Source: Spirochaetales bacterium | Lineage (GTDB): Bacteria > Spirochaetota > Spirochaetia > Treponematales > Treponemataceae | DNA length: 64,000 bases | Reading direction: 5' to 3' | NCBI GenBank assembly: GCA_029098225.1 | Contig: JAQXNX010000014.1 | Span: 124,001-188,000 of the forward strand | Shown: positions 1 to 64,000 of the stretch, piece after piece | How the letters are laid out: each line of letters starts with the position of its first letter | Position numbering within the stretch: position 1 is the first letter of the stretch | Notes under the pieces: model-generated | What the model saw: only the letters and a program-made list of their open reading frames with translations | Told to the model about the DNA's origin: nothing | The model's database searches: none | Position numbers and translations under genes: made by a program

Positions 1-742
1 GCATTGGAAGAATACCAGGAACTATAGGTATTCTAAAATCTGCATAAATTAAAAGCGGACTGAAAACCTGATAGCCTATGATTCCTCCTAAATCTACACC
101 GGCATATCTGATATAATCTTCATAATTGAATGATGAGTATTTTTCCATTTCAGAAAAATCAATTATTGTATAAACATCAAATTTGCTTGAAAGATTTAGT
201 GAAATAGTTCCGTCTTCTGAATTAACATATGAAAATTTAGAATCTCCGCTTGTTGCACTGGCAATAGGAATAAATACTCCAGGTGTAACTCTGAATTTTA
301 TTTTTCCGGTTTTTAATCCAAAAGAAAACTGACTGTAAGCAAAAGCATCAAAAATGGCATCACAAGAAATATCAAGTGTCTCACCAATTTCGTTTCCATA
401 GCCGATAAATTTAAATAAATCTTTAGATATATTTAATTTTCCATAAATATCAGTTCCATCTTCAAAGCCTACAAAAACGTCTCCAAAACGGAAATTCAAC
501 TGAACATTAGGATTAGCATATAGTGCAAAATCAAGTCCTTTTTCTGGAATTGTATCAGCAATTTTTTTAAGGTCTATAACCAGATCCTTTTTAAAAATAT
601 CTGTTGCAGAGAAAGTATTATTAGAAAAACCAAAAGGCGCTTCTACGCGAAGTTCAACATAACGTTCATCAAAAAAGCTTTTTGCGAAAATAGAATTAGC
701 AAGTACCATGAAGGCTAAAGATAAAAATATAAGTTTTTTCAT
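1..742 (-). CDS. Exported protein, probable outer-membrane/beta-barrel type (partial, runs off window start)
   Basis: Open frame on minus strand starting MKKLIFLSLAFMVLANSIFAKSFFDERYVELRVEAPFGF; signal peptide; ATGA overlap with the upstream gene stop. Confidence 0.6.
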   Translation of the reverse strand, partial: MKKLIFLSLAFMVLANSIFAKSFFDERYVELRVEAPFGFSNNTFSATDIFKKDLVIDLKKIADTIPEKGLDFALYANPNVQLNFRFGDVFVGFEDGTDIYGKLNISKDLFKFIGYGNEIGETLDISCDAIFDAFAYSQFSFGLKTGKIKFRVTPGVFIPIASATSGDSKFSYVNSEDGTISLNLSSKFDVYTIIDFSEMEKYSSFNYEDYIRYAGVDLGGIIGYQVFSPLLIYADFRIPIVPGILPM

Positions 743-3042
743 CATTGACCTCCAAAAAGCTTAATAGTTCCGTTTGTTTTAACGGCAGCCTGAACATTCA
801 TAGCAAATGAAAGATCGGCAGAAATTCCAAACTGTCCCTGAGGAATTACCATTTCTATTTTTGGTTTTAGCGGATAGGTTGTTAGTAATAATGTTGGATT
901 GACAGAAATCTGTCCTCCAGAAAGATACAAGGTTTCTGTTGAAAAATTGATACCTTGAGTTTCTCCGTTTACAGTTTGTTCATCACCATCAAGATCAATT
1001 GTTACTGCAAGATTGTTCTGCGAAACAAATGGAAGCCTTGAAGGTTTATATATTACAGTTGCAGCTTCTATAGCATTTAGATATTCTTCCATATCGCTTA
1101 CAGAGGTTGCTTCGCTTCTATCAAAAAGATCTTCCTTGTCATCCATTTCTATCATTTTTAGTACATCAACATTTATGTCGTTTTCTACACTTAATGATAA
1201 AGGAAGTACTATGTATGCATAAATAGAAATTGAAGTTCTTGTACTGGAAATGCTGTCTAATTCTGCTTTTGTTATAGTTAATCCAGAGCCGGAAGAACCT
1301 AAAGAAGTTGTAATGTCATAATGCAGACAAAGACACGAGCCGGAATTATCCATAACTGCATTTATTACAGTTGCCAAATCTGAAGTTGTAGTTGAAGGTA
1401 CATTGTCTAAATTTGTTGTTACAGCACCATTTGAGTTTTTGCTGAGAACCGGTAATGCGTGTGATTCAAGATCGGCGGGACCAGAACTTGTGCCTACAAT
1501 ATAAGTTTGATTAGAAGGAGAAGCTCCGGAACTGTTTCCTCTATAAGCATAAATTGTGGCATTCATTGAAATATCATTTAATGAACTAATCTGCTGGCTT
1601 GGAAGCTGGCAGTACAGGTAGAATGGAAGTTCTGTAAAACTAACCTGCGAGCCAAGATGAGTTATATTTAATTTATCGCCAAATTCATCAAGCATTCCGC
1701 CTATATCAAGATTGTTTAATACAATATTATCACTTAGAGAGGAACCTGAACCTAAAGCAGAATCTTTTATGGTAACAGAAGACCAGTTAATAACAGGCTC
1801 TATATTTACTCCAACATGGTAAGTTGTTCCTGGTACAAGCTTTTGTGCTGTAAGATAGGTTGGATGTGAGCTTGAAGCTCCGGGAAGAGATAAAGTTCCT
1901 GTAAAATCAACTCTTTTATTTGTGTTGGAAATTGTTTCAGTATGCTCTGAAGAAGACAATAGAGAAATATTTCCTGAATTACCACCAGCTAACATATCTG
2001 CACTTGAACTGCTTAAACCAAGAAATGATGAAGAAGCAGATAGAGTAATTTTATTTGCGTTTGGACTGCCTGTAACTTCAGGAAGGTTATTTACATAAGA
2101 GCCTCTTATGCCGGTTCCGGAAGCAAATGTAATTTCATCAATAGAATTTACCATTTCGTCAGACAAATCAAAATTTGCAGATAAGTTAGGATTAAAGTTG
2201 TCTCCTAAATCTACAGTGACTGTTTCAAATTGTGTAATTTCTGATCTTGCGGTTACAGCAGGAGGATTATTTAAATTTGTAGTTTTAGAAATGTCTGCAG
2301 AAATAGTTGCAGTTAAAGTAAGCTGGTTTGAGCTTACATTTTCGCCTGCAAGATCTATTGTTGTAGAAGTTGCATTTGGAGAATCCGATACAGAAATTCC
2401 TCCTGTCTGAGAAACAGAAACGCTGGATATCTGTACATTTTCCCAGCCGTCCGGCTCTGTTATAGAAACTAAAATTGATCCTGTTCCAATTACACATTCT
2501 TTAATTGAAGGATCAATAGATGGTGTGTATGTAGTATTAAAGCTTACACTTATGCTTCGAGTTTCTGTGTCGCCCATAAGCTGCTGTGCAGCAATTGCGG
2601 CAGAAAGGTTTGGAACTACAGCAGCCTGAGTTACATTAAAGCCTATAGAAGGCACTCTTATATCCTGAGAAAATGAAGCACCCTGAATTGCTGTATCAAT
2701 TGTTGAATTTTCGAAAATTCTGGAAAAATCAAGTTCAATTTCCTGAAGTTTTGCTTCTATAAGGAATTTTTTTAATCCTGCGGTTGAACTTGAATCGTTA
2801 GCAGGTAAGTAATCATATACGTTATAACCATCAGGGGTATTGTTACCAAGAAGTTCATTTAAATTGATTTTGTCAGAAAAATCGATACTCTTTTCCCCGA
2901 TGGAAGCACGATATGTTGCATCTGTCTTTACTGAAACACTCTCTGGAATTTCAAGATCGGTAAGGTTGAAACATGAATTAAATAAGAGAAGTGGTAGGAC
3001 TGCAAGAGCGCAATAAATGCATTTTTTCATAAAAGCCTCCAA
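742..3042 (-). CDS. Large secreted lipoprotein of unknown function
   Basis: ORF with lipobox-like LLLFNSC; Ser/Thr-rich low-complexity body. Confidence 0.7.
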   Translation of the reverse strand: MEAFMKKCIYCALAVLPLLLFNSCFNLTDLEIPESVSVKTDATYRASIGEKSIDFSDKINLNELLGNNTPDGYNVYDYLPANDSSSTAGLKKFLIEAKLQEIELDFSRIFENSTIDTAIQGASFSQDIRVPSIGFNVTQAAVVPNLSAAIAAQQLMGDTETRSISVSFNTTYTPSIDPSIKECVIGTGSILVSITEPDGWENVQISSVSVSQTGGISVSDSPNATSTTIDLAGENVSSNQLTLTATISADISKTTNLNNPPAVTARSEITQFETVTVDLGDNFNPNLSANFDLSDEMVNSIDEITFASGTGIRGSYVNNLPEVTGSPNANKITLSASSSFLGLSSSSADMLAGGNSGNISLLSSSEHTETISNTNKRVDFTGTLSLPGASSSHPTYLTAQKLVPGTTYHVGVNIEPVINWSSVTIKDSALGSGSSLSDNIVLNNLDIGGMLDEFGDKLNITHLGSQVSFTELPFYLYCQLPSQQISSLNDISMNATIYAYRGNSSGASPSNQTYIVGTSSGPADLESHALPVLSKNSNGAVTTNLDNVPSTTTSDLATVINAVMDNSGSCLCLHYDITTSLGSSGSGLTITKAELDSISSTRTSISIYAYIVLPLSLSVENDINVDVLKMIEMDDKEDLFDRSEATSVSDMEEYLNAIEAATVIYKPSRLPFVSQNNLAVTIDLDGDEQTVNGETQGINFSTETLYLSGGQISVNPTLLLTTYPLKPKIEMVIPQGQFGISADLSFAMNVQAAVKTNGTIKLFGGQ

Positions 3043-3214
3043 CTTATATTATCGGCAGAAAACTCTTTCTGCCTGCAAAAACTTTATGAATTATCCCCAC
3101 TTTAACTAGGTATTTTACATTATTTGATTTAAAAAAGCAAATTTGAGGAAGGTTACAAAATAATATCTTTATAGTAAAATAAAAAAGAAAATTTTAAAAA
3201 TTTAAGGAAGTCTA

Positions 3215-6043
3215 ATGTTAAAACGTTCTATTTTTCTTACAGCATTTTTAATAATTTTATTATTTAATGGTTATGCAGAAACCGGAATTATTGTGGATGT
3301 TACTGCAACAAGTGAGCTTGATAAAGCCAGTGGAAAATATTCAGCAAAAAATGTATCAAATTCTACCTGGCAATCCTGGGTTGAAGGAAGTAGTGGAGAC
3401 GGAAGCGGAGAAAGTATTTCTTTTACTTTAAAAGAACCAACCAGAATTGAATTTTTATGTATAAAAAATGGATTTGGAAATCTTTTGTATTACTGGGCAA
3501 ATAATCGTCCTAAAGATATTATTCTTATTTTTGATGATGATGAAAATTCAGCAAAAAAATTTACACTTGATGATACACCTCTTGCTCAATACATTAACCT
3601 TTATAACTTAGACGGGCTTTATTCAAAGGTTACACTCAAAATTGAAAGCGTTTATAAAGGTTCAGATCCTGCAAATGACTGTGCAATTGATGAAATTGCT
3701 GTAAACGCAGGAATTGCAAGACGCGAAGTTTATGGCGGTTTTTACGATAGCGAAGAACTTCTTTATGTTTATGATCCGGAAATCCAGAGGATGTTAAAAG
3801 CTCTTTACACCCTTGATGTTGGAGAAAAAAATGTTCGTGTAAGTAAAGAAGGTTTTGTTCAGGTTAAGACGCAAGACTGGGAAACTGGAAATTCCTATTG
3901 GACTCAGCCTGCGGGAGCTTTTTCCGGAACCTTGTATAAAAATTTCTGGCCTGGAACCGGTGGCGGGCATCATTACAGTGAATTTAAAATTTTTCTGAAT
4001 CCTAACGGTGCTCATTATCTTTTTATCTGGAATGAAGAATTTTATGGAAGCTTTGAGCTTTATCCGAATAATCTAAAGATTTATTGCTGGAACTCCACAA
4101 ACTGGATAGAACAGACAGCATTAAAGCATGAAGCTTCGCTTAACGAACTTTTTAATACACTTTCATTTATTGAAAAACGTGATTTGTTTTATGATTTTTA
4201 TACAACAGAAGATGATGATTCTTGTGTAAAAATTATTGCGAATCCAAATGATCCGAACTTCTGTCTGCCGGTTCCATTTGAATTTGAATACGATTCAGAA
4301 AAAGGAATTTTTCTTCCGTATAAAGATAATGTTCGTATAGAACTTGCGTTTGGAAGTGTAGAAAATCTTAAAGCATTAGGAGACTGGAAATCAGAATACA
4401 AAGATGCTGCTGCTGATAATTATTATGATTCACCAATTCAGATTTTTGCTTATCCTGCTTTTTATAACCGTGATGAAAAAATTATTAAATTCCTTTCAGA
4501 TAACGGATATAAGGTTACAGATGAATCAACAAATGCCAGCAACGGTTATAATAATATTTTTTCCGTACTGGAAGCATGGCAGGCCGGAAAGAATTCTAAT
4601 GAAGTAAGAACTGCATTAATTCAGGCAGGGGCTTCATATACTCCAGAAATGCTTGTTAATGCATTTAAAAAAGAAAAAATTGAAGAATTAGCAGAATTAT
4701 TACCTCTGGTAAAAAAAGAAGAAAGAAAAATAATTCTTTCAGAAATAATCAGGTATTATAATCAGGCAAAAGATAATTCAAAAGAAGAAAAAGCACTTGC
4801 TTACATAAAATCAGTTTTTATTTTGCTTCAGAAAAATGGCGTAAATATTTTTGATACTTATTACCATTCTGGAATGAAAAAAAATATTACGCTTATGGAT
4901 GATGTCTTTGATAATGAGACAGATATTATTCCGTTAGTAACGCTTCTTAAAGAATTTGGAATTTCTATTCCGCAGAATCTTGAAACCTGGTCTTATAAAG
5001 GAGGCTCTACTACACCGGTTGCTATTGCTGCAGAAATGTATTACAGAACCTGTGTTCCAAAGGAATATGAAAAAGATTATAGCCCGAAAGAAATTGTTCA
5101 AAAAGCTAAGCAGAAAGAAAAGGTAAAAGAGCTGTTCGATTTTCTTTTAAATAACGGAGCTGATATTAATGCGGTAAATAAAAAAGGGAATACTGTAATT
5201 CATGAATGCTGCTACGATGATTCAGATTATGCTGATGTTGAGACAATCAGTTATTTAATAAAGAAAGGGGCGGATGTAAATATTAAAAATAAAGATGGAA
5301 AAACTCCGATTGCATTAATTCTTGAGGAGGCAGATGATTTTCCTGTTATGGATAAAATTGTTCAAATCTTTCTAGAAGCCGGAGCGGATTTGAATCTTGC
5401 AGATAATAATTCTAATACACCTCTTGCAGCTTTTATAAATCGGAATTTTGATTATTATACTGAATATCGTAAGACATCTAATTCAAAACTTTTAGTAGTT
5501 GAGCAGCTTCTCGCATATGGAGCAAAGCCCGACTGTTTAATTGAAGATTCGTATGGTGCCAGAATTTATGCCATTCAATATGTCGCAAAGAGAAGACAAA
5601 TAGAGCTTTGTTCGCTTCTTTTAAAATATGGTGCCGATGTTAATGCATCTGTAATCCTGGATACATATAAAGGTAAAAGAGAATCTCTTCCTGCTTTGTA
5701 TCAGATAACAAAAGAACTGTCTGACTGGTTTAATACAAACGGAGACCCGGAAAATATTACCCGTTATGGTGATATAAATTCAATGTATTTTGAACTTATT
5801 AAATTCCTTGTAGAAAATGGGGCAGATTGTTCCAGAGTTATAGAAAAATCATATGAATCTGATTCTGAAGTTTCTCTTATTTTATTTCTTACTCCAAATA
5901 GAACTATTCATGATTCGGAAATTGGAAAAGAACTTATGAATTTATTCTTATCAAAGGGAGCTGCCACAAATCTTACAGAAAAGCAGCTAAAAAAAGCTGG
6001 ATTCCAAAAAGATGAGATAAAAAAGATTCTTAGCGCAAAATAA
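3215..6043 (+). CDS. Secreted protein: discoidin-like (NADase-type glycan-binding) N-domain plus C-terminal ankyrin repeats
   Basis: Signal peptide; WQSWVEGSSGDGSGESISFTL motif; repeated NGADINAVNKKGNTVIHE / KGADVNIKNKDGKTPIAL units. Confidence 0.75.
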   Translation: MLKRSIFLTAFLIILLFNGYAETGIIVDVTATSELDKASGKYSAKNVSNSTWQSWVEGSSGDGSGESISFTLKEPTRIEFLCIKNGFGNLLYYWANNRPKDIILIFDDDENSAKKFTLDDTPLAQYINLYNLDGLYSKVTLKIESVYKGSDPANDCAIDEIAVNAGIARREVYGGFYDSEELLYVYDPEIQRMLKALYTLDVGEKNVRVSKEGFVQVKTQDWETGNSYWTQPAGAFSGTLYKNFWPGTGGGHHYSEFKIFLNPNGAHYLFIWNEEFYGSFELYPNNLKIYCWNSTNWIEQTALKHEASLNELFNTLSFIEKRDLFYDFYTTEDDDSCVKIIANPNDPNFCLPVPFEFEYDSEKGIFLPYKDNVRIELAFGSVENLKALGDWKSEYKDAAADNYYDSPIQIFAYPAFYNRDEKIIKFLSDNGYKVTDESTNASNGYNNIFSVLEAWQAGKNSNEVRTALIQAGASYTPEMLVNAFKKEKIEELAELLPLVKKEERKIILSEIIRYYNQAKDNSKEEKALAYIKSVFILLQKNGVNIFDTYYHSGMKKNITLMDDVFDNETDIIPLVTLLKEFGISIPQNLETWSYKGGSTTPVAIAAEMYYRTCVPKEYEKDYSPKEIVQKAKQKEKVKELFDFLLNNGADINAVNKKGNTVIHECCYDDSDYADVETISYLIKKGADVNIKNKDGKTPIALILEEADDFPVMDKIVQIFLEAGADLNLADNNSNTPLAAFINRNFDYYTEYRKTSNSKLLVVEQLLAYGAKPDCLIEDSYGARIYAIQYVAKRRQIELCSLLLKYGADVNASVILDTYKGKRESLPALYQITKELSDWFNTNGDPENITRYGDINSMYFELIKFLVENGADCSRVIEKSYESDSEVSLILFLTPNRTIHDSEIGKELMNLFLSKGAATNLTEKQLKKAGFQKDEIKKILSAK

Positions 6044-6062
6044 TTTCTGGATAAAAAAAATA

Positions 6063-6103
6063 AAGGCAGACAAAATTACATAAGTAATATTTGCCTGCCT
6101 TAA
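6063..6103. terminator. Bidirectional terminator hairpin between convergent genes
   Basis: AAGGCAGaCAAAATTAC / GTAATATTTGcCTGCCTT inverted repeat. Confidence 0.7.
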
Positions 6104-6114
6104 CTCGACGCATT

Positions 6115-8532
6115 TTATTTTTTCAGTAATGCAGCAAATGGATTATAAGTCATTCCGTCGTCACTGCCAGAGTTGTAGCTGTTATTGCTGCGGTGATCAT
6201 TATCGCGGCGGAAATTATCGCGGTCGCGGGAAGCCTGAGCGTTTCCGGCACCACCTTTTTTTACAACAACTACGCGGCGGCCATTACCAGAAGCACCGGC
6301 TCCGTCACGAGGGCTGTCGCGGCGAGCTGTACTCTTCTGTCCTGTTCCGGCACGGCTTGCTGCATCACTCTTAAGCGAAAGGGCAATACGGCGGCGGTCA
6401 CGGTCCAGTTCAATAATTGTAAATTCGTGAACATCACCTACTTTTACAACGTCCATTGGGTTTTCTACGAAGCTGTCTGAAAGCTCACTAAGGTGAACCA
6501 AGCCTGTTTCGTGGAGTCCGATATCAACAAAGGCACCAAAATCTACTACATTCTTGATTTTTCCGGTTACCTTCATGCCTTCCTTGAGGTCTTCAAACTG
6601 CAAAACGCCCTTCTGCATGATTGGAGCAGGATAGCCGTCGCGAGGGTCGCGGTTTGGCTTCTGAAGCTCGTCTACAATGTCGCGGACGGTTGTTTCACCG
6701 ATGTTATATTTTTCTGCAAGTTTTTTGATTAAATCTGCAGGAACCTTTTCTTTATTCTGAATATATGGAAGAACTTCGCGGGCTGCGTCGTAGTTTTCAG
6801 GGTGAACCCAGGTGTTGTCCAGCGGGTCAGAGCTTTCTGCAATCTTAAGGAAGCCTGCACACTGCTCAAAGGCTTTTGGACCAAGGCCCGGAACATTTTT
6901 AAGGTCTTCGCGGCTCTTAATTTTGCCGTTCTGGTCGCGATAGGCAACAATTTTCTTTGCTGTAGAAGCGTTGATACCAGAAACATACTTCAAAAGTGAG
7001 TATGATGCAGTATTAAGGTTTACACCAACATTGTTTACAACCGAGCCAACAACTTCATCAAGCTGTTCAGCAAGCTTTTTCTGATTTACATCGTGCTGAT
7101 AAAGGCCTACACCAATTGCCTTAGGGTCAATTTTTACGAGTTCTGAAAGCGGGTCTTGAAGGCGGCGCCCCATAGAGATGGCACCACGGATTGTAAGGTC
7201 CAGATCCGGGAATTCTTCGCGGGCAATGTCACTTGCCGAGTAAACAGAAGCACCTGATTCATCAACCACGGTGTAAACAACATCATTATAGTTATCGCTG
7301 ATAACCTTGCTGACGATTGCCTGAACTTCCTGTGAGCCGGTACCGTTACCAACTGCAACAACCTGAATATCATACTTGTCGATGGCATCATTAATCATTT
7401 TGTAAGAGCCTTCCGGGTCTGTAACCTGAAAGAACTTGAAATATCCAAGATATTTACCAGTTTCATCGAGGGCGGCACACTTTGTACCTGTACGAATACC
7501 AGGGTCAACACCAAGCACGCGACTTCCCTTAATTGGCTGGGTCATCAAAAGGTTTTTGAGGTTTTCGCTGAAGATTCCGATTCCGTGAACATCAGCTTCA
7601 TCAGCTTCGTCACTGCGGATTTCGCGGACAACGGCTGGCGACAAGAGACGAACCACGCCGTCTTCAATAGCATCTTTATGATAGTTATTGTGAATGTCTG
7701 CACGGCGCTGAAGATCTGCAATAGCTGCATCTACATCAACATCAATAGTAACTTCCAGGGCACCTTCGCGCTCGCCGCGGTTAATGGCGAGAATGCGGTG
7801 AGGTTTTACCTCGTTCAAAGGCTCGCTGAAATCCCAGTACATTTTGTAGGTAGATGTGTTCTCGGCAACTGCGGCATCCTGGCCTTCAGGAACAATACCC
7901 TTTGTTTTGATTGTACCGGTTCTCATATAAAGATCGTGAACAGCTTCGCGGTTAGAAGTTTCCTGGCTAACGCGCTCTGCAATAATGTCTTTTGCACCGG
8001 CAAGGGCGTCCAGAGCAGTTTCAACGTTGAGCGCACTGTCTTCATTATCAGTTTTAATAAACTTTTCAGCTTCCTTCTCGCAGGCAGCATCATCATTATC
8101 AGCTAAAATAAAATCAGCCAGAGGCTCAAGGCCTTTTTCTGCGGCAAGCATACCGCGGGTCTTCTTCTTTTTCTTGAAGGGAGCCCAAAGATCTTCGAGG
8201 GCAGTCATTGTAGTAGCAGACATAACCGCGTTGTACAAAGTCTCTGTAAGTTTTCCCTGAGCAAAAATACCTTTTACAATTTCAAGGCGGCGGTCTTCAA
8301 GGTTATGATATGATTTATAGAGGTGGTCACAGTCACGAACCTGAACCTCATCAAGATTGTCATGCTTTTCCTTGCGGTAACGGCTGATGAATGGGATTGT
8401 ACATCCTTCTTCAACCAGGCTGATAACAGCACTCACCTGCTGCACGCGGATATTCAATTCTTCCGCGATTTTTTTCATAATTTCCACTTCATTAACTGAA
8501 AGTGCGTCGATAGTTTCTTGTGTAAATTCCAT
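6115..8532 (-). CDS. tex: Tex-family RNA-binding transcription accessory protein (S1 domain)
   Basis: YqgF-like core (RVLGVDPGIRTGTKCAALDETG), HhH region, S1 domain (GKIKNVVDFGAFVDIGLHETGLVHLSEL). Confidence 0.95.
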   Translation of the reverse strand: MEFTQETIDALSVNEVEIMKKIAEELNIRVQQVSAVISLVEEGCTIPFISRYRKEKHDNLDEVQVRDCDHLYKSYHNLEDRRLEIVKGIFAQGKLTETLYNAVMSATTMTALEDLWAPFKKKKKTRGMLAAEKGLEPLADFILADNDDAACEKEAEKFIKTDNEDSALNVETALDALAGAKDIIAERVSQETSNREAVHDLYMRTGTIKTKGIVPEGQDAAVAENTSTYKMYWDFSEPLNEVKPHRILAINRGEREGALEVTIDVDVDAAIADLQRRADIHNNYHKDAIEDGVVRLLSPAVVREIRSDEADEADVHGIGIFSENLKNLLMTQPIKGSRVLGVDPGIRTGTKCAALDETGKYLGYFKFFQVTDPEGSYKMINDAIDKYDIQVVAVGNGTGSQEVQAIVSKVISDNYNDVVYTVVDESGASVYSASDIAREEFPDLDLTIRGAISMGRRLQDPLSELVKIDPKAIGVGLYQHDVNQKKLAEQLDEVVGSVVNNVGVNLNTASYSLLKYVSGINASTAKKIVAYRDQNGKIKSREDLKNVPGLGPKAFEQCAGFLKIAESSDPLDNTWVHPENYDAAREVLPYIQNKEKVPADLIKKLAEKYNIGETTVRDIVDELQKPNRDPRDGYPAPIMQKGVLQFEDLKEGMKVTGKIKNVVDFGAFVDIGLHETGLVHLSELSDSFVENPMDVVKVGDVHEFTIIELDRDRRRIALSLKSDAASRAGTGQKSTARRDSPRDGAGASGNGRRVVVVKKGGAGNAQASRDRDNFRRDNDHRSNNSYNSGSDDGMTYNPFAALLKK

Positions 8533-8643
8533 AGTGGGAGTATTTTAGTGGAAAGTAAGAAGTTTGGGAATAGAAAAAAACACTTGATAACGGAAATCAG
8601 CTTTTAATATATAGAGTGAGTTATTATTTTATTTTGATATGTA

Positions 8644-9528
8644 TTATTTATCTTCCGGAATTTCCTGAAGCTCACCAATATCATAATTATCTCCAACCCT
8701 GTTATAAACCTGATCAAGAAGATTTTTAAGGTTAGAAGCCATAAGCTTGTAAAGGTTAGGAACAAGAAGCTGTTTTACTCTTTGATCCAGACCATTAGCT
8801 CCGTTAGATGAAACAAAAGCAAAAATCAAAAGTCGAAAACCACTGATTGGTCTGTCCATAATAAGAACAGCATCTGAACGGAACATAAAGCCTCTGATAT
8901 TAAAATGGAAGTCAGTAATTTTTTCATAAAGTTTAACAGGCATATTTGCTTCTTGAGAAACAAGAGAAAAATGTGAAAGACTTATATCCTGTAAAGTTCC
9001 ATTATAAAGGTTTCCCTGATAGGTACATGAGAATGTGCAGGAACTGGTACATAATGCGCGGATAGTTTTTCGTCTTCCCTGAGCCTGATTTGCATATAAT
9101 AATTTTTCAATTATTTCGAAATTCTGCTTTTTCTGATACTCCAGTTGAACGCATCCACAGTTCAGGCCAAGTTCAAAAAGATATTTCTGTTCAATTTTAG
9201 CTTTGTCTTCCTTAGACTGGCGTTTAGTATATAAAACACCAAGAGAAGTTCTGTTATCGTAACTGTTGCAAATATTTTTTATAAAATCAGGCCATTGAAT
9301 ATTCGGGAGATTATAATCGATATTAAAGAAAATAATAACATCATGGAAAAGAGATATTATTATATCAATCTTTTTTGAGATATTTAATCGTTTGTCGTAT
9401 TCAATATAGTAGCATTCATAACCGAGAGAGAAAAAGTCTTCCAGATAAATTTCTGGTATCAGTGTTGTATCTGGTACAATAAAGAAGGTTTTTCTTCCTG
9501 TTACAATTTCTTTTGTAGAAACACCCAC
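8644..9528 (-). CDS. PilZ-like domain protein
   Basis: RKTIRALCTSSCTFSCTYQGNLYNGTLQDISLSHFSLVS resembles PilZ. Confidence 0.6.
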   Translation of the reverse strand: MGVSTKEIVTGRKTFFIVPDTTLIPEIYLEDFFSLGYECYYIEYDKRLNISKKIDIIISLFHDVIIFFNIDYNLPNIQWPDFIKNICNSYDNRTSLGVLYTKRQSKEDKAKIEQKYLFELGLNCGCVQLEYQKKQNFEIIEKLLYANQAQGRRKTIRALCTSSCTFSCTYQGNLYNGTLQDISLSHFSLVSQEANMPVKLYEKITDFHFNIRGFMFRSDAVLIMDRPISGFRLLIFAFVSSNGANGLDQRVKQLLVPNLYKLMASNLKNLLDQVYNRVGDNYDIGELQEIPEDK

Positions 9529-9583
9529 AATTACCTCTTTGCATGTATTTTAACACAGAAAGAATCAAAACAAAAGCGAAATT

Positions 9584-10816
9584 TTAAATAAAATGAGTAA
9601 TTGAGTGATGTTCTATAGTTTTTGTTTTTACAGCAACTATATATGAGCCATACATTGCAGTAACCGTATCAAAAAGAGCTGCAAAAGAACCTAAAATAAG
9701 TGCCGCAGGATGAAGCAGCAGATAACTGGTCTGAATTGTTTCGAATCCGCTGGCATAACTGTTACAGATTATTGCAAGAAGAATGAAAGTTCCGCCTTTT
9801 GGAAGTCCTCCAAGAAGGAATGAAAGCAGAAAAGAAATTCCAAATATCCATAGAATATGACTTCCTTTTAAGGTAAGACCTGAATAAGAGCGCCAGATTG
9901 TTATAAAAGAAATGCAGACAACTAAAGCTGAACCACCGCGAGAGAAAATAGAGAATAAAGGATAAGTAAATCCACGTGTTCTTTCTCTAATTCCAAGACT
10001 TTCGCAGCCATGACGGTTTAATAAAGGAATTACAATATTGGAGTCGCCTGTAAAGAAGGAAAGAATCATAGGAGCAATGGAAGCATATAAAACTTTATAA
10101 GGATGCGGATCATGGCAGACAAAATGAAGAATTAAAGGATAAATAATTCCGCATACAATTACAAAATCGACTACGAGCATAATGATTATTGGAGTAAAAA
10201 TTCCAGGAGCAATAATATCTCTAAAATTCATAATCCAGCAGCAGGTAATTGCAACCATACATATAGCCATTATTTCTGTAATAAAGTTTGAAATGTTATA
10301 GAAAAGCTTGGAAAATGAATCTGAAAGTGAATAAACAGGTTTAAATGCTGTTTCATCTGAAGCGCTTTCCCATCCAATCAAAAATGCAAAAATCAAAGCA
10401 ACCAGAAGGAAAGAACCTTCTCTTAATGCGTCGAATGCAGATGAAGGGAATAGTGAGAAAACCAGATTTTTAACATCAAGAGAATAAGACTGATTTATAT
10501 TTTCTACAGTGATTGGGATTCTTGGAAGTTTTACAATCAAAATAGAAAGAAGTCCAACCGTTGTAAGAATTAAAGATGCAACAATTATTATAAGGAAAGT
10601 CCATAATGTACTTTTTAAAAGTAATTTTGAATTTCTTAATTTATGAATAGAACAAATTCCACAGGTAAAAATGAGTGGAACGACCATATATCTGCCGACA
10701 CGTATAAATAATTCAGATAATAAAGTAATAAATTCAAGTGTTTTTGCTTTAGGAAGAATAAAAGCAGCAAAAATTCCAAGTGCAACGCCTATTAAATATT
10801 TAATCCATACTTTCAT
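9584..10816 (-). CDS. Dicarboxylate/amino acid:cation symporter (DAACS family)
   Basis: Multi-TM ORF with DAACS-like motifs (LLGGLPKGGTFILLA, ALFDTVTAMYGSYIVA). Confidence 0.75.
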   Translation of the reverse strand: MKVWIKYLIGVALGIFAAFILPKAKTLEFITLLSELFIRVGRYMVVPLIFTCGICSIHKLRNSKLLLKSTLWTFLIIIVASLILTTVGLLSILIVKLPRIPITVENINQSYSLDVKNLVFSLFPSSAFDALREGSFLLVALIFAFLIGWESASDETAFKPVYSLSDSFSKLFYNISNFITEIMAICMVAITCCWIMNFRDIIAPGIFTPIIIMLVVDFVIVCGIIYPLILHFVCHDPHPYKVLYASIAPMILSFFTGDSNIVIPLLNRHGCESLGIRERTRGFTYPLFSIFSRGGSALVVCISFITIWRSYSGLTLKGSHILWIFGISFLLSFLLGGLPKGGTFILLAIICNSYASGFETIQTSYLLLHPAALILGSFAALFDTVTAMYGSYIVAVKTKTIEHHSITHFI

Positions 10817-10842
10817 ATTAAAAGTATATCATAAAATAACTG

Positions 10843-10873
10843 ATCAGGGCAAACGAATTGCGTTTGCCCTGAT
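10843..10873. promoter_or_regulatory. Perfect 13-bp inverted repeat between divergent promoters
   Basis: ATCAGGGCAAACG-aattg-CGTTTGCCCTGAT. Confidence 0.6.
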
Positions 10874-10898
10874 TTTTATCTTGTGCTATAATTTCAAT

Positions 10899-11624
10899 AT
10901 GTCTAATTTACTTTTGATTGGAAAAGATTTGCCAGAAGCTGTTGATTTTGCAGAAGCTTTGGTTTCTTCTGGAAAACAGGTTTTTGCTGTCAGCAAAAAT
11001 GAAACAGATGTAAAAAATTTTGAATCACAGAATATATTTTCTGCTGTATGGAATAAAGGTTCTTCAATTTCTACGCATTCCCTTTTATTAAACGCTCAGA
11101 ATAAATTCGAAAAAATAGATGAAGTTATTTTTTATTTTGATGCCTCTTATTTTGCTTCTAAATTTGATACAGATAAAATAGAAGATTTTGCACCTGCTAT
11201 GGATTTTATGATGACTTCTTTTTTGTATAGTTCTGCTGAACTTTTAAGAAGAGTAGATCAAAAACAGGAAAAGCTTTCTGTTCTTTTTCTTGTAAAAGAA
11301 GCTCCTTCTAAATACGACGCTGCAAGTCAGAAATCTTCTATTATATCGCCTGTAAGTACAGTTGTTAGCGTTGCTCAGGCTGCTTTTGAAAAAATTGCTG
11401 AAAATTTTTCAGTGAATGTAGTTGACAGACAGTATCTTTCTGTAATTCTTGCAAGAATCCTTCCTAATAATGAACTGTATAAAAATGATAAGGGAATTGC
11501 TCAGTGGGCAGTTTCTTCTTTTGAGTCTGTAGCTTCAATGAAAAATCATCAGAATGTAAAACAGGCTGGTGCATGGAATAAAGTCGGTTCAAAAATTCAA
11601 ACAGGATTTTCATTATTTAAATAG
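10899..11624 (+). CDS. SDR/Rossmann-like protein of unknown function
   Basis: MSNLLLIGKDLPEAVDFAEALVSSGKQVFAVSKN; ATG 7 nt after TATAAT, so the start is set internally in the 317-aa ORF. Confidence 0.6.
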   Translation: MSNLLLIGKDLPEAVDFAEALVSSGKQVFAVSKNETDVKNFESQNIFSAVWNKGSSISTHSLLLNAQNKFEKIDEVIFYFDASYFASKFDTDKIEDFAPAMDFMMTSFLYSSAELLRRVDQKQEKLSVLFLVKEAPSKYDAASQKSSIISPVSTVVSVAQAAFEKIAENFSVNVVDRQYLSVILARILPNNELYKNDKGIAQWAVSSFESVASMKNHQNVKQAGAWNKVGSKIQTGFSLFK

Positions 11625-11655
11625 TAAAAATGCAAATTCGAAAGGGCGGATATAA

Positions 11656-12333
11656 ATGGACATTCAGATAGAATATCTTATAAGAATCGGGTTAAGTTTT
11701 GCCTGCAGTTTTGTTCTTGGACTTGAACGCAAATCGCATCAGCATACTGTTGGAATAAGAACTCTTGTGTTAATGGGTCTTTCTTCCTGCCTGCTTTCTA
11801 TACTTTCCATTCATATGGCAGAGGTTCCTGCTGTAAAAGGCGATCCAACGAGAATTGCAGCCGGTGTTATTACCGGTATAGGTTTTCTTGGTGGAGGAGC
11901 AATTTTAAAACAGGGGCTGAATATCCGCGGATTAACAACTGCAGCAATTATTTTTTCAACTTCGGCAATAGGAATGTCTTTTGGTGCAGGCTTGTACTGG
12001 CCACCGGCTGTAATTTTTGTACTTGTCATGATTATTCTTTTAACCATGGATAAATTCGAAAAGAAATTTTTTCCTGCTGCAAAAACAAAGGTTGTCGTTG
12101 TAAAATTTACGCTAGATGAAACTTCGGAAGATTATAATCAAAAAGCTAAGGCTATTATGTTAGGATATGGATTTATTGTTCATGATGTGAATTCAAAATA
12201 TTTGCCTAAAGAAAATCTTATGGAGCTTGATTTTACTGTAAAAACTCCAGATAAGCTTGATGCAATGAAAATTGCCCGAGAATTTGGAGAGAAATTAAAT
12301 AAACTCGAAAGTTTTGTAATTATAGATAAGTAG
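11656..12333 (+). CDS. MgtC/SapB-family membrane protein
   Basis: GLERKSHQHTVGIRTLVLMGLSSCLL ... GVITGIGFLGGGAILKQG. Confidence 0.9.
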   Translation: MDIQIEYLIRIGLSFACSFVLGLERKSHQHTVGIRTLVLMGLSSCLLSILSIHMAEVPAVKGDPTRIAAGVITGIGFLGGGAILKQGLNIRGLTTAAIIFSTSAIGMSFGAGLYWPPAVIFVLVMIILLTMDKFEKKFFPAAKTKVVVVKFTLDETSEDYNQKAKAIMLGYGFIVHDVNSKYLPKENLMELDFTVKTPDKLDAMKIAREFGEKLNKLESFVIIDK

Positions 12334-12349
12334 TTTTAGTGCGGAAGTA

Positions 12350-12664
12350 TTATTTTCGTGTTACTACGACTGAATTGTCAGCATTACTGAAAGGCGCTGG
12401 AATATATTTATCTGCCTTCCAGTCATTTTCCCATCTGTAACCATCTAAAAGATAACGGAATTGAAATTCTTTATCTATGGGAAGTTCCAGTGTAACCGAA
12501 AAGGAACCGTCTTTTGCCTGTTTTAGTGGAGTGTCTGTACTGCTCCAGCTGTTGAAATCTCCAGCTATATTAACTGTTTTTGCATTCCCGGCAGCTTCTT
12601 TAGAAACTGTGAATGTTACTTTACAAATACCTTTTTCCTCTGAAAACGATTTTTTTAAAGACAT
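12350..12664 (-). CDS. Stand-alone CBM48/isoamylase N-terminal (glycogen-binding-like) domain protein
   Basis: NIAGDFNSWSSTDTPLKQAKDGSFSVTLELP...FRYLLDGYRWENDW. Confidence 0.85.
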   Translation of the reverse strand: MSLKKSFSEEKGICKVTFTVSKEAAGNAKTVNIAGDFNSWSSTDTPLKQAKDGSFSVTLELPIDKEFQFRYLLDGYRWENDWKADKYIPAPFSNADNSVVVTRK

Positions 12665-12784
12665 TAGCGTCTCCCTTTTTAAAATTATAGAAAAATCAAT
12701 CCCATAAACTTTTATTTGTAAACTAAATTATATTGATTCTTTATTGTTTATGCAATACAATGATTTTGAACATTTTGCTATACT

Positions 12785-12855
12785 TCCGCCGATTTATCCA
12801 AATTGCAGGGCGGACTTCTTCTCGTATGAGGGGAAAAATCTTGCTAAATAGGAGA
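12785..12855 (+). promoter_or_regulatory. SAM-II-type riboswitch upstream of metK
   Basis: TCCGCC-GATTTAtCCaaATTGCAg-GGCGGA stem-loop plus 3' GCTAAAtAGGAG, matching the remembered SAM-II core (GAUUUAaCCguAUUGCA ... GCUAAAaAGG); extra 8-bp hairpin at 12816-12835. Confidence 0.85.
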
Positions 12856-12860
12856 CTTAT

Positions 12861-14063
12861 ATGTCTGTCTTATCTAACAATCATTATTTATTTACTTCTG
12901 AATCTGTTGGTGAAGGTCACCCGGATAAGCTTTGTGATCAGGTTTCTGATGCCGTTCTTGATTATTGTCTTTCTTTGGACCCTGATGCTCACGTTGCCTG
13001 TGAATCTTTTTCTTCTACAGATTTCCTTTTAGTTGGTGGAGAAATCGGTTTTCAGAAACAGGGAATTGATCTTAAAGAATTCAATCGCAATGTAGAAAAA
13101 ATTGCCCGAGGTGTTGCTTTGGACATTGGCTACAATTCGCCTGATGTTGGTCTTGATGGTGCAAACTGTTTATTCATGAACAGGCTTCATGCACAGTCTG
13201 CAGATATTAATCAGGGCGTTGTAGGAAAAGGTCTTGATGAATATGAAGGTCAGCAGGGAGCTGGCGACCAGGGTATGATGTTTGGTTTTGCCTGCAACGA
13301 AACTCCAAGTTTGATGCCTTCTCCGGTTTATTATTCACACCAGATTCTTTTAAGGGCTCACGAATTGCGCCATTCAGGAAAAATTGCCTGGCTTCGCCCT
13401 GATGCAAAGTCTCAGGTAACAGTTGAATATGACGGATTTAAGCCTGTTCGTATTGATACAGTTGTAGTTTCTCATCAGCATAATCCAGATGTAGATTACG
13501 ATACAATCAAAAAGACGATTATTGAAGAAATAATTAAGCCGGTTCTTGAGCCAACAGGACTTTTGAAGGGTGATACAAAATATTTTATTAACCCGACAGG
13601 AAAATTCGTAATTGGAGGTCCTGACGGAGATTCCGGATTAACAGGACGTAAGATTATTGTAGATACTTATGGTGGAATGGGTCGTCATGGTGGTGGAGCC
13701 TTCTCTGGAAAAGACCCATCTAAGGTAGACCGTTCGGCTGCTTACATGGCACGTTATATTGCAAAAAATATTGTTGCAGCAGGCCTTGCAGACAGAGCTG
13801 AAGTTGAACTTGCTTATGCAATTGGAGTTCCATTCCCAGTTTCTATTATGGTTGAAACTTTTGGAACAGAAAAAGTTGAACGTTCAAAAATTGTTGCTGC
13901 TGTAGAAAAGATTTTTGATTGTACTCCAGCCGGAATTATTAAAACTCTTCAGCTTAAGCAGCCAATTTATCGTAAAACAGCTTCGTATGGTCATTTTGGC
14001 CGCGAAGGTTTTCCATGGGAAAAGACAGACAAAGCTGAAGAGCTTAGAGCTGCCGTTAAATAA
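12861..14063 (+). CDS. metK: S-adenosylmethionine synthetase
   Basis: [24 protein letters not shown] ... [34 protein letters not shown]. Confidence 0.98.
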
Positions 14064-14081
14064 ATTTAAAGGAGTGTTAAT

Positions 14082-14645
14082 ATGGCTAACACAAAAGGAA
14101 AATCAATCATTCGTCAGGTTGTAGCAATTGGTATTGGTGCTGCAATCTTTGTTGCATTGACTACAGTGCAGATTCCAGTTGGATTTATTCCAAACACAGC
14201 TCTCCAGGTAAGGGCTGCTGTTCTGGCTTTCTTCTCTGTTGTATTTGGCCCGGTTGCAGGTTTTGCTATTGGACTTATCGGCCATGCTCTTGGAGATGCA
14301 ATTTTTTACGGCAGTATATGGTGGTCTTGGGTATTTCCGGATGCAATTTTTGGTCTTGTAGTTGGATTATTTGCAAAGAAATATGCTGTAGAAGAAGGCG
14401 GATTCGGACTTAAACAGTGTGTTCTTTTTAATGTTGTTCAGATACTCGCAAATGCAGCTGCCTGGATTCTTGTAGCTCCAGTTCTCGACATTCTTATTTA
14501 TAAAGAGCCTGCAAACAAGGTTTTTGCACAGGGTGTAACAGCTTGTATCTGTAATCTTGTTGTAACAGCTATTCTTGGAAGTCTCCTTGCATTTGGCTAT
14601 TCAAAAATTAAAACAAAATCATCTTCATTAAAAGAAGAAGCTTAA
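14082..14645 (+). CDS. ECF transporter S component (UPF0397-like)
   Basis: QVRAAVLAFFSVVFGPVAGFAIGLIGHALGDAIFYGSIWWSWVFPDAIFGLVVG. Confidence 0.85.
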   Translation: MANTKGKSIIRQVVAIGIGAAIFVALTTVQIPVGFIPNTALQVRAAVLAFFSVVFGPVAGFAIGLIGHALGDAIFYGSIWWSWVFPDAIFGLVVGLFAKKYAVEEGGFGLKQCVLFNVVQILANAAAWILVAPVLDILIYKEPANKVFAQGVTACICNLVVTAILGSLLAFGYSKIKTKSSSLKEEA

Positions 14646-14655
14646 AATGAAAAAC

Positions 14656-14698
14656 AGCCAGTTTTAGAAAATAAAAATCTAAGGCTGGCTTTATTTTT
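14656..14698 (+). terminator. Rho-independent terminator after the ECF S component
   Basis: AGCCAGTTTTAGA-loop-TCTAAGGCTGGCT (with G-U pairs) then TTATTTTTTA. Confidence 0.75.
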
Positions 14699-14715
14699 TA
14701 CGGAATGCAGAAGAA

Positions 14716-16446
14716 ATGCCTCCAGTTATAGAATTCAAGAATTTTTCCTATAAATATAGAACTCAGACTAATCCAACTCTTAAAAATATCAATTTTACAA
14801 TCAATGAAGGTGAAAAAGTTCTTATTATAGGTTCTTCAGGTTCCGGAAAATCAACAATTGCAAAATGTATTAATGCACTGATTCCTTCATCTTACCCGGG
14901 AAAAATTGAAGGGCAAATAACAGTCTGTGGCCTTAATCCGGAAAAAGAAGGAATATTCAGTATGTCTAAACATGTCGGTACAGTTTTGCAGGATACCGAC
15001 GGACAATTCATAGGACTTACAGTTGCAGAGGATATTGCTTTTGCGCTGGAAAACGATAACACTCCTGTGGAAGAAATGCATAGAAAGGTTCTGGAAGCAG
15101 CAAAGACTGTAAATGCAGATTCGTTATTAAATTCTGTTCCGGGAGCATTAAGTGGCGGGCAGAAGCAGAGAGTTTCTCTTGCAGGAATTCTTGTTGATGA
15201 TGTAGATATTTTTTTATTTGATGAACCGCTCGCAAATTTAGATCCTGCAGCCGGAAAAAAGATTATTTCACTTATAGACGAAATTAATAAAAATCAGAAA
15301 AAGACAATAATTATAATAGAACATAGACTTGAAGATGTTTTGTATAAAAATGTCGACCGCATTATAGTTATGGAAAACGGAGAGATTGCGGCAGATACAA
15401 CTCCAGAGAAGCTTTTATGTACAAATCTTCTTCCTCAAAAAGGAATTCGGGAACCGCTTTATATTTCGGCATTAAAATATGCAGGCTGTGTTTTGCAGCC
15501 GGAAGAAAAACCCGAACATGTAGACACAATAAATATTGAACCGCATAAAGAAAAGCTTTTATCCTGGTTTACAAAAATCGAAAAGCCACTTGAAGAGCCT
15601 CAAAAACCTGTAGCACTTGAACTAAAGAATGTTAGTTTTAAATACGATGAAAATGCTCCGCTTACTGTAAAAAATGTAAGTTTTTCTATTCACAGAGGTG
15701 AGATGGTAAGTATAGTTGGTACTAATGGCGCGGGAAAATCTACTATAGCTTCTTTAATCTGTGGATTTAATGTTCAGAATGAAGGTCAAATTTTACTTGA
15801 CGGAGAAGATATTACAAAGCTTTCAATAAAAGAGCGTGGCGAAAGAATTGGTTTTGTTTTACAGAATCAGAATCAGATGATTTCAAAAAGTATAATTTTT
15901 GATGAAGTTGCGCTTGGTCTTGTTGTCAGAAAAGTTCCAAAAGAAGAAATAAAAGAACGTGTAAATAATGCTCTTAAAATTTGTGGAATGTATCCATTCA
16001 GAAACTGGCCTGTGAGTGCGATAAGCTTTGGTCAGAAAAAACGAGTAACAATTGCTTCTATCCTTGTAATGAATCCGGAAGTTATTATTCTGGATGAACC
16101 TACAGCTGGTCAGGATTATGCGCATTATACAGAAATTATGGAATTTTTGCGCAAGCTGAATCGGGAACTTGGAATTACAATAATTATGATTACTCATGAT
16201 ATGCATCTTATGCTTGAATACACAGATCGCGCAATTGTAATTTCAGATGGTCAGGTGCTTGCTGATGGAAAAAGTTCTCACATTCTGACAGATGAAAAAA
16301 TTACAGAAGCAGCAAGCCTTAAAAAAACAAGTCTTTACAATCTTGCGGTAAAATGCGGAATAAAAAATCCTTCTGAGCTGGTAGACAGTTTTATTTATTA
16401 TGAACGGCAGAACAGATTCAAAGAGGAGGAAAAACAGAATGGCTAG
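14716..16446 (+). CDS. ECF transporter, duplicated ATPase (EcfA1-EcfA2 fusion)
   Basis: Two ABC cassettes: GSSGSGKST/LSGGQKQRVSLAG and GTNGAGKST/ISFGQKKRVTIAS. Confidence 0.92.
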   Translation: MPPVIEFKNFSYKYRTQTNPTLKNINFTINEGEKVLIIGSSGSGKSTIAKCINALIPSSYPGKIEGQITVCGLNPEKEGIFSMSKHVGTVLQDTDGQFIGLTVAEDIAFALENDNTPVEEMHRKVLEAAKTVNADSLLNSVPGALSGGQKQRVSLAGILVDDVDIFLFDEPLANLDPAAGKKIISLIDEINKNQKKTIIIIEHRLEDVLYKNVDRIIVMENGEIAADTTPEKLLCTNLLPQKGIREPLYISALKYAGCVLQPEEKPEHVDTINIEPHKEKLLSWFTKIEKPLEEPQKPVALELKNVSFKYDENAPLTVKNVSFSIHRGEMVSIVGTNGAGKSTIASLICGFNVQNEGQILLDGEDITKLSIKERGERIGFVLQNQNQMISKSIIFDEVALGLVVRKVPKEEIKERVNNALKICGMYPFRNWPVSAISFGQKKRVTIASILVMNPEVIILDEPTAGQDYAHYTEIMEFLRKLNRELGITIIMITHDMHLMLEYTDRAIVISDGQVLADGKSSHILTDEKITEAASLKKTSLYNLAVKCGIKNPSELVDSFIYYERQNRFKEEEKQNG

Positions 16447-17266
16447 AATTATTACTTATAAAGAAAAAGATTGTTTTATTCATAGATTATGCGGGCTTAC
16501 AAAGCTTATTTTCTTTATTTTGTGGACACTTACTACAATGCTTACTTACGATACCAGAGTTCTTGGTGTAATGCTTGTTTCAAGTATAGTAATTTTTAAA
16601 TTTTCTAAAACTGACTGGAAACAGGTACGCTCTATTTTCTGTGTTGTTCTTTTATTTTTGACCATTAATGTTCTTGCTATTTTTTTATTTTCGCCTTATG
16701 AAGGCTGCAAAATTTATGGTTCGCGAATTGATTTATTCCGCATTACAGAAAGATATACAATAACGGCTCAACAGCTTTTTTACGAACTTAATGTTGTACT
16801 TAAATATTTTACAATTATTCCTTCCGTGTTTATGTTTATTACATCAACGAATCCAAGTGAATTTGCCGCAAGTTTAAATAGAATAAAGTTGCCGTATACA
16901 GCAAGTTATTCAGTTGCAATTGCCTTGCGATATGTTCCGGATGTTCAGACAGATTTTAATAGAATTAAAAATGCGCAGGAAGCACGCGGAATAGAAATGT
17001 CTTCCAAGGCAAATATTTTTTCCAGAATAAAAAATATGAGTGCAATTTTATTTCCGCTTGTTTTTACGAGTATGGAAAAAATCGATTCTGTTACAAATGC
17101 AATGGAGCTTCGGGGATTTGGAAAACATAAAGCACGAACCTGGTATTCTGCCCGCAGATTAAAGAAATCTGATTATATAATTATTTTTCTTACAGTAGTT
17201 TTTTCTGCTGTGGCATTAATTATAACTTTTTGGAAGGGAAGCCGATTCTGGAATCCGTTTGTTTAA
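16440..17266 (+). CDS. ECF transporter transmembrane T component
   Basis: CbiQ/EcfT-like ...AQEARGIEMSSKANIF...NAMELRGFGKHKART; overlaps the ATPase stop. Confidence 0.9.
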
Positions 17267-17310
17267 GGAAGCTTTAGAAAAACGGAAATGGAAATTCGGG
17301 AAACAGGACA

Positions 17311-17943
17311 ATGAAGCTTTTAAGTCAAAAAGAAATGCACGAAGTATTTTCACGATGGAAGTCGGCTAATCCAAAGCCGGCTTCGGAACTGAATTATGTC
17401 AATGCATTTACGCTTTTAGTTGCAGTTGTGCTCAGTGCTCAGACAACAGATAAAGGAGTGAACAAGGCAACCGGTCCGCTTTTTAAAATTGCCGATTCTC
17501 CTCAAAAAATGCTCGCACTTGGGGAAGAAGGACTGATTTCTTATATAAAGACAATCGGGCTTTACAGAAACAAAGCAAAACATGTTATTGGACTCTCACA
17601 AAAATTGATAGATGATTTTCATGGAGAAGTTCCCTGCGACAGAGATTCACTGATGACTCTTCCTGGAGTTGGAAGAAAAACTGCAAATGTTGTTTTGAAT
17701 GTAGTTTTTCACCAGCCGACAATGCCGGTAGATACTCATTTACTACGTATTTCGCCTAAGATAGGCTTAGCAGAAGGAACAACTCCGGAGACTGTAGAAG
17801 AGAGTCTTTTAAAACGAATTCCTCCGGAATTTTTAGCAGATGCGCATCACTGGATTTTACTGCATGGTCGTTATGTTTGTACCGCACGTGCTCCTAAATG
17901 CGAAGAATGTTTAATAGCAGATTTATGTAAGCATAATTCTTGA
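17311..17943 (+). CDS. nth: Endonuclease III
   Basis: LLVAVVLSAQTTDKGVN ... LPGVGRKTANVVLN ... C-X6-C-X2-C-X5-C. Confidence 0.95.
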   Translation: MKLLSQKEMHEVFSRWKSANPKPASELNYVNAFTLLVAVVLSAQTTDKGVNKATGPLFKIADSPQKMLALGEEGLISYIKTIGLYRNKAKHVIGLSQKLIDDFHGEVPCDRDSLMTLPGVGRKTANVVLNVVFHQPTMPVDTHLLRISPKIGLAEGTTPETVEESLLKRIPPEFLADAHHWILLHGRYVCTARAPKCEECLIADLCKHNS

Positions 17944-17970
17944 ACTGTGTTATAATCTATTAATAAAAAA

Positions 17971-18705
17971 ATGAAAAAATCAACAAAACTTTCAAGCCTT
18001 ATAGATAAGGCTTGTTTTGATTATAATCTCATAGAAAAAGGCGATCGTATTTTGATTGGAGCCAGTGGTGGAAAAGATTCTACTGCGCTTATAAGTTATT
18101 TTGCACAGCGGGCAAAACGACGTTCGAAGTTATGTAGAATGGATGAAGCGCCTGATTTTGAATACAAAGCACTTTTTATAAAAAATGATTTTGCTCCTGA
18201 TTTTCCTTTAGAAATTGCTGAATTATTTAAGGCATGGCAGGTTCCTTTTGAAAAGCTTGATGTAAATGTTCTGGAACGTGTAAAAAAAGGGCAGAAGATG
18301 AGCTGCTGGTGGTGTTCTACCCAGCGCAGAACTGAACTGTTAAATTACGCAATTGCGAATGGTTATAATAAAATTGCGCTTGGTCATCACATGGATGATC
18401 TGTTAGAAACTCTTTTAATGAATATGCTCAATAAAGGGGAACTTGCAAGTATGCCGCCGCGCCTCAAGTATGAAAAATTTCCTGTTACAATTATTCGTCC
18501 GCTTTGCTATGTGAGCGAAGCCCGGCTGATTGAAGAAGCTGAGCGCGGCGGCTATGCGGGTTATACCTGCACATGTAATTTTCAGGATAATTCAGGAAGA
18601 AAAGAGGCCAGGCGTTTGCTGGAACAATTAACAGAAGGTTCTCAGGCAAAAAAGGAAAGATTGTTTGCTTCTTTAAAAAATATTCAGGCGCTTTATCTTC
18701 CGTAG
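17971..18705 (+). CDS. TtcA-like PP-loop tRNA thiolation protein
   Basis: GASGGKDSTAL P-loop; CWWCSTQRRTEL; HHMDDLLETLLMNM. Confidence 0.85.
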   Translation: MKKSTKLSSLIDKACFDYNLIEKGDRILIGASGGKDSTALISYFAQRAKRRSKLCRMDEAPDFEYKALFIKNDFAPDFPLEIAELFKAWQVPFEKLDVNVLERVKKGQKMSCWWCSTQRRTELLNYAIANGYNKIALGHHMDDLLETLLMNMLNKGELASMPPRLKYEKFPVTIIRPLCYVSEARLIEEAERGGYAGYTCTCNFQDNSGRKEARRLLEQLTEGSQAKKERLFASLKNIQALYLP

Positions 18706-18719
18706 GTTATATGATGTAC

Positions 18720-18800
18720 TCTCGGGAACTGCATGGGAATGTCCGCTAATGTCATCCATTAAACTTAATGACTAATATAATTCTCATGCCTGTCCCGAGA
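18720..18800. repeat. Imperfect 21-nt inverted repeat between convergent genes, with inner hairpin
   Basis: TCTCGGGAacTGCATGgGAAT / ATTCtCATGCctGTCCCGAGA with inner CATTAA-ac-TTAATG. Confidence 0.65.
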
Positions 18801-18805
18801 ATTTC

Positions 18806-20911
18806 TTACACTTTGAACAAATCAATTTCAGTACCAATCTGCTTGATGTTTTCTGCGACCTGCCCAGAAATTGTTGAAAGAGCGGCTCCTGTCTGATTAA
18901 TGCGCTCTGCACCAATATGCATTTCTTCAATGCTGTCCTTCATGGTATCTGTCGCATTCTGAAGCTTCTGTATTTCAGTAAGAATATGCTTATTTCCTTC
19001 TGTCATCTCGTTAGAAGCAGAACGTACCTCAGAGGTAGAGTTATTCATAGATTGCAGGGCATCAATAATCTGCTTAGAACCGATCTGCTGTTCTTCCATA
19101 GCTCCCTTGATCTGCTCAACAATCTGGCTTGTTTCCGCAATACTCTGTTCAATTGCAGTAAAGGCTGTGTTTGTTTCGTTTGAAACTTCTACAACCTCCT
19201 GAATTGTCTGCTGAATCGTTTGAAGTTCAGAACTAATCCTCTTAGACTGATCTGTAGAAGTTTCTGAAAGCTTACGGATTTCATCTGCAACTACCGCAAA
19301 GCCCTTTCCTGCTTCGCCGGCATGTGCAGCTTCAATTGCAGCGTTCATGGCAAGAAGGTTGGTCTGCTCTGCAATGCTTGCAATGGCAGTATTGGCATCC
19401 TGCAGCATTTTTGACTGCTCTTCAATGCGCATGATTTTTTCATTTGCATTACTCTGAGTGTTGTAACCTTCGTGTGAATGATTCTGAAGGGTATTGAAGG
19501 ATTCTATCATCTTTCCAACAGAAGCATTTACAGAATTTATATTTCCTATCATCTCTTCTACCGAAGCAGAGGCTTCTGTAACGCTGGCAGCCTGAGATTC
19601 AATCATACGCTCAAGAGATTCAATATTTGAACTGATTTGATTAACCGCGCCAGCAGTTTCCTGAACAGAATTAGCCTGATTTATAATCTGATTGTTTACG
19701 CTTTTAATATTGGCAATGATTTCTGTAATTGATGTTGAGGTATCCTGAGTAGTCTCTTGAAGTCCTTTATCAACAGCAATAAGATTTGATTTTGAAGACT
19801 TAAGGTTTGATACAATTCCCTGAAGCTTTTCAACAAAGGCATTAAAGCCGTTTACAACATCACCAATTTCATCATTTGTAGCCTCTGGAATACGCTGTGT
19901 AAGGTCTGCATTTCCGCTGGCAATTGTAGTAACAGACTCTCTTACAGTTTTAAGAGGCTTAACAAGAAGTCTGATAAGGAAAGAGATAATGCCAATTGCA
20001 ACTGCCATTGTAGCAAGCATTACAAAGAAAACTGAATTCCGCAGGGTTCTGAGGGCTCCAAAATAAATATCATAAGGAGCAACGGCAAAAACTGTCCAGG
20101 TTGTATCAGGAACCTTTTTATAGGAAGCAATAAGATGTGCGTGAATGTTAGGATCCACAAAATCTTCAATTCCTTCTTTTCCTTCAAAAATATTAGTCAG
20201 GACAAGACCAAGCCCCTGTGTGTTATCAAGAGCAGCGCCACCCTCTTCTTCACTGGTTTCTGTATTCTCATTTGCATTTGCAACAGTTGTAGAAGTAGCC
20301 CAGTTGATTACAGAAGGATGCATTCCACCGCCCATATCAATTTTTTCAATTGTATCAAGAACTGAGTTACCGCTGATAACCATTACGATTGCACCAATCG
20401 GTCTGTTACTGCTGTTATAAACAGGTACGCCATAATGCTGCAAAACTGTGTCTGTTACTGTACTGAAGGCCGGGTCAGAAACAAAATCCTTTCCTGCAAA
20501 GGCTTCCTTAAAATACGGACGGGCAGCAAAGTTCATTACGCGGCCGTCACCAACAATGGCGTTTCCTTCGGCATCATAAAAGGCAACATTTTCGCAATTA
20601 GCACCAATGCTTGCCGCAACAGAGGTAAGAAGAGCCTGTTTTTCTGCGAGACTTGCATTATCATCCTTTATTATAGAAAGCTCCGCTATTGCATGCAGAG
20701 ACTGAAAGTGTTTTTTATTGATTGAATCAATCTGGTTCACAACATCAGTTGAAACCGCATCTATATGGCTGTACACACTTTTTGTCATACCAGTTGTAGC
20801 AACCTTGAAGGAAACCATTCCAACTACTGCACTTACAATAAAAATAACCACTAAAAACATTACGAGCAGCTTTACCGGCAGCGTAACGCGCAACTTTTGT
20901 TTCTTTGCCAT
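18806..20911 (-). CDS. Methyl-accepting chemotaxis protein (Cache-type sensor, HAMP)
   Basis: Signalling hairpin [35 protein letters not shown]. Confidence 0.95.
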
Positions 20912-21213
20912 ATATAAACCTTCCTGTTTTAGTTGATTTTTCTGATTATTAAATAAATAATAACTTGGTGATTAGCCTGTTGAATAGTTATTATGGAAAT
21001 TTATAACTTAACGTTATAATTAATCGTTTTACTATTATATCATGAACTAAAAAAAAATGTAATTTTTTTTACTTTCAAAAGGGGTTTAAAGGGGAAATTC
21101 AAAATGAATCTGCTGATATGGAGACCAGAAGCATAGTACTTGACTGGCTTGAAAAAGAGATTCAGATTGTAAACGGTGATTTGCGGAAAGTTACGGAGCT
21201 TTTTGAGTGTGGC

Positions 21214-21240
21214 AGGGTGTATGAGTGCATCATACACCCT
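21214..21240. terminator. Hairpin downstream of aspS
   Basis: Perfect 11-bp AGGGTGTATGA-gtgca-TCATACACCCT; no U-tract. Confidence 0.5.
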
Positions 21241-21270
21241 CAATCTATAGGTTCAGCACAGCTTCATCAA

Positions 21271-23103
21271 TTATTCCTCAGCATCATAAATATTTATATG
21301 AAGGTCCTTAAGCTGCTGTTCGTCTACTGGTGACGGACATTCATCCATAGGAGATGCTGCGAGGTTGTTCTTAGGGAAGGCGATTACCTCGTGGATTGAC
21401 TCTTCGTGGCACATGAGCATGATGAGGCGGTCGAGACCAGGGGCGATTCCTCCGTGTGGTGGAGCACCAAACTTGAAGGCCTGTACGAGGAAGCCGAAGG
21501 CCTTCTGGGCACGCTCTTCGCTGTAACCAACAATCTTGAAAATGCGCTGCTGGAGAGCAGGATCATTAATACGCATAGATCCCGATGCAAGCTCGTAACC
21601 GTTGAGTACGAGGTCGTAAAGGTCACCCTTTACTGCGCCAGGATCTGATTCAAGTGTATCCCAATACTGCTTCTGTGGAAGTGTGAACATGTGGTGTTCT
21701 GTTTCCCACTTATTTTCTTCTTCATTCCATGCAAAGTATGGGAAGTCGATAATCCATGCAAAGTGGAATTCATCCTTTGGATTATAGAGGTTGAGGTCTT
21801 TACCAAGCTGCTTGCGGACTGCACCAAGTGCTGTACATGCCAGCTGCCAGTTTTCGTCGCTTACGAACAAAATCAAGTCATTCTTTTCTGCTCCAAGCTT
21901 GCTGCAGATTTCTGCTTCTTTTCCGGCATAGAACTTTGAGATTCCGCCTTCGAAGGCACCTTCTGCATTAACCTTCATCCAAGCGAGGCCCTTTGCCTTG
22001 TAAGTTTTTGCAACTTCTTCAAGGGCTTCAATATTTTTGCGTGAATATTTGTCTGCAACATTCTTTACAACGAGGGCCTTGAGACCAGAGCGTTTGTGGC
22101 GCTGGATATCGCGGCCTGCGTTTGCGGCACCAGCCTTAAATGCGTTGAAATCAGCAAGGTCTGCCATGAAAGCAGCATCCTGCATCTTCATATCGAAACG
22201 AAGGTCCGGCTTATCGCTTCCGTACCAGTCAAAAGCATCTTCCCAGGCAATGCGGTCAAACTTAGCTGGCAAATCATAATTCAAAGTCTTTTTGAAGATG
22301 TAGCCCATCATGCCTTCTGTTGTGCTCAAAACCTCTTCACGGTTTGTAAAAGACATTTCCATATCAATCTGAGTGAACTCAGGCTGGCGGTCTCCACGAG
22401 CATCTTCATCGCGGTAGCAGCGGGCAATCTGGAAGTATTTATCAAAACCAGAAACCATCAGAAGCTGCTTATAAAGCTGAGGGCTCTGTGGAAGGGAATA
22501 GAATTTTCCAGGGTGAACACGTGAAGGAACGAGATAGTCGCGGGCTCCTTCCGGTGTAGATTTAATAAAGGTTGGAGTTTCAATCTCGAGGAAGCCTTTT
22601 GATGTAAGGTACTCACGGGTAGCAAAAGCAACCTGGCTTCTCAAAATGATATTGTGCTGCATAGGGTCGCGGCGGAGGTCCAGGTAGCGGTACTTAAGAC
22701 GAAGGTCTTCGTTAGCAACTACGAGAGTTCCGTCCTTCTGGCGAACCTCTTCGATAGAGAAAGGAAGCTCTTGAGAAGTTGTGAAAATCTCAATATCAGT
22801 TGCTTCAACTTCAATTTCACCGGTTGCCATATCGGCATTAATATCTTTATCAGCGCGGGCATTAACCACGCCTTCAACTGCGATACAATATTCACTCTTG
22901 AGGCTGGCAGCAATTTTCTTTACATCATCGCTAGCCTTATCGCCAACCATTACCTGAGTAATTCCATAGCGGTCGCGAAGACGAATAAACAAAAGACCGC
23001 CCAAGTCACGGGTGCGGCTTACCCAACCATTCAAAACAACTTTCTTACCAACATCACTCTTGCGAAGCTCGCCGCAGGTGACTGTACGCTTACTATTCTG
23101 CAT
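21271..23103 (-). CDS. aspS: Aspartyl-tRNA synthetase (bacterial type)
   Basis: GWVSRTRDLGGLLFIRLRDRYGITQVM ... class II motifs FGAPPHGGIAPGLDRLIMLM. Confidence 0.98.
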   Translation of the reverse strand: MQNSKRTVTCGELRKSDVGKKVVLNGWVSRTRDLGGLLFIRLRDRYGITQVMVGDKASDDVKKIAASLKSEYCIAVEGVVNARADKDINADMATGEIEVEATDIEIFTTSQELPFSIEEVRQKDGTLVVANEDLRLKYRYLDLRRDPMQHNIILRSQVAFATREYLTSKGFLEIETPTFIKSTPEGARDYLVPSRVHPGKFYSLPQSPQLYKQLLMVSGFDKYFQIARCYRDEDARGDRQPEFTQIDMEMSFTNREEVLSTTEGMMGYIFKKTLNYDLPAKFDRIAWEDAFDWYGSDKPDLRFDMKMQDAAFMADLADFNAFKAGAANAGRDIQRHKRSGLKALVVKNVADKYSRKNIEALEEVAKTYKAKGLAWMKVNAEGAFEGGISKFYAGKEAEICSKLGAEKNDLILFVSDENWQLACTALGAVRKQLGKDLNLYNPKDEFHFAWIIDFPYFAWNEEENKWETEHHMFTLPQKQYWDTLESDPGAVKGDLYDLVLNGYELASGSMRINDPALQQRIFKIVGYSEERAQKAFGFLVQAFKFGAPPHGGIAPGLDRLIMLMCHEESIHEVIAFPKNNLAASPMDECPSPVDEQQLKDLHINIYDAEE

Positions 23104-23156
23104 AATTTTGCCTTATCGAGCGGCACGGATGCCGCATTTTGAGATTAAAAAAAATT

Positions 23157-23213
23157 TGCAAGAAAACTTGTTTTCTTGCGATTAGAAAATTACATGGAGG
23201 TAATTTTCTAATC
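23157..23213 (-). promoter_or_regulatory. aspS leader: tandem hairpins, the second with U-tract (candidate attenuator)
   Basis: Minus strand: GATTAGAAAATTAC-ctccat-GTAATTTTCTAATC, then GCAAGAAAA-caag-TTTTCTTGC followed by AAATTTTTTTT. Confidence 0.6.
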
Positions 23214-23295
23214 ATTTTAGCGTTATGAAAGAAGTTTTACAATAATATGTAGTTCTCATTGTAACTTCCTGTGTGAAATCTTATAATATAAAATC

Positions 23296-23430
23296 ATGCA
23301 TAAGAATAATGTTGAAAGATTCTTTGAATTGGCTGGAGAAAAACAGGAATATACTCTTTCAATTACCAGTGAAGGTTTTGTTGTAGAAGAAAATAATGAC
23401 TTTTCTTTAATAACTGAAGTAAAATATTAA
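23296..23430 (+). CDS. Small ORF, 44 aa
   Basis: MHKNNVERFFELAGEKQEYTLSITSEGFVVEENNDFSLITEVKY; not in the supplied ORF track (<60 aa). Confidence 0.35.
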   Translation: MHKNNVERFFELAGEKQEYTLSITSEGFVVEENNDFSLITEVKY

Positions 23431-23460
23431 AAAATAATTGATAAAAAAAAGGATTTAAAA

Positions 23461-24570
23461 ATGGAAAGAAAGTATTTTATCGACAATCTCAGGATTCTTT
23501 GTATTCTGCTGCTTTTCCCATTTCATGCGGGAATGTTTTACAATGATTTCGGCGAACGATTTTATGTTCATATTGCAGACTGTATTCCAGCTTCATTATT
23601 GAATATCAGCACATACCCCTGGTGGATGCCACTTTTATTTGTCCTAGCCGGAGCTTCAACCTTTTATGCTTTTGGAAAGCGAACAGCAAAGCAGTACATT
23701 ATTGAACGAGTACTAAAGCTTTATATTCCTTTTACCGCAGCTCTTATTTTTGTAATTCCTGTTCAGCCTTATCTGGCAGATATTTATTTCAATAATTATT
23801 CGGGCAACTACTTTGAACACTTTAAAGAATTTCTTGTTTTTACAGATTTTACCGGTTATGATGGCCACTTTACTCCCGCTCATACCTGGTTTATTCTGTA
23901 TCTTTTCCTGATTTCTCTTATTACCTTGCCACTATTAAAATTGGCCTATAATAAAAATTTTGATTTAAAGCTTTCCCGATTTCTTATTCTCAAACTCCTT
24001 TTAATAGCGGTAATAACTTATTTTATTAAACCAATTGCTAATCTGGGTGGAAAAAGCATTGCAGAATTTATGGCCTGGTTTTTAATTGGTTTCTTTATTT
24101 TCTCAAATGAAACTTTCCAGGAAAAAGCTGCTGCCTGGTCTATAGTAACATTCCCAATCTTTGCAATTCTTTTAATTACCCGATGTATAATGTATAAAAT
24201 GCAGGTTTTTCCACCTTATTGGGATGTATTAACCTATATTTTTACCTGGAGTGGAATACTTTCATTATTTGGCCTTGGAAAAAAGTTTTTAAACTTTAAC
24301 AGCGCTTTTACAAAGTATTTTTCACAGGCGTCATATCCCCTTTATATTCTTCATCAATCAGTAATAGTAATTTTAGGATTCTTTGCTGCAAAATATGTTA
24401 TGATTCCTTATGTTCTTCAGTACATATTAATAGTTTTGATTTCCTTTGTGATTACTCTTGGACTTTATGAGCTTTTCCGAAGAAACAGGGTAACATGCTT
24501 TCTTTTGGGAATCAAAAGGATGAAAAATAGACAGGCAGGGGCAAGCCCGCAGCGTTACAATAAGTTGTGA
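23461..24570 (+). CDS. Acyltransferase 3 family membrane protein
   Basis: NLRILCILLLFPFHAGMFY ... multi-TM ... SYPLYILHQSVIVILGF. Confidence 0.85.
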   Translation: MERKYFIDNLRILCILLLFPFHAGMFYNDFGERFYVHIADCIPASLLNISTYPWWMPLLFVLAGASTFYAFGKRTAKQYIIERVLKLYIPFTAALIFVIPVQPYLADIYFNNYSGNYFEHFKEFLVFTDFTGYDGHFTPAHTWFILYLFLISLITLPLLKLAYNKNFDLKLSRFLILKLLLIAVITYFIKPIANLGGKSIAEFMAWFLIGFFIFSNETFQEKAAAWSIVTFPIFAILLITRCIMYKMQVFPPYWDVLTYIFTWSGILSLFGLGKKFLNFNSAFTKYFSQASYPLYILHQSVIVILGFFAAKYVMIPYVLQYILIVLISFVITLGLYELFRRNRVTCFLLGIKRMKNRQAGASPQRYNKL

Positions 24571-24604
24571 GGTGGACGCCCGCACTGGGGCGCGAGGTTA
24601 AATA

Positions 24605-26128
24605 ATGAAAAAAAGTATTTCATTTTTTTGTTTCTTTTTATTATTGCTTATATCCTGCAAAACGACTTTTAATTTGCAGGATGCAAAAAATGCCGATGAG
24701 CAGATTATTGAATATCTGAAATCAAAAAAAATTGTATTTATAGGCGAAAATCACTCAACTGTTTTTCCAATTTTGTACATGACACAAAATATGGAAAATT
24801 TTTATAACACTGGTGTACGATATCTTTTTTTAGAAGAAGAAGGCGACGGCTTTTTCCCTGCCGGAAACTATGATGATTACAGACTGCAAATTGTTCCTCC
24901 ATGGTGCACATTTGGCTGGAAATATGAATATCATCTGATGGAACTTGAAGTAGCTCGAATAAATCAGCTGCACCCGGATGACCCTATAAATGTAATTTTT
25001 CCTGAAAAAGGCATTATTTGGCCGGAAGATATGAATGATGCAACAAAGGTTTTAAATGCCCGTGATGCTCAGGCCCAAAAAACAATCATTCGGATTATGG
25101 ACAATTCAAAGCTTGAAGATAAGGCAATTATTTTTTACGGCAGCGGACATGGAATGAAAAATCCAGGCCATTTTTATAGTGATGAAGCTTTATGGTATTC
25201 TAGCGGTTATCACTTGAATAACCACTATGGAGACCAGTATGCTTCTTTTAATATTTATGAACTTATAAATAATGATTATACAAAAGTTAATTACGGCAAA
25301 GATTCAGATTTTAAAATCTTAAATGAGAAATATCTAAGGAAGGAACTTTCCGAAGACGAAATTTCAAATTATGACTTTTATTGCGCAACAAACCAGCGAA
25401 TCTATGGAATTGCTATTCCTTATATTACTACAGATTATAACTTACAGGCGCTTTATAATAACGTTGCCGGTTTTGATATAAACGAACAATCTCCGAACAG
25501 AGCTCGTGAGCTTTCATATTTTGCATTAGCAATTTCCTATTTAAAATATTGTTTTGGAGATTATTTTCCTTTTAGTTTTGAAGAGAACAATCTGGAAGAA
25601 GCTCTTGATTTATTAAAAAAATCTGTTTTTCAAAGTGGAAAAGCCCCCTCTTCTTTCTGTAAAAATCTTCCATCCTATACAATTGAAGAATGGGAAAAAT
25701 ATGCAGAATACCTTTTTTCTTATGAATGGCTTGAAGATTATATCTATGGCTATATAGATTATGAAAAAATGGGTAAAAAAGCCTGCGGCTATATAATTTA
25801 CAATATGAAACAGGCAATTAAAATGAATCCTCAAGATCCGTGGCCGCAGTACTGGCTTGCATATTTTATGAATGAAAAAGCATATTATAGCGGAAAAAAA
25901 GCAGACTATGAAAAGGCAATAGTTGAATGGGAAAACTTTTTGAATTACGATGCCGCTTCTGCCTGCCCGGGTTTACTTATAGCTTATGACAGTCTTTCAA
26001 TTAATTATTCAGAAATCGGAAACGAAGAAAAATCTCATTTCTATATTAATAAAAAAGAAACCGTAGAAAAAAACTTTCCATGGAAAGATACTGAAATGTA
26101 TTTTTTTGGCTATTATAATGAAAACTGA
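24605..26128 (+). CDS. Lipoprotein with ChaN/Tiki/erythromycin-esterase-like N-domain
   Basis: LLLLISCKTTF lipobox; KIVFIGENHSTVFPILYM. Confidence 0.55.
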   Translation: MKKSISFFCFFLLLLISCKTTFNLQDAKNADEQIIEYLKSKKIVFIGENHSTVFPILYMTQNMENFYNTGVRYLFLEEEGDGFFPAGNYDDYRLQIVPPWCTFGWKYEYHLMELEVARINQLHPDDPINVIFPEKGIIWPEDMNDATKVLNARDAQAQKTIIRIMDNSKLEDKAIIFYGSGHGMKNPGHFYSDEALWYSSGYHLNNHYGDQYASFNIYELINNDYTKVNYGKDSDFKILNEKYLRKELSEDEISNYDFYCATNQRIYGIAIPYITTDYNLQALYNNVAGFDINEQSPNRARELSYFALAISYLKYCFGDYFPFSFEENNLEEALDLLKKSVFQSGKAPSSFCKNLPSYTIEEWEKYAEYLFSYEWLEDYIYGYIDYEKMGKKACGYIIYNMKQAIKMNPQDPWPQYWLAYFMNEKAYYSGKKADYEKAIVEWENFLNYDAASACPGLLIAYDSLSINYSEIGNEEKSHFYINKKETVEKNFPWKDTEMYFFGYYNEN

Positions 26129-26200
26129 TTTATAAAAATGACCAGCAGAAAATAGTTGTTATGACTATATGTCACTGGCGTATTTTTAAAGGAAGAGAAT

Positions 26201-27040
26201 ATGAATAAATTTTCAAAAATTACAGGATTGATTGCTTTTTGGACAAGAGTGGCAGCATTTTTATGTACAATATTTGTTATTGTATTTCAAAAACAAATTG
26301 TTAAACTCTTTAGTGAGTCTACACTAAATGTTACCGTTTTTCTGTATGAAGAAATTCTTATTAGATTTGTTTTATTAGTAATAGTAGGTTTGTTTTGTTA
26401 TAAAAAAAAGACAAACAATAGAAATCGTGCAATAATAGCCTTATATTTTTTCCTATTTATAACATTATTATTTTCAAATCCATTCGTTTCGACAATTTCA
26501 GCAATGCTGTCAGGAATGAAAGGCTCAGAATATCTTGCTGCAAAAGCAATTCTTTCTTCTGCTTTACAATCTATAACATATATTTTTACATTGATAAGTA
26601 CTGTATGCTTCTATTTATCAACAGGAACTTTAATTGTCTTAAATGATAATGAAACTAAAGAATTAGAAATTGAAGCCTCAGAAAAAAGCAGGACAAAATT
26701 AATTCTGTTTTCAGGATTTTTAGGAATATTCGGAATAGACAGATTCTATGCAAAAAATATAGCTATTGGAATTATTAAATTAGTACTTGGTTTGCCTATA
26801 GTAGTAAAGATTTTTCGTACCTTATTTAATCTAATTTTATATGGTTTTTCAAATTTTCTGGAATCTTTTCTTATAAATTCATATACTTTTAATCTAAATC
26901 AATCGAAATCTCTTTTTCTTTCAATCATTCTGGCAGTAATTCCGTATTTACCTATAACAATTTTTTCTATTAGGGATTTTGTTCTTTGTGTTTTAGGAAA
27001 AATAAAGGATTCCGAACATAAATTTATAATAAAGTGGTAA
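26201..27040 (+). CDS. TM2-domain membrane protein
   Basis: LILFSGFLGIFGIDRFYAKNIAIGIIKLVLG. Confidence 0.7.
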   Translation: MNKFSKITGLIAFWTRVAAFLCTIFVIVFQKQIVKLFSESTLNVTVFLYEEILIRFVLLVIVGLFCYKKKTNNRNRAIIALYFFLFITLLFSNPFVSTISAMLSGMKGSEYLAAKAILSSALQSITYIFTLISTVCFYLSTGTLIVLNDNETKELEIEASEKSRTKLILFSGFLGIFGIDRFYAKNIAIGIIKLVLGLPIVVKIFRTLFNLILYGFSNFLESFLINSYTFNLNQSKSLFLSIILAVIPYLPITIFSIRDFVLCVLGKIKDSEHKFIIKW

Positions 27041-27678
27041 AAATGAATCAATTGGAAGAAGCTTTAACTATAGCAATTATTGGAGGAGCTGATGGACCCA
27101 CTTCAATTTATATTTCAAAACAAAGCCTGTGGTTGATAATAATTGAAATTCTAATTTTTCTATTTATATTTGCTTTTGCAATATATGGATTCGTTAAAAA
27201 TATAAAAAAACGAAAAATTATAAAATCAATTATTTATGGAATAATTCTTCTGCTTGTAATTTTGCCCGTTACTATATTTGGAGTAAAAAGATACAAAATT
27301 ATTAAAGAATATCAAAAATTTTATGATAATCTGTTTTTTTCAGAAAATACCGCAGAGCTTGGAATTTATACTGAAGCGGAAGATTTTGAATATTTTAGAA
27401 AAAGTAATAAGCTTATAAATGTTAATATTGGTTCTGCAGGAATGGGATTTTTAATCGGTAAAAAACTGGGAGAAAATGAATTTAAAGTAGTAAAAGAAAT
27501 ATATGGAAGTGGAGTTCCTGTTGTAGCAGAAGAAACAGAAATTGCTTTATTAAATAATAATATTTTAAAAATATCTGAAGATGAATATTTTATTCTTGAA
27601 AATCATGTGTTAAAATATTTTAATAATGAAAAAGAATATTTAATTTACAGTATTGAAGACGATTGGATTTCCCAATGA
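27034..27678 (+). CDS. Membrane protein with N-terminal OadB-like GGADGPTSIYI motif
   Basis: LTIAIIGGADGPTSIYISKQ followed by one or two TM helices. Confidence 0.55.
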   Translation: MVKMNQLEEALTIAIIGGADGPTSIYISKQSLWLIIIEILIFLFIFAFAIYGFVKNIKKRKIIKSIIYGIILLLVILPVTIFGVKRYKIIKEYQKFYDNLFFSENTAELGIYTEAEDFEYFRKSNKLINVNIGSAGMGFLIGKKLGENEFKVVKEIYGSGVPVVAEETEIALLNNNILKISEDEYFILENHVLKYFNNEKEYLIYSIEDDWISQ

Positions 27679-27700
27679 AATGTATTTTTGGAGAAGAAAA

Positions 27701-28567
27701 ATGAAAAAAATTAATTTTGTAATTTTATTAGTATTTATTTTATCAATGAATGTCTTTGGATTTGATAAACAGAATCAGGTAATCAGCGGGCTTCAGAGCG
27801 GAAAATATGAGGACGTGAAAATACTTCTTCAAGAATGGGAAAAAGAAAATCCAAAAGATCCGGATTTAATGACCGGCTGGTTTAATTATTATATAAATCG
27901 AAAGGCTGAAGAAAAAAGCATGTTCGGTTATATGAAAAACGGACAGTATGGAATGTATTCAAAAATAGTTTATGATGAAAATGATTTGAAAACAGCCATT
28001 TCATATCTTGATAAAGCCTTAAAAACTAATCCATACAGAATGGATATATATTTTGGTAAAATTAATTCACTTCTGTCTGCTGAAAAATATTCAGATGGCT
28101 CAAAAGCAATTATTGATTTTCTTAAAGCTTATGAAAAAAACAAAACGGACTGGTATTGGTCATATAATCAAAAATTTAGTGATAACAATTGGAATGTTGA
28201 AAATATTGTATTAGGTACATTACAAGATTACTGTCAGTTATTTGATTTTTATGTTGACCGCGATTCTGTAAAAAGTGCACTCGACCAGATCTTAAAGGTA
28301 TTCCCTAAAAATGTAGTATTTTTAAATTATCTGTCTTATTATTATTCCTCAGCAAAAGAATATGAAAAATCAATTGAAGTATTACTATCAGCTTATAAAA
28401 TAGATCCTGATGATTATATTATTATAGGAAACCTTGCTTCCGATTATGAAAAAATGGAAAATTATAAAGAAGCTGAAAAATGGTATACTATTATGTCAAA
28501 AATAAACTCAGATAATGCAAAAGCTTATGCTTCTGAAGGCTTAGAAAGAGTTAGAAATAAAAAATAA
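27701..28567 (+). CDS. Exported TPR-like protein
   Basis: MKKINFVILLVFILSMNVFGF signal peptide; TPR-like NYKEAEKWYTIMSKINSDNAKAYASEGLERV. Confidence 0.65.
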   Translation: MKKINFVILLVFILSMNVFGFDKQNQVISGLQSGKYEDVKILLQEWEKENPKDPDLMTGWFNYYINRKAEEKSMFGYMKNGQYGMYSKIVYDENDLKTAISYLDKALKTNPYRMDIYFGKINSLLSAEKYSDGSKAIIDFLKAYEKNKTDWYWSYNQKFSDNNWNVENIVLGTLQDYCQLFDFYVDRDSVKSALDQILKVFPKNVVFLNYLSYYYSSAKEYEKSIEVLLSAYKIDPDDYIIIGNLASDYEKMENYKEAEKWYTIMSKINSDNAKAYASEGLERVRNKK

Positions 28568-28579
28568 CATAAAAAACTC

Positions 28580-28639
28580 CAAAACCGACTGCGGAACAAT
28601 CAATTGCGCGGGAAAAATTCCCGGGTTTTGATTTTTTTT
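28580..28639 (+). terminator. Rho-independent terminator
   Basis: CAAAACC...GGGAAaaaTTCCC...GGTTTTG then U-tract. Confidence 0.65.
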
Positions 28640-28718
28640 ATTTTATAATTTAAGCCGGTTTTTCTGCTTTTCATATACAGCTTTTATCTTTATTATATCT
28701 GTATTGAGGAAAATAAAA

Positions 28719-29960
28719 ATGAAAAAAGTATCTAAAATCATCTGTATTGTATTAACTTCTATTCTGGCTTTGATTTTGCTTGCCATTGCAGTAATCACTT
28801 TTATCTTTAGGAATGAAATTTCATCAATTTCTTCTATTAAATTGCTAAAACCCCGCGTGGAAAATTCCCTGCAGTGTGGAATCTACGAAATGACCTTTAA
28901 TGGCGATTATTATTTTGAAGATTATCTGGCTCAGGGTGGCGCTAAAAACGACCGCGAGCTTCTGGACTTCATAATGAATAAAATGACTAAGGGGCTTTTG
29001 AAGATTAAAATCAATACTTCAAAAATCGGCTGTTCTTCTTTTACTGCTCACAAAGAAAACGGCGAACATCTCTTTGCACGAAACTACGACCTGTATGCGA
29101 CAAACACCTGCATTGTCCGCGTCAAAGGAAATAAAAAACGCCATGCTTCAATTTCTACTGTGGACACTTCTTTTATAAATATTCCGGCCCGGGCTGATAT
29201 GAATAATCTTATTTCCAAAGCTTATGCCCTTGCCGCTCCTTATGCACCTCTCGATGGGCTTAATGATGCGGGAATCAGCTGCGGAATTTATATGACCTAT
29301 CAGGGTGTGGGAAAAAATGTTATTGCGACAGATCAGAATACAGACCTTCCCGACATTTCTCCAACTGCCCTTATTCGATTGATTCTTGATTATGCTGATT
29401 CCCTTGATGAAGCTGTGGACTTTGCCAGAAGCTATGATATGCACGATTCTGCAGGAACTTCATTTCATATAATGGTTGCAGAGCCTTCCGGAAGAAGTGC
29501 AATTCTTGAATGGGTTAATGACACTGATGAAAGTGATAACTACGGAAGCCTGCGTAAGTTAGTAGTAACTTACAATGACCAGGATTCAAATATCGGCAAG
29601 CGCGAAGGTGAATCTGATTTTCAGTGGGTTACAAATTTTATAATTCAGCCGGGATATTATAAGGTTTATAATAATGACCTGACCGGCTGGGACCGCTACA
29701 ATATTATTTACGATGAGCTTTCAAAAAGCGATGGCCTTGTAGCTGATGAAATGGATGCCATGGATATTCTTCATAAGGTTTCGCAGAGAACTGTAAGACC
29801 TGACCGCAAGGCAGATGATTTTATTCTGACTATTCACAGCGTAATTTATAATCTTGATAATCTGACTACCCTCTGGTGCGGCAATGAACAGTATGCTGAC
29901 ACTGAAGGAATGTTTAAATATGAATTAAATAAAAAGAAGCGGATTTTTATGAAAAAATAA
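28719..29960 (+). CDS. Choloylglycine hydrolase/linear amide C-N hydrolase-like (Ntn) protein
   Basis: GCSSFTAHKENGEHLFARNYDLYAT; SAGTSFHIMVAEPSGRSAILEW. Confidence 0.75.
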   Translation: MKKVSKIICIVLTSILALILLAIAVITFIFRNEISSISSIKLLKPRVENSLQCGIYEMTFNGDYYFEDYLAQGGAKNDRELLDFIMNKMTKGLLKIKINTSKIGCSSFTAHKENGEHLFARNYDLYATNTCIVRVKGNKKRHASISTVDTSFINIPARADMNNLISKAYALAAPYAPLDGLNDAGISCGIYMTYQGVGKNVIATDQNTDLPDISPTALIRLILDYADSLDEAVDFARSYDMHDSAGTSFHIMVAEPSGRSAILEWVNDTDESDNYGSLRKLVVTYNDQDSNIGKREGESDFQWVTNFIIQPGYYKVYNNDLTGWDRYNIIYDELSKSDGLVADEMDAMDILHKVSQRTVRPDRKADDFILTIHSVIYNLDNLTTLWCGNEQYADTEGMFKYELNKKKRIFMKK

Positions 29961-29975
29961 CTGAAAGCGATAATT

Positions 29976-30944
29976 TCAGTTAAGACTTACATAAGAGCTT
30001 TCTTCAACGATTCGTTGTCCGTCGGCGCTAAGAATAAAAGAAATTACTTTTTGAATGTCTGCCCGTTCTGAATCAGAAGCCCTGTAAATTGCATAAAAGT
30101 TTGAAACAATCGGATATGTATGATTTCTGATGTTTTCTTTTGTTGGAGCAACTCCATTTAAGGCAAGCAGCTTAATATTCTGTGAGGCAACAATTCCTTC
30201 AACATAGTATCGGAAGGAATAGCCCAAAGTACGACCGGCATAAATTGAATTTGCCGGCTTTATTTTCTGGCCATTCATAAAAGAAAGCATGGCTGTCTGG
30301 CTTCCGCTTCCATCTGGTCTTGTAATTGCAGATATTTTTGAATTATCTCCGCCAACTTCTGACCAGCTGCGGAGCTTTCCAGAATAAATAGCGCGTATCT
30401 GGTCAATTGTCAGAGAATCAACTGGATTATTTTTATTTACAAGAAAAACAAAAGCTTCAAAGCCTATAGGAATCTGAACAAGTTCAACATTGTTTTGCGC
30501 TGCATATTCAAGCTGCTTTTCCGAAGGCTCTGCACAAAAAATAATATCAGCTGTGCCATTTACAATTGCTTTATAAGCGCCGCCTGTATTACGTTTTTGC
30601 AGGAGACTTTTTTCCGTAAAATCAGTTCCATTAAAAAAACAGGTTCCTTCTGGATACATTGCATTAAAGAATGCAGAATAAACTGGATAAAGAGCAGTTG
30701 CGCCATCAAGAACAGGCATTTTTTCGTCAGGCTTAAAACAATATTCGTCAGAAGCCTTTAGTTTTACAATTTTTGATTTATCTTCAAAGGGGAGATAGTC
30801 TTCCAGCACAATTGATTTAGCCTGCATTTCTTTTCCGAATGGATTCTGTAAACGTTTGATAAAATGTGTATATAGGAAAACATCAAAAAGAATAAAAGGA
30901 AGTGCGCAATAAATACATATAATTATACAAACAGAACGCTTCAT
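29976..30944 (-). CDS. PstS-like phosphate-binding protein
   Basis: DGATALYPVYSAFFNAMYP ... GKLRSWSEVGGDNSKISAITRPDGSGSQTAML. Confidence 0.8.
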   Translation of the reverse strand: MKRSVCIIICIYCALPFILFDVFLYTHFIKRLQNPFGKEMQAKSIVLEDYLPFEDKSKIVKLKASDEYCFKPDEKMPVLDGATALYPVYSAFFNAMYPEGTCFFNGTDFTEKSLLQKRNTGGAYKAIVNGTADIIFCAEPSEKQLEYAAQNNVELVQIPIGFEAFVFLVNKNNPVDSLTIDQIRAIYSGKLRSWSEVGGDNSKISAITRPDGSGSQTAMLSFMNGQKIKPANSIYAGRTLGYSFRYYVEGIVASQNIKLLALNGVAPTKENIRNHTYPIVSNFYAIYRASDSERADIQKVISFILSADGQRIVEESSYVSLN

Positions 30945-30947
30945 AAA

Positions 30948-31088
30948 TTACCTGATTTTTTCATTTGAAATAAAAGCTGTAAGTGAACTGTTTTTCAGAA
31001 GATACCAGGTGTAGCCAGCCAGACAGCAGGAAGATAAAATGCCTAAACTTAATGTAATTATAATTGCCGGAATAAATTTATTTTTCAT
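30948..31088 (-). CDS. Small membrane protein, 46 aa
   Basis: MKNKFIPAIIITLSLGILSSCCLAGYTWYLLKNSSLTAFISNEKIR; directly upstream of the pstS-like gene, absent from ORF track. Confidence 0.5.
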   Translation of the reverse strand: MKNKFIPAIIITLSLGILSSCCLAGYTWYLLKNSSLTAFISNEKIR

Positions 31089-31091
31089 TTT

Positions 31092-31316
31092 TTACATACC
31101 ATGCACAGCCAGATTATAGATAATAATCATAACAAAAATAAAAGCAGCAATAATGGTTAATGAAATAATACTGCAAATTATAATAGCAAATATCCAGATG
31201 CTTCGTTTTGTTTTTTCTTCTTTTGGAAGAGTTCTAAGCTTTATAATTCCTAGGACAACAATATAGATATTAATTATTCCAAAAGCTATTATTAAAATTG
31301 TAAATAATAATTCCAT
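31092..31316 (-). CDS. Small two-TM protein
   Basis: 74-aa hydrophobic ORF in apparent operon with the downstream minus-strand genes. Confidence 0.5.
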   Translation of the reverse strand: MELLFTILIIAFGIINIYIVVLGIIKLRTLPKEEKTKRSIWIFAIIICSIISLTIIAAFIFVMIIIYNLAVHGM

Positions 31317-31453
31317 AAATTAAATATAAATTGAATTCATAAGATTTTCTAGTTTAAAATATTTACCGGTAAACAAGGAAGGGTAGCGGACAAGACCGGA
31401 GCGCTTTTGCGCGAGGACTTGGGAGCGAGGTAGGGGCTCCTCCCTCCTATATT

Positions 31454-31879
31454 TTATTTATTTCTATTGTGTAATTTTTTATTCAATTCGTTTGCGGTGT
31501 TGGAATCTACCTTGTACGAAATAAAAAGTACGAATGCATACACTGCAACTATTACACCTTCGAACGCAATGAACGATGCAATTTGTGTAAAGCAGAACCA
31601 GCCGGAAAAATTTCCGATTACAAGTACGATTGTGTTTATAATTAAAAAATAAACAATTTCCATAATCAGCATTTTTGTTTTGGAAATTGATTTGTCTACA
31701 AGAAATGGAATGTAGAATACCGCAGAAAGAAATCCGATTAACAGAATAAAAAGAATATCGAAAATATCAAAGCTTGCAGAAAATCCTACGAATGCAACCA
31801 GATAAATTGAAGTAAAAATAAAGATTGAAGTTACAACTCTTGTAAATATAGAAATTAAAGCATTAATTAATTCTTTCAT
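31454..31879 (-). CDS. DUF3021-like membrane protein
   Basis: Four-TM architecture next to a LytTR gene, as for DUF3021. Confidence 0.65.
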   Translation of the reverse strand: MKELINALISIFTRVVTSIFIFTSIYLVAFVGFSASFDIFDILFILLIGFLSAVFYIPFLVDKSISKTKMLIMEIVYFLIINTIVLVIGNFSGWFCFTQIASFIAFEGVIVAVYAFVLFISYKVDSNTANELNKKLHNRNK

Positions 31880-31906
31880 ATAAATCCCCGTTCTATTTTC
31901 TGCAGA

Positions 31907-32344
31907 TTAAAACTCAAGAAGTTCTTTTAGTTTTGGAACATAGTTTCTGGAAATAATAACCTTGTATCCGTTTTTTAAAACTGCTTCAAAACGCCCGCTG
32001 AATGCAGGCGAAAGGCTTTCGATTTTATCAATATTCACAATTACAGCTTTATTGGCACGGAAGAAAATTCTTTCAGGCAGAATTTCTTCCAGCTCATAAA
32101 GCTTCAGTTTTGTTTCAAAAACTTCTTTTTGCGTGTAGGCAAAAACCTTGTCGTCTACAGATTCAAAATATAAAACTTCATTTTTTTCAACCAGATGAAT
32201 CTGATTGTTTTTGTAAAAGTTGATTTTTGAATTTCCGTTTTTCAGCTGATTCAAAAGCTTTGTAATTCCTTCATCCAGAAATTCGCACTTTACAATAATT
32301 TCGTCTTCTTCATCCGGTTTTTTGTCTAAAATAGTAATCTTCAT
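31907..32344 (-). CDS. LytTR-domain DNA-binding regulator
   Basis: ERIFFRANKAVIVNIDKIESLSPAFSGRFEAVLKNGYKVIISRNYVPKLKELL. Confidence 0.85.
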   Translation of the reverse strand: MKITILDKKPDEEDEIIVKCEFLDEGITKLLNQLKNGNSKINFYKNNQIHLVEKNEVLYFESVDDKVFAYTQKEVFETKLKLYELEEILPERIFFRANKAVIVNIDKIESLSPAFSGRFEAVLKNGYKVIISRNYVPKLKELLEF

Positions 32345-33436
32345 CTAAAATTCCACTATAATAGGTTTATCATAATTTTCCCTAAAATAATAGACTACTT
32401 TTCGTTTATTTGGTTCAAAAACAGCACTCCATGCAGTTAATTCTTCGCCACTTTTACTATACTGGCTTGCATGAACAGATTTTAAAGCATCGCGAACATC
32501 GCTTGTATTCAATTTGTACTGTAAAGCTTCGCAGGTGTCCTTTAATATTCCAAAACGAAGTCTTGAATTACCAGCCTGTTCATTAATTCCGTCATCTTTT
32601 TTTGGAGAGTCGGCAGTATAGTGATTTGTAAGAACAGGAGTTTCTGTTACATACATTTCGTTATTTGCCCATTCAACTACAACACTTTTTCCGTTGTTAT
32701 CTGCAATTGCAAAGTGGTGAGCAGCTCCAATAACAGAGTGCATGTCGTGATTTTCAAGAATTTCAATTGCTTCATCAACAGTTGCGGCTCTATCCAGAAT
32801 AAGACGGATTGCGTCGGTTGTTGTAACACTTATTTTTCCGCGTTCCTGAGCAGTTGTTTCTCTGTCTCCTGCCATTAAATCTGCAATGTATAAACCTTTT
32901 TCATTCATTCCATCCATTGGCACATAAATAATTCCAAGCGCAACGGCATCGGCAGGAAACTTGTAGCTTGGTTCCCAGTCACGGTTAATTCCAAGATGAG
33001 AAAGACAGCAGGTAGAAATTGATTCGTAACCGTTATCTGGTTTTGTGTGAACAATCATAACTGCACAGTCATTCCAGTCGTAGTTTCTTCCAAAAATCAT
33101 TCCGCCGCAGGAATCTGCATTTTTAGCAGAAAGAGATGCACAACCAAAATCACCAAAAGAAATCTTTACTTCTGATTCAGATTTATTTCTTGGTGAAGAC
33201 CAGGTTCCTTTTTTAAGAGACTTAGTAATGAAGTTAATTAAATCTCCAACAGATTTTCCACCACCGTTAGAAAGATATTCATCCAGACCATAATCTCCTT
33301 CAAACTCTAAATAAAAAACACCATCATCAATCTGCTTCATTGATTTTATGGCTTCCATTTCATCGCGGTATGCACAGGATGAAAACAAAAATCCTAAAAC
33401 CAGAAAAAACACAAAAATAAACTTACTCTTTTTCAT
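32345..33436 (-). CDS. Linear amide C-N hydrolase/choloylglycine hydrolase-like lipoprotein
   Basis: Starts MKKSKFIFVFFLVLGFLFSSCAY; GCASLSAKNADSCGGMIFGRNYDW; stop is directly adjacent to the LytTR ORF. Confidence 0.75.
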   Translation of the reverse strand: MKKSKFIFVFFLVLGFLFSSCAYRDEMEAIKSMKQIDDGVFYLEFEGDYGLDEYLSNGGGKSVGDLINFITKSLKKGTWSSPRNKSESEVKISFGDFGCASLSAKNADSCGGMIFGRNYDWNDCAVMIVHTKPDNGYESISTCCLSHLGINRDWEPSYKFPADAVALGIIYVPMDGMNEKGLYIADLMAGDRETTAQERGKISVTTTDAIRLILDRAATVDEAIEILENHDMHSVIGAAHHFAIADNNGKSVVVEWANNEMYVTETPVLTNHYTADSPKKDDGINEQAGNSRLRFGILKDTCEALQYKLNTSDVRDALKSVHASQYSKSGEELTAWSAVFEPNKRKVVYYFRENYDKPIIVEF

Positions 33437-33706
33437 AAAAAACTCCTGAAATATTTGTACCATCTGCGAAAAACTATTTTTTCTGCAGCTGTAATTTTGT
33501 GCCGTTGTCCATGGATAGTTTCCGTGGCTTCGGCGTTGTATGAGTTGAGTATAAGTTTGAACTGAAAATCCTACAATCAGCAAAAAGGTAAGATGCATTT
33601 TTGCATGGGTAAGATTCAAAATTTGAAGTATGAAAAAATGAAAGACAGCCATAATTTGCGGAAAAAGTTATGGCTGTTTAAGAAAAATGACTTTTGCAGG
33701 GAAAAA

Positions 33707-34114
33707 TTATTTTTGTAATTTCATTCCATTGATGGTTACGTAAGCAATTTTTGTTCCAAGCTCGTCTGTAACGTTAATTACATAAAGACAGGTTGATCTT
33801 CCGTCTTTTATTAAAGTAGATTCAGCAATCAGTTTTTTGCCCTTTGCCATTCCTAAGAATGTAATCTGACTCGTTGTAGAAACAGTCTGCGGCTGATTAA
33901 AATTCGAAGAAACCGCAAAAGTGTAATCGGCAAGAGTAAAAATTGCGCCGCCCATTACGCCGCCATAAGCGTTTTTATGATGTTCCTGAATTTCAAAAGA
34001 GCATTTTGCATAATGCTCACCAATTTCTTCTATTATAATACCTGTAGCTTTTGTGGCATACAAGTCGCCGCCAAAAAATTCACGGGCTTTTTCTAAATCT
34101 GCTGTATTTTCCAT
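33707..34114 (-). CDS. PaaI-type hotdog thioesterase
   Basis: HHKNAYGGVMGGAIFTLADYTFAVSSN. Confidence 0.85.
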   Translation of the reverse strand: MENTADLEKAREFFGGDLYATKATGIIIEEIGEHYAKCSFEIQEHHKNAYGGVMGGAIFTLADYTFAVSSNFNQPQTVSTTSQITFLGMAKGKKLIAESTLIKDGRSTCLYVINVTDELGTKIAYVTINGMKLQK

Positions 34115-34150
34115 AAGGGAAAGTATAACATAAAAGATTTATAAAAAAAA

Positions 34151-34170
34151 AGAGGGGAAAAGCCTTTCCC
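34151..34170. terminator. Hairpin AGGGGAAA-agcc-TTTCCCCT
   Basis: Perfect 8-bp stem upstream of the PaaI gene start; followed by further GC-rich hairpins. Confidence 0.4.
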
Positions 34171-34315
34171 CTAATTCGCACTTCGTTGCTCATTACCCCT
34201 TTCGCCTAAGGGGCTCCGCCCCTTAAAAACCCCTTAAAAATCTTCATAATAAGTTTTAGATTTATCAATTAAAGAGAAAGAAACAAAAAAACTTTGTTGT
34301 CTTCACTATCAAACA

Positions 34316-34501
34316 CTAATATGATACAAAGAGACCTTCTTCAGCTTCTACTATACCATCATCATTCATATCAAAGTTTATGAACTTTTTTTTGTATTCT
34401 TTATCAGGTTCTATTTCAAGATAGTACTGATTATGAAAAACGTCTCCGTCATAATCATCTAGAATACCATCATTATTTTCATCATTGGAGTAATTATTCA
34501 A
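34316..34501 (-). CDS. Small EF-hand/dockerin-like protein or remnant
   Basis: NDENNDGILDDYDGD and DMNDDGIVEAEEG calcium-loop-like motifs. Confidence 0.4.
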   Translation of the reverse strand: MNNYSNDENNDGILDDYDGDVFHNQYYLEIEPDKEYKKKFINFDMNDDGIVEAEEGLFVSY

Positions 34502-34657
34502 GAGATTACTAAAAAAGAAATATTAGGTAATATATTTTTTTATATTAGCAATGATACTCGGTTCAATAGTATATTTTATTTTTGAAAAAAGTATGATGAA
34601 GGAACAGAAGAACCTGATAAAATAGATAATTTATTTTCATGAACAAAAATTATAAAT

Positions 34658-34937
34658 ATGTATAAAAAAAAAGTATCCAAAATTTGAAGACTACGATTTC
34701 TCAGTCTGCCGCGAAATTACCGGCGGCGGAAGAATTCAAGCAGAACAAAATGAAACTTCTCCGGAAGGCGATTCTTCAAACAACTCTGACAGCTATACAG
34801 TTCAGAGTGGAGATACACTCTCCCAAATAGTTTACGATTACAATCAGGTAAATGGAACTCATCTGACAGTTGATGAAGTTGCAGCTTTAAGCGGCTCTAT
34901 CAACAAACATAAGAAGATTGTTACAAAAAAGAAATAA
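34658..34937 (+). pseudogene. LysM-domain protein remnant, out of frame at an A9 tract
   Basis: Frame encodes ...SYTVQSGDTLSQIVYDYNQVNG...; ATG 34658 is off by one nt because of A9 at 34664-34672. Confidence 0.6.
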
Positions 34938-34950
34938 GCATACTAAATGA

Positions 34951-34988
34951 ACAAGCCGATGGTTTGAAGTTTCAATCCATCGGCTTGT
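34951..34988. terminator. Hairpin ACAAGCCGATGG...CCATCGGCTTGT
   Basis: 12-bp inverted repeat between converging transcription units. Confidence 0.65.
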
Positions 34989-35025
34989 TATATGTAATAA
35001 TTCGGCAGGTATAAAAATCTGCGCT

Positions 35026-35070
35026 GCACGTTAATGCGTGCTTACCGAGTTTTCGCTATGCGAAAACTCG
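35026..35070 (-). repeat. Two-hairpin palindromic element (HP1-GTAA-HP2), copy 1, just after groEL
   Basis: Minus: CGAGTTTTCGC-ata-GCGAAAACTCG GTAA GCACG-cattaa-CGTGC. Confidence 0.75.
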
Positions 35071-35076
35071 CTTGTG

Positions 35077-36786
<1,710 letters not shown>

Positions 36787-36827
36787 TTATCTTTTCGTAA
36801 ATAGAATTCTGTGATATTATATTTGTT

Positions 36828-38081
36828 ATGAGAAAGGTCTTGATTGCAGACTGCAACCCGATGTTACGAGATTATCTGAAGGAAAAACTTTCTGAAGATC
36901 AGATAGATGTAATTCTTGCTCAGGAAGGAAACCTCGATTTGCAGGCAAAACTCATTTCTAATCTTCCTAATCTTGTTATTCTTGATATGGAAGATGATGA
37001 TTCTGTAGAAATGGAATTCTTAGAAATGAAGTTCAAAGATACAAACGCTGTTAATATTCCTGTAATTATTATGGGCCCTGCAAAATCACGTGCAAATATT
37101 GCTGCTTTGGCAAAATACGGTGTTATCAAATATTTTGAAAAACCTATTCAATTCGATATGTTCTTTTCTGCAATCGGTTCTGTTGTTCACGTTCCGCTTT
37201 CCATGGATACAACTCCATGCGTTCTTGATATTCACCGAAACAACGATATTATATTTGTAGAACTTGCTTTAGGCTTAAACAGAGAAAAGCTTGTATTATT
37301 AAAGTTTAAACTTGCGGAGCTTATAGAACGTGAGCAGATTGATAATCCAAAAGTTATTATTATGCTTACAAGCCTGGAATTATCATTTATTGATGGTTAC
37401 AACCTTGAATACTTAATAGATAATGTTCTTGCCTGTCCAAAGGTTCATAATAAAAATGTAAAGGTGCTTTCTTTAAGTCCTTTTGTAAAGGAATTAATAA
37501 ATGGGCACGAAAATTATGCAGGAATTGATTGTTCTAACAGTCTTCCTCAGATAATGAAAGAAATTGTTCAGATTCCTGCAAGTCAGAGTATTTCTGAGTT
37601 GATTACAAATCAGGTTCTGGTTTCTTCCGGACCGGCTTCTCAGAATGTTGAAACTCTTGATACAAGATTTTCTTCAGACTCTCTTGATTTTGGAAACAGT
37701 AAAAAAACTGGAACTGTTCTTACTCTTGCTATTATTGATAGTGATGAAATCAGTACAGAAATTATAAAGGCAAGCTTTGAATCAGCAGGTGCAGTTTGCG
37801 AATGTTATACTCAGGGCCAGAAATTTTCTGATTCTTACGAAGACGGAAAATATGATTTAATTATTCTGGACGTGCTTATTCAGGATAAAACAGGACTTTC
37901 GTTACTAAAATATCTTCAGAGCAGACCAATGTGTCCTCCAATTATTGTTTATTCTGCAACAACTCAAAAGGATATTATAGTTACTGTTTTGAGTGCCGGA
38001 GCAAAAAGTTATATTGTAAAACCTCAAAAACCAAATGTTCTTGTTCAAAAAGCGCTTGCAATTTTAAAAGAGCAGGAATAA
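36828..38081 (+). CDS. Protein with two CheY-like receiver domains
   Basis: N-terminal VLIADCNPMLRDYLKEKL and C-terminal LAIIDSDEISTEIIKASF...YDLIILDVLIQDKTG. Confidence 0.8.
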   Translation: MRKVLIADCNPMLRDYLKEKLSEDQIDVILAQEGNLDLQAKLISNLPNLVILDMEDDDSVEMEFLEMKFKDTNAVNIPVIIMGPAKSRANIAALAKYGVIKYFEKPIQFDMFFSAIGSVVHVPLSMDTTPCVLDIHRNNDIIFVELALGLNREKLVLLKFKLAELIEREQIDNPKVIIMLTSLELSFIDGYNLEYLIDNVLACPKVHNKNVKVLSLSPFVKELINGHENYAGIDCSNSLPQIMKEIVQIPASQSISELITNQVLVSSGPASQNVETLDTRFSSDSLDFGNSKKTGTVLTLAIIDSDEISTEIIKASFESAGAVCECYTQGQKFSDSYEDGKYDLIILDVLIQDKTGLSLLKYLQSRPMCPPIIVYSATTQKDIIVTVLSAGAKSYIVKPQKPNVLVQKALAILKEQE

Positions 38082-38105
38082 TCGTAAAATTCATTAGAGG
38101 AATTT

Positions 38106-39038
38106 ATGAAAGCCAATTTTCATACTCATACAACATTCTGTGATGGAAAGAATTCAGCAGAAGAAATGGTTTTAGCTGCAATTCAAAAAGGTTTTAATGC
38201 GCTTGGTTTTTCATCTCATTGTTTTCATCCCTTAAATCCTGATTTTTATAAGCCTTTTGATTCTCTCTGGCATATTCCTTCGGAAAATATAAACAATTAC
38301 ACGAATGAAATTTCCTGTCTCAAAAAAAAATATGCCGGGCAGATAGATATTTATCTTGGTTTTGAAGCTGATTATTTTGAGTGTGATGATAATAATGTTT
38401 TGAATGTTATAAACTCGAAAAAAAATTCTTTTGAAAAAAAATATTCCATCCTTAAAGCTTATCCAGATAAGAAATCATATTCACAATATTCCCCGGATTT
38501 TTTAATTGGAGCAGTTCATTTTGTAAATACTTCAAAGGGCTTTTACTCAGTAGACCATAAAACAAATATTGTAAAAGAAAATCTGCTGAAGCTTTATTCA
38601 ACTAAAAATGGAAAAATAGACGGAAAGGCTGCAGTATGTGATTATTTTGAAGCTGAGCGAAAAATGCTTAAAAACGGAAAATTTGACATAATAGCTCATC
38701 CAGATTTAGTTCGTAAAAGAAATGGTGAATTAAAATTCTTTTCGGAAAAAGAAAGCTGGTATAAAGAAGAAATTCGCGAAACAGCAAAAGCAATTGCAAA
38801 GGCCGGTGTAATTGCAGAAATAAATACAGGTGCAATTGCTCGTGGTGCAATGGATGATGTTTATCCTTCAGCTGAATTTTTACAAATGCTTTATGACAGG
38901 CATGTTCCTGTGTGCATCTCTTCTGATGCCCATACAACCGATGGCCTTGACTGTGCTTTTGACCGTGCTGAAAAAATTGCAAAAAAAACAGGATATACCG
39001 AGCTGGTATATCCTGGGAATATTATTGTAAAAATATAA
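38106..39038 (+). CDS. PHP-domain histidinol-phosphatase-like protein
   Basis: NFHTHTTFCDGKNSAEEMVLAA; ISSDAHTTDGLDCAFDRAE. Confidence 0.85.
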   Translation: MKANFHTHTTFCDGKNSAEEMVLAAIQKGFNALGFSSHCFHPLNPDFYKPFDSLWHIPSENINNYTNEISCLKKKYAGQIDIYLGFEADYFECDDNNVLNVINSKKNSFEKKYSILKAYPDKKSYSQYSPDFLIGAVHFVNTSKGFYSVDHKTNIVKENLLKLYSTKNGKIDGKAAVCDYFEAERKMLKNGKFDIIAHPDLVRKRNGELKFFSEKESWYKEEIRETAKAIAKAGVIAEINTGAIARGAMDDVYPSAEFLQMLYDRHVPVCISSDAHTTDGLDCAFDRAEKIAKKTGYTELVYPGNIIVKI

Positions 39039-39078
39039 ATAGCTGAATACCGGCAGAATCAGACAGCCGGTTTATAGC

Positions 39079-39435
39079 TTATCTGTTCTTTCTTTCTTCC
39101 TGACTTGCGCAGGTAATGCACATTAAAGCATAAGGCAAAACTTTAAGTCTTTCCTGAGGAATCTCGTTTCCGCATTTTACGCATTTTCCATATTTTCCCT
39201 GACGGATTCTGTCTAATGCGTTATCTATCTGCTGCAATCTTTTTGAATCCTGAGTTCCAAGTGCAGTAAGCAAATTTCTGTCTATTACATCTGCAGCAAC
39301 ATCTGCTTCGTCTCCGGAATCAACGGTTTTAATTAAACCCTTCATATCTTCACTCTGGCTTGCAAGCGATTCAAGAATTGTGTTTCTCTGCTCCATGAGT
39401 GTTTTTTTCATTTCATCTAAGAAAGACTGTTCCAT
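39079..39435 (-). CDS. DksA/TraR-type zinc-finger protein
   Basis: IRQGKYGKCVKCGNEIPQERLKVLPYALMCITC. Confidence 0.9.
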   Translation of the reverse strand: MEQSFLDEMKKTLMEQRNTILESLASQSEDMKGLIKTVDSGDEADVAADVIDRNLLTALGTQDSKRLQQIDNALDRIRQGKYGKCVKCGNEIPQERLKVLPYALMCITCASQEERKNR

Positions 39436-39597
39436 ATTGCCATCCTCCCAAAAATGGAATTAAACAGTGCTAATATTTTTTTTTAACTGTGTTGTCAATA
39501 TTCACTGTTTTTTATATAATTGTATTATAATAATATAAATGCAAATTATAAATTTGACAAACATTTTTTGCATAAAAAGTGAAAAAAAAGGATAATT

Positions 39598-39816
39598 ATG
39601 GCAAAAGAAGAAGCTATTGAAGTACAGGGCATAGTAAAAGAAGCCCTCCCGAACACAACCTTCCGCGTAGAACTCGAAGGCGGACACGTTATTCTCGCTC
39701 ATCTTTCTGGAAAAATGAGAAAGCATTACATCAGAATCGTTCCTGGTGACAGTGTAAAAGTTGAACTTTCACCATATGATTTGAACAAGGGCCGCATCGT
39801 ATTCCGCGAACGCTAA
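39598..39816 (+). CDS. infA: Translation initiation factor IF-1
   Basis: [47 protein letters not shown]. Confidence 0.97.
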
Positions 39817-39839
39817 TTTTTTTTAGGAAGAAAATAATT

Positions 39840-39941
39840 ATGAAACACACAGTCCGTTGGGCACAGAAAATCAATTCCTCTACGTTGGCTTACCTTTATT
39901 ATAGCTTAGATTCTCTCTGTCCTTACGGAAAACGCAAGTAG
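39840..39941 (+). CDS. Putative Tyr-rich leader peptide for tyrS attenuation (33 aa)
   Basis: MKHTVRWAQKINSSTLAYLYYSLDSLCPYGKRK with SD AGGAAG; four Tyr codons within 12; followed by terminator and tyrS. Confidence 0.7.
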   Translation: MKHTVRWAQKINSSTLAYLYYSLDSLCPYGKRK

Positions 39942-39970
39942 TTTGCGCTGTGTTACTAAATGGTAATTAC

Positions 39971-40003
39971 AAGGCTTTCCGTAAAAGGAAAGCCTTTTTT
40001 TAT
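39971..40003 (+). terminator. Intrinsic terminator/attenuator before tyrS
   Basis: AAGGCTTTCC-gtaaaa-GGAAAGCCTT TTTTTATT. Confidence 0.9.
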
Positions 40004-40046
40004 TGCAGGTTGAAAATATAAAATTGATATATAGGAGAAAAACAAC

Positions 40047-41279
40047 ATGACACTCTTTGAAGACTTAAAATGGCGCGGGCTTATTAAAGACGTTGCCGGC
40101 GAAGAAGCTGACTTACAGAAAGTACTGGACGGAGCTCCATTCGCCTTTTACTGGGGAACAGATCCTACAGCAGATTCTCTTCATCTTGGCCACTACTCTT
40201 CTTTGTGTATGGCAAAACGTCTTGCTAATGCAGGACATCATCCTGTTCTTTTGTGTGGTGGTGCAACAGGCCGTATTGGAGATCCTCGCCCAACAGCAGA
40301 GCGTGAAATTATTTCAGAAGAAGCTGTAAATGCAAATATTGGTGGAATCCGTGAGCAGATTAAACGCCTTGTTCCAAGTGCAGAACTCGTAGATAACTAC
40401 GACTGGTGGAAAGACCGCTCATTCCTCGACACACTCCGCGACATTGGTAAATATATCAGCTTGAACTACATGCTGGACAAGGATATTATCCGCCGTCGTC
40501 TTGAAACAGGTATTACTTTTGCAGAATTCTCTTACATGCTTCTCCAGGGCTTTGACTTTGTTCACCTCTTCCAGGACAAAAAGTGTATCATGCAGGTAGC
40601 AGGTTCAGACCAGTGGGGAAATATCACAACTGGTGTAGACCTTATCCGCAAAATGCTCGACGGACAGGCATATGCATTCACAATGCCTTTGATTCTCGAT
40701 GCAACAGGAAAGAAGTTCGGTAAATCAGAAGGTAACGCTCTCTGGCTGGAAAAATCAAAAACTTCTCCATACGCAATCTACCAGTACCTCATCAATGCAG
40801 ATGATAACCTGGTTCTTGACTACCTCAAGGTATTCACCTTCCTTACAAAAGAGCAGATTGAAGATGTTTACGCTCAGCAGCAGGCCGCTCCGGAAACACG
40901 TATTGCACAGAAAACTCTTGCATGGGAAGTTGTTAAAGACCTCCACGGAAAAGAAGAAGCAGACAATGCCGTTATGGTTTCTGAAAAACTCTTTAAGGGA
41001 GACTTCAAAGGCCTTTCTGTAAATGACATTATGATGGGCTTAAAGGGTGTTCCAAATTTTGATTTTAAGGAAGAGCTTCCTTTGGTTGATGTGCTTGTAA
41101 ACAATGGCATGGCTAGTTCAAAACGAGAGGCCCGCGAGTTCATTAAGAATAATGCAATTTCGATTAACGGCGAAACTGTAAATGATGAAACAAAAGTTAT
41201 TACAAAAGATATGGCTCTTGAAGGAAAAATCCTGATTTTCCGTCGTGGAAAAAAGAAGTATTTTATTGGAAACATTTAA
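40047..41279 (+). CDS. tyrS: Tyrosyl-tRNA synthetase
   Basis: FYWGTDPTADSLHLGHYSSL; KFGKSEGNALWL; C-terminal S4 domain. Confidence 0.98.
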   Translation: MTLFEDLKWRGLIKDVAGEEADLQKVLDGAPFAFYWGTDPTADSLHLGHYSSLCMAKRLANAGHHPVLLCGGATGRIGDPRPTAEREIISEEAVNANIGGIREQIKRLVPSAELVDNYDWWKDRSFLDTLRDIGKYISLNYMLDKDIIRRRLETGITFAEFSYMLLQGFDFVHLFQDKKCIMQVAGSDQWGNITTGVDLIRKMLDGQAYAFTMPLILDATGKKFGKSEGNALWLEKSKTSPYAIYQYLINADDNLVLDYLKVFTFLTKEQIEDVYAQQQAAPETRIAQKTLAWEVVKDLHGKEEADNAVMVSEKLFKGDFKGLSVNDIMMGLKGVPNFDFKEELPLVDVLVNNGMASSKREAREFIKNNAISINGETVNDETKVITKDMALEGKILIFRRGKKKYFIGNI

Positions 41280-41300
41280 TTCAATTTTTTAAATAAAAAG

Positions 41301-41342
41301 AAAGCCCGCGATTTTGATGAAAATTCTTTCGCGGGCTTTTTT
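41301..41342 (+). terminator. Terminator after tyrS
   Basis: AAAGCCCGCGA...TCGCGGGCTTTTTT. Confidence 0.85.
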
Positions 41343-41368
41343 ATGCTTACTAAAATATAATTCACTTA

Positions 41369-41944
41369 TCAGCTTTCTTTGGATTTTTGGCTTCTGAATA
41401 ATCCTTTAATTGACTGAACAACGCCTGTAATTCCGTTCACAAATAAAGCTATACATATAATCGGTCCAAATGGAAAAAACATCCACGAATATCTGAAGAA
41501 TACAAAGCTTATAAATGCCTGCAATCCTTTTAATATAAACATTGAAAAATAATTACGGTTTGTTCGTTTTGGCTGATTATCTTTATTGTAGTAATAATAG
41601 CTTCTTCTTGAGTTAGACTGTTTTTCATCAAACCAGTCCCAGAAATTATCATCACCAAAAGGATTTCTGTAAGTATATTGATACTGACTTTGCTGATATT
41701 GCTGATACTGGCTTGAATTACTGTATGCGTTTTCTGAATATCCGCTTAAATCGTAATTTTTTCGCTTAGATTCGTCTCCAAGTACATCGTATGCGGCAGT
41801 TATCTGTTTAAATTTTTCTTCTGCAGCGGCATTTCCAGGATTTCTGTCCGGATGATATTTAAAGGCAAGAGTTCTGTAGGCCTTTTTAATTTCATCTGCA
41901 GTTGCTGTTTTTGATACGCCAAGTATCTCGTAGTAGTTACTCAT
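41369..41944 (-). CDS. J-domain protein
   Basis: [36 protein letters not shown]. Confidence 0.9.
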
Positions 41945-42065
41945 ATTTATAAAATAATGAATTTACCGCAGGGTTACAAGAAAAAAAAGTTATTGAGAAT
42001 CGCAAAGCAGTTAAGCAAAACAAATGATCAAGGCATGCTTTGCTTAAAGCCCTGACTCATTCGTT

Positions 42066-42097
42066 TTGAGGCTTGAAATTGCATTATCAAGCCTCAA
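42066..42097 (-). terminator. Terminator downstream of GH115 gene
   Basis: TTGAGGCTTGA...TCAAGCCTCAA 11-bp stem. Confidence 0.65.
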
Positions 42098-42103
42098 TCA
42101 ACT

Positions 42104-45064
42104 CTATTTGATTCTGTAAGTTTCCGGTGCTCCCAGATAAGACTTTGGCATAGGCTTGTTTGCTTCGTGAATCACGATTTTTTCAAGCACTATATTTGGA
42201 GTTACCGGGCTCAGTTTTACAGAGTTCAAGCCTGCATGGCAGTCTGCATAAACAGTTGCAATGCGGATATTATTCGGAATATCTTCTCCCCAAGGGAACT
42301 GATTATCACCAACTGCAAACTTTTCAGGATCAACTGCATCCTTCAAAAGTCTCTGACCGTTTATTTCTGCTATAAACTGAAGTTTATTATCTTTATAAGC
42401 CGGATTTGAAGGATTGATGTAGAAATCAAAAGCCATAACTCCGCCGGTCTTTTCTACAAAATCTTCAGACAAAGCAAATGCATACTCAACAAAAGGAGCG
42501 TCCTTAGCATCAGGAGCAAAAGTTCTGATTGTATCAGAAGCCTTTACAGCACCCAGAGTTTTTCCATATCCTTCAAGCAAATCAAAACCGCTCGAACGCA
42601 CAAAATGAGGAGCTTCCATACTGATATAGTTTGTTGTCTGAACAAAGGTTCCGGCCGGGAAGTTAGTATCTACAGAAGCAGCATCCACATGAACCTTAAC
42701 GAGAATGCGGGCTCCGTGACCATCGTTGCCTTCAATTGTGATTATATCACTTTTGTCACTTTCTTTTGCAAGCTTTTCACGGTCAATTGTAAGAAGAATT
42801 GTGTCAATATTAGCAAGCTTATCACCAAGGCCTTCTTCATCCTTTATGATTTTGCCGTTAAGCCAGCGCTTTGAATCATCCTTGTCATACTTTCCAAGAG
42901 TTACTGTATATTCACAGCCAGGTTCATTGCAGTTTGCAAGCTTTATGCGGGCTTCATTGCAATCAGGATTTTTGAAAGCGTCAAGATAAAGGTCGCGTAT
43001 AGTCCAGTCCTGACCGGTGGTTGTAAAGTCTGCACCATCAATCCAGAAAACATTACGCTTTTTGCGGGTAGGTTCAACATAAGCATAAACCGGATATGAG
43101 TTAGCAGCTTCACACCAGTTATTAAAGCCAAAGTGCTCAGACCAGGCCATTCCAAAGAAGCGGCCACCACCTACCTTATCACATTCATCAACAAGCTCTT
43201 TATCCGCCTTTACACACTCGCGAACCTTGTCCGCATACACATTAGCGACAAGGGCGTTGTGACTTGCAAACCAGCGGTTCTTTCCACTGTACAGCTGCAT
43301 AAGTTCAACATTCATTGTTCCCACAACAGGAAGATAAACCTGGCTGAAGAAGCCAGCCTCCTGCTCTGCCGGAACAAGCGCACGAAGAGCCTTTGTGCGC
43401 TCAATCAAAGCCTTTGCATGGCTGATAATATAATCAGCTTCACCAAAGTTTACCGGATGGAAGGTGTCCGGCTTAAGGGCTTCTGTTCGGCACATACTTG
43501 TGATTTTATTTGATTCATAGACAATATCAGAAAGCTCTTTTACCTGCTCAGCAGTAAAATATGGGAAAGCAGATGCAAACCACTGGTCACAATAAGCCTT
43601 AGTATCAGAATTATATTTTTCATAATCGTAAGCAAGATTAAGGAAGTAAGAAAGCGGGAACTCGTTTGTAAGAATATCTCCGACATTTACAATCCAGAGG
43701 TCGCGGATTCCAAACTCGTAGGCAGCAGACATCTGTTCACGGGCCTTTGGAAGATAATTGGTATTGAGCCACTCGTAGCTGTAAGGCCATCCGTGGTAAT
43801 CAAAATGGTAATACATACCGTAGCCGCCCTTGTGAGAGCGCATGTGTTCAGTTGGAACAGTACGAAGGTTTCCGTGGTTATCGTCACAGAGCATGAGGGT
43901 TACGCCCTCAAGCTCAGGATCATCCATAAGACCCTTTGTATGCTTATCGCCGTAGAAGTATGGCTCAACCTCTTTGTATAGGGCAAGCATACGAGGAACT
44001 TTATCGAGATCCTGATTTACATTTTCACGGATAAGACGGTTCTGAGTTTTAAGAACGTCGCGCAAAAGGTTTATGTTGTCGGCCAGAGTAGCGTTCTGCA
44101 TGATGGCTGTATCAGCTTCGCCGCGCATACCAACAGTGATTACATTTTCAAACTTGCCGTTACGTTTTAAGCCGTCTTCCCAGAACTTTGTAATTCCCTC
44201 GCGGTTTTTCCAGAAGTTCCAGGCATCACCGTAAATAGAACCAGGGCCGCGCACATAGCGGTATTCCTCTCCGTTACGGCAACATGGCTCATGGTGGCTG
44301 GCTCCCATAACTACGCCAAGCTCGTCAGCAAGTTCTGCATTTGCAAGGCCAGGGCCGTCCAGACTGAACTGAGCAGACCACATTGCAGGCCAGAGATAGT
44401 TTCCCTTGAGGCGGAGAAGGAGCTCAAAAACGTGCTCGTACATTTTAGCATTAAAGCCGCCAAAATTGTGGGTAGTAAAGTTGCCGTAAGCAGGCCATTC
44501 ATCGTTGATAAAGAAACCACGGAAACGTACAGAAGGCTCTTTAGTTACTGTTACGCCTTCTTCGAGTTCTACAGTGTCGCGCTTTGCCGGCAAAACTCCG
44601 CACCAGTCAACGAGAGGAGAAACTCCCATAAGTTCAGAAAGATGGAAAAGACCGTAAATTGTACCGCGCTTGTCGCTTCCGATTATGATGATTTTGTCTG
44701 AGCGGACAGCAAAAATATAGCACTCGCGTTTACCCCTGATTTTAGAAACATCTGCTGTCAGACCATTATCTGAAGCAAGCTTTTCTGCAAGAGGCGCCTG
44801 AGATATAGTGGCAAAGTAGACGGTGTTTTGTGGCGAGTTTGCGCCAGCAAACTCGGTAAGGTCGCTCTGCGACCGACTTTCGACAGGCTCAACCACCGCA
44901 CTCATAGCAGGTTTCTTACCAGTCACCCGCTCCACATCAAGACATACTTTATCTGCAATTTTCTTTACACCAGAAAACTCAGCTTCATCACAAAAAAATT
45001 CATTTTTCCCATCAATTTTGAACATAAGATTTTTCCTTACTATTGGTCTCGCATTAATGCGCAA
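42104..45064 (-). CDS. Glycoside hydrolase family 115-like (alpha-glucuronidase)
   Basis: GFFINDEWPAYGNFTTHNFGGFNAKMYEHVFELLLRLKGNYLWPAMWSAQF; GASHHEPCCRNGEEY. Confidence 0.85.
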   Translation of the reverse strand: MRINARPIVRKNLMFKIDGKNEFFCDEAEFSGVKKIADKVCLDVERVTGKKPAMSAVVEPVESRSQSDLTEFAGANSPQNTVYFATISQAPLAEKLASDNGLTADVSKIRGKRECYIFAVRSDKIIIIGSDKRGTIYGLFHLSELMGVSPLVDWCGVLPAKRDTVELEEGVTVTKEPSVRFRGFFINDEWPAYGNFTTHNFGGFNAKMYEHVFELLLRLKGNYLWPAMWSAQFSLDGPGLANAELADELGVVMGASHHEPCCRNGEEYRYVRGPGSIYGDAWNFWKNREGITKFWEDGLKRNGKFENVITVGMRGEADTAIMQNATLADNINLLRDVLKTQNRLIRENVNQDLDKVPRMLALYKEVEPYFYGDKHTKGLMDDPELEGVTLMLCDDNHGNLRTVPTEHMRSHKGGYGMYYHFDYHGWPYSYEWLNTNYLPKAREQMSAAYEFGIRDLWIVNVGDILTNEFPLSYFLNLAYDYEKYNSDTKAYCDQWFASAFPYFTAEQVKELSDIVYESNKITSMCRTEALKPDTFHPVNFGEADYIISHAKALIERTKALRALVPAEQEAGFFSQVYLPVVGTMNVELMQLYSGKNRWFASHNALVANVYADKVRECVKADKELVDECDKVGGGRFFGMAWSEHFGFNNWCEAANSYPVYAYVEPTRKKRNVFWIDGADFTTTGQDWTIRDLYLDAFKNPDCNEARIKLANCNEPGCEYTVTLGKYDKDDSKRWLNGKIIKDEEGLGDKLANIDTILLTIDREKLAKESDKSDIITIEGNDGHGARILVKVHVDAASVDTNFPAGTFVQTTNYISMEAPHFVRSSGFDLLEGYGKTLGAVKASDTIRTFAPDAKDAPFVEYAFALSEDFVEKTGGVMAFDFYINPSNPAYKDNKLQFIAEINGQRLLKDAVDPEKFAVGDNQFPWGEDIPNNIRIATVYADCHAGLNSVKLSPVTPNIVLEKIVIHEANKPMPKSYLGAPETYRIK
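44834..44874 (+). repeat. Two-hairpin palindromic element (HP1-GTAA-HP2), copy 2, inside the GH115 ORF
   Basis: CGAGTTTGC-gcca-GCAAACTCG GTAA GGTCGC-tct-GCGACC, then CGACTTTCGACAGGCTCAACC. Confidence 0.75.
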
Positions 45065-45248
45065 ATTTAATTTAACATGTATTCTACCATACTATTTCAA
45101 TTCTGTTTATAAGAAAAATCACTAATTCTATGATTTTTATTTTCTACTTCACGCATTACGTAAAAAGTGATAATATAGGTCAACATTTACATTATGTCTT
45201 CCGGTCGCGGGCGCGGTCGGTTCAGACGGATTATTGAAGGAGGGTACT

Positions 45249-46709
45249 ATGGTACCAGTATTAATTAAAGATTTACTGTCTTCTAAGCCAGATGGGCAGA
45301 AGGTTACAGTATGTGGTTGGGTGCGCACTGTCCGCGACTCAAAGGGTCTTGTTTTTATTCAGGTGAACGATGGAAGCTGCTTTGCAAATATCCAGCTCAC
45401 CTTTGACCGCAATAATCCTTCTAATAATGCAAATGTAAATGAAATCGAAGCTGAACTCAAAAAGCTCAACACTGGAGCAAGTCTCCGCGCTGAAGGTCTT
45501 CTTATTGAATCTCCTGCAAGCGGTCAGGCTGTAGAAGTAACTCTCGAAAGCCTCAAGTGTCTTGGCGAATCAAATCCGGATGAATATCCTTTGCAGAAAA
45601 ACAAGATGTCTATGGAATATCTGCGCGACGTTGCACACCTTCGTGCCCGCACTAACACTTTTGGTGCAGTTTACCGTGTTCGTAACCAGATGGCTTTTGC
45701 AGTACACAGCTTCTTCCAGGAGCGTGGCTTCCAGTATATTAATGCGCCGGAAATCACCTGCAGCGACTGTGAAGGTGCCGGCGAGATGTTCCAGGTAACA
45801 ACCCTCAGCATGGAAAAGATTGCTGAGATGGCTGTAAAAGCCGGAAACGGCGGTATGAAGCCGGAAGACGCTTACAAGATTGTAGACTATAAAAAGGACT
45901 TCTTTGGAAAGAAGGCCAGCCTCACCGTTAGTGGTCAGCTGGAAGCAGAAACTCTCGCTACAGCCTTGAGCCGTGTTTACACCTTCGGCCCTACTTTCCG
46001 TGCAGAAAACTCTAACACTCCACGCCACCTCGCTGAGTTCTGGATGATTGAACCTGAAATGGCTTTCTTCGACCTGGACGACGATATGGACATTCAGGAA
46101 GACTTTGTAAAATATCTTTTGAACTGGGCTTTAACAAAGTGCCGCAGTGACCTCGAGTTCTTTGACAAGAGAATCCAGCCAGGACTTATCGAAAGTCTTG
46201 AAAAGGTTGCAAAGGCTAAGTTCACAAGAATCAGCTATACTCAGGCAATTGAAGACCTTGAAAAGGCAGCTGCAAACGGCGCTAAGTTTGAATTCAAGCC
46301 TTACTGGGGCTGCGACATTGCAACTGAGCACGAGCGCTATCTTACAGAAAAGATTTACAACGGTCCGGTTATGGTTTACAACTATCCAAAGGAAATCAAG
46401 TCTTTCTATATGAAGCAGAATGACGACGGCAAGACTGTAAAGGCCGTAGACGTTCTTGTTCCTGGAATCGGCGAGCTTATCGGCGGTTCTGAACGCGAAG
46501 AAAACTACGACAAGCTTCTTGCTGCCTGCAAAGAGCGCAACATGGATATGTCAAACTACGAATGGTATCTCGACCTTCGCCGCTTTGGTACAGTTCCACA
46601 CTCAGGCTTCGGCTTAGGCTTTGAACGCCTCATGCGCTACGTAACAGGTATGGACAATATAAGGGATGTTATTCCTTATCCTAGAGCTCCTAAGCTGGCG
46701 GATTTTTAA
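45249..46709 (+). CDS. asnS: Asparaginyl-tRNA synthetase
   Basis: VCGWVRTVRDSKGLVFIQVNDGS; GSEREENYDKL; FGLGFERLMRYVTGMDNIRDVIPYPRAPKLADF; SD GGAGG before ATG 45249. Confidence 0.97.
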   Translation: MVPVLIKDLLSSKPDGQKVTVCGWVRTVRDSKGLVFIQVNDGSCFANIQLTFDRNNPSNNANVNEIEAELKKLNTGASLRAEGLLIESPASGQAVEVTLESLKCLGESNPDEYPLQKNKMSMEYLRDVAHLRARTNTFGAVYRVRNQMAFAVHSFFQERGFQYINAPEITCSDCEGAGEMFQVTTLSMEKIAEMAVKAGNGGMKPEDAYKIVDYKKDFFGKKASLTVSGQLEAETLATALSRVYTFGPTFRAENSNTPRHLAEFWMIEPEMAFFDLDDDMDIQEDFVKYLLNWALTKCRSDLEFFDKRIQPGLIESLEKVAKAKFTRISYTQAIEDLEKAAANGAKFEFKPYWGCDIATEHERYLTEKIYNGPVMVYNYPKEIKSFYMKQNDDGKTVKAVDVLVPGIGELIGGSEREENYDKLLAACKERNMDMSNYEWYLDLRRFGTVPHSGFGLGFERLMRYVTGMDNIRDVIPYPRAPKLADF

Positions 46710-46713
46710 TATG

Positions 46714-46753
46714 CAAGTTTCCGATAGGAAACTTGGTAAGCACGCTTGCGTGC
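46714..46753 (+). repeat. Two-hairpin palindromic element (HP1-GTAA-HP2), copy 3, between duplicated asnS 3' ends
   Basis: CAAGTTTCC-gata-GGAAACTTG GTAA GCACGC-tt-GCGTGC. Confidence 0.75.
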
Positions 46754-46758
46754 GACTT

Positions 46759-46797
46759 ATCCCTTACCCACGCGCTCCAAAACTGGCAGACTTCTAA
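46759..46797 (+). pseudogene. Second copy of the asnS 3' end (IPYPRAPKLADF*)
   Basis: ATCCCTTACCCACGCGCTCCAAAACTGGCAGACTTCTAA encodes the same 12 residues and stop as 46671-46709 with only synonymous differences. Confidence 0.85.
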
Positions 46798-46901
46798 GCT
46801 GCAGGGGCGTTACGGGGGCGAGCCCCCGTTAGAAGGGGTAGCGGAAAACGCCGCAGGCGGTTGAAGCGAGGGGAAGACTTGCCCCTCCTTCTATAATAAA
46901 T

Positions 46902-46933
46902 AAAGCCGGATTTCAATTATGAAATCCGGCTTT
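46902..46933. terminator. Bidirectional terminator
   Basis: AAAGCCGGATTTCA-atta-TGAAATCCGGCTTT perfect 14-bp stem between convergent genes. Confidence 0.85.
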
Positions 46934-46950
46934 ATTATTTTGAGCACTTA

Positions 46951-48447
46951 TTATTCTTCGTCTTTATCTGTTTTCTTTTTTGGTTTTTCAGTTCTGTTTT
47001 CTATGAACTTTCCAAGAACAGATTTAAGATCTATACCAAGAGTTTCTCCAAGACTTTCCGATACCTGAGTTACATTTGTCATAATATCTTTTGTAAGCTT
47101 TGAAGAATCTCCTCCATACATATAAATCTTATCGACATTCTGATATGCATTTCCTGCGGCCTCTGCAATTTTTGGAAGCTGTTCAAAATAAACCTTCAGG
47201 GCATCGAGCTGCATCTGCTGTTTTGCGGCATCTCCATATTCCTTAAGAGCTTCGGCTTTTTCGCGCATACCGTCTGCCTCTGCAACAAGCTTTGCTTTAA
47301 CGGCAGCAGCTTCTGCTTCTCCCTGTGCCTGAATTGCTTCTGCAAGTGCTTTTTTACCGGCAGCTTCATTTTCCATGGCAATCTTTTCTGCTTCGGCTTT
47401 TTTCTGTCTGGTAAATGCTTCAGCTTCTGCCTGTCGCTGAATTTCAAATGCTTCAGCTTCAGCATTTTTCTGGCGAGTGTAAAGTTCTGCATCGGCTTGC
47501 TGCTGTGCTGCGAATTTTTCAGCTTCAGCAGTCTTCTTTACTTCTGCATCAAGAGCTTTTTCCTTAATGGAAACTGCCTTTTCCTGAATTTCAATCTGTT
47601 TTTCCTGTTTTGCAATGTTTGCATCGGCTGCTTTAATTTCCAGAACCTTTCGCTGATTTTCAGTTTCAATTCCTTTTGCAGCTTCTGCCTTTGCGGCTTC
47701 TGTATCTGCCTGGAGCTGGAGCGATGCTTTTTTAATTGCGAGATCAGTCTGTTTTTGTGCAATTTCAAGTTCAGCTGCCACGCGAGCATCATTAGCATCT
47801 TTATCTGCCTGAGCCTGAGCAATCTTTACTTCTGCTTCGGCTGCTGCCTTTGCTTTTGCTGCGTCTTTAGAAATTGCAACTGTGTTTTCAATACCAAGAT
47901 TATTGATTACACCATTGTCATCTTTAAAGTTCTGAATATTAAAAGTAGTAAGTTCAAGTCCAAGATCAAAAAGGTTAGGCTTAACATTCTCTACAACCTT
48001 TTCTGAAAGAACTTTTTTATCTCCCTGAATTAAATCCTTTAATTTAATCTGAGAAATAATTTCACGGATATTACCTTCCAGAACAGGAGTTACAACCTGA
48101 GCTATATCACTTGTTGAATAGCCGATAAATTTTGCAGCAGCGCGTTTCATAGTTTCCGGATCTTGTGATACGGCAATGTTTGCAACAGCATCTACTTTAA
48201 TATTAATTGCATCCTGCGTTGGAATTGAATCTTTAGAGACAAAATCAACCTGAATATTTTCAAGAGTCATATAATCGATTCTCTGTAAAAAAGGAATTAC
48301 AAAGATTGCTTTTCCTGTTACAGTTTTTGAACCAAACGGACCAACTCTAATACCGATTCTGTTTTTTGGAACTTTCTTGTAAGAAATAAAGAAAAACAAA
48401 AACAGTACAACAACAAGGGAAATAATTAGAATAGATAAAGTAGTCAT
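46951..48447 (-). CDS. Flotillin-like SPFH/band-7 protein
   Basis: PKNRIGIRVGPFGSKTVTGKAIFVIPFLQRIDYM; long Ala/Glu coiled coil. Confidence 0.9.
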   Translation of the reverse strand: MTTLSILIISLVVVLFLFFFISYKKVPKNRIGIRVGPFGSKTVTGKAIFVIPFLQRIDYMTLENIQVDFVSKDSIPTQDAINIKVDAVANIAVSQDPETMKRAAAKFIGYSTSDIAQVVTPVLEGNIREIISQIKLKDLIQGDKKVLSEKVVENVKPNLFDLGLELTTFNIQNFKDDNGVINNLGIENTVAISKDAAKAKAAAEAEVKIAQAQADKDANDARVAAELEIAQKQTDLAIKKASLQLQADTEAAKAEAAKGIETENQRKVLEIKAADANIAKQEKQIEIQEKAVSIKEKALDAEVKKTAEAEKFAAQQQADAELYTRQKNAEAEAFEIQRQAEAEAFTRQKKAEAEKIAMENEAAGKKALAEAIQAQGEAEAAAVKAKLVAEADGMREKAEALKEYGDAAKQQMQLDALKVYFEQLPKIAEAAGNAYQNVDKIYMYGGDSSKLTKDIMTNVTQVSESLGETLGIDLKSVLGKFIENRTEKPKKKTDKDEE

Positions 48448-48577
48448 GCGGGTTGACCTCCTTTAATAATACTTTTTTCTGCATGCTGCAGTCTATTAAA
48501 GTATAAAAATTTTTTTTGTAAAGGGCAAGAAAAAAAAACTATTTCCAAAAAAACTTTTAGGGACTATTATTATATAT

Positions 48578-49867
48578 ATGTTTTCTACGGCGTATTTTAA
48601 AAAGAAGTTTTCGCGTTTTGGGCAGATGTTTTATCTTACTCTTTCGAATTTTACAAAAAACGCGCTTTGGGAAAGTGCTTCGGCTTGTGCTTTTGGTTTC
48701 ATTTTTTCATTTATTCCACTTTCATTAATTATCTATGCAATTTTAATCGGAATCCTTCGCGTTTATCCAAATATTTATAATTTTATAATTACTTTTGCAC
48801 ATGAGTTTGAAACCTTTGTAAATATTCAGCCAGTTCTTGATAAAATGATGGAAACAAAATCTCTTAATGGTTTTAATATTTTTCTTGCAGTCTGGGTAAT
48901 ATGGATGGCGAGAAAACTTTTTAATTCCATTATAAGTTCCATGAATAAAATTTTCCGTTCTGCTTCAAAACGAAAATCCTGGTTTAATCAACTGCTGATT
49001 TTTATTTCTGAATTTGCCATGACTCTTGTAATAATTGCAATTGTAATTATGGCGTTTATTTTCAGCAGAATTTTGGCTTTACCTTTTTTTCAGACAATTT
49101 TTTCTAAGTTCCCGATTCTGTTTTCCCAGAGTTCACATGGTTTTGCTACTCTTATGATATATTTTATTATATTTATCGCAGGTACTATTGCCTATCGTGT
49201 AATTCCAGGAACAAAGCCTATGCGCCGGCGATGCTTATTTTATTCAGCACTTAATGCAATCAGCTTTTTTATAGTTTCTTTCTTTTTAAATAAATTTATG
49301 AATGTTGCAAATTACAATACAGTTTATGGAACAATCAGTTCTATTGTTCTTTTAATGATGAAAGTTTATTTATTCTTTATCTTATTTTTGTTTTATGCAC
49401 AGATGCTTTATGTTTCTCAATTTTTTGAAACTTTGCTTCGTTCCGAAATTTATCTTCTTCCTAGTTTTCAGACTGTCGGTGGAAGTCCTGCAGGAATTAA
49501 AGATTATTTAAGAAGATTTCTTTTTATTAATCCTTCTCAAATTCAAACTCCGCAGAATACTATTTTTGTAACTAAAGATCAGGTTTTGTATGAAAAGGAA
49601 GATAAAGCAAAAAATGTTTATTTTATAAAATCCGGATTTATAATTGAAGAGAACTCAGAGGGTAGAAAAGAAATTTCCAAGGGCGCATTTCTTGGTGATG
49701 TTCAATGTATTTTAAATGAAGCTTATGGTTCAAAGGCCACTGCATCTACGGATTGCGAATTAATCAGATTTAATGATGAAGAATTTAAAAAAATTATAGA
49801 AAAGAATCATCATGCTGCAAAAAAAGCAATTGGAAAAATCTTGATATATAAAGATAAAAGTATATAA
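48578..49867 (+). CDS. YihY/BrkB-like membrane protein with C-terminal cyclic-nucleotide-binding-like domain
   Basis: YihY-like multi-TM half; C-terminal NVYFIKSGFIIEENSEGRKEISKGAFLGDVQCILNEAYGSKATASTDCELIRFNDEEFKKI. Confidence 0.7.
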   Translation: MFSTAYFKKKFSRFGQMFYLTLSNFTKNALWESASACAFGFIFSFIPLSLIIYAILIGILRVYPNIYNFIITFAHEFETFVNIQPVLDKMMETKSLNGFNIFLAVWVIWMARKLFNSIISSMNKIFRSASKRKSWFNQLLIFISEFAMTLVIIAIVIMAFIFSRILALPFFQTIFSKFPILFSQSSHGFATLMIYFIIFIAGTIAYRVIPGTKPMRRRCLFYSALNAISFFIVSFFLNKFMNVANYNTVYGTISSIVLLMMKVYLFFILFLFYAQMLYVSQFFETLLRSEIYLLPSFQTVGGSPAGIKDYLRRFLFINPSQIQTPQNTIFVTKDQVLYEKEDKAKNVYFIKSGFIIEENSEGRKEISKGAFLGDVQCILNEAYGSKATASTDCELIRFNDEEFKKIIEKNHHAAKKAIGKILIYKDKSI

Positions 49868-49874
49868 TTTTTTT

Positions 49875-51296
49875 ATGGCTCAGTTTGCAAAACAGATTCA
49901 AACTCAAAAGCAAATTCAAAAAATTTCTCAAAGACAAATTTATGCATTATCTTTGCTTTCTATGAGCAGTTCAGATTTGAGCCAGGAGATTTACCGTGCT
50001 GCTGCAGAAAATCCGGCACTGGAAATTATTTATGACCCGCATCAGAATTCTGAAGCTTATACAGCGAAATATGGAAGCAGCGAAGATTCTGAGAATTATT
50101 TTAAGGCTCTGGAAAATATAAGCGACAAAAATGAAACTTTACAGGCTCATCTTTTGCATCAGTTAAATTCCATGAATCTTTCGCAGGATGAAATGGAGCT
50201 TTCTAAAAAACTTATATATAATCTGGACAAAAATGGTTTTTACGGGTCTTCAATTTCTCCGGAAACATTTTTAGATAAAACTCGTCCGGCGCAGAATTCA
50301 AAAATGCTTGAGCAGTGTATTAAGCGTATTCAGCAGATGGATCCTGTTGGTACCTGCTGTAAGTCTCCGGAAGAAAGTCTTTTTGTTCAGGCTCAAATTT
50401 CTAAAAAAGCAACACCACTTTCTCTTTTTATTCTTGATGGTCATATAGATTTTATAAATCCACCCGAGATATTAAAGATTCAGAAAAAACTGATTGCTTA
50501 TAAGGAAGAATGGGCAAAAAAAAGTTTTGCAAAAAAAATAGTTTTAAGCGAGCTGGAGCTTACAGAAAAAGAAATAAAAGAAGCTTTGGATTTTATTCTT
50601 TCGTTAAATCCTCATCCTGCAATGGGCTATCAGAGTGATGAAAATTATTCCATAGAAACTCCTGATGTTGTTCTTACTATAGAAAAAAAATCCGGAAGTA
50701 TAATAAATGATGATTTTTCTTCGGGACTTGTTGCCGGAGATGAAAAATATCATTTTCAGGTAAAATATGCTTCGGGTGAATTACCTCAGCTAAAAATTTC
50801 TGAAAGCTTTAAAATAGATAAAGAAAATGTTATTCGGGCGCAGAATTTTATAAAATGTCTTTTATTCAGGGAATCTACAATTGTTCTGCAGGGCTGCGCA
50901 ATTGTAAAGGAGCAGAAAGCTTTTTTCTTAAAAGGTCCCGAACACATAAAAGCTTTAACAAGGCGAAAAATAGCTGCTTTAATTGGAGTAAGCGAATCTA
51001 CTGTTTCCAGAACAGCTGCACGAAAAAACAGTAAATATTTTCAGACAGAATTCGGGCTTTTTCCTGCAAGTTATTTTTTCCCATCGGGTATAAAATCAGT
51101 TAATGGAAATCATAAAATTTCTTCGGAAAAAGTAAAAATTAAGATGAAGAAAATTCTTGAAGAACCGGGAAATGAAAATTTATCAGATTTAAAGCTTTGC
51201 GAATTATTGAATAAAAAAGGAGCAAAAATTTCGCGAAGAACAGTTTCAAAATATAGGAATCAGCTTGGAATTAAAAATTCATATAAAAGGCAATAG
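49875..51296 (+). CDS. rpoN: RNA polymerase sigma-54 factor
   Basis: QIQTQKQIQKISQRQIYALSLLSMSSSDL; RRKIAALIGVSESTVSRTAARK; RpoN box ISRRTVSKYRNQLGI. Confidence 0.93.
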   Translation: MAQFAKQIQTQKQIQKISQRQIYALSLLSMSSSDLSQEIYRAAAENPALEIIYDPHQNSEAYTAKYGSSEDSENYFKALENISDKNETLQAHLLHQLNSMNLSQDEMELSKKLIYNLDKNGFYGSSISPETFLDKTRPAQNSKMLEQCIKRIQQMDPVGTCCKSPEESLFVQAQISKKATPLSLFILDGHIDFINPPEILKIQKKLIAYKEEWAKKSFAKKIVLSELELTEKEIKEALDFILSLNPHPAMGYQSDENYSIETPDVVLTIEKKSGSIINDDFSSGLVAGDEKYHFQVKYASGELPQLKISESFKIDKENVIRAQNFIKCLLFRESTIVLQGCAIVKEQKAFFLKGPEHIKALTRRKIAALIGVSESTVSRTAARKNSKYFQTEFGLFPASYFFPSGIKSVNGNHKISSEKVKIKMKKILEEPGNENLSDLKLCELLNKKGAKISRRTVSKYRNQLGIKNSYKRQ

Positions 51297-51388
51297 ATTT
51301 TTTTGCACGGAAAGGCATTTTTTTGTGGCAGAATATGTCTTTTGCGTGCGTAAATGCCTTTATTAACTGCACACGCCTGTAAAAAAAT

Positions 51389-51413
51389 AAGCGGCCTGAA
51401 AATCAGACCGCTT
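51389..51413. terminator. Hairpin AAGCGGcCTGA-aaa-TCAGaCCGCTT
   Basis: Inverted repeat between convergent genes. Confidence 0.65.
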
Positions 51414-51486
51414 AAAATTTAGTTTTATTTGCATTTTTTTGATAAAAATGCGTAAATCAAATAATTCCATTTAAGAAATTATTTAA

Positions 51487-51795
51487 TTATTTTCCCTGTA
51501 CCTTATCCTTTTCTTTTTTGATTTTATTATCAAGAACGTCCATCATTTTGTTGAGGGCTGCTCCAAAATCAAAATCCTGGCCTGTAACATGAGCCTGTGT
51601 TCCCCACTTAAAATTTACGGTAGTATCAAAAGCATATTCTTTTTCATGCTTAATTTTTATAAGTAAATCAACAATTAAATCATCAGCATAACTGATTCTT
51701 TTTAATTTTGATTCTATCATCTCTGATTGTTTTTTTTCGAGTGTAAACCCTACTGCATTAATTGATGGTGTCATAGTTTTCTCCCTGGAGTTCAA
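51487..51795 (-). CDS. Ribosome hibernation promoting factor (HPF/RaiA, short form)
   Basis: MTPSINAVGFTLEKKQSEMIESKLKRISYADDLIVDLLIKIKHEKEYAFDTTVNFKWGTQAHV. Confidence 0.75.
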   Translation of the reverse strand: MNSREKTMTPSINAVGFTLEKKQSEMIESKLKRISYADDLIVDLLIKIKHEKEYAFDTTVNFKWGTQAHVTGQDFDFGAALNKMMDVLDNKIKKEKDKVQGK

Positions 51796-52020
51796 GTTTT
51801 AGCCTGCATACGCAGACTTTCAGCCGAATGACAATAGATTATCATATCAACTGATTAATATATTAACATTGAATCTTTGAAAAAACAAATACATAATTGA
51901 AAAATTATTTTTTTTCACTAAAAAAAATGATTATCGGCGTTAAACAGAGGATTTTTTCTGCATTTTAGGCCATTTCGTTTTTCTATTGATAAAACTGATA
52001 CTAATGTGTATAGTATACTT

Positions 52021-53010
52021 ATGGCTGAAAAGAAATTTACAGTTCTGGATTTACTTGAACTTGAACTTTCAGGTCACGATGCTCTGGATTTAAAATGTAT
52101 TGCAGGACGACGTGGCTTGCCTAGAGCAATAACTGTTCCAGAGATTAATAGACCTGGACTTGCTCTTTTTGGGTTTTATGAATCTTTTTCCAGTAATCGT
52201 GTTCAGCTTTTTGGACGCGGAGAAACGGCCTATCTTCAAAAATTAAAAAAAGAACATAATATTGAATTAATTCAGAATTTTTTTACACCGCAAATGCCTT
52301 GCTGTGTTTTTACCTACAATCTTGAACCCACCGAAGCTTTTAGAAAACTTGCTGAAGAAAATTGCTGCCCGCTTTTGCAGACTTCTCTAACTTCAACAGA
52401 ATTTTCAAACAGATTAACCCGCGCTTTTTCTAATATTTTTGCGCCGCGTCAGACTTTACACGGTGTTCTGGTAGAGGTTTATGGTATTGGAATTTTATTA
52501 AACGGACATTCCGGCGTTGGAAAAAGCGAAACTGCTCTTGAGCTTGTTGAACGCGGGCATCGACTCGTTGCAGATGATATAGTAGAAATTCGCTGTGTAA
52601 ACGGAAATGTTCTTCTTGGACGTGGTGCAAATACAGTTGTAAGCCATCATATGGAAATTCGTGGTCTTGGAATTATTAATATTTCGCAGCTATATGGAGT
52701 TGGTGCAATCCGCGAACAAAAAGAAGTTCAGTTAATTGTTCAGCTTGAAGACTGGAATTCTAATAAAGCATATGACCGCCTTGGAACCGATCAGAAATAT
52801 CAGACATTACTCGGTGTTAATGTTCCTGTTATTGAAATTCCTGTAAGACCTGGACGAAATCTTCCAATTATTATAGAAGCTGCAGCTATGAATGAAAGGC
52901 TTAAAAATATGGGATATAATTCTGCAAAGGAATTTAACCAGAATATTCTTAGATGGATTGAAAATGGTGATACACAAAAAGTTTTTAATGGTAATGATGA
53001 TTCATATTGA
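52021..53010 (+). CDS. hprK: HPr kinase/phosphorylase
   Basis: LLNGHSGVGKSETALELVERGHRLVADD; ATG directly at the end of a TTGATA-N17-TATAGT promoter. Confidence 0.97.
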   Translation: MAEKKFTVLDLLELELSGHDALDLKCIAGRRGLPRAITVPEINRPGLALFGFYESFSSNRVQLFGRGETAYLQKLKKEHNIELIQNFFTPQMPCCVFTYNLEPTEAFRKLAEENCCPLLQTSLTSTEFSNRLTRAFSNIFAPRQTLHGVLVEVYGIGILLNGHSGVGKSETALELVERGHRLVADDIVEIRCVNGNVLLGRGANTVVSHHMEIRGLGIINISQLYGVGAIREQKEVQLIVQLEDWNSNKAYDRLGTDQKYQTLLGVNVPVIEIPVRPGRNLPIIIEAAAMNERLKNMGYNSAKEFNQNILRWIENGDTQKVFNGNDDSY

Positions 53011-53079
53011 CGGACTTTCTAAAAACTTTTAGATTGTTCGAAGTTAAACTGAGGCGTAAAACGCAAGGAAATTATTTTT

Positions 53080-53346
53080 ATGGTAGAAAAAATTTTGACA
53101 GTACAGAATCGTGCAGGAATTCATGCAAGACCCGCTGCAATAATTGCTCAGACAGCAAATAAATTCGAAAGCGAAATTACACTTACACGAGATGATGCTA
53201 CTGTAAATGCTAAATCTATTATGGGAGTAATTGCAATGGGAGCAGGCTATAATACTCAGCTTACATTGCGTGCCGAAGGTTCTGACGAATCGGAGGCAGC
53301 TTCTGTTCTGGAACAGCTCTTTAACAGCCGTTTTGAAGAAGAATAA
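53080..53346 (+). CDS. ptsH: HPr phosphocarrier
   Basis: NRAGIHARPAAIIAQTANKF ... NAKSIMGVIAMGA. Confidence 0.97.
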   Translation: MVEKILTVQNRAGIHARPAAIIAQTANKFESEITLTRDDATVNAKSIMGVIAMGAGYNTQLTLRAEGSDESEAASVLEQLFNSRFEEE

Positions 53347-53372
53347 TAAAAAAAATAATTCGGGAGGTTATT

Positions 53373-53984
53373 ATGAAAGAAATAACTGAAAGGCAGAAAG
53401 AGGTTTTAAGTTATATTTCTGAATACACAGAAGAACATTCATTTCCTCCTACTGTTCGAGAAATAAGTGATTATTTTGGAATTACAATCCGTGCAATTCA
53501 AGATCACATTATGGCTCTTCAGAAAAAAGGCTATTTATCACCGACTCAGAAAAGAGCTCGTTCTCTCAAAGTTATTTCTGAATGGAAGGATAAAGAAGAT
53601 TCCCTTTATGTAGGGCAAGTTCCTCTTTTAGGCTCCGTTGCTGCCGGAAAACCTCTTTTAAGCGAAGAAAATCTTGATGGTTATGTGAATCTGACAGAAC
53701 CTTTTGTTCGTCCTGGTAAAAGTTATTTTGCACTTCGTGTTCGTGGTGAAAGTATGATAAATGCAGGAATCCTTGATGGCGACCTTGCCGTTGTAGAACA
53801 GGCTTCTGTTGCAACAGACGGTCAGATAATTGTTGCAGTAATTGATGATGCAATAACATTAAAAAGATATTACAGAGAATCAGAGAGAATCAGATTACAA
53901 CCTGAAAATCCTGCATTCCAGCCGATTTACTGTACAGATGTACGAATCGTCGGAATTCTTTCAAATATCGTAAGAACATATTAA
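53373..53984 (+). CDS. lexA: LexA repressor
   Basis: TERQKEVLSYISEYTEEHSFPPTVREISDYFG; VRGESMINAGILDGDLAVVEQ. Confidence 0.95.
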   Translation: MKEITERQKEVLSYISEYTEEHSFPPTVREISDYFGITIRAIQDHIMALQKKGYLSPTQKRARSLKVISEWKDKEDSLYVGQVPLLGSVAAGKPLLSEENLDGYVNLTEPFVRPGKSYFALRVRGESMINAGILDGDLAVVEQASVATDGQIIVAVIDDAITLKRYYRESERIRLQPENPAFQPIYCTDVRIVGILSNIVRTY

Positions 53985-53987
53985 AAA

Positions 53988-54974
53988 ATGGCAAAGAAAC
54001 TTCCAATTTATCTGTATACTGGTCCCGAATTTGGTCTTAGAAATGAAGCCGTAGATGAATTAAAGGCTGATTTTATTAAAAAAACAGGAACTGTAGACGA
54101 ACATTCTTTTTTTCTTATAGAAACTCCTTTGAACGAAGTAATGTCTATTCTTCAGAATGGAACATTATTTTCTGATGGAGTTTTTATAGTTTGTAAAAAT
54201 GCGGAGTTAATTAAGAAAAAAGATGAAATTCAAATGATTTCTGACTGGCTTAAAAATCCGGAGGAAACAACCGAATTAGTTTTTATTTCTGATGAAATTT
54301 CTGTAGATTCAAAATTAGAAAAATTAGTTCCTCCAGAAAACCGTAAAAAATTCTGGGAAATGTATGAAGATAAAAAAGTTCCGTGGCTTGTAAATTTTTT
54401 CAAAAAAAATGAATATTTTATTCAGACTGGCGCTGCAGAACTTATTCTGGAAATGGTAGAAAACAATACTCAGGAATTAAAAGCTGAATGTTCAAGATTT
54501 TTTTACTGTTTTCCAAAAGGCACAGTTATTGATGAAGAAAAGGTAGAAGCTGTTTTAACTCATAATCGTGAAGAAAATGCATTTACACTTTTTGCTCAGC
54601 TTGCCGATTCTTCCGAAGAAGCTTCTGTAAGGCTGGAAAAATCTCTTCAAATCCTTCAAAAAATAAGGCTTTCAAAAGAAAATTCTTCTGTAATGATTAT
54701 AGCAGGTCTTGCTTCCTGTTTCAGAAAACTTTCTTTGTGGCATAATTTTGGTGAAACTGCAATTACAAAAGCACTTATGCAAAAACAGTATAGAAGTGCG
54801 GCAAAAATCTGGACCGTTGGTCAAACAGCAGCAATTCTTGCAGTGCTTGCAAAAACCGATATGGAAATTCGTTCGCCAGGTGGAGCACAGATAGAAGATC
54901 TCCTGCTTCAGAAAATGCTTTATGAGATTACTATAAAAAAAGGTGCGTCTATTGCATCTGCAGAATTTGATTAA
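53988..54974 (+). CDS. holA: DNA polymerase III delta subunit-like
   Basis: LYTGPEFGLRNEAVDELKADF; HolA-like length and layout. Confidence 0.75.
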   Translation: MAKKLPIYLYTGPEFGLRNEAVDELKADFIKKTGTVDEHSFFLIETPLNEVMSILQNGTLFSDGVFIVCKNAELIKKKDEIQMISDWLKNPEETTELVFISDEISVDSKLEKLVPPENRKKFWEMYEDKKVPWLVNFFKKNEYFIQTGAAELILEMVENNTQELKAECSRFFYCFPKGTVIDEEKVEAVLTHNREENAFTLFAQLADSSEEASVRLEKSLQILQKIRLSKENSSVMIIAGLASCFRKLSLWHNFGETAITKALMQKQYRSAAKIWTVGQTAAILAVLAKTDMEIRSPGGAQIEDLLLQKMLYEITIKKGASIASAEFD

Positions 54975-55195
54975 AATTCCAGTTTATTAAGTAAATCTTT
55001 TAACGCTTTTATTTCTTCTTCAGAAAAAGTTGAACCTTTTCCCATTTTCTGATGATCCGGTGACCAGCTTCTTAAATCGTATTTTGCAGGTCTTCCTCCC
55101 CAGGAAACCATATTCAATTCAAGATTCCATCCGCCTTTACCTTCAGAAACTACGCCCAAACTTTTTTCAATACTAAAAGTAAATTCGTCAGCCAT
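54971..55195 (-). CDS. YdbC/PC4-family ssDNA-binding-like protein
   Basis: GGWNLELNMVSWGGRPAKYDLRSWSPDHQKMGKGSTFSEEEIKAL. Confidence 0.85.
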   Translation of the reverse strand: MADEFTFSIEKSLGVVSEGKGGWNLELNMVSWGGRPAKYDLRSWSPDHQKMGKGSTFSEEEIKALKDLLNKLEF

Positions 55196-55300
55196 AAAGC
55201 CTCCAAAAAGTATAAAATCTACTATAATTATCGTTGTGTGATTACCGAAAATATAGTAAAATATAAGAAGAAAATTGATTTTTCAAAATGTGAGGTGAAC

Positions 55301-56335
55301 ATGAAGAAAGTTTTTATAATCCTTCTTTCTATTTCCACAGTTTTGTTTTTTATTTCCTGCGGTTCAAAGCCTCAGGAGGAGGAAACAACTCCAACATCCC
55401 CAATTGTTGAAGATACTACAGAAGATACAGTTGATTCGGGAGATGAGTCTACGGAATCTGATGCAGATGCGTATGAAAAAATGCTCTCTCAGATTGATGA
55501 TGCACGTCGTCTTGCTTTAGAAGCAGGTGCAGATAAAAATGCTGCTGATGAACTTTCAAAGGTTGATGATTATTATAACAGTTTGAAAGATGATGAAGAT
55601 GCATTGAAGCTTAATGGAGCTTCTATCATAGAAAGATATAATCTTCTTACTGCATTTGCAAAAGCAAAAGAAGCTAAAAAAGAAATTGATGATAATGATT
55701 TTGCTTCATACGATCAGAAAGATTATGACGCTGGTGTAAAATCATTGGAAAAAGCTCAGGCTGCATTTGATGATCTTGAAAATTGGGATCCATCAGCAAT
55801 TGCTTCAGCAACAGATGCAAACGGAAAATTCCAGAATGTTCTGATTGTTGCTTATAAAAAACTTGCAAAAGCTGAACGAGAACTTGCTTATGAAGCAAAG
55901 AAAAATGCTGACAGCGTAAAAGCAGGTGTTGCACAAAAAGAACGCTATCAGGCAGCTACTGAATCGTTCAAAAATGGCGATATACTTTACGCAATGCAGA
56001 GTCCTAAAAAATCATTAGAAAATTATCAGTCTGCTAAAGAAGAATTTACATTCCTTTATGAAGATGTAGCAGAAAAAAGAGCTGCTGCTCAGGCTGCAAT
56101 TGATGAAGCAAAACGCAAGGTTGAAGAATCTGAACGTTATGCATTGGAAGCAGATAGAAGAAATCCTATTACTGAAGAAATTGACGGCATAGAAGATGAA
56201 GATGCAGTTCTTTTGGAAGAAGATGAATATGAAGATCCGGAAGATGCAGAATCTGACATTGCGCCAACAATTGAAGAAGAAATTGCAAATCAGGCTTTGG
56301 ATTTTGCTACTGACATGCTTGGAGAGGAGGACTAA
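55301..56335 (+). CDS. Coiled-coil lipoprotein
   Basis: MKKVFIILLSISTVLFFISCGSKPQ lipobox; acidic coiled coil. Confidence 0.7.
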   Translation: MKKVFIILLSISTVLFFISCGSKPQEEETTPTSPIVEDTTEDTVDSGDESTESDADAYEKMLSQIDDARRLALEAGADKNAADELSKVDDYYNSLKDDEDALKLNGASIIERYNLLTAFAKAKEAKKEIDDNDFASYDQKDYDAGVKSLEKAQAAFDDLENWDPSAIASATDANGKFQNVLIVAYKKLAKAERELAYEAKKNADSVKAGVAQKERYQAATESFKNGDILYAMQSPKKSLENYQSAKEEFTFLYEDVAEKRAAAQAAIDEAKRKVEESERYALEADRRNPITEEIDGIEDEDAVLLEEDEYEDPEDAESDIAPTIEEEIANQALDFATDMLGEED

Positions 56336-56337
56336 TC

Positions 56338-57027
56338 ATGAAAAAGTTTTTTAGTGTTTTATTCGTAATTACATTTACAGCCTCTATCTTTGCTGTTAGT
56401 TATAAAAACAATACATATCAAAAGCTTGCAGATGAATATGCAAAGAAGGCAGAAAAAGCTATGGATGCCGGCGAGTATGCAGATTCAATTGAATATGCAC
56501 GCCTTGCAGAAGAAAATGCAGAACTTTCCCGACAGTTTATTCAGGCAATGATGGCTAGAACAGATGCAGAAGATGCAATTAAGCTTGCAAAAAATCAGCT
56601 TGCATGGGCAGAAAAAATTGATGCCCCAAATATTTATCCAATGGCTTATACTTCAGCAAAGGATAATTTAGAGAATGCAGAAACAGCTTTTGATGATGAA
56701 GACTGGGCTAAAGCAACAGAATATGCAAAAGCTTCTCTTGCTGCTCTTGATGGAGTAAAAGAAGTTACTCCTCTTCCTGAGTTTTATATTGTAAGACCAT
56801 GGGCAGAAACAAAGGATTGTTACTGGAATATTTCTGGTCGTCCTTATGTTTATAATAATCCTCTTCTTTGGGAAAACCTTTATCAGGCAAATAAGAGTGA
56901 AATGCCAAAACCAGAAGATCCAAACCTTATTCATCCAGGTATGAAGATGAAGATTCCAAGCCTTACAGGAGAATATCGTTCTGGAACATATGATCCTAAA
57001 AAATCTTATGAAACTTATGGTGAATAA
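56338..57027 (+). CDS. Exported protein, TPR-like N-part and divergent LysM-like C-part
   Basis: YIVRPWAETKDCYWNISGRPYVYNNPLLWENLYQANKSEMPKPEDPNLIHPGMKMKIP. Confidence 0.65.
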   Translation: MKKFFSVLFVITFTASIFAVSYKNNTYQKLADEYAKKAEKAMDAGEYADSIEYARLAEENAELSRQFIQAMMARTDAEDAIKLAKNQLAWAEKIDAPNIYPMAYTSAKDNLENAETAFDDEDWAKATEYAKASLAALDGVKEVTPLPEFYIVRPWAETKDCYWNISGRPYVYNNPLLWENLYQANKSEMPKPEDPNLIHPGMKMKIPSLTGEYRSGTYDPKKSYETYGE

Positions 57028-57058
57028 GAATAAATAAGAAAATGGATTGAATAAAAAA

Positions 57059-57099
57059 AACGAATTTTATGTTCATAGCATAAAATTCGTTTTTTTTTT
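57059..57099. terminator. Terminator
   Basis: AACGAATTTTATG...CATAAAATTCGTT TTTTTTTT. Confidence 0.9.
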
Positions 57100-57108
57100 A
57101 ACGCAAAG

Positions 57109-57675
57109 CTAAATTTGCTTTGTATGTCTTAAATAAAAAAGAAAAGCAGTAGACATCATTGCATGAGGAAACTGTTTTGTTCCCAAGCCTTCAATAACTT
57201 CTTTTTTAGAAAGCTTTAAGCATTCAATAAATTCATCAGAATCTAAGTGTTGCTTTCCAGTTTCGATTAAATTTGTGGCATAAAAAAGATGAACTGTATT
57301 ATTAAATAGTGCCGGATTTGGATTTAATTCGCCCATTTTTTCAAGTCTTCCAGCTTTACAGCCGGTTTCTTCTTCAAGCTCCCGTTTTGCAGCTTCTTCC
57401 GGCGATTCACCCTTATCAATTACTCCACCTGGAAATTCAATGCTTAAACATTGAGAACTGTGACGCCATTGTTTTACCATAAGAAAATTTTCATCAGCTT
57501 CTGGAATAACAATAACCCAGTCTGGTGCTTCCATTGTAATATAGTCGCCTTCAACACCCTGTGAAGAAATATTGTGTCGCGAAGTAATATTACATACTAC
57601 GGTAGAGAGAAGTGTTTTAGATTCTCCTGTAGTCCATTTTAGTTTTTCATCTTCTTTAGAGAAATAATTTTTCAT
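57109..57675 (-). CDS. NUDIX hydrolase (ADP-ribose pyrophosphatase-like)
   Basis: GGVIDKGESPEEAAKRELEEETGCKAG Nudix box. Confidence 0.9.
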   Translation of the reverse strand: MKNYFSKEDEKLKWTTGESKTLLSTVVCNITSRHNISSQGVEGDYITMEAPDWVIVIPEADENFLMVKQWRHSSQCLSIEFPGGVIDKGESPEEAAKRELEEETGCKAGRLEKMGELNPNPALFNNTVHLFYATNLIETGKQHLDSDEFIECLKLSKKEVIEGLGTKQFPHAMMSTAFLFYLRHTKQI

Positions 57676-57784
57676 ATTTTTTCCCGCAAATATTTTTTGA
57701 CATATTTATTATCTCGTTTTATTATTATTTTAGCAAGAATTTCAACGACAGATTTTGTCTTTGGCACAAAAGAGGAGGAACATT

Positions 57785-58606
57785 ATGGCTATTATTACAA
57801 TTTCACGACAGGTTGCAGCTCACGGCGATGAGGTTGCTTCTGAACTTGCAAAAATCCTTAATTATAAATTTATTACTCGAAAAGAAATTGAGCAGCGCAT
57901 TGTTGATTTAGGCTTTTCCAGGGATAAAATGGAAAAATATGATGAGCGGAAACCAGGATTTTTTGCTTCATTAACAAAAGATAGAGATGAATATTTTAAT
58001 TATGCCCAATATGCTATTTTAGAAGCTGCAGAGCAGAAGAATGCAATTATAATAGGGCGCGGTGCTTTTGGAGTTTTACAGAATGTGCCGAATAATATTT
58101 CTGTACGACTTGTTGCCGACGAGAAAACGAGAATTGAACGCCTTAAAAAAGAGTTCAACTGGGATGAAAAACAGGCAAAACAGCGTATTCAGGAAAGTGA
58201 TGTAAACCGTTCCGGCTTTCACAGCAGTTTTTATAATTTAAATGTTGATGACAGTTCTCTTTTTCATATGGTTTTAAATACAGGAATGATGACTGTAGAT
58301 ATGGCTGCAAAAATTATTGCCGATTTTGTTGAACGTAAAGTCACCGTAAAGGAAGAAGAAGAAGGTAACAAAATTATTGAAGAATTATTAAAAGCACAGA
58401 CAGTTGTTAATAAATTGTCGCATGAATACCATCTTAATATAGATTTTATGCATGTAACAATTGAAGATAACTGTGTAATTCTTCATGGAGTTTGCGATTC
58501 TCCGGCGTTAATTGAACAGGCATTAAAAATAATTAAGCAGGAATTACCTGAATATGAGCCAAAAGCAAATGTAAGCATAATTCATGATTTTAAACAGTTT
58601 CAATAA
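57785..58606 (+). CDS. Cytidylate kinase-like protein
   Basis: MAIITISRQVAAHGDEVASELAKILNYKFITRKEI; SD AGGAGG. Confidence 0.85.
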   Translation: MAIITISRQVAAHGDEVASELAKILNYKFITRKEIEQRIVDLGFSRDKMEKYDERKPGFFASLTKDRDEYFNYAQYAILEAAEQKNAIIIGRGAFGVLQNVPNNISVRLVADEKTRIERLKKEFNWDEKQAKQRIQESDVNRSGFHSSFYNLNVDDSSLFHMVLNTGMMTVDMAAKIIADFVERKVTVKEEEEGNKIIEELLKAQTVVNKLSHEYHLNIDFMHVTIEDNCVILHGVCDSPALIEQALKIIKQELPEYEPKANVSIIHDFKQFQ

Positions 58607-58645
58607 ACTTGACTTTTCTTCTTATAAATTGGATACTAATAAATC

Positions 58646-59242
58646 ATGCAATTATCGAATAAGTTTACATTTACCAGAATAGTTTTTGCTCCAATTTTCT
58701 TTTTGCTTTACTTTTTGCCTGTCTGGACAGGAAAATTTGCATTTGCTTCAATTTGTATAATTATTCCTTGTCTGATTTTTGCCGAATTTACAGATTATTT
58801 AGATGGCCATTATGCACGAAAACATAACGAAGTAAGCGATTTTGGAAAATTATTCGATCCTTTTGCAGATGTTATCCTTCATTTAACAACTTTTGTCTGT
58901 TTTATAAAATCTTATAATCCGGAAATTTCTTATACTCCGATTGCAGTTTTACTTTTTATAATGCTCCGTGAATTTTCTCAAAACTTTTTGAGAATGGTCG
59001 CAGCAAAAAAAGGCGTAGCTATAGCTGCCCGCAAAGGCGGAAAATTCAAAACAGTAATGTACATAGTAAGCGAATTTTACGCACTTTTGCTTGAAACTTT
59101 CATCCGTACAGATAATATTCCAGCCTGCTTTAATACATTAAAAATTATTTCAGTAGTACTCTTTATTATCTGCGTAATCTGCAGTTATGCATCATTTATT
59201 GATTATTTAGTACACTTCGGAAAAGTACTAAAAGATAACTAA
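58646..59242 (+). CDS. pgsA: CDP-alcohol phosphatidyltransferase
   Basis: FAEFTDYLDGHYARKHNEVSDFGKLFDPFADV. Confidence 0.88.
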   Translation: MQLSNKFTFTRIVFAPIFFLLYFLPVWTGKFAFASICIIIPCLIFAEFTDYLDGHYARKHNEVSDFGKLFDPFADVILHLTTFVCFIKSYNPEISYTPIAVLLFIMLREFSQNFLRMVAAKKGVAIAARKGGKFKTVMYIVSEFYALLLETFIRTDNIPACFNTLKIISVVLFIICVICSYASFIDYLVHFGKVLKDN

Positions 59243-59249
59243 AAATGTA

Positions 59250-59337
59250 GAAAATAAAATTGAAGCATAGTAAAGAACAAATTTCAACAGCCGATGGACA
59301 AAAAAAAGAGTCTCCTTATTTACAGACTGATTCATTT
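59250..59337. repeat. Direct repeat copy 1 (~88 bp)
   Basis: GAAAATAAAATTGAAGCATAGTAAAGAA...ACAGCCGATGGACAAAAAAAAGAGTCTCCTTATTTACAGACTGATTCATTT. Confidence 0.9.
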
Positions 59338-59436
59338 CCTTAATTATTCAGAAAATATAATTTAAGCATATAAAAAAAATAAAATAAAATAAAAGAAGAA
59401 GGGTTTTAAGAGTGATTCATCTTCGTTTCATGCTTA

Positions 59437-59524
59437 GAAAATAAAATTGAAACATAGTAAAGAAAAAATTTTACAGCCGATGGACAAAAAAAAGAGTCTC
59501 CTTATTTACAGACTGATTCATTTT
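59437..59524. repeat. Direct repeat copy 2, whose 3' half belongs to a giant hairpin
   Basis: Near-identical to 59250-59337. Confidence 0.9.
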
Positions 59525-59570
59525 CGTTTATCAGGCTGTAAATAAGGAGACGTTTAAGTCCATCGGCTGT
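59473..59570. repeat. 98-nt long inverted repeat between pgsA and hsp20
   Basis: ACAGCCGATGGAC / GTCCATCGGCTGT (13 bp) enclosing GTCTCCTTATTTACAG / CTGTAAATAAGGAGAC (16 bp), all perfect. Confidence 0.9.
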
Positions 59571-59581
59571 ATAAAGCATTT

Positions 59582-60004
59582 TTAGCATGCTTCAATTGCG
59601 ATTTTCTTTGGCTTTGCCACAGGCTTTTTCTTCAAATCAATTGTCAAAACTCCATTTTTAAAGTTTGCACTGATTGATTCTTCATCAACATCAGAAGGAA
59701 GTGTAAATCTTCTGCTAAAGCCGGAACTTCTTCTTTCTTTTAAAAGATATTTTTTAGATTTTCCTTCTTTCTTTTCAGATTTATTTTCCTCTGATTCTTC
59801 AATCTTAGATGCAATGGTCAAATTGTCATGGTCAAGTTCAATGCTTACATCTTTTTCTGTGCGTCCAGGAAGTTCCATTTCCAATTTGTACTCACTGTCA
59901 TCTTCTGTAACATCAACACGAGGTGCAACAGTATATACACCAGGTCTTGCCTCACAACCAAAAACATCATTAAAAAGTGAATTAAAAATTGAAAGTTCGT
60001 TCAT
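59582..60004 (-). CDS. Small heat-shock protein (Hsp20/alpha-crystallin)
   Basis: PRVDVTEDDSEYKLEMELPGRTEKDVSIELDHDNLTI ... FKNGVLTIDLKKKPVAKPKKIAIEAC. Confidence 0.95.
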   Translation of the reverse strand: MNELSIFNSLFNDVFGCEARPGVYTVAPRVDVTEDDSEYKLEMELPGRTEKDVSIELDHDNLTIASKIEESEENKSEKKEGKSKKYLLKERRSSGFSRRFTLPSDVDEESISANFKNGVLTIDLKKKPVAKPKKIAIEAC

Positions 60005-60336
60005 ATAGATACCTCTTGCTTTTGAAATATTTATAAGTCATACGACTTACATATATTATACAGCAATTTTCGTGCCAAGTGGTTTACGAATTAAAAAAAC
60101 AATAAAAATGGGGGAAATTTTCTATAATTAACGGCCTTCCGTGGCTCACTAACGCTCGGTCTTCGCTTTGCGAAGACTTAAAACCACTTCACGCCTTGCC
60201 CGGTGTATTTTCAGGTGAGTAAATTTAACTGAGAAAAAAAGGTATATTTTAGAAAATTTGTGTCAAAAAGTACCAATTTATTCTGTCAAAATGAAACAGT
60301 TTGATAAAATTTGCTCATTTTTCGCCTATAATTAAT

Positions 60337-61692
60337 TTATTTTTTAAAAATTCCGGAAACTAAATCCTTTATGTTTTCAATTTTATTGGAATCATCTTCC
60401 GGAGAAAATACTCTTTTAAAACCGGAATTCAAGGCAGCTTTAGTTCTTTGCTTTGGTTTTGTTACAGGTCTTATTTCTCCAGCAAGGCTTAATTCTCCAA
60501 AAATTGCTGAGTTTCCTTCAATCGGAATGTCTGTTCTTGCAGAATAAAGTGCAGCAGCAATCGCCGCATCAATAGAACTTTCTGTCAGCCTTATTCCACC
60601 GGCAACATTTACATAAATATCCTGATCAGAAAAAACTAAGCCGCAGCGTTTTTCAATTACAGCTGCAATGCGGGCGACTCTCCCAGAATCAATTTTTTCA
60701 CTGTAAATTCGGGAAATTCCTGCTTTCGCAGGAACCGTTAACGCCTGAATTTCTACTAAAAAAACACGACTGCCTTCAAAAACCGGAGTGCAGGCAACAC
60801 CTGCGGGCTGAATTCCGCTTCTTTTTGTTAAAAATAAGCTTGAAGGATCGGTAACAGGAATTAAACCTTTATCTGTCATAGAAAAAATACCAATTTCATC
60901 AATTGAACCGAATCTGTTTTTTTGTGCATGCAGGAATCTGATATCATCATTATTTCTTTCAAAAGAAATTACTGTATCTACCATATGTTCCATAGATTTT
61001 GGACCGGATATGGTACCTTCCTTTGTAACATGAGCAGTCATAATTAAAACAGAATCTCGTTCTTTAACCCAGGAAATAAATTCATTTGCGCAGAATTTTA
61101 ATTGATTCACTGTTCCTGGAATCATTCCTGCCTGAGCAGAATAAATTGTCTGAATAGAATCTATAATTACAAATACAGGATTTAACGAATCCATGGCGTC
61201 AAGACAATCTTCCAGACGAGAAGTGCATAAACATTGAACTTTATCTATTTTAAGCTCAAGACGGTCAGCCCTTTCTTTTATCTGTGCAGCCGACTCTTCT
61301 CCGCTTATATAAAGGACATTCTGTCCGCTGCTTAAATTTTCAGAAATACAGGAAATTGTCTGTAAAAGCAGCGTAGATTTTCCTATTCCGGGTTCTCCTC
61401 CCAGTAAAATTGCTGAACGTTTAGTTGCTCCGCCCCCTAAAACTCTGTCAAATTCTTCAATTCCCGTGTTTAACCTGGATTTTTCCTGTGCCTTAACAGT
61501 ATTTAGAGAAACCGGCTTTTGAACCTGAACTTCCTCTGATCCGCGTCCTGCAGGAGTAATGTTGTTTCTGTCAATTATAATTTCTTCTAAAGAATTCCAT
61601 TCTCCACATTCAGGACATCTTCCAAGCCATCTTGGCTGAGAATATCCGCAGAAAGAGCATTTGTAAATTATTGAACCATTTTTTTTTGCCAT
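60337..61692 (-). CDS. radA: DNA repair protein RadA
   Basis: YKCSFCGYSQPRWLGRCPECGEWNSL; GGEPGIGKSTLLLQ. Confidence 0.97.
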   Translation of the reverse strand: MAKKNGSIIYKCSFCGYSQPRWLGRCPECGEWNSLEEIIIDRNNITPAGRGSEEVQVQKPVSLNTVKAQEKSRLNTGIEEFDRVLGGGATKRSAILLGGEPGIGKSTLLLQTISCISENLSSGQNVLYISGEESAAQIKERADRLELKIDKVQCLCTSRLEDCLDAMDSLNPVFVIIDSIQTIYSAQAGMIPGTVNQLKFCANEFISWVKERDSVLIMTAHVTKEGTISGPKSMEHMVDTVISFERNNDDIRFLHAQKNRFGSIDEIGIFSMTDKGLIPVTDPSSLFLTKRSGIQPAGVACTPVFEGSRVFLVEIQALTVPAKAGISRIYSEKIDSGRVARIAAVIEKRCGLVFSDQDIYVNVAGGIRLTESSIDAAIAAALYSARTDIPIEGNSAIFGELSLAGEIRPVTKPKQRTKAALNSGFKRVFSPEDDSNKIENIKDLVSGIFKK

Positions 61693-61768
61693 AATAAAAT
61701 CTCTATTATAATATATGCACAAGTTTTCATTTTTTTCACAAATAAATAAAAAAAAATGAATTTATTTA

Positions 61769-61797
61769 TTGACAAATATTATAGTTGGTTATATATT
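61769..61797 (+). promoter_or_regulatory. Consensus sigma70-type promoter of a putative sRNA
   Basis: TTGACA-N17-TATATT. Confidence 0.8.
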
Positions 61798-61803
61798 GTA
61801 ATT

Positions 61804-61900
61804 AGCTTGTAAATAAGCTGATAAACTCTCTCCGATGTCCAGCAACGCTGGACGGCAGGCTTCCTTTTTAGTGTTACTGGTTAGGAAGCCTGTTTTATTT
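61804..61900 (+). ncRNA. Putative ~97-nt small RNA of unknown class
   Basis: Promoter at 61769; hairpin GTCCAGC-aac-GCTGGAC; terminator CAGGCTTCC...GGAAGCCTG TTTTATTTT; no + strand gene follows directly. Confidence 0.65.
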
Positions 61901-61983
61901 TAACTCAATAAATTTTATTGCCTTTTTTCAGCACTTTCTGCGATGCAAAAATGCGCAAATCAAACAACAAAAAAGTGCGCAAA

Positions 61984-62013
61984 TTAAAAAATATCGTTCA
62001 CGATATTTTTTAA
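61984..62013. terminator. Hairpin after cysE
   Basis: TTAAAAAATATCG-ttca-CGATATTTTTTAA. Confidence 0.7.
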
Positions 62014-62877
62014 TTATCCCTGTGTAATTACTGAGCCGGCAGGAACAGATTCTGTAACCCAGGTGTTACCACCAATTGTAGAACCTCTTCCTATAACAGT
62101 TTCGCCGCCTAAAATTGTTGCGTTTGCGTAAATTGTTACATCGTCTTCAATAGTAGGATGTCTTTTTTTATTTTGAAGTGTTTTTTTAACGCTTAATGCT
62201 CCCAGTGTAACTCCCTGATAGATTTTTACATTATTTCCAATAACACAGGTTTCTCCAATAACTACACCAGTTCCGTGATCAATAAAAAAAGATTCGCCTA
62301 TACTTGCACCAGGATGAATATCTATTCCGGTTTTTCCGTGAACATGTTCTGTCATAATTCGAGGGATAATTGGAACTCCGCTTTTATAAAGGAAGTGTGC
62401 AATTCTGTATACAAGAATAGCCTCAAGTCCAGGATAAGAAAGAATTATTTCTTCATTGCTTTTTGCTGCCGGGTCTCCGCCATAGGTTGCAAGTGTATCC
62501 AGCTGAATTTTTCTTCTTATTTCCGGAATTTCTTCTATCAAAGCAACTGCAGTTTGTTCTGCAAGTTTAAAGCAATGCGATTCCTGAATATTTTCTACTT
62601 CGCCTGTTTCCTGCGCTTTTGTGTAAATTAATGCTTTTTGAATTTCGCGGGTAAGATGAGCAATTATGCTGTTTACTCTTTGGCCGGTAATATATCGCAG
62701 GTTTATAGGATCAATATCTTCTGCAACTCGAAAACCAGGAAAAACCAGAGTCTGTAAATCCGACAGAACGTTAACAACATTCTGTCGGTTTGGAAATGCC
62801 TGAGTATCACTGCGGTTTACAAGACCATAACGATCATAGGAATCTAAGATTCCGTCAATTAACATATCAATATTCAT
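62014..62877 (-). CDS. cysE: Serine O-acetyltransferase (EpsC/CysE type)
   Basis: EHVHGKTGIDIHPGASIGESFFIDHGTGVVIGETCVIGNNVKIYQGVTLGALS. Confidence 0.93.
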   Translation of the reverse strand: MNIDMLIDGILDSYDRYGLVNRSDTQAFPNRQNVVNVLSDLQTLVFPGFRVAEDIDPINLRYITGQRVNSIIAHLTREIQKALIYTKAQETGEVENIQESHCFKLAEQTAVALIEEIPEIRRKIQLDTLATYGGDPAAKSNEEIILSYPGLEAILVYRIAHFLYKSGVPIIPRIMTEHVHGKTGIDIHPGASIGESFFIDHGTGVVIGETCVIGNNVKIYQGVTLGALSVKKTLQNKKRHPTIEDDVTIYANATILGGETVIGRGSTIGGNTWVTESVPAGSVITQG

Positions 62878-62962
62878 AGTTGTATAATAGCATAGTGCAA
62901 TTATAAAGAAAATGATAAAATGCAAAATATTATATTTTTTTTTAAAACTAAAGGATTTTTTA

Positions 62963-62991
62963 TTGACATAATTATTTTATTTAATTATATT
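62963..62991 (+). promoter_or_regulatory. Promoter of tRNA-Thr-rpmG-tRNA-Trp-secE-nusG
   Basis: TTGACA-N17-TATATT. Confidence 0.8.
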
Positions 62992-63034
62992 CATAGGACG
63001 CACATTTTCTATAGCACAGTGCAGGTGCGAATTT

Positions 63035-63107
63035 GCCCCTTTAGCTCAGTTGGTAGAGCACCACATCGGTAATGTGGAGGTCTGCAGTTCGATTCTGCAA
63101 ATGGGCT
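63035..63107 (+). tRNA. tRNA-Thr (GGT)
   Basis: Cloverleaf: GCCCCTT acceptor, CCACA-TCGGTAA-TGTGG anticodon arm, TGCAG-TTCGATT-CTGCA T arm; CCA not encoded. Confidence 0.93.
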
Positions 63108-63137
63108 TTTGAAAATATATATACAGGAGTTAATATT

Positions 63138-63314
63138 ATGGCTAGCAAGAAAAAGGGTGCCGTAGAAATTATTGCTTTACAGTGTACAGAGTGTAAGAGA
63201 AAAAATTACACAACTTATAAGAATCGTAAGAATATTACTGGAAAGCTCGAAAAGAATAAGTATTGCCCGTTCTGCAAGAAGAGTATTCTTCATAAAGAAA
63301 CAAAGGCAAAATAA
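63138..63314 (+). CDS. rpmG: 50S ribosomal protein L33
   Basis: [50 protein letters not shown]. Confidence 0.97.
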
Positions 63315-63352
63315 TTTTGGTATTTAGCCGGCTTAGGTCGGTTTAGATATAT

Positions 63353-63425
63353 AGGGCAGTAGTTCAGCTGGTAGAGCAGCGGTCTCCAAAACCGCCTGTC
63401 GTGGGTTCAAATCCTGCCTGCCCTG
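63353..63425 (+). tRNA. tRNA-Trp (CCA)
   Basis: AGGGCAG...CGGTCTCCAAAACCG...CTGCCCTG. Confidence 0.95.
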
Positions 63426-63454
63426 TTTTTTTTATTTTTTTAAAGGAAAAGGTT

Positions 63455-63637
63455 ATGGCTAAAGTATTTCAATTTTTTAAGGAAAGTGGTGCAGAATTAA
63501 AGAAGGTTGATTGGCCTACAAAAGAAGATGTATTCTCATCTATAAAGGTTGTTATTCTTTCTACTCTTATTGTAGCTGTAATTCTTGGACTGCTTGATTT
63601 AGGCTTCACACAGTTGTTCCGCTTGATAGTAAAATAG
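63455..63637 (+). CDS. secE: Preprotein translocase SecE
   Basis: MAKVFQFFKESGAELKKVDWPTKEDVFSSIKVV. Confidence 0.95.
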   Translation: MAKVFQFFKESGAELKKVDWPTKEDVFSSIKVVILSTLIVAVILGLLDLGFTQLFRLIVK

Positions 63638-63646
63638 GACGGAAAG

Positions 63647-64000
63647 ATGTCTAAAAGTTGGTATATACTTCATACATACACAGGTTACGAAAACAAGATT
63701 GAAAAGACTATCCGCTCATTACTTGAAAAGAGTGAAATAGATCCAAATGTAATTTCTGATGTTAGAGTTCCTGTAGAAGAGCTTGTAGAAATCAAAGATG
63801 GTAAGAAAAGAACTCGTATGAACAAATTCCTTCCGGGATATATAATGCTGGAAATGGATTTGCCTGAGCTTGGCTGGAAAGATACTTGTTCAAAGCTTTA
63901 TCGTATTCAGGGTGTTACAGGTTTTGTAGGAAATGTAGATCGCAATAAGAGACCTTTCCCTATTACTGCAGATGAAGCAAAAAATCTTTTACAGAAGTCT
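63647..64000 (+). CDS. nusG: Transcription termination/antitermination protein NusG (partial at window end)
   Basis: MSKSWYILHTYTGYENKIEKTIRSLLEKSE ... MNKFLPGYIMLEMDL. Confidence 0.97.
   Translation, partial: MSKSWYILHTYTGYENKIEKTIRSLLEKSEIDPNVISDVRVPVEELVEIKDGKKRTRMNKFLPGYIMLEMDLPELGWKDTCSKLYRIQGVTGFVGNVDRNKRPFPITADEAKNLLQKS

Follow-up and report, generated by a model that had tools for sequence, protein, structure and literature searches.

A riboswitch candidate of the SAM-II/SAM-V kind with an additional hairpin in the metK leader of Treponema

The metK locus and the anatomy of its leader

The window, that is, the whole stretch of 64,000 nucleotides of DNA analysed here, contains a metK gene on the forward strand (12861..14063). 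Its product is methionine adenosyltransferase, the enzyme that makes S-adenosylmethionine (SAM), as revealed by a match to TIGR01034 (565 bits) and by the N, M and C domains of the Pfam S-AdoMet_synt set. No second metK was found in the genome. The host is a Treponema of the rumen/gut type; metK and a Treponema-type host had both been named in the original prediction, and both are supported. Eighteen nucleotides after metK begin the genes of an ECF transporter (14082-17266), which encode a riboflavin-type S component, a double ATPase and a T component, and no terminator was found between metK and these genes. An S component adjoining metK was not seen in other Treponema metK loci. The suggestion that the downstream ECF genes belong to a conserved unit controlled by the leader element was rejected, such an arrangement being present in 0 of 54 loci with room for such genes.

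Direct reading of the sequence confirmed a two-part core and a P1 stem in the metK leader, at the place reported in the original prediction; all features described below are on the forward strand. The 5′ strand of P1, TCCGCC (12785-12790), pairs with GGCGGA (12809-12814), and the loop between the two strands reads GATTTATCCAAATTGCAG. The L1 part of this loop, GATTTATCC (12791-12799), includes UUU, assigned as the third strand of a predicted P2 triplex, and UCC (12797-12799), assigned as the anti-Shine-Dalgarno strand of the short helix P2a. The remainder of the loop, AAATTGCAG (12800-12808), includes the 5′ strand of the putative pseudoknot helix P2, ATTGCAG (12802-12808). In the spacer, between P1 and GCTAAA, the minimum-free-energy fold places a hairpin of 8 bp, P3 (TTCTTCTC-GTAT-GAGGGGAA, 12816-12835), which was absent from the original description. 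It is followed by the 3′ strand of P2, TGCTAAA (12842-12848, with GCTAAA itself at 12843-12848), a single T (12849) and the Shine-Dalgarno sequence AGGAG (12850-12854). The GGA of the latter (12851-12853) is complementary to the loop UCC and would form P2a with it. The P1 strands, the GCTAAA-T-AGGAG arrangement upstream of metK and this complementarity had all been claimed before and are present. The end of GCTAAATAGGAG lies at 12854, 6 nt upstream of the metK ATG (12861), and no terminator was found between the element and this ATG. A consensus scan detected a weak candidate promoter of the sigma-70 type, TTGATT-17-TACAAT (12733..12761), with a predicted transcription start near 12768; the scan gave 2 sites against 1.3 expected by shuffling, which makes this assignment a weak one.

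The window contains a single copy of the two-part core, against 1.4e-6 copies per window and about 7e-5 per genome predicted by a dinucleotide model. It is present in 25 of 395 genomes of the phylum, and the backwards pattern was not encountered among the matches listed.

Distribution and conservation of the element

A pattern scan for the core with a spacer of 22-52 nt, covering one genome for each of 85,488 species, returned 90 long-spacer matches. Nearly all of them are in Treponema, and 83 have metK directly downstream; of the rest, three are close to the end of the available DNA and four do not precede metK. Among the matches listed by title, 77 of 80 belong to Treponema or another spirochaete, including T. 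bryantii, T. zioleckii and T. porcinum. Two non-spirochaete matches, in Methylovulum (L098) and Polynucleobacter (L125), have no matching P1 and look like chance occurrences, and the match in Polynucleobacter also lies opposite a long open reading frame. Viral contigs searched with the core pattern gave no match.

A covariance model built from Treponema-type elements only (R1) was run over 199 genomes of the order. Within the window's genus it matched strongly in about 27 of the 42 genomes listed; strong matches also came from three further genera of the family, and weaker ones from three more families. The weak matches L211-L217, which do not contain the full core, were treated as noise. The elements of other families that were examined mostly have short spacers without P3, with P3 present in some, and precede either metK or ahcY followed by metK, both genes of the SAM cycle. 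At metK in several Treponema genomes there is no such element, and it is likewise absent from the diverged second metK that some Treponema genomes possess. The form with P3 is common in Treponema, where dozens of species have it, and other families of the order possess shorter forms. The Treponema-type occurrence singled out by the original prediction is real, but it is not an isolated one.

Some of the Treponema metK leaders without the element (L230, L239, L242 and L243) share a hairpin with GCGCTCGC(T/C)AC. Rfam does not identify this hairpin as a regulator of metK; it is possibly another element of metK control or a repeat.

Covariation was assessed in 83 distinct sequences and nucleotide conservation in 89 aligned sequences. 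All six pairs of P1 show double (compensatory) changes, with 86.6% of cells paired, as do all seven modelled pairs of P3, with about 94% of cells paired. Taken together, the two stems contain 304 double-change cells against 87 in shuffled alignments, and none of 500 shuffles reached 304. When the partner strand was slid by 1-3 columns, only 8-70 such cells remained, and the signal persists on a plain MAFFT alignment that was not fitted to the structure. P3 is found in nearly all Treponema copies, its letters varying and its pairs being kept.

The core, by comparison, hardly varies. In the L1 loop the G is constant (89/89), the first U of UUU is kept in 86 of 89 sequences and the second and third in all 89, and GCUAAA is constant throughout this set. 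The predicted nucleotides of the ligand pocket, UUU, AUU and GCUAAA by comparison with the published SAM-V description (PMC6061858), are invariant or nearly so. The three UCC/GGA pairs of P2a are kept in 80, 83 and 81 of the 83 distinct sequences, a pairing on which covariation says nothing because it is nearly invariant. Four pairs of P2 (U-A, U-A, G-C and C-G) are complementary and invariant in 83/83 sequences and so uninformative by covariation; since most P2 pairs are of this kind, covariation cannot prove the pseudoknot. The next pair, which extends P2, is A-U in 71 of 82 Treponema elements; in other families it is G-C in 15 of 34 and mismatched in another 15.

Relation to known families and the proposed mechanism

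The search with the Rfam model of SAM-II (RF00521), which had been put forward as a check of the original prediction, was negative for the window element. The models of SAM-II with long loops (RF01726) and of SAM-V (RF01826) also gave no match to it, even at E<=10; the curated cut-offs of the three families are 36 bits (RF00521), 44 bits (RF01726) and 41 bits (RF01826). A genome-level search with RF00521 also produced no match at the metK leader. RF01826 gave nothing except sub-threshold noise in the host's own genome and 40 relatives, and RF01726 gave scattered sub-threshold matches in 60 relatives, none at the metK leader. SAM-I (RF00162) was not found in the host's own genome, nor SAM-V in 299 genomes of the phylum of a beta-proteobacterial MAG. 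The short-spacer relatives score 24-30 bits with RF00521, which is below its cut-off.

A second covariance model, R2, was built from 24 short elements belonging to other families of the order only, the window's genus being left out. This model finds the window element with E=3.2e-6 and nothing else below E=0.4 in the 64 kb. It also finds nearly all of the 36 Treponema loci searched (E<0.1). Of 30 proteobacterial RF00521 sites it recovers about 20, the best of them with E=9e-10. Since R2 matches both the window element and proteobacterial RF00521 sites, the element is tied to SAM-II through an intermediate, and the weak matches of R1 in proteobacterial DNA also fall on SAM-II sites. It is not a formal member of RF00521, RF01726 or RF01826, because defining features of these families were looked for and not found in it. 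Its architecture makes the element a spirochaetal variant, with P3, of the SAM-II/SAM-V superfamily. The designation as SAM-II type in the original prediction holds as regards the likeness of the pseudoknot, for which conservation, covariation, the bridging model and the gene context speak, but not as regards membership in RF00521, and it did not provide for the extra P3.

SAM-II-like elements were also met elsewhere. One genome from the window's own family has an element (L299:118-195) that reaches 45.2 bits with RF00521, above the cut-off, and precedes a cysteine-rich protein of 145 aa. Other spirochaetes contain SAM-II-like cores in L290 (in tandem, 670-740 and 890-956), L291, L294 and L298. 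The second copy in L290 and the cores of the three other loci directly precede a family of proteins of about 190-225 aa, which start like MYxIQxxVLEQMKEK and contain GYxNISKGCRRxDxFL; two members were tested and had no Pfam match. In other families of the order, SAM-II-like elements (L204:1985-2055, L205:798-868, L199 and L203) precede the gene of a protein without a confident family (211 aa in L204 and L205), a gene without an evident link to methionine. A beta-proteobacterial MAG contains two SAM-II-like cores within 500 bp (L244:808-1340), each before a small open reading frame.

The sequence of the leader, the covariation of P1 and P3, the near-invariance of the core and of UCC/GGA, the gene context and, through the intermediate model, the homology with SAM-II are shown by the analysis. 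The metK leader is highly likely to act in cis as a translational OFF riboswitch of the SAM-II/SAM-V pseudoknot kind, one that senses SAM and, by analogy, probably shuts metK off when SAM is plentiful. In the proposed mechanism, P1 and P3 would fold first, and SAM would then stabilise the P2 pseudoknot and triplex, in which the loop UUU meets AUUGC/GCUAAA. The formation of P2 would place UCC on the GGA of AGGAG as P2a and block the binding of the ribosome to metK. At low SAM the 3′ strand would stay free and metK would be translated, giving negative feedback on SAM. SAM binding, triplex formation and the OFF direction are what we infer from the homologous class. The occlusion of the Shine-Dalgarno sequence, as proposed originally, is supported by conservation, covariation, the bridging covariance model and the genomic context. 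A transcription-terminator mechanism was rejected, since no terminator was found and the Shine-Dalgarno sequence forms the end of the aptamer.

A SAM-V riboswitch proper (RF01826) seems an unlikely identity for the element. A P3 following P1 and a short P2a on the Shine-Dalgarno sequence, of 3 bp here, are indeed the features that separate SAM-V from SAM-II (PMC6061858), but RF01826 matches neither the window element nor, above its cut-off, anything in the 40 relatives, in a comparison made by the model and the published description. Moreover, the weak RF00521 matches of the short-spacer relatives concern elements that have no P3 and also stand before metK, which makes P3 look like a gain on a SAM-II-like ancestor, and the above-cut-off RF00521 element of the same-family genome (L299) also argues against SAM-V proper.

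It is very unlikely that a SAM-II fold here responds to SAH, methionine or some other compound of the pathway instead of SAM. The target is metK, and the U, U and A equivalent to the nucleotides of SAM-V that anchor SAM and contact its sulfonium (PMC6061858) are unchanged, although some SAM aptamers are known to have variants with a different ligand (PMC10853860), and the element precedes ahcY in other families. Even less probable is a chance resemblance to SAM-II in a leader whose conserved structure is bound by a protein, or which acts as a passive or temperature-sensitive attenuator of translation. P1 and P3 are ordinary hairpins, as this explanation would have it, but the expected chance frequency of the core, the link to known SAM-II sites made by R2 and the identity of the near-invariant loop nucleotides with those of the SAM pocket all stand against it. 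The element is a real and well-conserved riboswitch candidate, and its working would be SAM-II/SAM-V-like.

We put at about even the chances of a broader evolutionary reading, in which spirochaetes possess a large unrecorded SAM-II/SAM-V branch of their own and Treponema has gained P3, and with it a SAM-V-like architecture on a SAM-II core. SAM-II and SAM-V would then form a continuum reached more than once, and the same core in other spirochaetes would also stand before genes without a known methionine link. The element would bring SAM-II-type control to the key SAM-making gene of a major rumen/gut genus, and it shows a whole branch to be missed by the Rfam models; as natural intermediates between SAM-II and SAM-V, such elements allow direct tests of the roles of P3 and of the spacer.

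Comparison with known SAM riboswitches

SAM-II has been published as a riboswitch of alpha-proteobacteria that is met a few times in other proteobacteria and in the Bacteroides group (PMC1273637). In Sinorhizobium it is reported to repress translation in vivo (PMC9373788). The literature searched, whose coverage was incomplete, gave no published account of SAM-II from spirochaetes, so that absence is not proven. The metK leader resembles SAM-II in its single P1 stem, in the core GAUUUAnCC..AUUGC ... GCUAAAnAGG, in the predicted P2 pseudoknot, in the association with methionine and SAM genes and in the overlap of the aptamer with the Shine-Dalgarno sequence, as in translational members of the class. 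It differs from SAM-II by the P3 hairpin in the spacer and by the lack of an RF00521 match; in addition, the Treponema element stands almost exclusively before metK, whereas the core target in proteobacteria is metY (PMC4239095).

SAM-II with long loops (RF01726), reported from Bacteroidetes and from marine samples, is listed as a variant of SAM-II (PMC2864571, Weinberg 2010). Its origin is different and its model does not match the metK leader, but its longer loops are a precedent for the extension of SAM-II loops.

SAM-V, a translational OFF switch, shares the SAM-II core and adds to it a P3 hairpin, absent in SAM-II, and a 2-bp P2a over the Shine-Dalgarno sequence (PMC6061858). It is known from marine alpha-proteobacteria and Bacteroidetes, its P1 has 4 bp against 6 bp here, the P2 lengths also differ, and its Rfam model does not match the window element. 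The two are alike in having P3 between P1 and the 3′ strand of P2, in the short P2a over the Shine-Dalgarno sequence and in the translational OFF model, and, by analogy, the U and A of TGCTAAA would be equivalent to U47 and A50, which anchor SAM in SAM-V.

Follow-up and report, generated by a model that had tools for sequence, protein, structure and literature searches.

The window, the whole 64-kb stretch of DNA that was analyzed, carries on its forward strand infA (translation initiation factor IF-1; 39598-39816; NCBIfam TIGR00008, above the cut-off) and, downstream of it, tyrS, encoding tyrosine--tRNA ligase (40047-41279; NCBIfam TIGR00234, 359 bits versus a cut-off of 113.8). A preliminary description of this DNA had claimed a 33-codon ORF between the two genes. 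Every coordinate given in it is correct; the ORF is present at 39840-39941 on the forward strand and is conserved across species; its ATG lies 23 nt after the infA stop codon, and its translation is MKHTVRWAQKINSSTLAYLYYSLDSLCPYGKRK. The Shine-Dalgarno (SD) sequence that was said to precede it is a possible one, AGGAA at 39825-39829 (forward strand). infA and the leader are probably co-transcribed in the window genome. On the reverse strand, an ORF resembling a DksA/TraR-type zinc-finger protein (39079-39435) is transcribed away from infA, and a J-domain (DnaJ-like) ORF (41369-41944) is convergent with tyrS. An inverted repeat with a T-run lies between tyrS and the J-domain ORF, near 41300-41341.

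The remaining elements are all on the forward strand. Codons 18-21 of the ORF (TAC CTT TAT TAT, or Tyr18-Leu-Tyr20-Tyr21; 39891-39902) are the putative control codons, and in the predicted fold an apical stem places them in the loop of a hairpin in which codons 5-12 pair with codons 24-31. The 5' side of this hairpin is strand 1, TCCGTTGGGCACAGAAAATC (39853-39872; codons 5-11), a candidate anti-antiterminator whose partner includes ACGGA. Strand 2, TTACGGAAA (39923-39931), overlaps the last leader codons and would be the 5' strand of the antiterminator. It is followed by a small predicted hairpin at the leader stop codon (CGCAA/TTGCG; 39933-39947) and by CTGTGT (39948-39953), the 3' strand of an outer stem with ACACAG at 39847-39852. 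The intrinsic terminator, noted in the preliminary description, occupies 39971-39996 and consists of strands 3 and 4, with a 10-bp stem and a T-run to 40001. The complementarity reported earlier between strand 2 and strand 3, TTTCCGTAA (39976-39984), amounts to 9 bp, and the helix beats dinucleotide shuffles (p = 0.01). Absent from that description were the anti-antiterminator hairpin within the ORF, the sister attenuators upstream of DAHP synthase and the promoter predicted to make the leader mRNAs of most relatives leaderless, all of which are presented below.

The 33-residue peptide, and then a profile of its relatives, were searched over 276 genomes of the family. Leaders were found in about 70 of the 276, in 2 of 21 genera, and about three quarters of these genomes had no match to the profile. 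A degenerate DNA pattern applied to 85,488 species matched 44 stretches, all titled Treponema or a higher spirochaete taxon; these were mostly genome bins, many of them rumen-labelled, together with Treponema bryantii isolates. Every true match with a known next gene was followed by tyrS of the window type (tyrS-A), a second type of tyrS (tyrS-B, also TIGR00234) or DAHP synthase (TIGR01361). A terminator-like stem-loop with a T-run was located by automatic search after 64 of these 66 leaders, and none was found by that search for the other 2. Two of the weakest profile matches (L098 and L099) lie elsewhere and were treated as chance. Among genomes lacking a clear match to the profile, the DNA upstream of tyrS in 16 contained no such leader, and neither did the region upstream of the window genome's own DAHP synthase (L164). 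In two relatives (L148 and L149), infA adjoins tyrS with no leader; together with the three quarters of family genomes without a match, this indicates that the device is dispensable. A looser DNA pattern for other control codons recovered only known leaders, with no pheA, trpE or pheS members, and one false match inside a gene (L165). Five genomes (G012, G066, G037, G107 and G132) have two copies of the device each, one at tyrS and one at DAHP synthase. A REP/MITE-like inverted repeat of the type GTCAAGGCTTTAAGCGAAGCGTGCCTTGAC recurs upstream of tyrS in relatives, between the attenuator (or infA) and tyrS (L005, L007, L022, L024, L148 and L121), and is not at this place in the window.

Four Tyr codons in 33 are only weakly unusual by themselves (a probability of approximately 4% if Tyr is taken to make up 4% of codons); the case for a leader rests on conservation. 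The conservation of the ORF and its Tyr codons had been set beforehand as a check and was borne out, with Tyr18 in 29/30, Tyr20 in 30/30 and Tyr21 in 22/30 tyrS-A leaders. The Tyr codons named in the preliminary description are upheld for codons 18-21. The later TAC that it also listed (codon 29; 39924-39926) falls within the antiterminator strand, and just 7 of 30 relatives have Tyr there, so it is not a control codon. Leaders upstream of DAHP synthase have Tyr18 and Tyr20 in 28/28 and add Phe23 (25/28), Tyr24 (24/28), Trp25 (16/28) and Phe26 (25/28), so that the peptide reads AYFYFSFYWFS. Trp after codon 17 occurs in 18/28 of these leaders versus 2/30 tyrS-A leaders (Fisher p = 4e-6), and Phe averages 3.7 versus 1.2 per leader. 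DAHP synthase catalyzes the first step shared by Tyr, Phe and Trp synthesis; codons for all three upstream of this gene are therefore the pattern expected of codon-based sensing. The control codons match the amino acid of the downstream gene in both cases, as they would in an attenuator (Tyr for tyrS; Tyr, Phe and Trp for DAHP synthase).

An attenuator would also have a conserved short ORF with a start and stop, an intrinsic terminator between that ORF and the gene, and a mutually exclusive antiterminator conserved across species, and these were found. The strongest helix that the ORF end of a leader can form with the 5' arm or loop of its own terminator was determined leader by leader and compared with dinucleotide shuffles. 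The strand 2:3 helix beat the shuffles (p <= 0.05) in 43 of 64 leaders and was weak in several tyrS-B leaders. Pairing with a leader's own terminator was better than with the terminators of other genomes (Wilcoxon p = 1.7e-5, uncorrected for relatedness). Strand 2 carries the motif GCGGAAG or ACGGAAA near the leader stop codon, and its reading frame varies (GCG GAA, tGC GGA, CGG AAG). The motif lies at the stop codon and beyond in L026, and in L083 strand 2 is UUCGGGAAG with CUUCCCGAA as its partner. The varying frames, the position in L026 and the version in L083 indicate that the motif is conserved at the RNA level and not for the peptide it encodes. Strand 2 lies at least 25 nt past the Tyr20 codon in all leaders and is inside the footprint of a ribosome at the stop codon in 87.5% of them. 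The conserved, locus-specific pairing and the fitting geometry support the earlier proposal that a ribosome stalled at the Tyr codons would free this strand, while one at the stop codon would cover it.

The leader is very probably a transcription attenuator of the ribosome-mediated kind, responding to charged tRNA-Tyr and controlling tyrS. RNA polymerase would copy the leader ORF with a ribosome behind it. With ample Tyr-tRNA, the ribosome would reach the stop codon and cover strand 2 (ACGGAAA), the terminator would form from strands 3 and 4, and tyrS would be off. With scarce Tyr-tRNA, a stall at codons 18-21 would open the strand 1:2 hairpin of the ORF; the freed strand 2 could then pair with strand 3, no terminator would form, and tyrS would be transcribed. 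If the ORF were not translated, strands 1 and 2 would pair, giving default termination in the tyrS class. The analysis itself gives the anatomy, the conservation, the match between codons and gene, the locus-specific pairing and the predicted folds; the stalling, the termination, the response to Tyr and the transcription start sites are inferred. In the window genome, transcription of the leader probably begins at the infA promoter, so infA would be constant and tyrS gated.

This switch was modeled with a footprint mask, before synthesis of strand 4 and with no base pairs permitted across the ribosome. For the window, a ribosome at Tyr18, 20 or 21 gave the 2:3 helix a probability of 0.88; the value was 0.005 when no ribosome was present and 0 when one occupied the stop codon. 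Medians for tyrS-A leaders were about 0.85 (stalled), 0.04 (no ribosome) and 0.00 (stop), the stop value being nearly built in because the footprint covers strand 2. When pairing across the masked ribosome was allowed, the overall difference between the stalled and no-ribosome states vanished. With strand 2 shuffled, the mean probability across all leaders was 0.40 instead of 0.79 (p = 3e-10). DAHP-synthase leaders had a median of 0.85 without a ribosome, that is, no protection in that state.

The apparent peptide conservation of the ORF is largely RNA constraint, seen in conserved wobble bases and in the hairpin whose loop contains the Tyr codons. Wobble entropy over codons 3-17 of tyrS-A leaders was 0.45 compared to 0.98 in tyrS itself, the leader being more conserved, whereas second-position entropy was 0.21 compared to 0.06, the leader being less conserved. 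Besides the ORF hairpin, the predicted fold gives the small stop-codon hairpin and the outer stem (AAACAC/GUGUUU type), and the mean z of the ORF fold in the three leader classes was -1.78, -0.88 and -1.26. The stop-codon hairpin is greatly extended in L020 and L024 (z -6.2 in L020). RNAalifold on a structure-blind MAFFT alignment of tyrS-A leaders showed no covariation and recovered almost no structure; on the DAHP-synthase MAFFT alignment it gave both the outer and the apical stem but put the terminator in the wrong place. Folding of single sequences with pair counts was used instead. Stem registers lie 2-4 nt apart between classes, which stood in the way of a covariance model. In the DAHP-synthase alignment, 84.8% of cells pair compared to 35-47% with the partners slid, and 13 cells show two-sided changes, with 1 shuffle in 500 giving as many; the effect versus shuffles is modest, and the structure was derived from the same sequences.

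These data bear on three other explanations. Positions 6-20, including Trp7, are unusually conserved for an attenuator leader, as would be expected if the nascent peptide itself arrested the ribosome in the manner of TnaC, on free tyrosine or another aromatic compound rather than on uncharged tRNA. We consider this very unlikely: much of the conservation is at the RNA level and accounted for by base pairing, Phe and Trp codons appear precisely in the leaders whose gene serves Tyr, Phe and Trp alike, and a stall at high Tyr would increase tyrS expression just when there is least need for it. Less likely still is a conserved small protein, with the terminator merely ending the infA unit and tyrS read from an unseen promoter of its own. 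The N-terminus (RWAQKIN..LAY) is strongly conserved, and a terminator after infA is plausible; however, the ORF and terminator also occur as a pair upstream of DAHP synthase, away from infA, and codon content follows whichever gene lies downstream. GCGGAAG is retained even though the C-terminal half changes in sequence, frame and length. Codons 5, 13 and 15 conserve the third base and vary in the first two, opposite to protein constraint, and residues were not more conserved than nucleotides at degenerate sites. Least probable is a leader RNA that binds tRNA or a ligand, as a T-box or riboswitch does, and whose translation is incidental. This would suit the elaborate conserved fold of outer stem, ORF hairpin and stop hairpin, yet the ORF keeps its start, stop, frame and control codons, the control codons differ between tyrS and DAHP-synthase versions, no Rfam family matched at the gathering threshold at nine loci, and no T-box was found in the window even at a relaxed threshold.

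Attenuation by codon-dependent stalling is the reading we retain, and the leaders of relatives suggest how the device may be transcribed. In 41 of 56 non-redundant leaders (23/24 for DAHP synthase, 7/7 for tyrS-B and 11/25 for tyrS-A), a TTGACA-like box is followed after 17-18 nt by a TAnnnT element that ends 6-10 nt before the leader ATG, compared to 0.6% of shuffled upstream sequences. TGn often precedes TAnnnT. Loci bearing this promoter include L025, L064-L079 and other DAHP-synthase loci, L028, L082-L093, and L007-L012. Sigma-70 transcription starts 6-9 nt downstream of the -10 box; we infer from this spacing that transcripts would start between 0 and about 3 nt before the AUG, so that most leader mRNAs of relatives are probably leaderless or nearly so. 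The absence of an SD from most promoter-bearing leaders agrees with such a start, although several tyrS-A leaders have an AAGG that could act as an SD. No TTGACA/TAnnnT promoter was found at the leader in the subgroup to which the window belongs. Leaders without this promoter, including that of the window, are mostly 11-45 nt behind infA and, given this position, are probably read from the infA promoter. We give roughly even chances to a Treponema cassette (promoter, leaderless ORF in a conserved folded RNA, and terminator) having moved among two tyrS lineages and DAHP synthase and been retuned through its loop codons (Tyr only, or Tyr, Phe and Trp), with its own promoter lost and the device wired behind infA in some species, including that of the window. 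If so, tyrS would be tied to a constitutive translation-factor transcript where the cassette lies behind infA.

The proposed mechanism would be classical attenuation as in trp, pheA and pheST (PMC11802643). The E. coli pheST attenuator, in which a leader peptide controls phenylalanyl-tRNA synthetase (PMC11802643), resembles the tyrS leader in its aminoacyl-tRNA synthetase gene, its leader peptide rich in cognate codons and its terminator with antiterminator, but has Phe codons and belongs to Proteobacteria; Rfam Phe_leader (RF01859) scored 22.2 bits in the window versus a gathering score of 55. The uORFC-8-2 motif, predicted upstream of cysS in Rhodobacterales (PMC8632094), likewise has a synthetase gene, cognate codons in a conserved RNA stem, a terminator and a lineage-specific distribution; it differs in its Cys codons, its phylum and its single gene type. 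Aromatic-codon attenuators before DAHP synthase, as in Treponema, are the AroR leader before aroF in C. glutamicum (PMC11802643) and uORFC-13-1 before aroF in Acholeplasma (PMC8632094), but these are from other phyla, and sharing with tyrS is not reported for them. Leaderless attenuator peptides are reported in Streptomyces (LeuL before leuS, TrpL and ThrL; PMC8079986), and classical leader attenuators have been predicted for trpS and leuS (PMC1262725). As predicted for most of the Treponema leaders, these have an mRNA starting at the leader start codon and lie before synthetase genes; the Streptomyces system is actinobacterial, and the leaderless start in Treponema is a prediction made from promoter spacing that does not extend to the subgroup of the window. 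The literature searched, with most subscription papers outside reach, contained no leader-peptide control of tyrS and no attenuation in Treponema.

The unusual features are the retuning of a single conserved scaffold to two types of gene and the predicted leaderless start. Leader-peptide attenuation of a tRNA synthetase would thereby be extended to tyrosine and to Treponema. Because a single RNA scaffold serves genes with different amino acid needs, these leaders are a natural experiment on the rewriting of specificity by codon change. Leaderless translation is also predicted in Treponema, and Treponema bryantii isolates carry the device. It was seen in rumen and gut Treponema bacteria.

Follow-up and report, generated by a model that had tools for sequence, protein, structure and literature searches.

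In-frame palindromic DNA in a GH115 gene of a spirochaete and its probable origin from two nested hairpin repeats

Palindromic repeats that lie in frame in protein genes have been described as Rickettsia palindromic elements (RPEs), which PMC2229807 describes as Rickettsia-specific, 105-146 bp long and built as a single palindrome that carries terminal inverted repeats (Ogata et al. 2000, 2002). That source also cites protein-coding palindromes in Wolbachia and Methanocaldococcus jannaschii (Ogata 2005; Suyama 2005). The GTAG and CGTC REP superfamilies are hairpin repeats of 20-40 bp, present in many copies and sometimes intragenic (Di Nocera et al. 2013, PMC3733652). CGTC-type repeats have been reported in Spirochaetes, without a known transposase, and intragenic REPs occur in several phyla, where loops and linkers were proposed to tolerate them (PMC3733652). 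Palindromic repeats in Spirochaetes are therefore not new as such, and the in-frame phenomenon is already known from these intragenic REPs and, according to PMC2229807, from Rickettsia, Wolbachia and M. jannaschii.

Here we analysed a GH115 gene in a stretch of 64,000 nt (the window) of contig JAQXNX010000014.1 from Spirochaetales bacterium GCA_029098225.1. The original prediction held that this gene contains one palindromic element inserted in frame, in parallel with RPEs. The parallel stands for the way the segment works: it belongs to a repeat family, the ORF is intact, orthologs are free of it, it falls in a loop, and other in-frame cases exist. As with RPEs, short palindromic repeats occur both intergenically and in frame in otherwise conserved proteins, are open in the coding phase and are tolerated, and the GH115 segment is itself such a palindromic repeat. 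It is not literally an RPE, however. By description, a palindrome of 105-146 bp is replaced here by two nested families of unrelated sequence, the 27-nt element A and the 45-nt element B. The REP superfamilies differ too, since A lacks a constant, unpaired tag of either the GTAG or the CGTC type and B consists of two adjacent hairpins with conserved GTC, TTACC and GC and freely covarying stems. The palindromes of Wolbachia and M. jannaschii, as described, represent the same phenomenon in other hosts. Literature searches with the A and B strings and their peptides returned no relevant paper, and a search on Treponema palindromes found none. Both repeat families and their host group look new, and the covarying double-hairpin design of B appears undescribed in the literature searchable here.

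The GH115 gene and its variable linker

The GH115 (alpha-glucuronidase family) gene at 42104..45025 on the minus strand is intact and encodes 973 amino acids from the ATG at 45025, with Pfam GH115 and GH115_C domains. Its closest solved structure is 6nps (E = 1.4e-285), and the genome is Treponema-like, the named close relatives by GH115 being Treponema. On the coding strand from 44906 to 44821, the segment reads AGTGCGGTGGTTGAGCCTGTCGAAA, GTCGGTCGCAGAGCGACCTTACCGAGTTTGCTGGCGCAAACTCGC and CACAAAACACCG in succession. Its left part belongs to a REP-like repeat, its central 45 nt form two hairpins with TTACC between them, and the encoded stretch includes SQSDLTEFAGANSPQ. The hairpin arms are CGAGTTTGC/GCAAACTCG and GGTCGC/GCGACC, the latter with an expectation of 0.01 in the window at up to two mismatches. 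An in-frame palindromic insertion in an intact GH115 gene was thus found at the predicted place, with orthologs that lack the segment.

The stretch GVKKI..GSDKRGTIYG spans 107 residues here compared with 82-102 in 58 ortholog loci, a set in which some species were entered twice. In four near-relative loci (L032-L035), the linker is shorter by exactly 51 nt, a difference made up of B (45 nt) and 6 further nt. Hypervariable throughout the orthologs, the linker is here 17 codons longer than in the near relatives. Element B was present in none of the 58 loci, and neither was the whole segment; the possibility that orthologs carry the same segment as diverged, non-palindromic DNA was examined directly and did not hold. 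In an AlphaFold2 model of the protein (mean pLDDT 85.6, pTM 0.88), residues 46-63, the bulk of the insert, had pLDDT below 50 and lay between the strands 40-44 and 68-73, which agrees with the expected loop location. The model suggests that the insert lengthens a loop, probably a disordered one, which connects two beta strands in the N-terminal domain. Directly 5' of the start codon of the same GH115 gene in another species (G019), a B copy was observed together with CGTC-like palindromes (L039, 1398-1486).

Two repeat families, A and B

Element A has the palindromic form CGGTGGTT-TCGACARGCTCA-ACCACCG. Its left arm and core, CGGTGGTTGAGCCTGTCGAAA, occupy 44878..44898 (minus strand) and are read as (A)VVEPVE, and the full 27-nt palindrome is present in the same linker of the Treponema bryantii XBD1002 ortholog. 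The hexamer ACACCG at 44821..44826 (minus strand) is probably the remnant of the right arm, separated from the rest of A by B and 6 nt, as judged from the XBD1002 ortholog (ACCACCGTATATTTTG versus ACACCGTCTACTTTG). The core TTTCGACAGGCTCA occurred at 22 places in the genome with at most one mismatch and at none with the reversed pattern, a few of the one-mismatch places resembling unrelated gene sequence; full copies have the form (C)GGTGGTTTCGACARGCTCAACCACC(G). The string GGTTTCGACARGCTCAACC, at up to one mismatch, was found in 57 of 99 congeneric genomes (control, 0), with 17 copies in this genome and 134 in the genome G015. The GH115 linker of G015 is that of T. bryantii XBD1002 (L035 and L070 agree), from which we infer that the two are one species. 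Exact copies of A at eight places of an Arthrobacter plasmid show that A reaches beyond spirochaetes. No constant unpaired tetranucleotide (GTAG tag) was seen by eye next to A across the 22 places, and neither A nor B has the terminal CGTC tag with a single 8-9 bp stem that defines CGTC REPs.

Element B, at 44833..44877 on the minus strand, is 45 nt long, nested in A, and reads GTC-GGTCGC.AGA.GCGACC-TTACC-GAGTTTGC.TGGC.GCAAACTC-GC. A covariance model trained on 21 copies taken from other genomes, and not on the GH115 copy, recovered this copy with 56.5 bits (E = 1.5e-10), together with two further copies in the window. One of these, at 46713..46756 (minus strand), lies directly 3' of the asnS stop, with one copy of the coding sequence for the asnS C-terminus on either side. 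The other, at 35023..35071 (plus strand), lies directly 3' of the stop of a gene with a groEL-like C-terminus, by which end alone the gene was named. The idea of a single palindromic element was accordingly kept for the in-frame palindromic DNA and abandoned for its unity, since the 45-nt B (44833-44877) sits inside a separate A (44878-44898 plus the probable remnant 44821-44826).

B copies from many Treponema genomes share the frame GTC-stem1-TTACC-GAGTTT..AAACTC-GC and vary in stem sequence. Stem 1 occurs as GGTCGC/GCGACC, GCACGC/GCGTGC, GCAACC/GGTTGC, GTTCGC/GCGAAC and others, and the inner stem 2 as GC/GC, TC/GA, TAC/GTA and others. Among 34 distinct sequences, 97.2% of cells paired, compared with 22-58% when the partners were slid, and 55 cells had changed on both sides compared with 14.7 in shuffles; these counts come from a model-fitted alignment, which leans towards structure to an extent that the slide control covers only in part. 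That alignment was chosen because MAFFT placed stem 1 wrongly in some rows. The B pattern was found in 44 of 99 congeneric genomes (control, 0). Across the phylum it turned up in 27 of 395 genomes, every one of them in the same bacterial family. A search with the exact stem of the first hairpin returned the GH115 copy only; it missed the others because stem sequence varies and only pairing is kept, which makes the conserved linker TTACCGAG a useful handle. No Rfam family matched above its gathering score, the best being ftsZ-DE with 20.8 bits against the 72.2 needed. B is flanked by GTC and GC and has neither terminal inverted repeats nor a GTAG tag. Compared with MITEs, which have terminal inverted repeats and target-site duplications, some B copies show flanking duplicates of 12-50 bp; at the GH115 copy, a search for flanking direct repeats gave none.

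Elsewhere, B often lies a few nucleotides 3' of the stop codons of housekeeping genes, antisense to the gene, and at several loci it stands between two copies of a gene end, which differ in codons but not in the peptide they encode. In the window, 46668-46798 comprises asnS, B and a second copy of the last asnS codons (IPYPRAPKLADF and stop), with only synonymous differences in that peptide. The end of pta (TVAVTALQA and stop) is duplicated around B in two species, and duplicated gene ends flanking B were also observed in related genomes at pta, groEL and other genes. An asnS end beside GH115 was not found in the relatives examined. In about five loci, B adjoins CGTC-like palindromes or repeats; a preference for palindromic DNA may thus explain why it is nested in A here. 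In L007 (1501-1631; C33:220606-220721 of this genome), two B copies each follow a copy of the 5' part of the adjacent tRNA-like gene, whose start (TTTTTTACGGGCAATAGCGCAGTTGGTAGCG) occurs three times in all. In the window, a cluster of GC-rich inverted repeats (GGGGGCGAGCCCCC and more) at 46805-46880, 3' of the asnS duplicate, resembles GC-rich repeats near A copies (L022-L024).

Both elements occur in frame in other proteins. A was found in this genome in ABC exporters, HsdR-type restriction subunits, GltB and an FGE-sulfatase protein, and in G015 in a NUDIX protein, an M28 peptidase, a UvrD-like helicase and an ABC-F linker; B was found in relatives in an ABC exporter, MnmE and a flavodoxin-like protein. 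Where orthologs were found, the relatives lack A and the sites are variable loops. In 12 of 13 cases accepted as validated, A is read in the phase giving VVSTGSTT or VVEPVETT, with five of the six frames open; this bias has p of about 1e-4 if open frames are equally likely, and is a lead, as the list was picked by hand after the data had been seen. The UvrD-like helicase of G015 (C6; L225, around 1509) contains, besides A, another odd in-frame stretch, SLPLARTSSLATPSAGDTPATPPSTSPLPS, which may be a further repeat family.

Origin of the segment and mobility of the repeats

We conclude that the GH115 segment is very probably a composite of two hairpin-forming repeats that arrived successively in a tolerant, hypervariable linker. 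Palindrome A would have entered the linker first and the double hairpin B would then have inserted into A, after which the longer loop would have been tolerated, presumably with near-neutral effect on the enzyme. The frame survived because A and B are free of stops in the phase caught and because the net gain of 51 nt relative to near relatives equals 17 codons; the loop would be tolerated because the region is free to vary. Best supported is that mobile hairpin repeats arrive in loops neutrally or nearly so and are then filtered by frame survival and perhaps by peptide character.

The history of A in the linker leaves one live alternative. XBD1002 is the only GH115 ortholog with A, as an exact copy in the same linker and in opposite orientation, so that the peptide reads SAVVEPVE... 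here and STVVSTGSTTV there. A could instead have been ancestral in this linker within the T. bryantii clade, one lineage having inverted it and the others having lost it by decay, with B alone being recent. The linkers of our sequence, L032, L033, L034 and XBD1002 are indeed equally long once the 51 nt are discounted, and L032 and L076 have an A-like stretch at the same offset, albeit with 4-5 mismatches, a level of best match common by chance in this set; it is on these weak stretches that the alternative lives. Against it, A-like sequence is absent from B25, the sister of XBD1002, and from L061, the sister of our sequence, and the orientation of A differs between the two carriers. The tree places the carriers apart and requires two changes, for which one gain with losses would also serve. 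We therefore consider an ancestral A rather unlikely, and two separate A hits on one tolerant linker the simplest reading. At the position of A in both GH115 (B discounted) and HsdR, relatives without A have a stretch of about the same length; A may therefore replace loop sequence, or overwrite it, and not simply insert.

Selection for the insert beyond mere tolerance, with hairpins regulating the mRNA (pausing, stability) or the loop aiding the enzyme, seems quite improbable. The stem structure is kept across B copies, and B often lies just 3' of housekeeping-gene stops, as a regulatory role might lead one to expect; but this conservation belongs to the B family and was seen mostly in copies outside genes. 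The GH115 stretch folded only modestly more strongly than shuffles (z = -2.05 as DNA, -1.17 as RNA), and the prediction gave the loop very low confidence, as it does for disordered stretches. Ordinary drift of a linker that is hypervariable in all orthologs, with chance likeness to repeats, is ruled out for practical purposes by the repeat counts: base composition predicts about 2e-7 occurrences of the exact A 21-mer in the genome, B matches a covarying family at E of about 1e-10, and both patterns were absent from controls.

As to how A and B move, RAYT was considered as mobiliser of A and rejected, as most of the genomes richest in A are without PF01797 (Y1/RAYT transposase). This domain was absent from G015 despite 134 A copies and from our genome, which is 95.8% complete, so that a gene may have been missed there. 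Since no transposase was found for either element, we infer that they move either as single-stranded DNA in a structured form or through copying in the course of recombination. Much more tentatively, and with the odds against it, B could be a structured element that is mobile in Treponema and its family and spreads by an undescribed route, settling just 3' of the stops of conserved genes with a gene-end piece of 20-50 bp from another species, and occasionally landing in frame in proteins or in other palindromic repeats.

These results add Treponema, with two families independent of each other, to the hosts of protein-coding palindromic repeats and suggest that the same GH115 linker was hit twice in different lineages. 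The apparent phase bias of surviving A insertions (VVSTGSTT/VVEPVETT) makes selection on repeat-encoded peptides testable. The covarying stems of B and its duplicated gene ends offer a concrete starting point towards a mechanism of mobility that is as yet uncharacterised.

Follow-up and report, generated by a model that had tools for sequence, protein, structure and literature searches.

Tiny cassettes of a substitute gene end and a double-hairpin element as the probable origin of a duplicated asnS 3′ end in Treponema

Why is the last stretch of a functional asnS gene written a second time, in different codons, a short distance behind its stop codon? This question is raised by the window, that is, the whole 64-kb stretch of DNA analysed here (G000:C14:124001-188000), which belongs to a 3.05-Mb genome with Treponema bryantii NK4A124 (G059) among its close relatives. 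We consider it likely that what is seen at asnS belongs to a group of tiny, non-autonomous mobile cassettes of Treponema and one neighbouring genus, which enter conserved genes, restore them and strand the old end.

Structure of the asnS end

The asnS gene of the ORF list (45249-46709, plus strand) encodes an asparaginyl-tRNA synthetase of 486 aa with the Pfam domains tRNA-synt_2 and tRNA_anti-codon, and orthologues are present in 59 of 59 relatives. According to the earlier note, the tail of this gene recurs 49 nt farther on, with a two-hairpin element in the gap, and the sequences and positions were found to be as it described: the first copy occupies 46671-46709 and the second 46759-46797. 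The ORF terminates in ATTCCTTATCCTAGAGCTCCTAAGCTGGCGGATTTTTAA and the distal copy reads ATCCCTTACCCACGCGCTCCAAAACTGGCAGACTTCTAA, both coding for IPYPRAPKLADF and a stop codon; the distal copy holds these same 12 residues and stop in a different frame and is presumably untranslated. The claim that all codon differences are synonymous proved correct, but they affect nine of the 13 codons, not about ten. Chance is excluded as the origin of this duplication.

The insertion point can be placed between G46668 and position 46669, the preceding base being G. It is followed on the plus strand by the substitute end (46669-46712), which is cassette-borne and consists of the recoded (V)IPYPRAPKLADF, the stop codon and 3 nt more. 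Next comes the double-hairpin element (DHE; 46713-46756, plus strand), about 44 nt long, which scores 65 bits with our covariance model R2. Its stem 1 is CAAGTTTCC/GGAAACTTG, its stem 2 is GCACGC/GCGTGC and its terminus is GCGAC; folded as single-strand DNA, it reaches −13.8 kcal/mol (z −5.1). The stranded native end (46757-46797, plus strand) follows at once as TT, IPYPRAPKLADF and a stop codon, and probably lies outside translation. Adjoining it is a dispersed repeat (46804-46900, plus strand) that is unrelated to the DHE and has 23 other matches in the genome. This repeat is palindromic and about 97 nt long; in relatives, DHEs often sit within its family, between ..TTAAAATCCCC.. and ..AACGCCCC.

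Origin of the two copies

A degenerate pattern of the asnS tail was searched for in 200 genomes of the genus and the flanks of the matches were read. At least two tail copies occur in G000, G216, G140, G173, G076, G007, G065 and G170, and a partly decayed arrangement is found in G032, while the remaining genomes among the matches listed carry a single tail. The same duplication thus exists in eight further genomes, and the assembly error that the earlier note had allowed for is contradicted: most of the genomes are drafts, but nine independently assembled ones share the structure, and the chance that it is an artefact is negligible.

The comparison of tails also indicates the direction of events. 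One result is that T. bryantii NK4A124 has a single tail with which the stranded one of G000 agrees completely (39/39); the agreement with G015 is 38/39, and that between the stranded tail of G173 and the tail of G024 is 37/39. Another is that the translated tail of G000 matches these relatives without a second copy at only 29-30 of 39 positions, while it matches the tails of other element-bearing species at 36-38 of 39. Since the distal copy is the relatives' tail and the translated copy is that of the element-bearing species, the functional end came from outside, and the direction of events proposed in the note, with the distal copy as the original end, is supported by these alignments.

These data bear on the idea that a DHE was inserted in place with a long target-site duplication whose copies diverged later. 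In asnS, however, it is the untranslated copy that is unchanged (39/39 against the relative), and the translated copy is off at nine codons; the untranslated copies moreover keep the protein sequence, and pyrG behaves alike. Such duplication is contradicted at asnS, pyrG and tkt, where the stranded copies match relatives. In its favour, near-identical repeats of 25 nt stand on both sides of the noncoding copy L151; the coding cases L213 and L182 share post-stop nucleotides between copies; and recent, identical 91-bp tandem units exist at L180. For individual noncoding DHE copies this origin is possible, but as the general explanation we regard it as improbable. Within the units L182 and L213, the copies differ synonymously in most codons and yet have nearly the same post-stop nucleotides, a contrast not readily accounted for by species divergence alone.

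The note had further likened the event to an integration that repairs the target gene's 3′ end, and had suggested a test for integrase elements at asnS. A phage or integrative-element remnant with a tyrosine integrase aimed at the asnS 3′ end would have well-known precedents: phage 21 and e14 at icd, like other integrases, rebuild the 3′ terminus of a protein-coding gene on integration, leaving a synonymously diverged replacement end and a displaced old end. Those elements are, however, large, encode an integrase and use one fixed target, while the DHE has many targets and no integrase. The spacer between the asnS tails is always short and is nearly identical in five species (TATGCAAGTTTCCGnnAGGAAACTTGGTAAGCACGCTTGCGTGCGACTT); the inserts measure about 14-64 nt, and all tail pairs among the matches listed lie within about 105 nt. 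Neither an integrase gene nor an element body lies between the copies in the asnS pairs, and no endonuclease ORF was found in these inserts. In addition, the same unit of about 90 bp is intact in several species, and one and the same hairpin is found at numerous different genes, with zero matches in phages, plasmids and viral contigs, by which a carrier of these kinds is ruled out. A remnant of this type is therefore very improbable, and the agent supported in place of a classical integrase element is a small double-hairpin element family that acts at numerous genes.

The double-hairpin element family

The hosts of the DHE are rumen and gut Treponema. With R2, which models about 45 nt, 17 matches were obtained in the G000 genome and about 75 across 14 of 16 genomes of the genus; a pattern for the second stem alone matched in 38 genomes, mostly once or twice in each, and its reversed control gave zero matches. 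Among 96 genomes of the order, the DHE occurs in 6 of 15 in the genus, 1 of 11 in the rest of the family and 0 of 70 outside the family. The single match in the sister genus also splits a gene end, that of ppdK.

The two consecutive hairpins are conserved, as in Allomyces-type elements. Compensatory changes on both sides were found for 13 of the 15 pairs among 95 distinct copies, and 91% of the cells are paired against a mean of 79% after shuffling, with none of 500 shuffles reaching the observed values. The Rfam models gave nothing near the gathering score, and a known RNA family is ruled out on this ground. A REPIN/RAYT system was likewise rejected, as the G000 genome (about 95% complete) has no match to the Y1 transposase TnpA_REP (PF01797); a transposase encoded in the missing 5% could have escaped. 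With regard to miniature inverted-repeat elements (MITEs), the DHE has two separate hairpins, neither terminal inverted repeats nor a parent transposon were found, and a 25-nt target duplication was seen at the noncoding copy L151 only. Nor did we find an autonomous larger version or a dedicated enzyme.

Occurrence at other genes and polarity

The order of intact gene with substitute end, DHE and stranded old end was also found at asnB, groL, carB, tkt, fba, ppdK, ilvD, purH, aspS, pgk, queA, gpmI, hsdS and the genes of PEP carboxykinase and tagaturonate reductase, and in 5′-end versions at pyrG and an aldo-keto reductase gene. In asnB of G076, for example, a DHE stands at the gene end and a second asnB tail directly behind it. 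The names of the tagaturonate reductase gene, carB, gpmI, tkt, fba, purH, ilvD, aspS, ppdK and asnB are supported by NCBIfam; the other targets, such as groL, pyrG, pgk and queA, are what we take them to be from reading their sequences.

Three features were seen among the DHE copies. One is an asymmetry: of the 116 copies read together with their flanks, 56 have a long ORF that stops no more than 20 nt away on the 5′ (GCGAG) side, and 6 have one on the GAC side, in a set of loci that was partly picked via the asnS and stem-2 patterns and in which copies at one gene across species are non-independent. Another emerges when the tail peptides of these 56 copies are compared with what lies behind the GAC terminus: the similarity exceeds the 99% point of a null of 2954 mismatched pairings in 32 of them and its 99.9% point in 30. 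About 24 of the 56 have no convincing stranded end, so that some DHEs may simply sit behind genes, or be old. The last is a G directly in front of the insertion point, seen in 28 of 33 rows. Of the other five, one is gpmI of G010, and four are arrays or displaced copies that were anchored wrongly; the short fba and groL arrays are not counted against the rule. A blind search for duplicated tails covered 464 kb, made up of the complete window plus a further 400 kb from two genomes; its only convincing cases were asnS (twice) and asnB, all three with a DHE between the copies.

Whichever way transcription runs, the DHE always turns its 5′ side towards the intact gene, and the old end borders on its ...GAC terminus. 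In pyrG of G000, G140 and G122, the DHE lies at the gene start in the orientation opposite to the gene and the order is the stranded start (M-K-IFVTGG), the DHE, a ribosome site and the new start MSKFIFVTGG leading into the gene. The aldo-keto reductase gene of G000, G011 and G073 has a similar 5′ arrangement, with the DHE in frame. As the polarity is the same at 5′ and 3′ gene ends, the process would work on DNA; a copying of mRNA is excluded, and copies derived from mRNA or terminators are ruled out. The G rule is seen at 3′ ends, while the corresponding base in pyrG is A, so it may not hold at 5′ ends.

Arrays of two or three units exist at fba, groL, ppdK, hsdS and queA. At the 3′ end of hsdS (L155/L162, G000:C22:539-661), three successive tails occur with two DHEs, the second of which overlaps the middle stop codon.

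Sharing of the cassette among genomes

The foreign character of the substitute ends is not confined to asnS. Differences between gene-end copies are mostly synonymous, the untranslated copies keep the protein sequence, and the old ends resemble close relatives that have no DHE. The recoded pyrG start does not differ between G000, G140 and G122, and the stranded start of G140 agrees at 29/29 positions with the single one that G015 and G059 have. In tkt of G061, the stranded end is like that of the relative G015 and the translated end like that of G000. The tkt gene of G000 itself (G000:C20:22561-22602) carries the G061-type recoded tail, and no DHE or second tail was detected there; this tail is possibly of the donor type or an excision scar.

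The substitute end and the DHE are shared together. Between G000 and G140, identity at asnS is 0.80 and 0.88 upstream, 41/42 and 44/44 in the cassette, 0.82 in the old end and 0.53 beyond it; at pyrG it is 0.83 and 0.75 in the gene, 46/47 and 48/49 (98%) in the cassette, 0.81 in the old end and 0.60 beyond. The asnS substitute end has 37-41 of 42 nt in common with G140, G076 and G173, whose upstream gene bodies are 76-80% identical, and the G000-G076 pair repeats the pattern of a near-identical cassette and dissimilar flanks. The asnS identity of G000 and G073 is distorted by an indel and was left out. Being common to species with unlike flanks, the substitute end and DHE behave as a mobile cassette of about 90 bp. 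In one fba pair, the DHEs are identical and the ends different, which indicates that hairpin and end are exchangeable.

Such sharing could also arise if rare events were spread by ordinary homologous recombination through natural transformation or transduction, with the DHE as a passive hairpin. Gene end, DHE and stranded end form a block whose two arms are both homologous to the gene of relatives, so recombination can transfer it complete, with the recipient's own distal end retained. No extra enzyme is needed, and the identical junction in the nine asnS genomes is accounted for, as are tracts that exceed the cassette (about 19 nt farther upstream are common to asnS of G000, G216, G140 and G061) and the hybrid single asnS tails of G061, G207 and G004. 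The right arm is, however, just 10-60 nt long and often 70-80% identical, and the insertion point is also the edge of the cassette in pyrG and in the asnS pair of G000 and G076. Recombination could have contributed to the spread of the cassette. Less easily explained by it are the first events, at 16 or more genes that have no relation to one another, the exactness of the GAC junction and the G in front of the insertion point, and as the whole explanation we hold it to be rather unlikely.

Proposed mechanism and known systems

In the mechanism that we favour, each cassette would consist of a replacement for the gene end, spelled as in another species and typically 18-57 nt long, and a DHE of about 45 nt that begins 1-20 nt past the stop codon. 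It would enter a conserved gene near its end, right after a G. The reading frame would continue into the substitute end, with the DHE next and the old end stranded directly behind ...GAC; as the frame runs on, the insertion would be harmless to the gene. What the data show directly is the layout and polarity of the cassettes, their presence at many genes, the foreign source of the substitute ends and their sharing by species with unlike flanks. Movement probably takes place at the DNA level: one end would be joined where the hairpin terminates, and homology to the target gene would fix the position. A nuclease or recombinase provided in trans, or a break repair that copies donor DNA up to the hairpin, may be the agent; we infer an enzyme acting in trans and a precise cassette edge. 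Our more specific and tentative proposal is a homology-guided form of bacterial DNA mobility, in which a putative Treponema enzyme joins the GAC end after a G and inserts the cassette of about 90 bp with a substitute end of the same gene, so that selfish DNA invades essential genes harmlessly. The single hybrid tails further suggest that cassettes are lost by recombination between the two end copies, although as possible excision products those of asnS in G004, G061 and G207 are suggestive only.

The closest known parallel is the foreign C-termini carried by mobile ORFs in fungal mtDNA, where genes such as Allomyces atp6 and Glomus atp6, atp9, cox2 and nad3 hold a foreign C-terminus together with a mobile endonuclease ORF, a displaced native end and synonymous differences (PMC3630166). 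In both systems the foreign end is in frame, the insert lies behind it, and the native end is displaced downstream, with mostly synonymous differences and a native copy equal to that of a relative. The fungal inserts are of about 0.4-1 kb and encode a homing endonuclease, whereas the Treponema insert is about 45 nt, has no coding capacity, is bacterial and is found at many chromosomal housekeeping genes, 5′ ends included. Double-hairpin elements that are mobile also occur in the mtDNA of Allomyces (Paquin et al. 2000, cited in PMC2800124); these and related repetitive hairpin elements resemble the DHE in being tiny, made of two hairpins and free of ORFs, with evidence of mobility between related genomes. 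The likeness is structural; no report was found of such elements carrying substitute gene ends with a fixed polarity. The Treponema elements unite the two fungal mtDNA features, foreign gene end and double hairpin, without any ORF.

Bacterial MITEs, REP/REPIN sequences and Rickettsia palindromic elements are also short, palindromic, non-coding repeats that in some cases lie in genes. A possible difference is that no terminal inverted repeats or transposase were found for the DHE. To our knowledge, gene-end substitution is a feature of none of these families, and no bacterial report of the arrangement was found in the literature covered, which included few subscription journals.

If the proposal is correct, bacterial selfish DNA would invade the most conserved genes and pay with a spare gene end of its own, a trick known from fungal mitochondria but here performed without an encoded protein. 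Unexpected synonymous patches at gene ends would be explained, the last codons of core genes could differ in history from the remainder of the gene, and the cassettes would be natural rescue cassettes akin to those in synthetic gene drives. The annotated set of insertion events would serve for finding the enzyme and the target rule.

Other copies of the element

The window contains three DHE copies: that of asnS and two more. One (35023-35071, minus strand) stands directly after the stop codon of groL (35077-36702, minus strand); a native tail copy, present at groL of G122 and G065, is not recognisable there. The other (44833-44877, plus strand) lies in a glycoside hydrolase family 115 gene (42104-45064, minus strand) with no duplicated end. 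Together with an adjoining short repeat it forms part of the reading frame close to the N-terminus and adds about 20 residues, a behaviour also of Rickettsia palindromic elements. At 59328, an exact repeat coding for KRVSLFTD occurs in a very short ORF, the copies being 186 nt apart without a hairpin element. Among other DHE copies, L133, L123, L135 and L179 are located between two inverted REP-like palindromes (..CAATGAC[element]TCATT..), and at L144 and L159 DHEs are nested within the stem-1 loop of another DHE.
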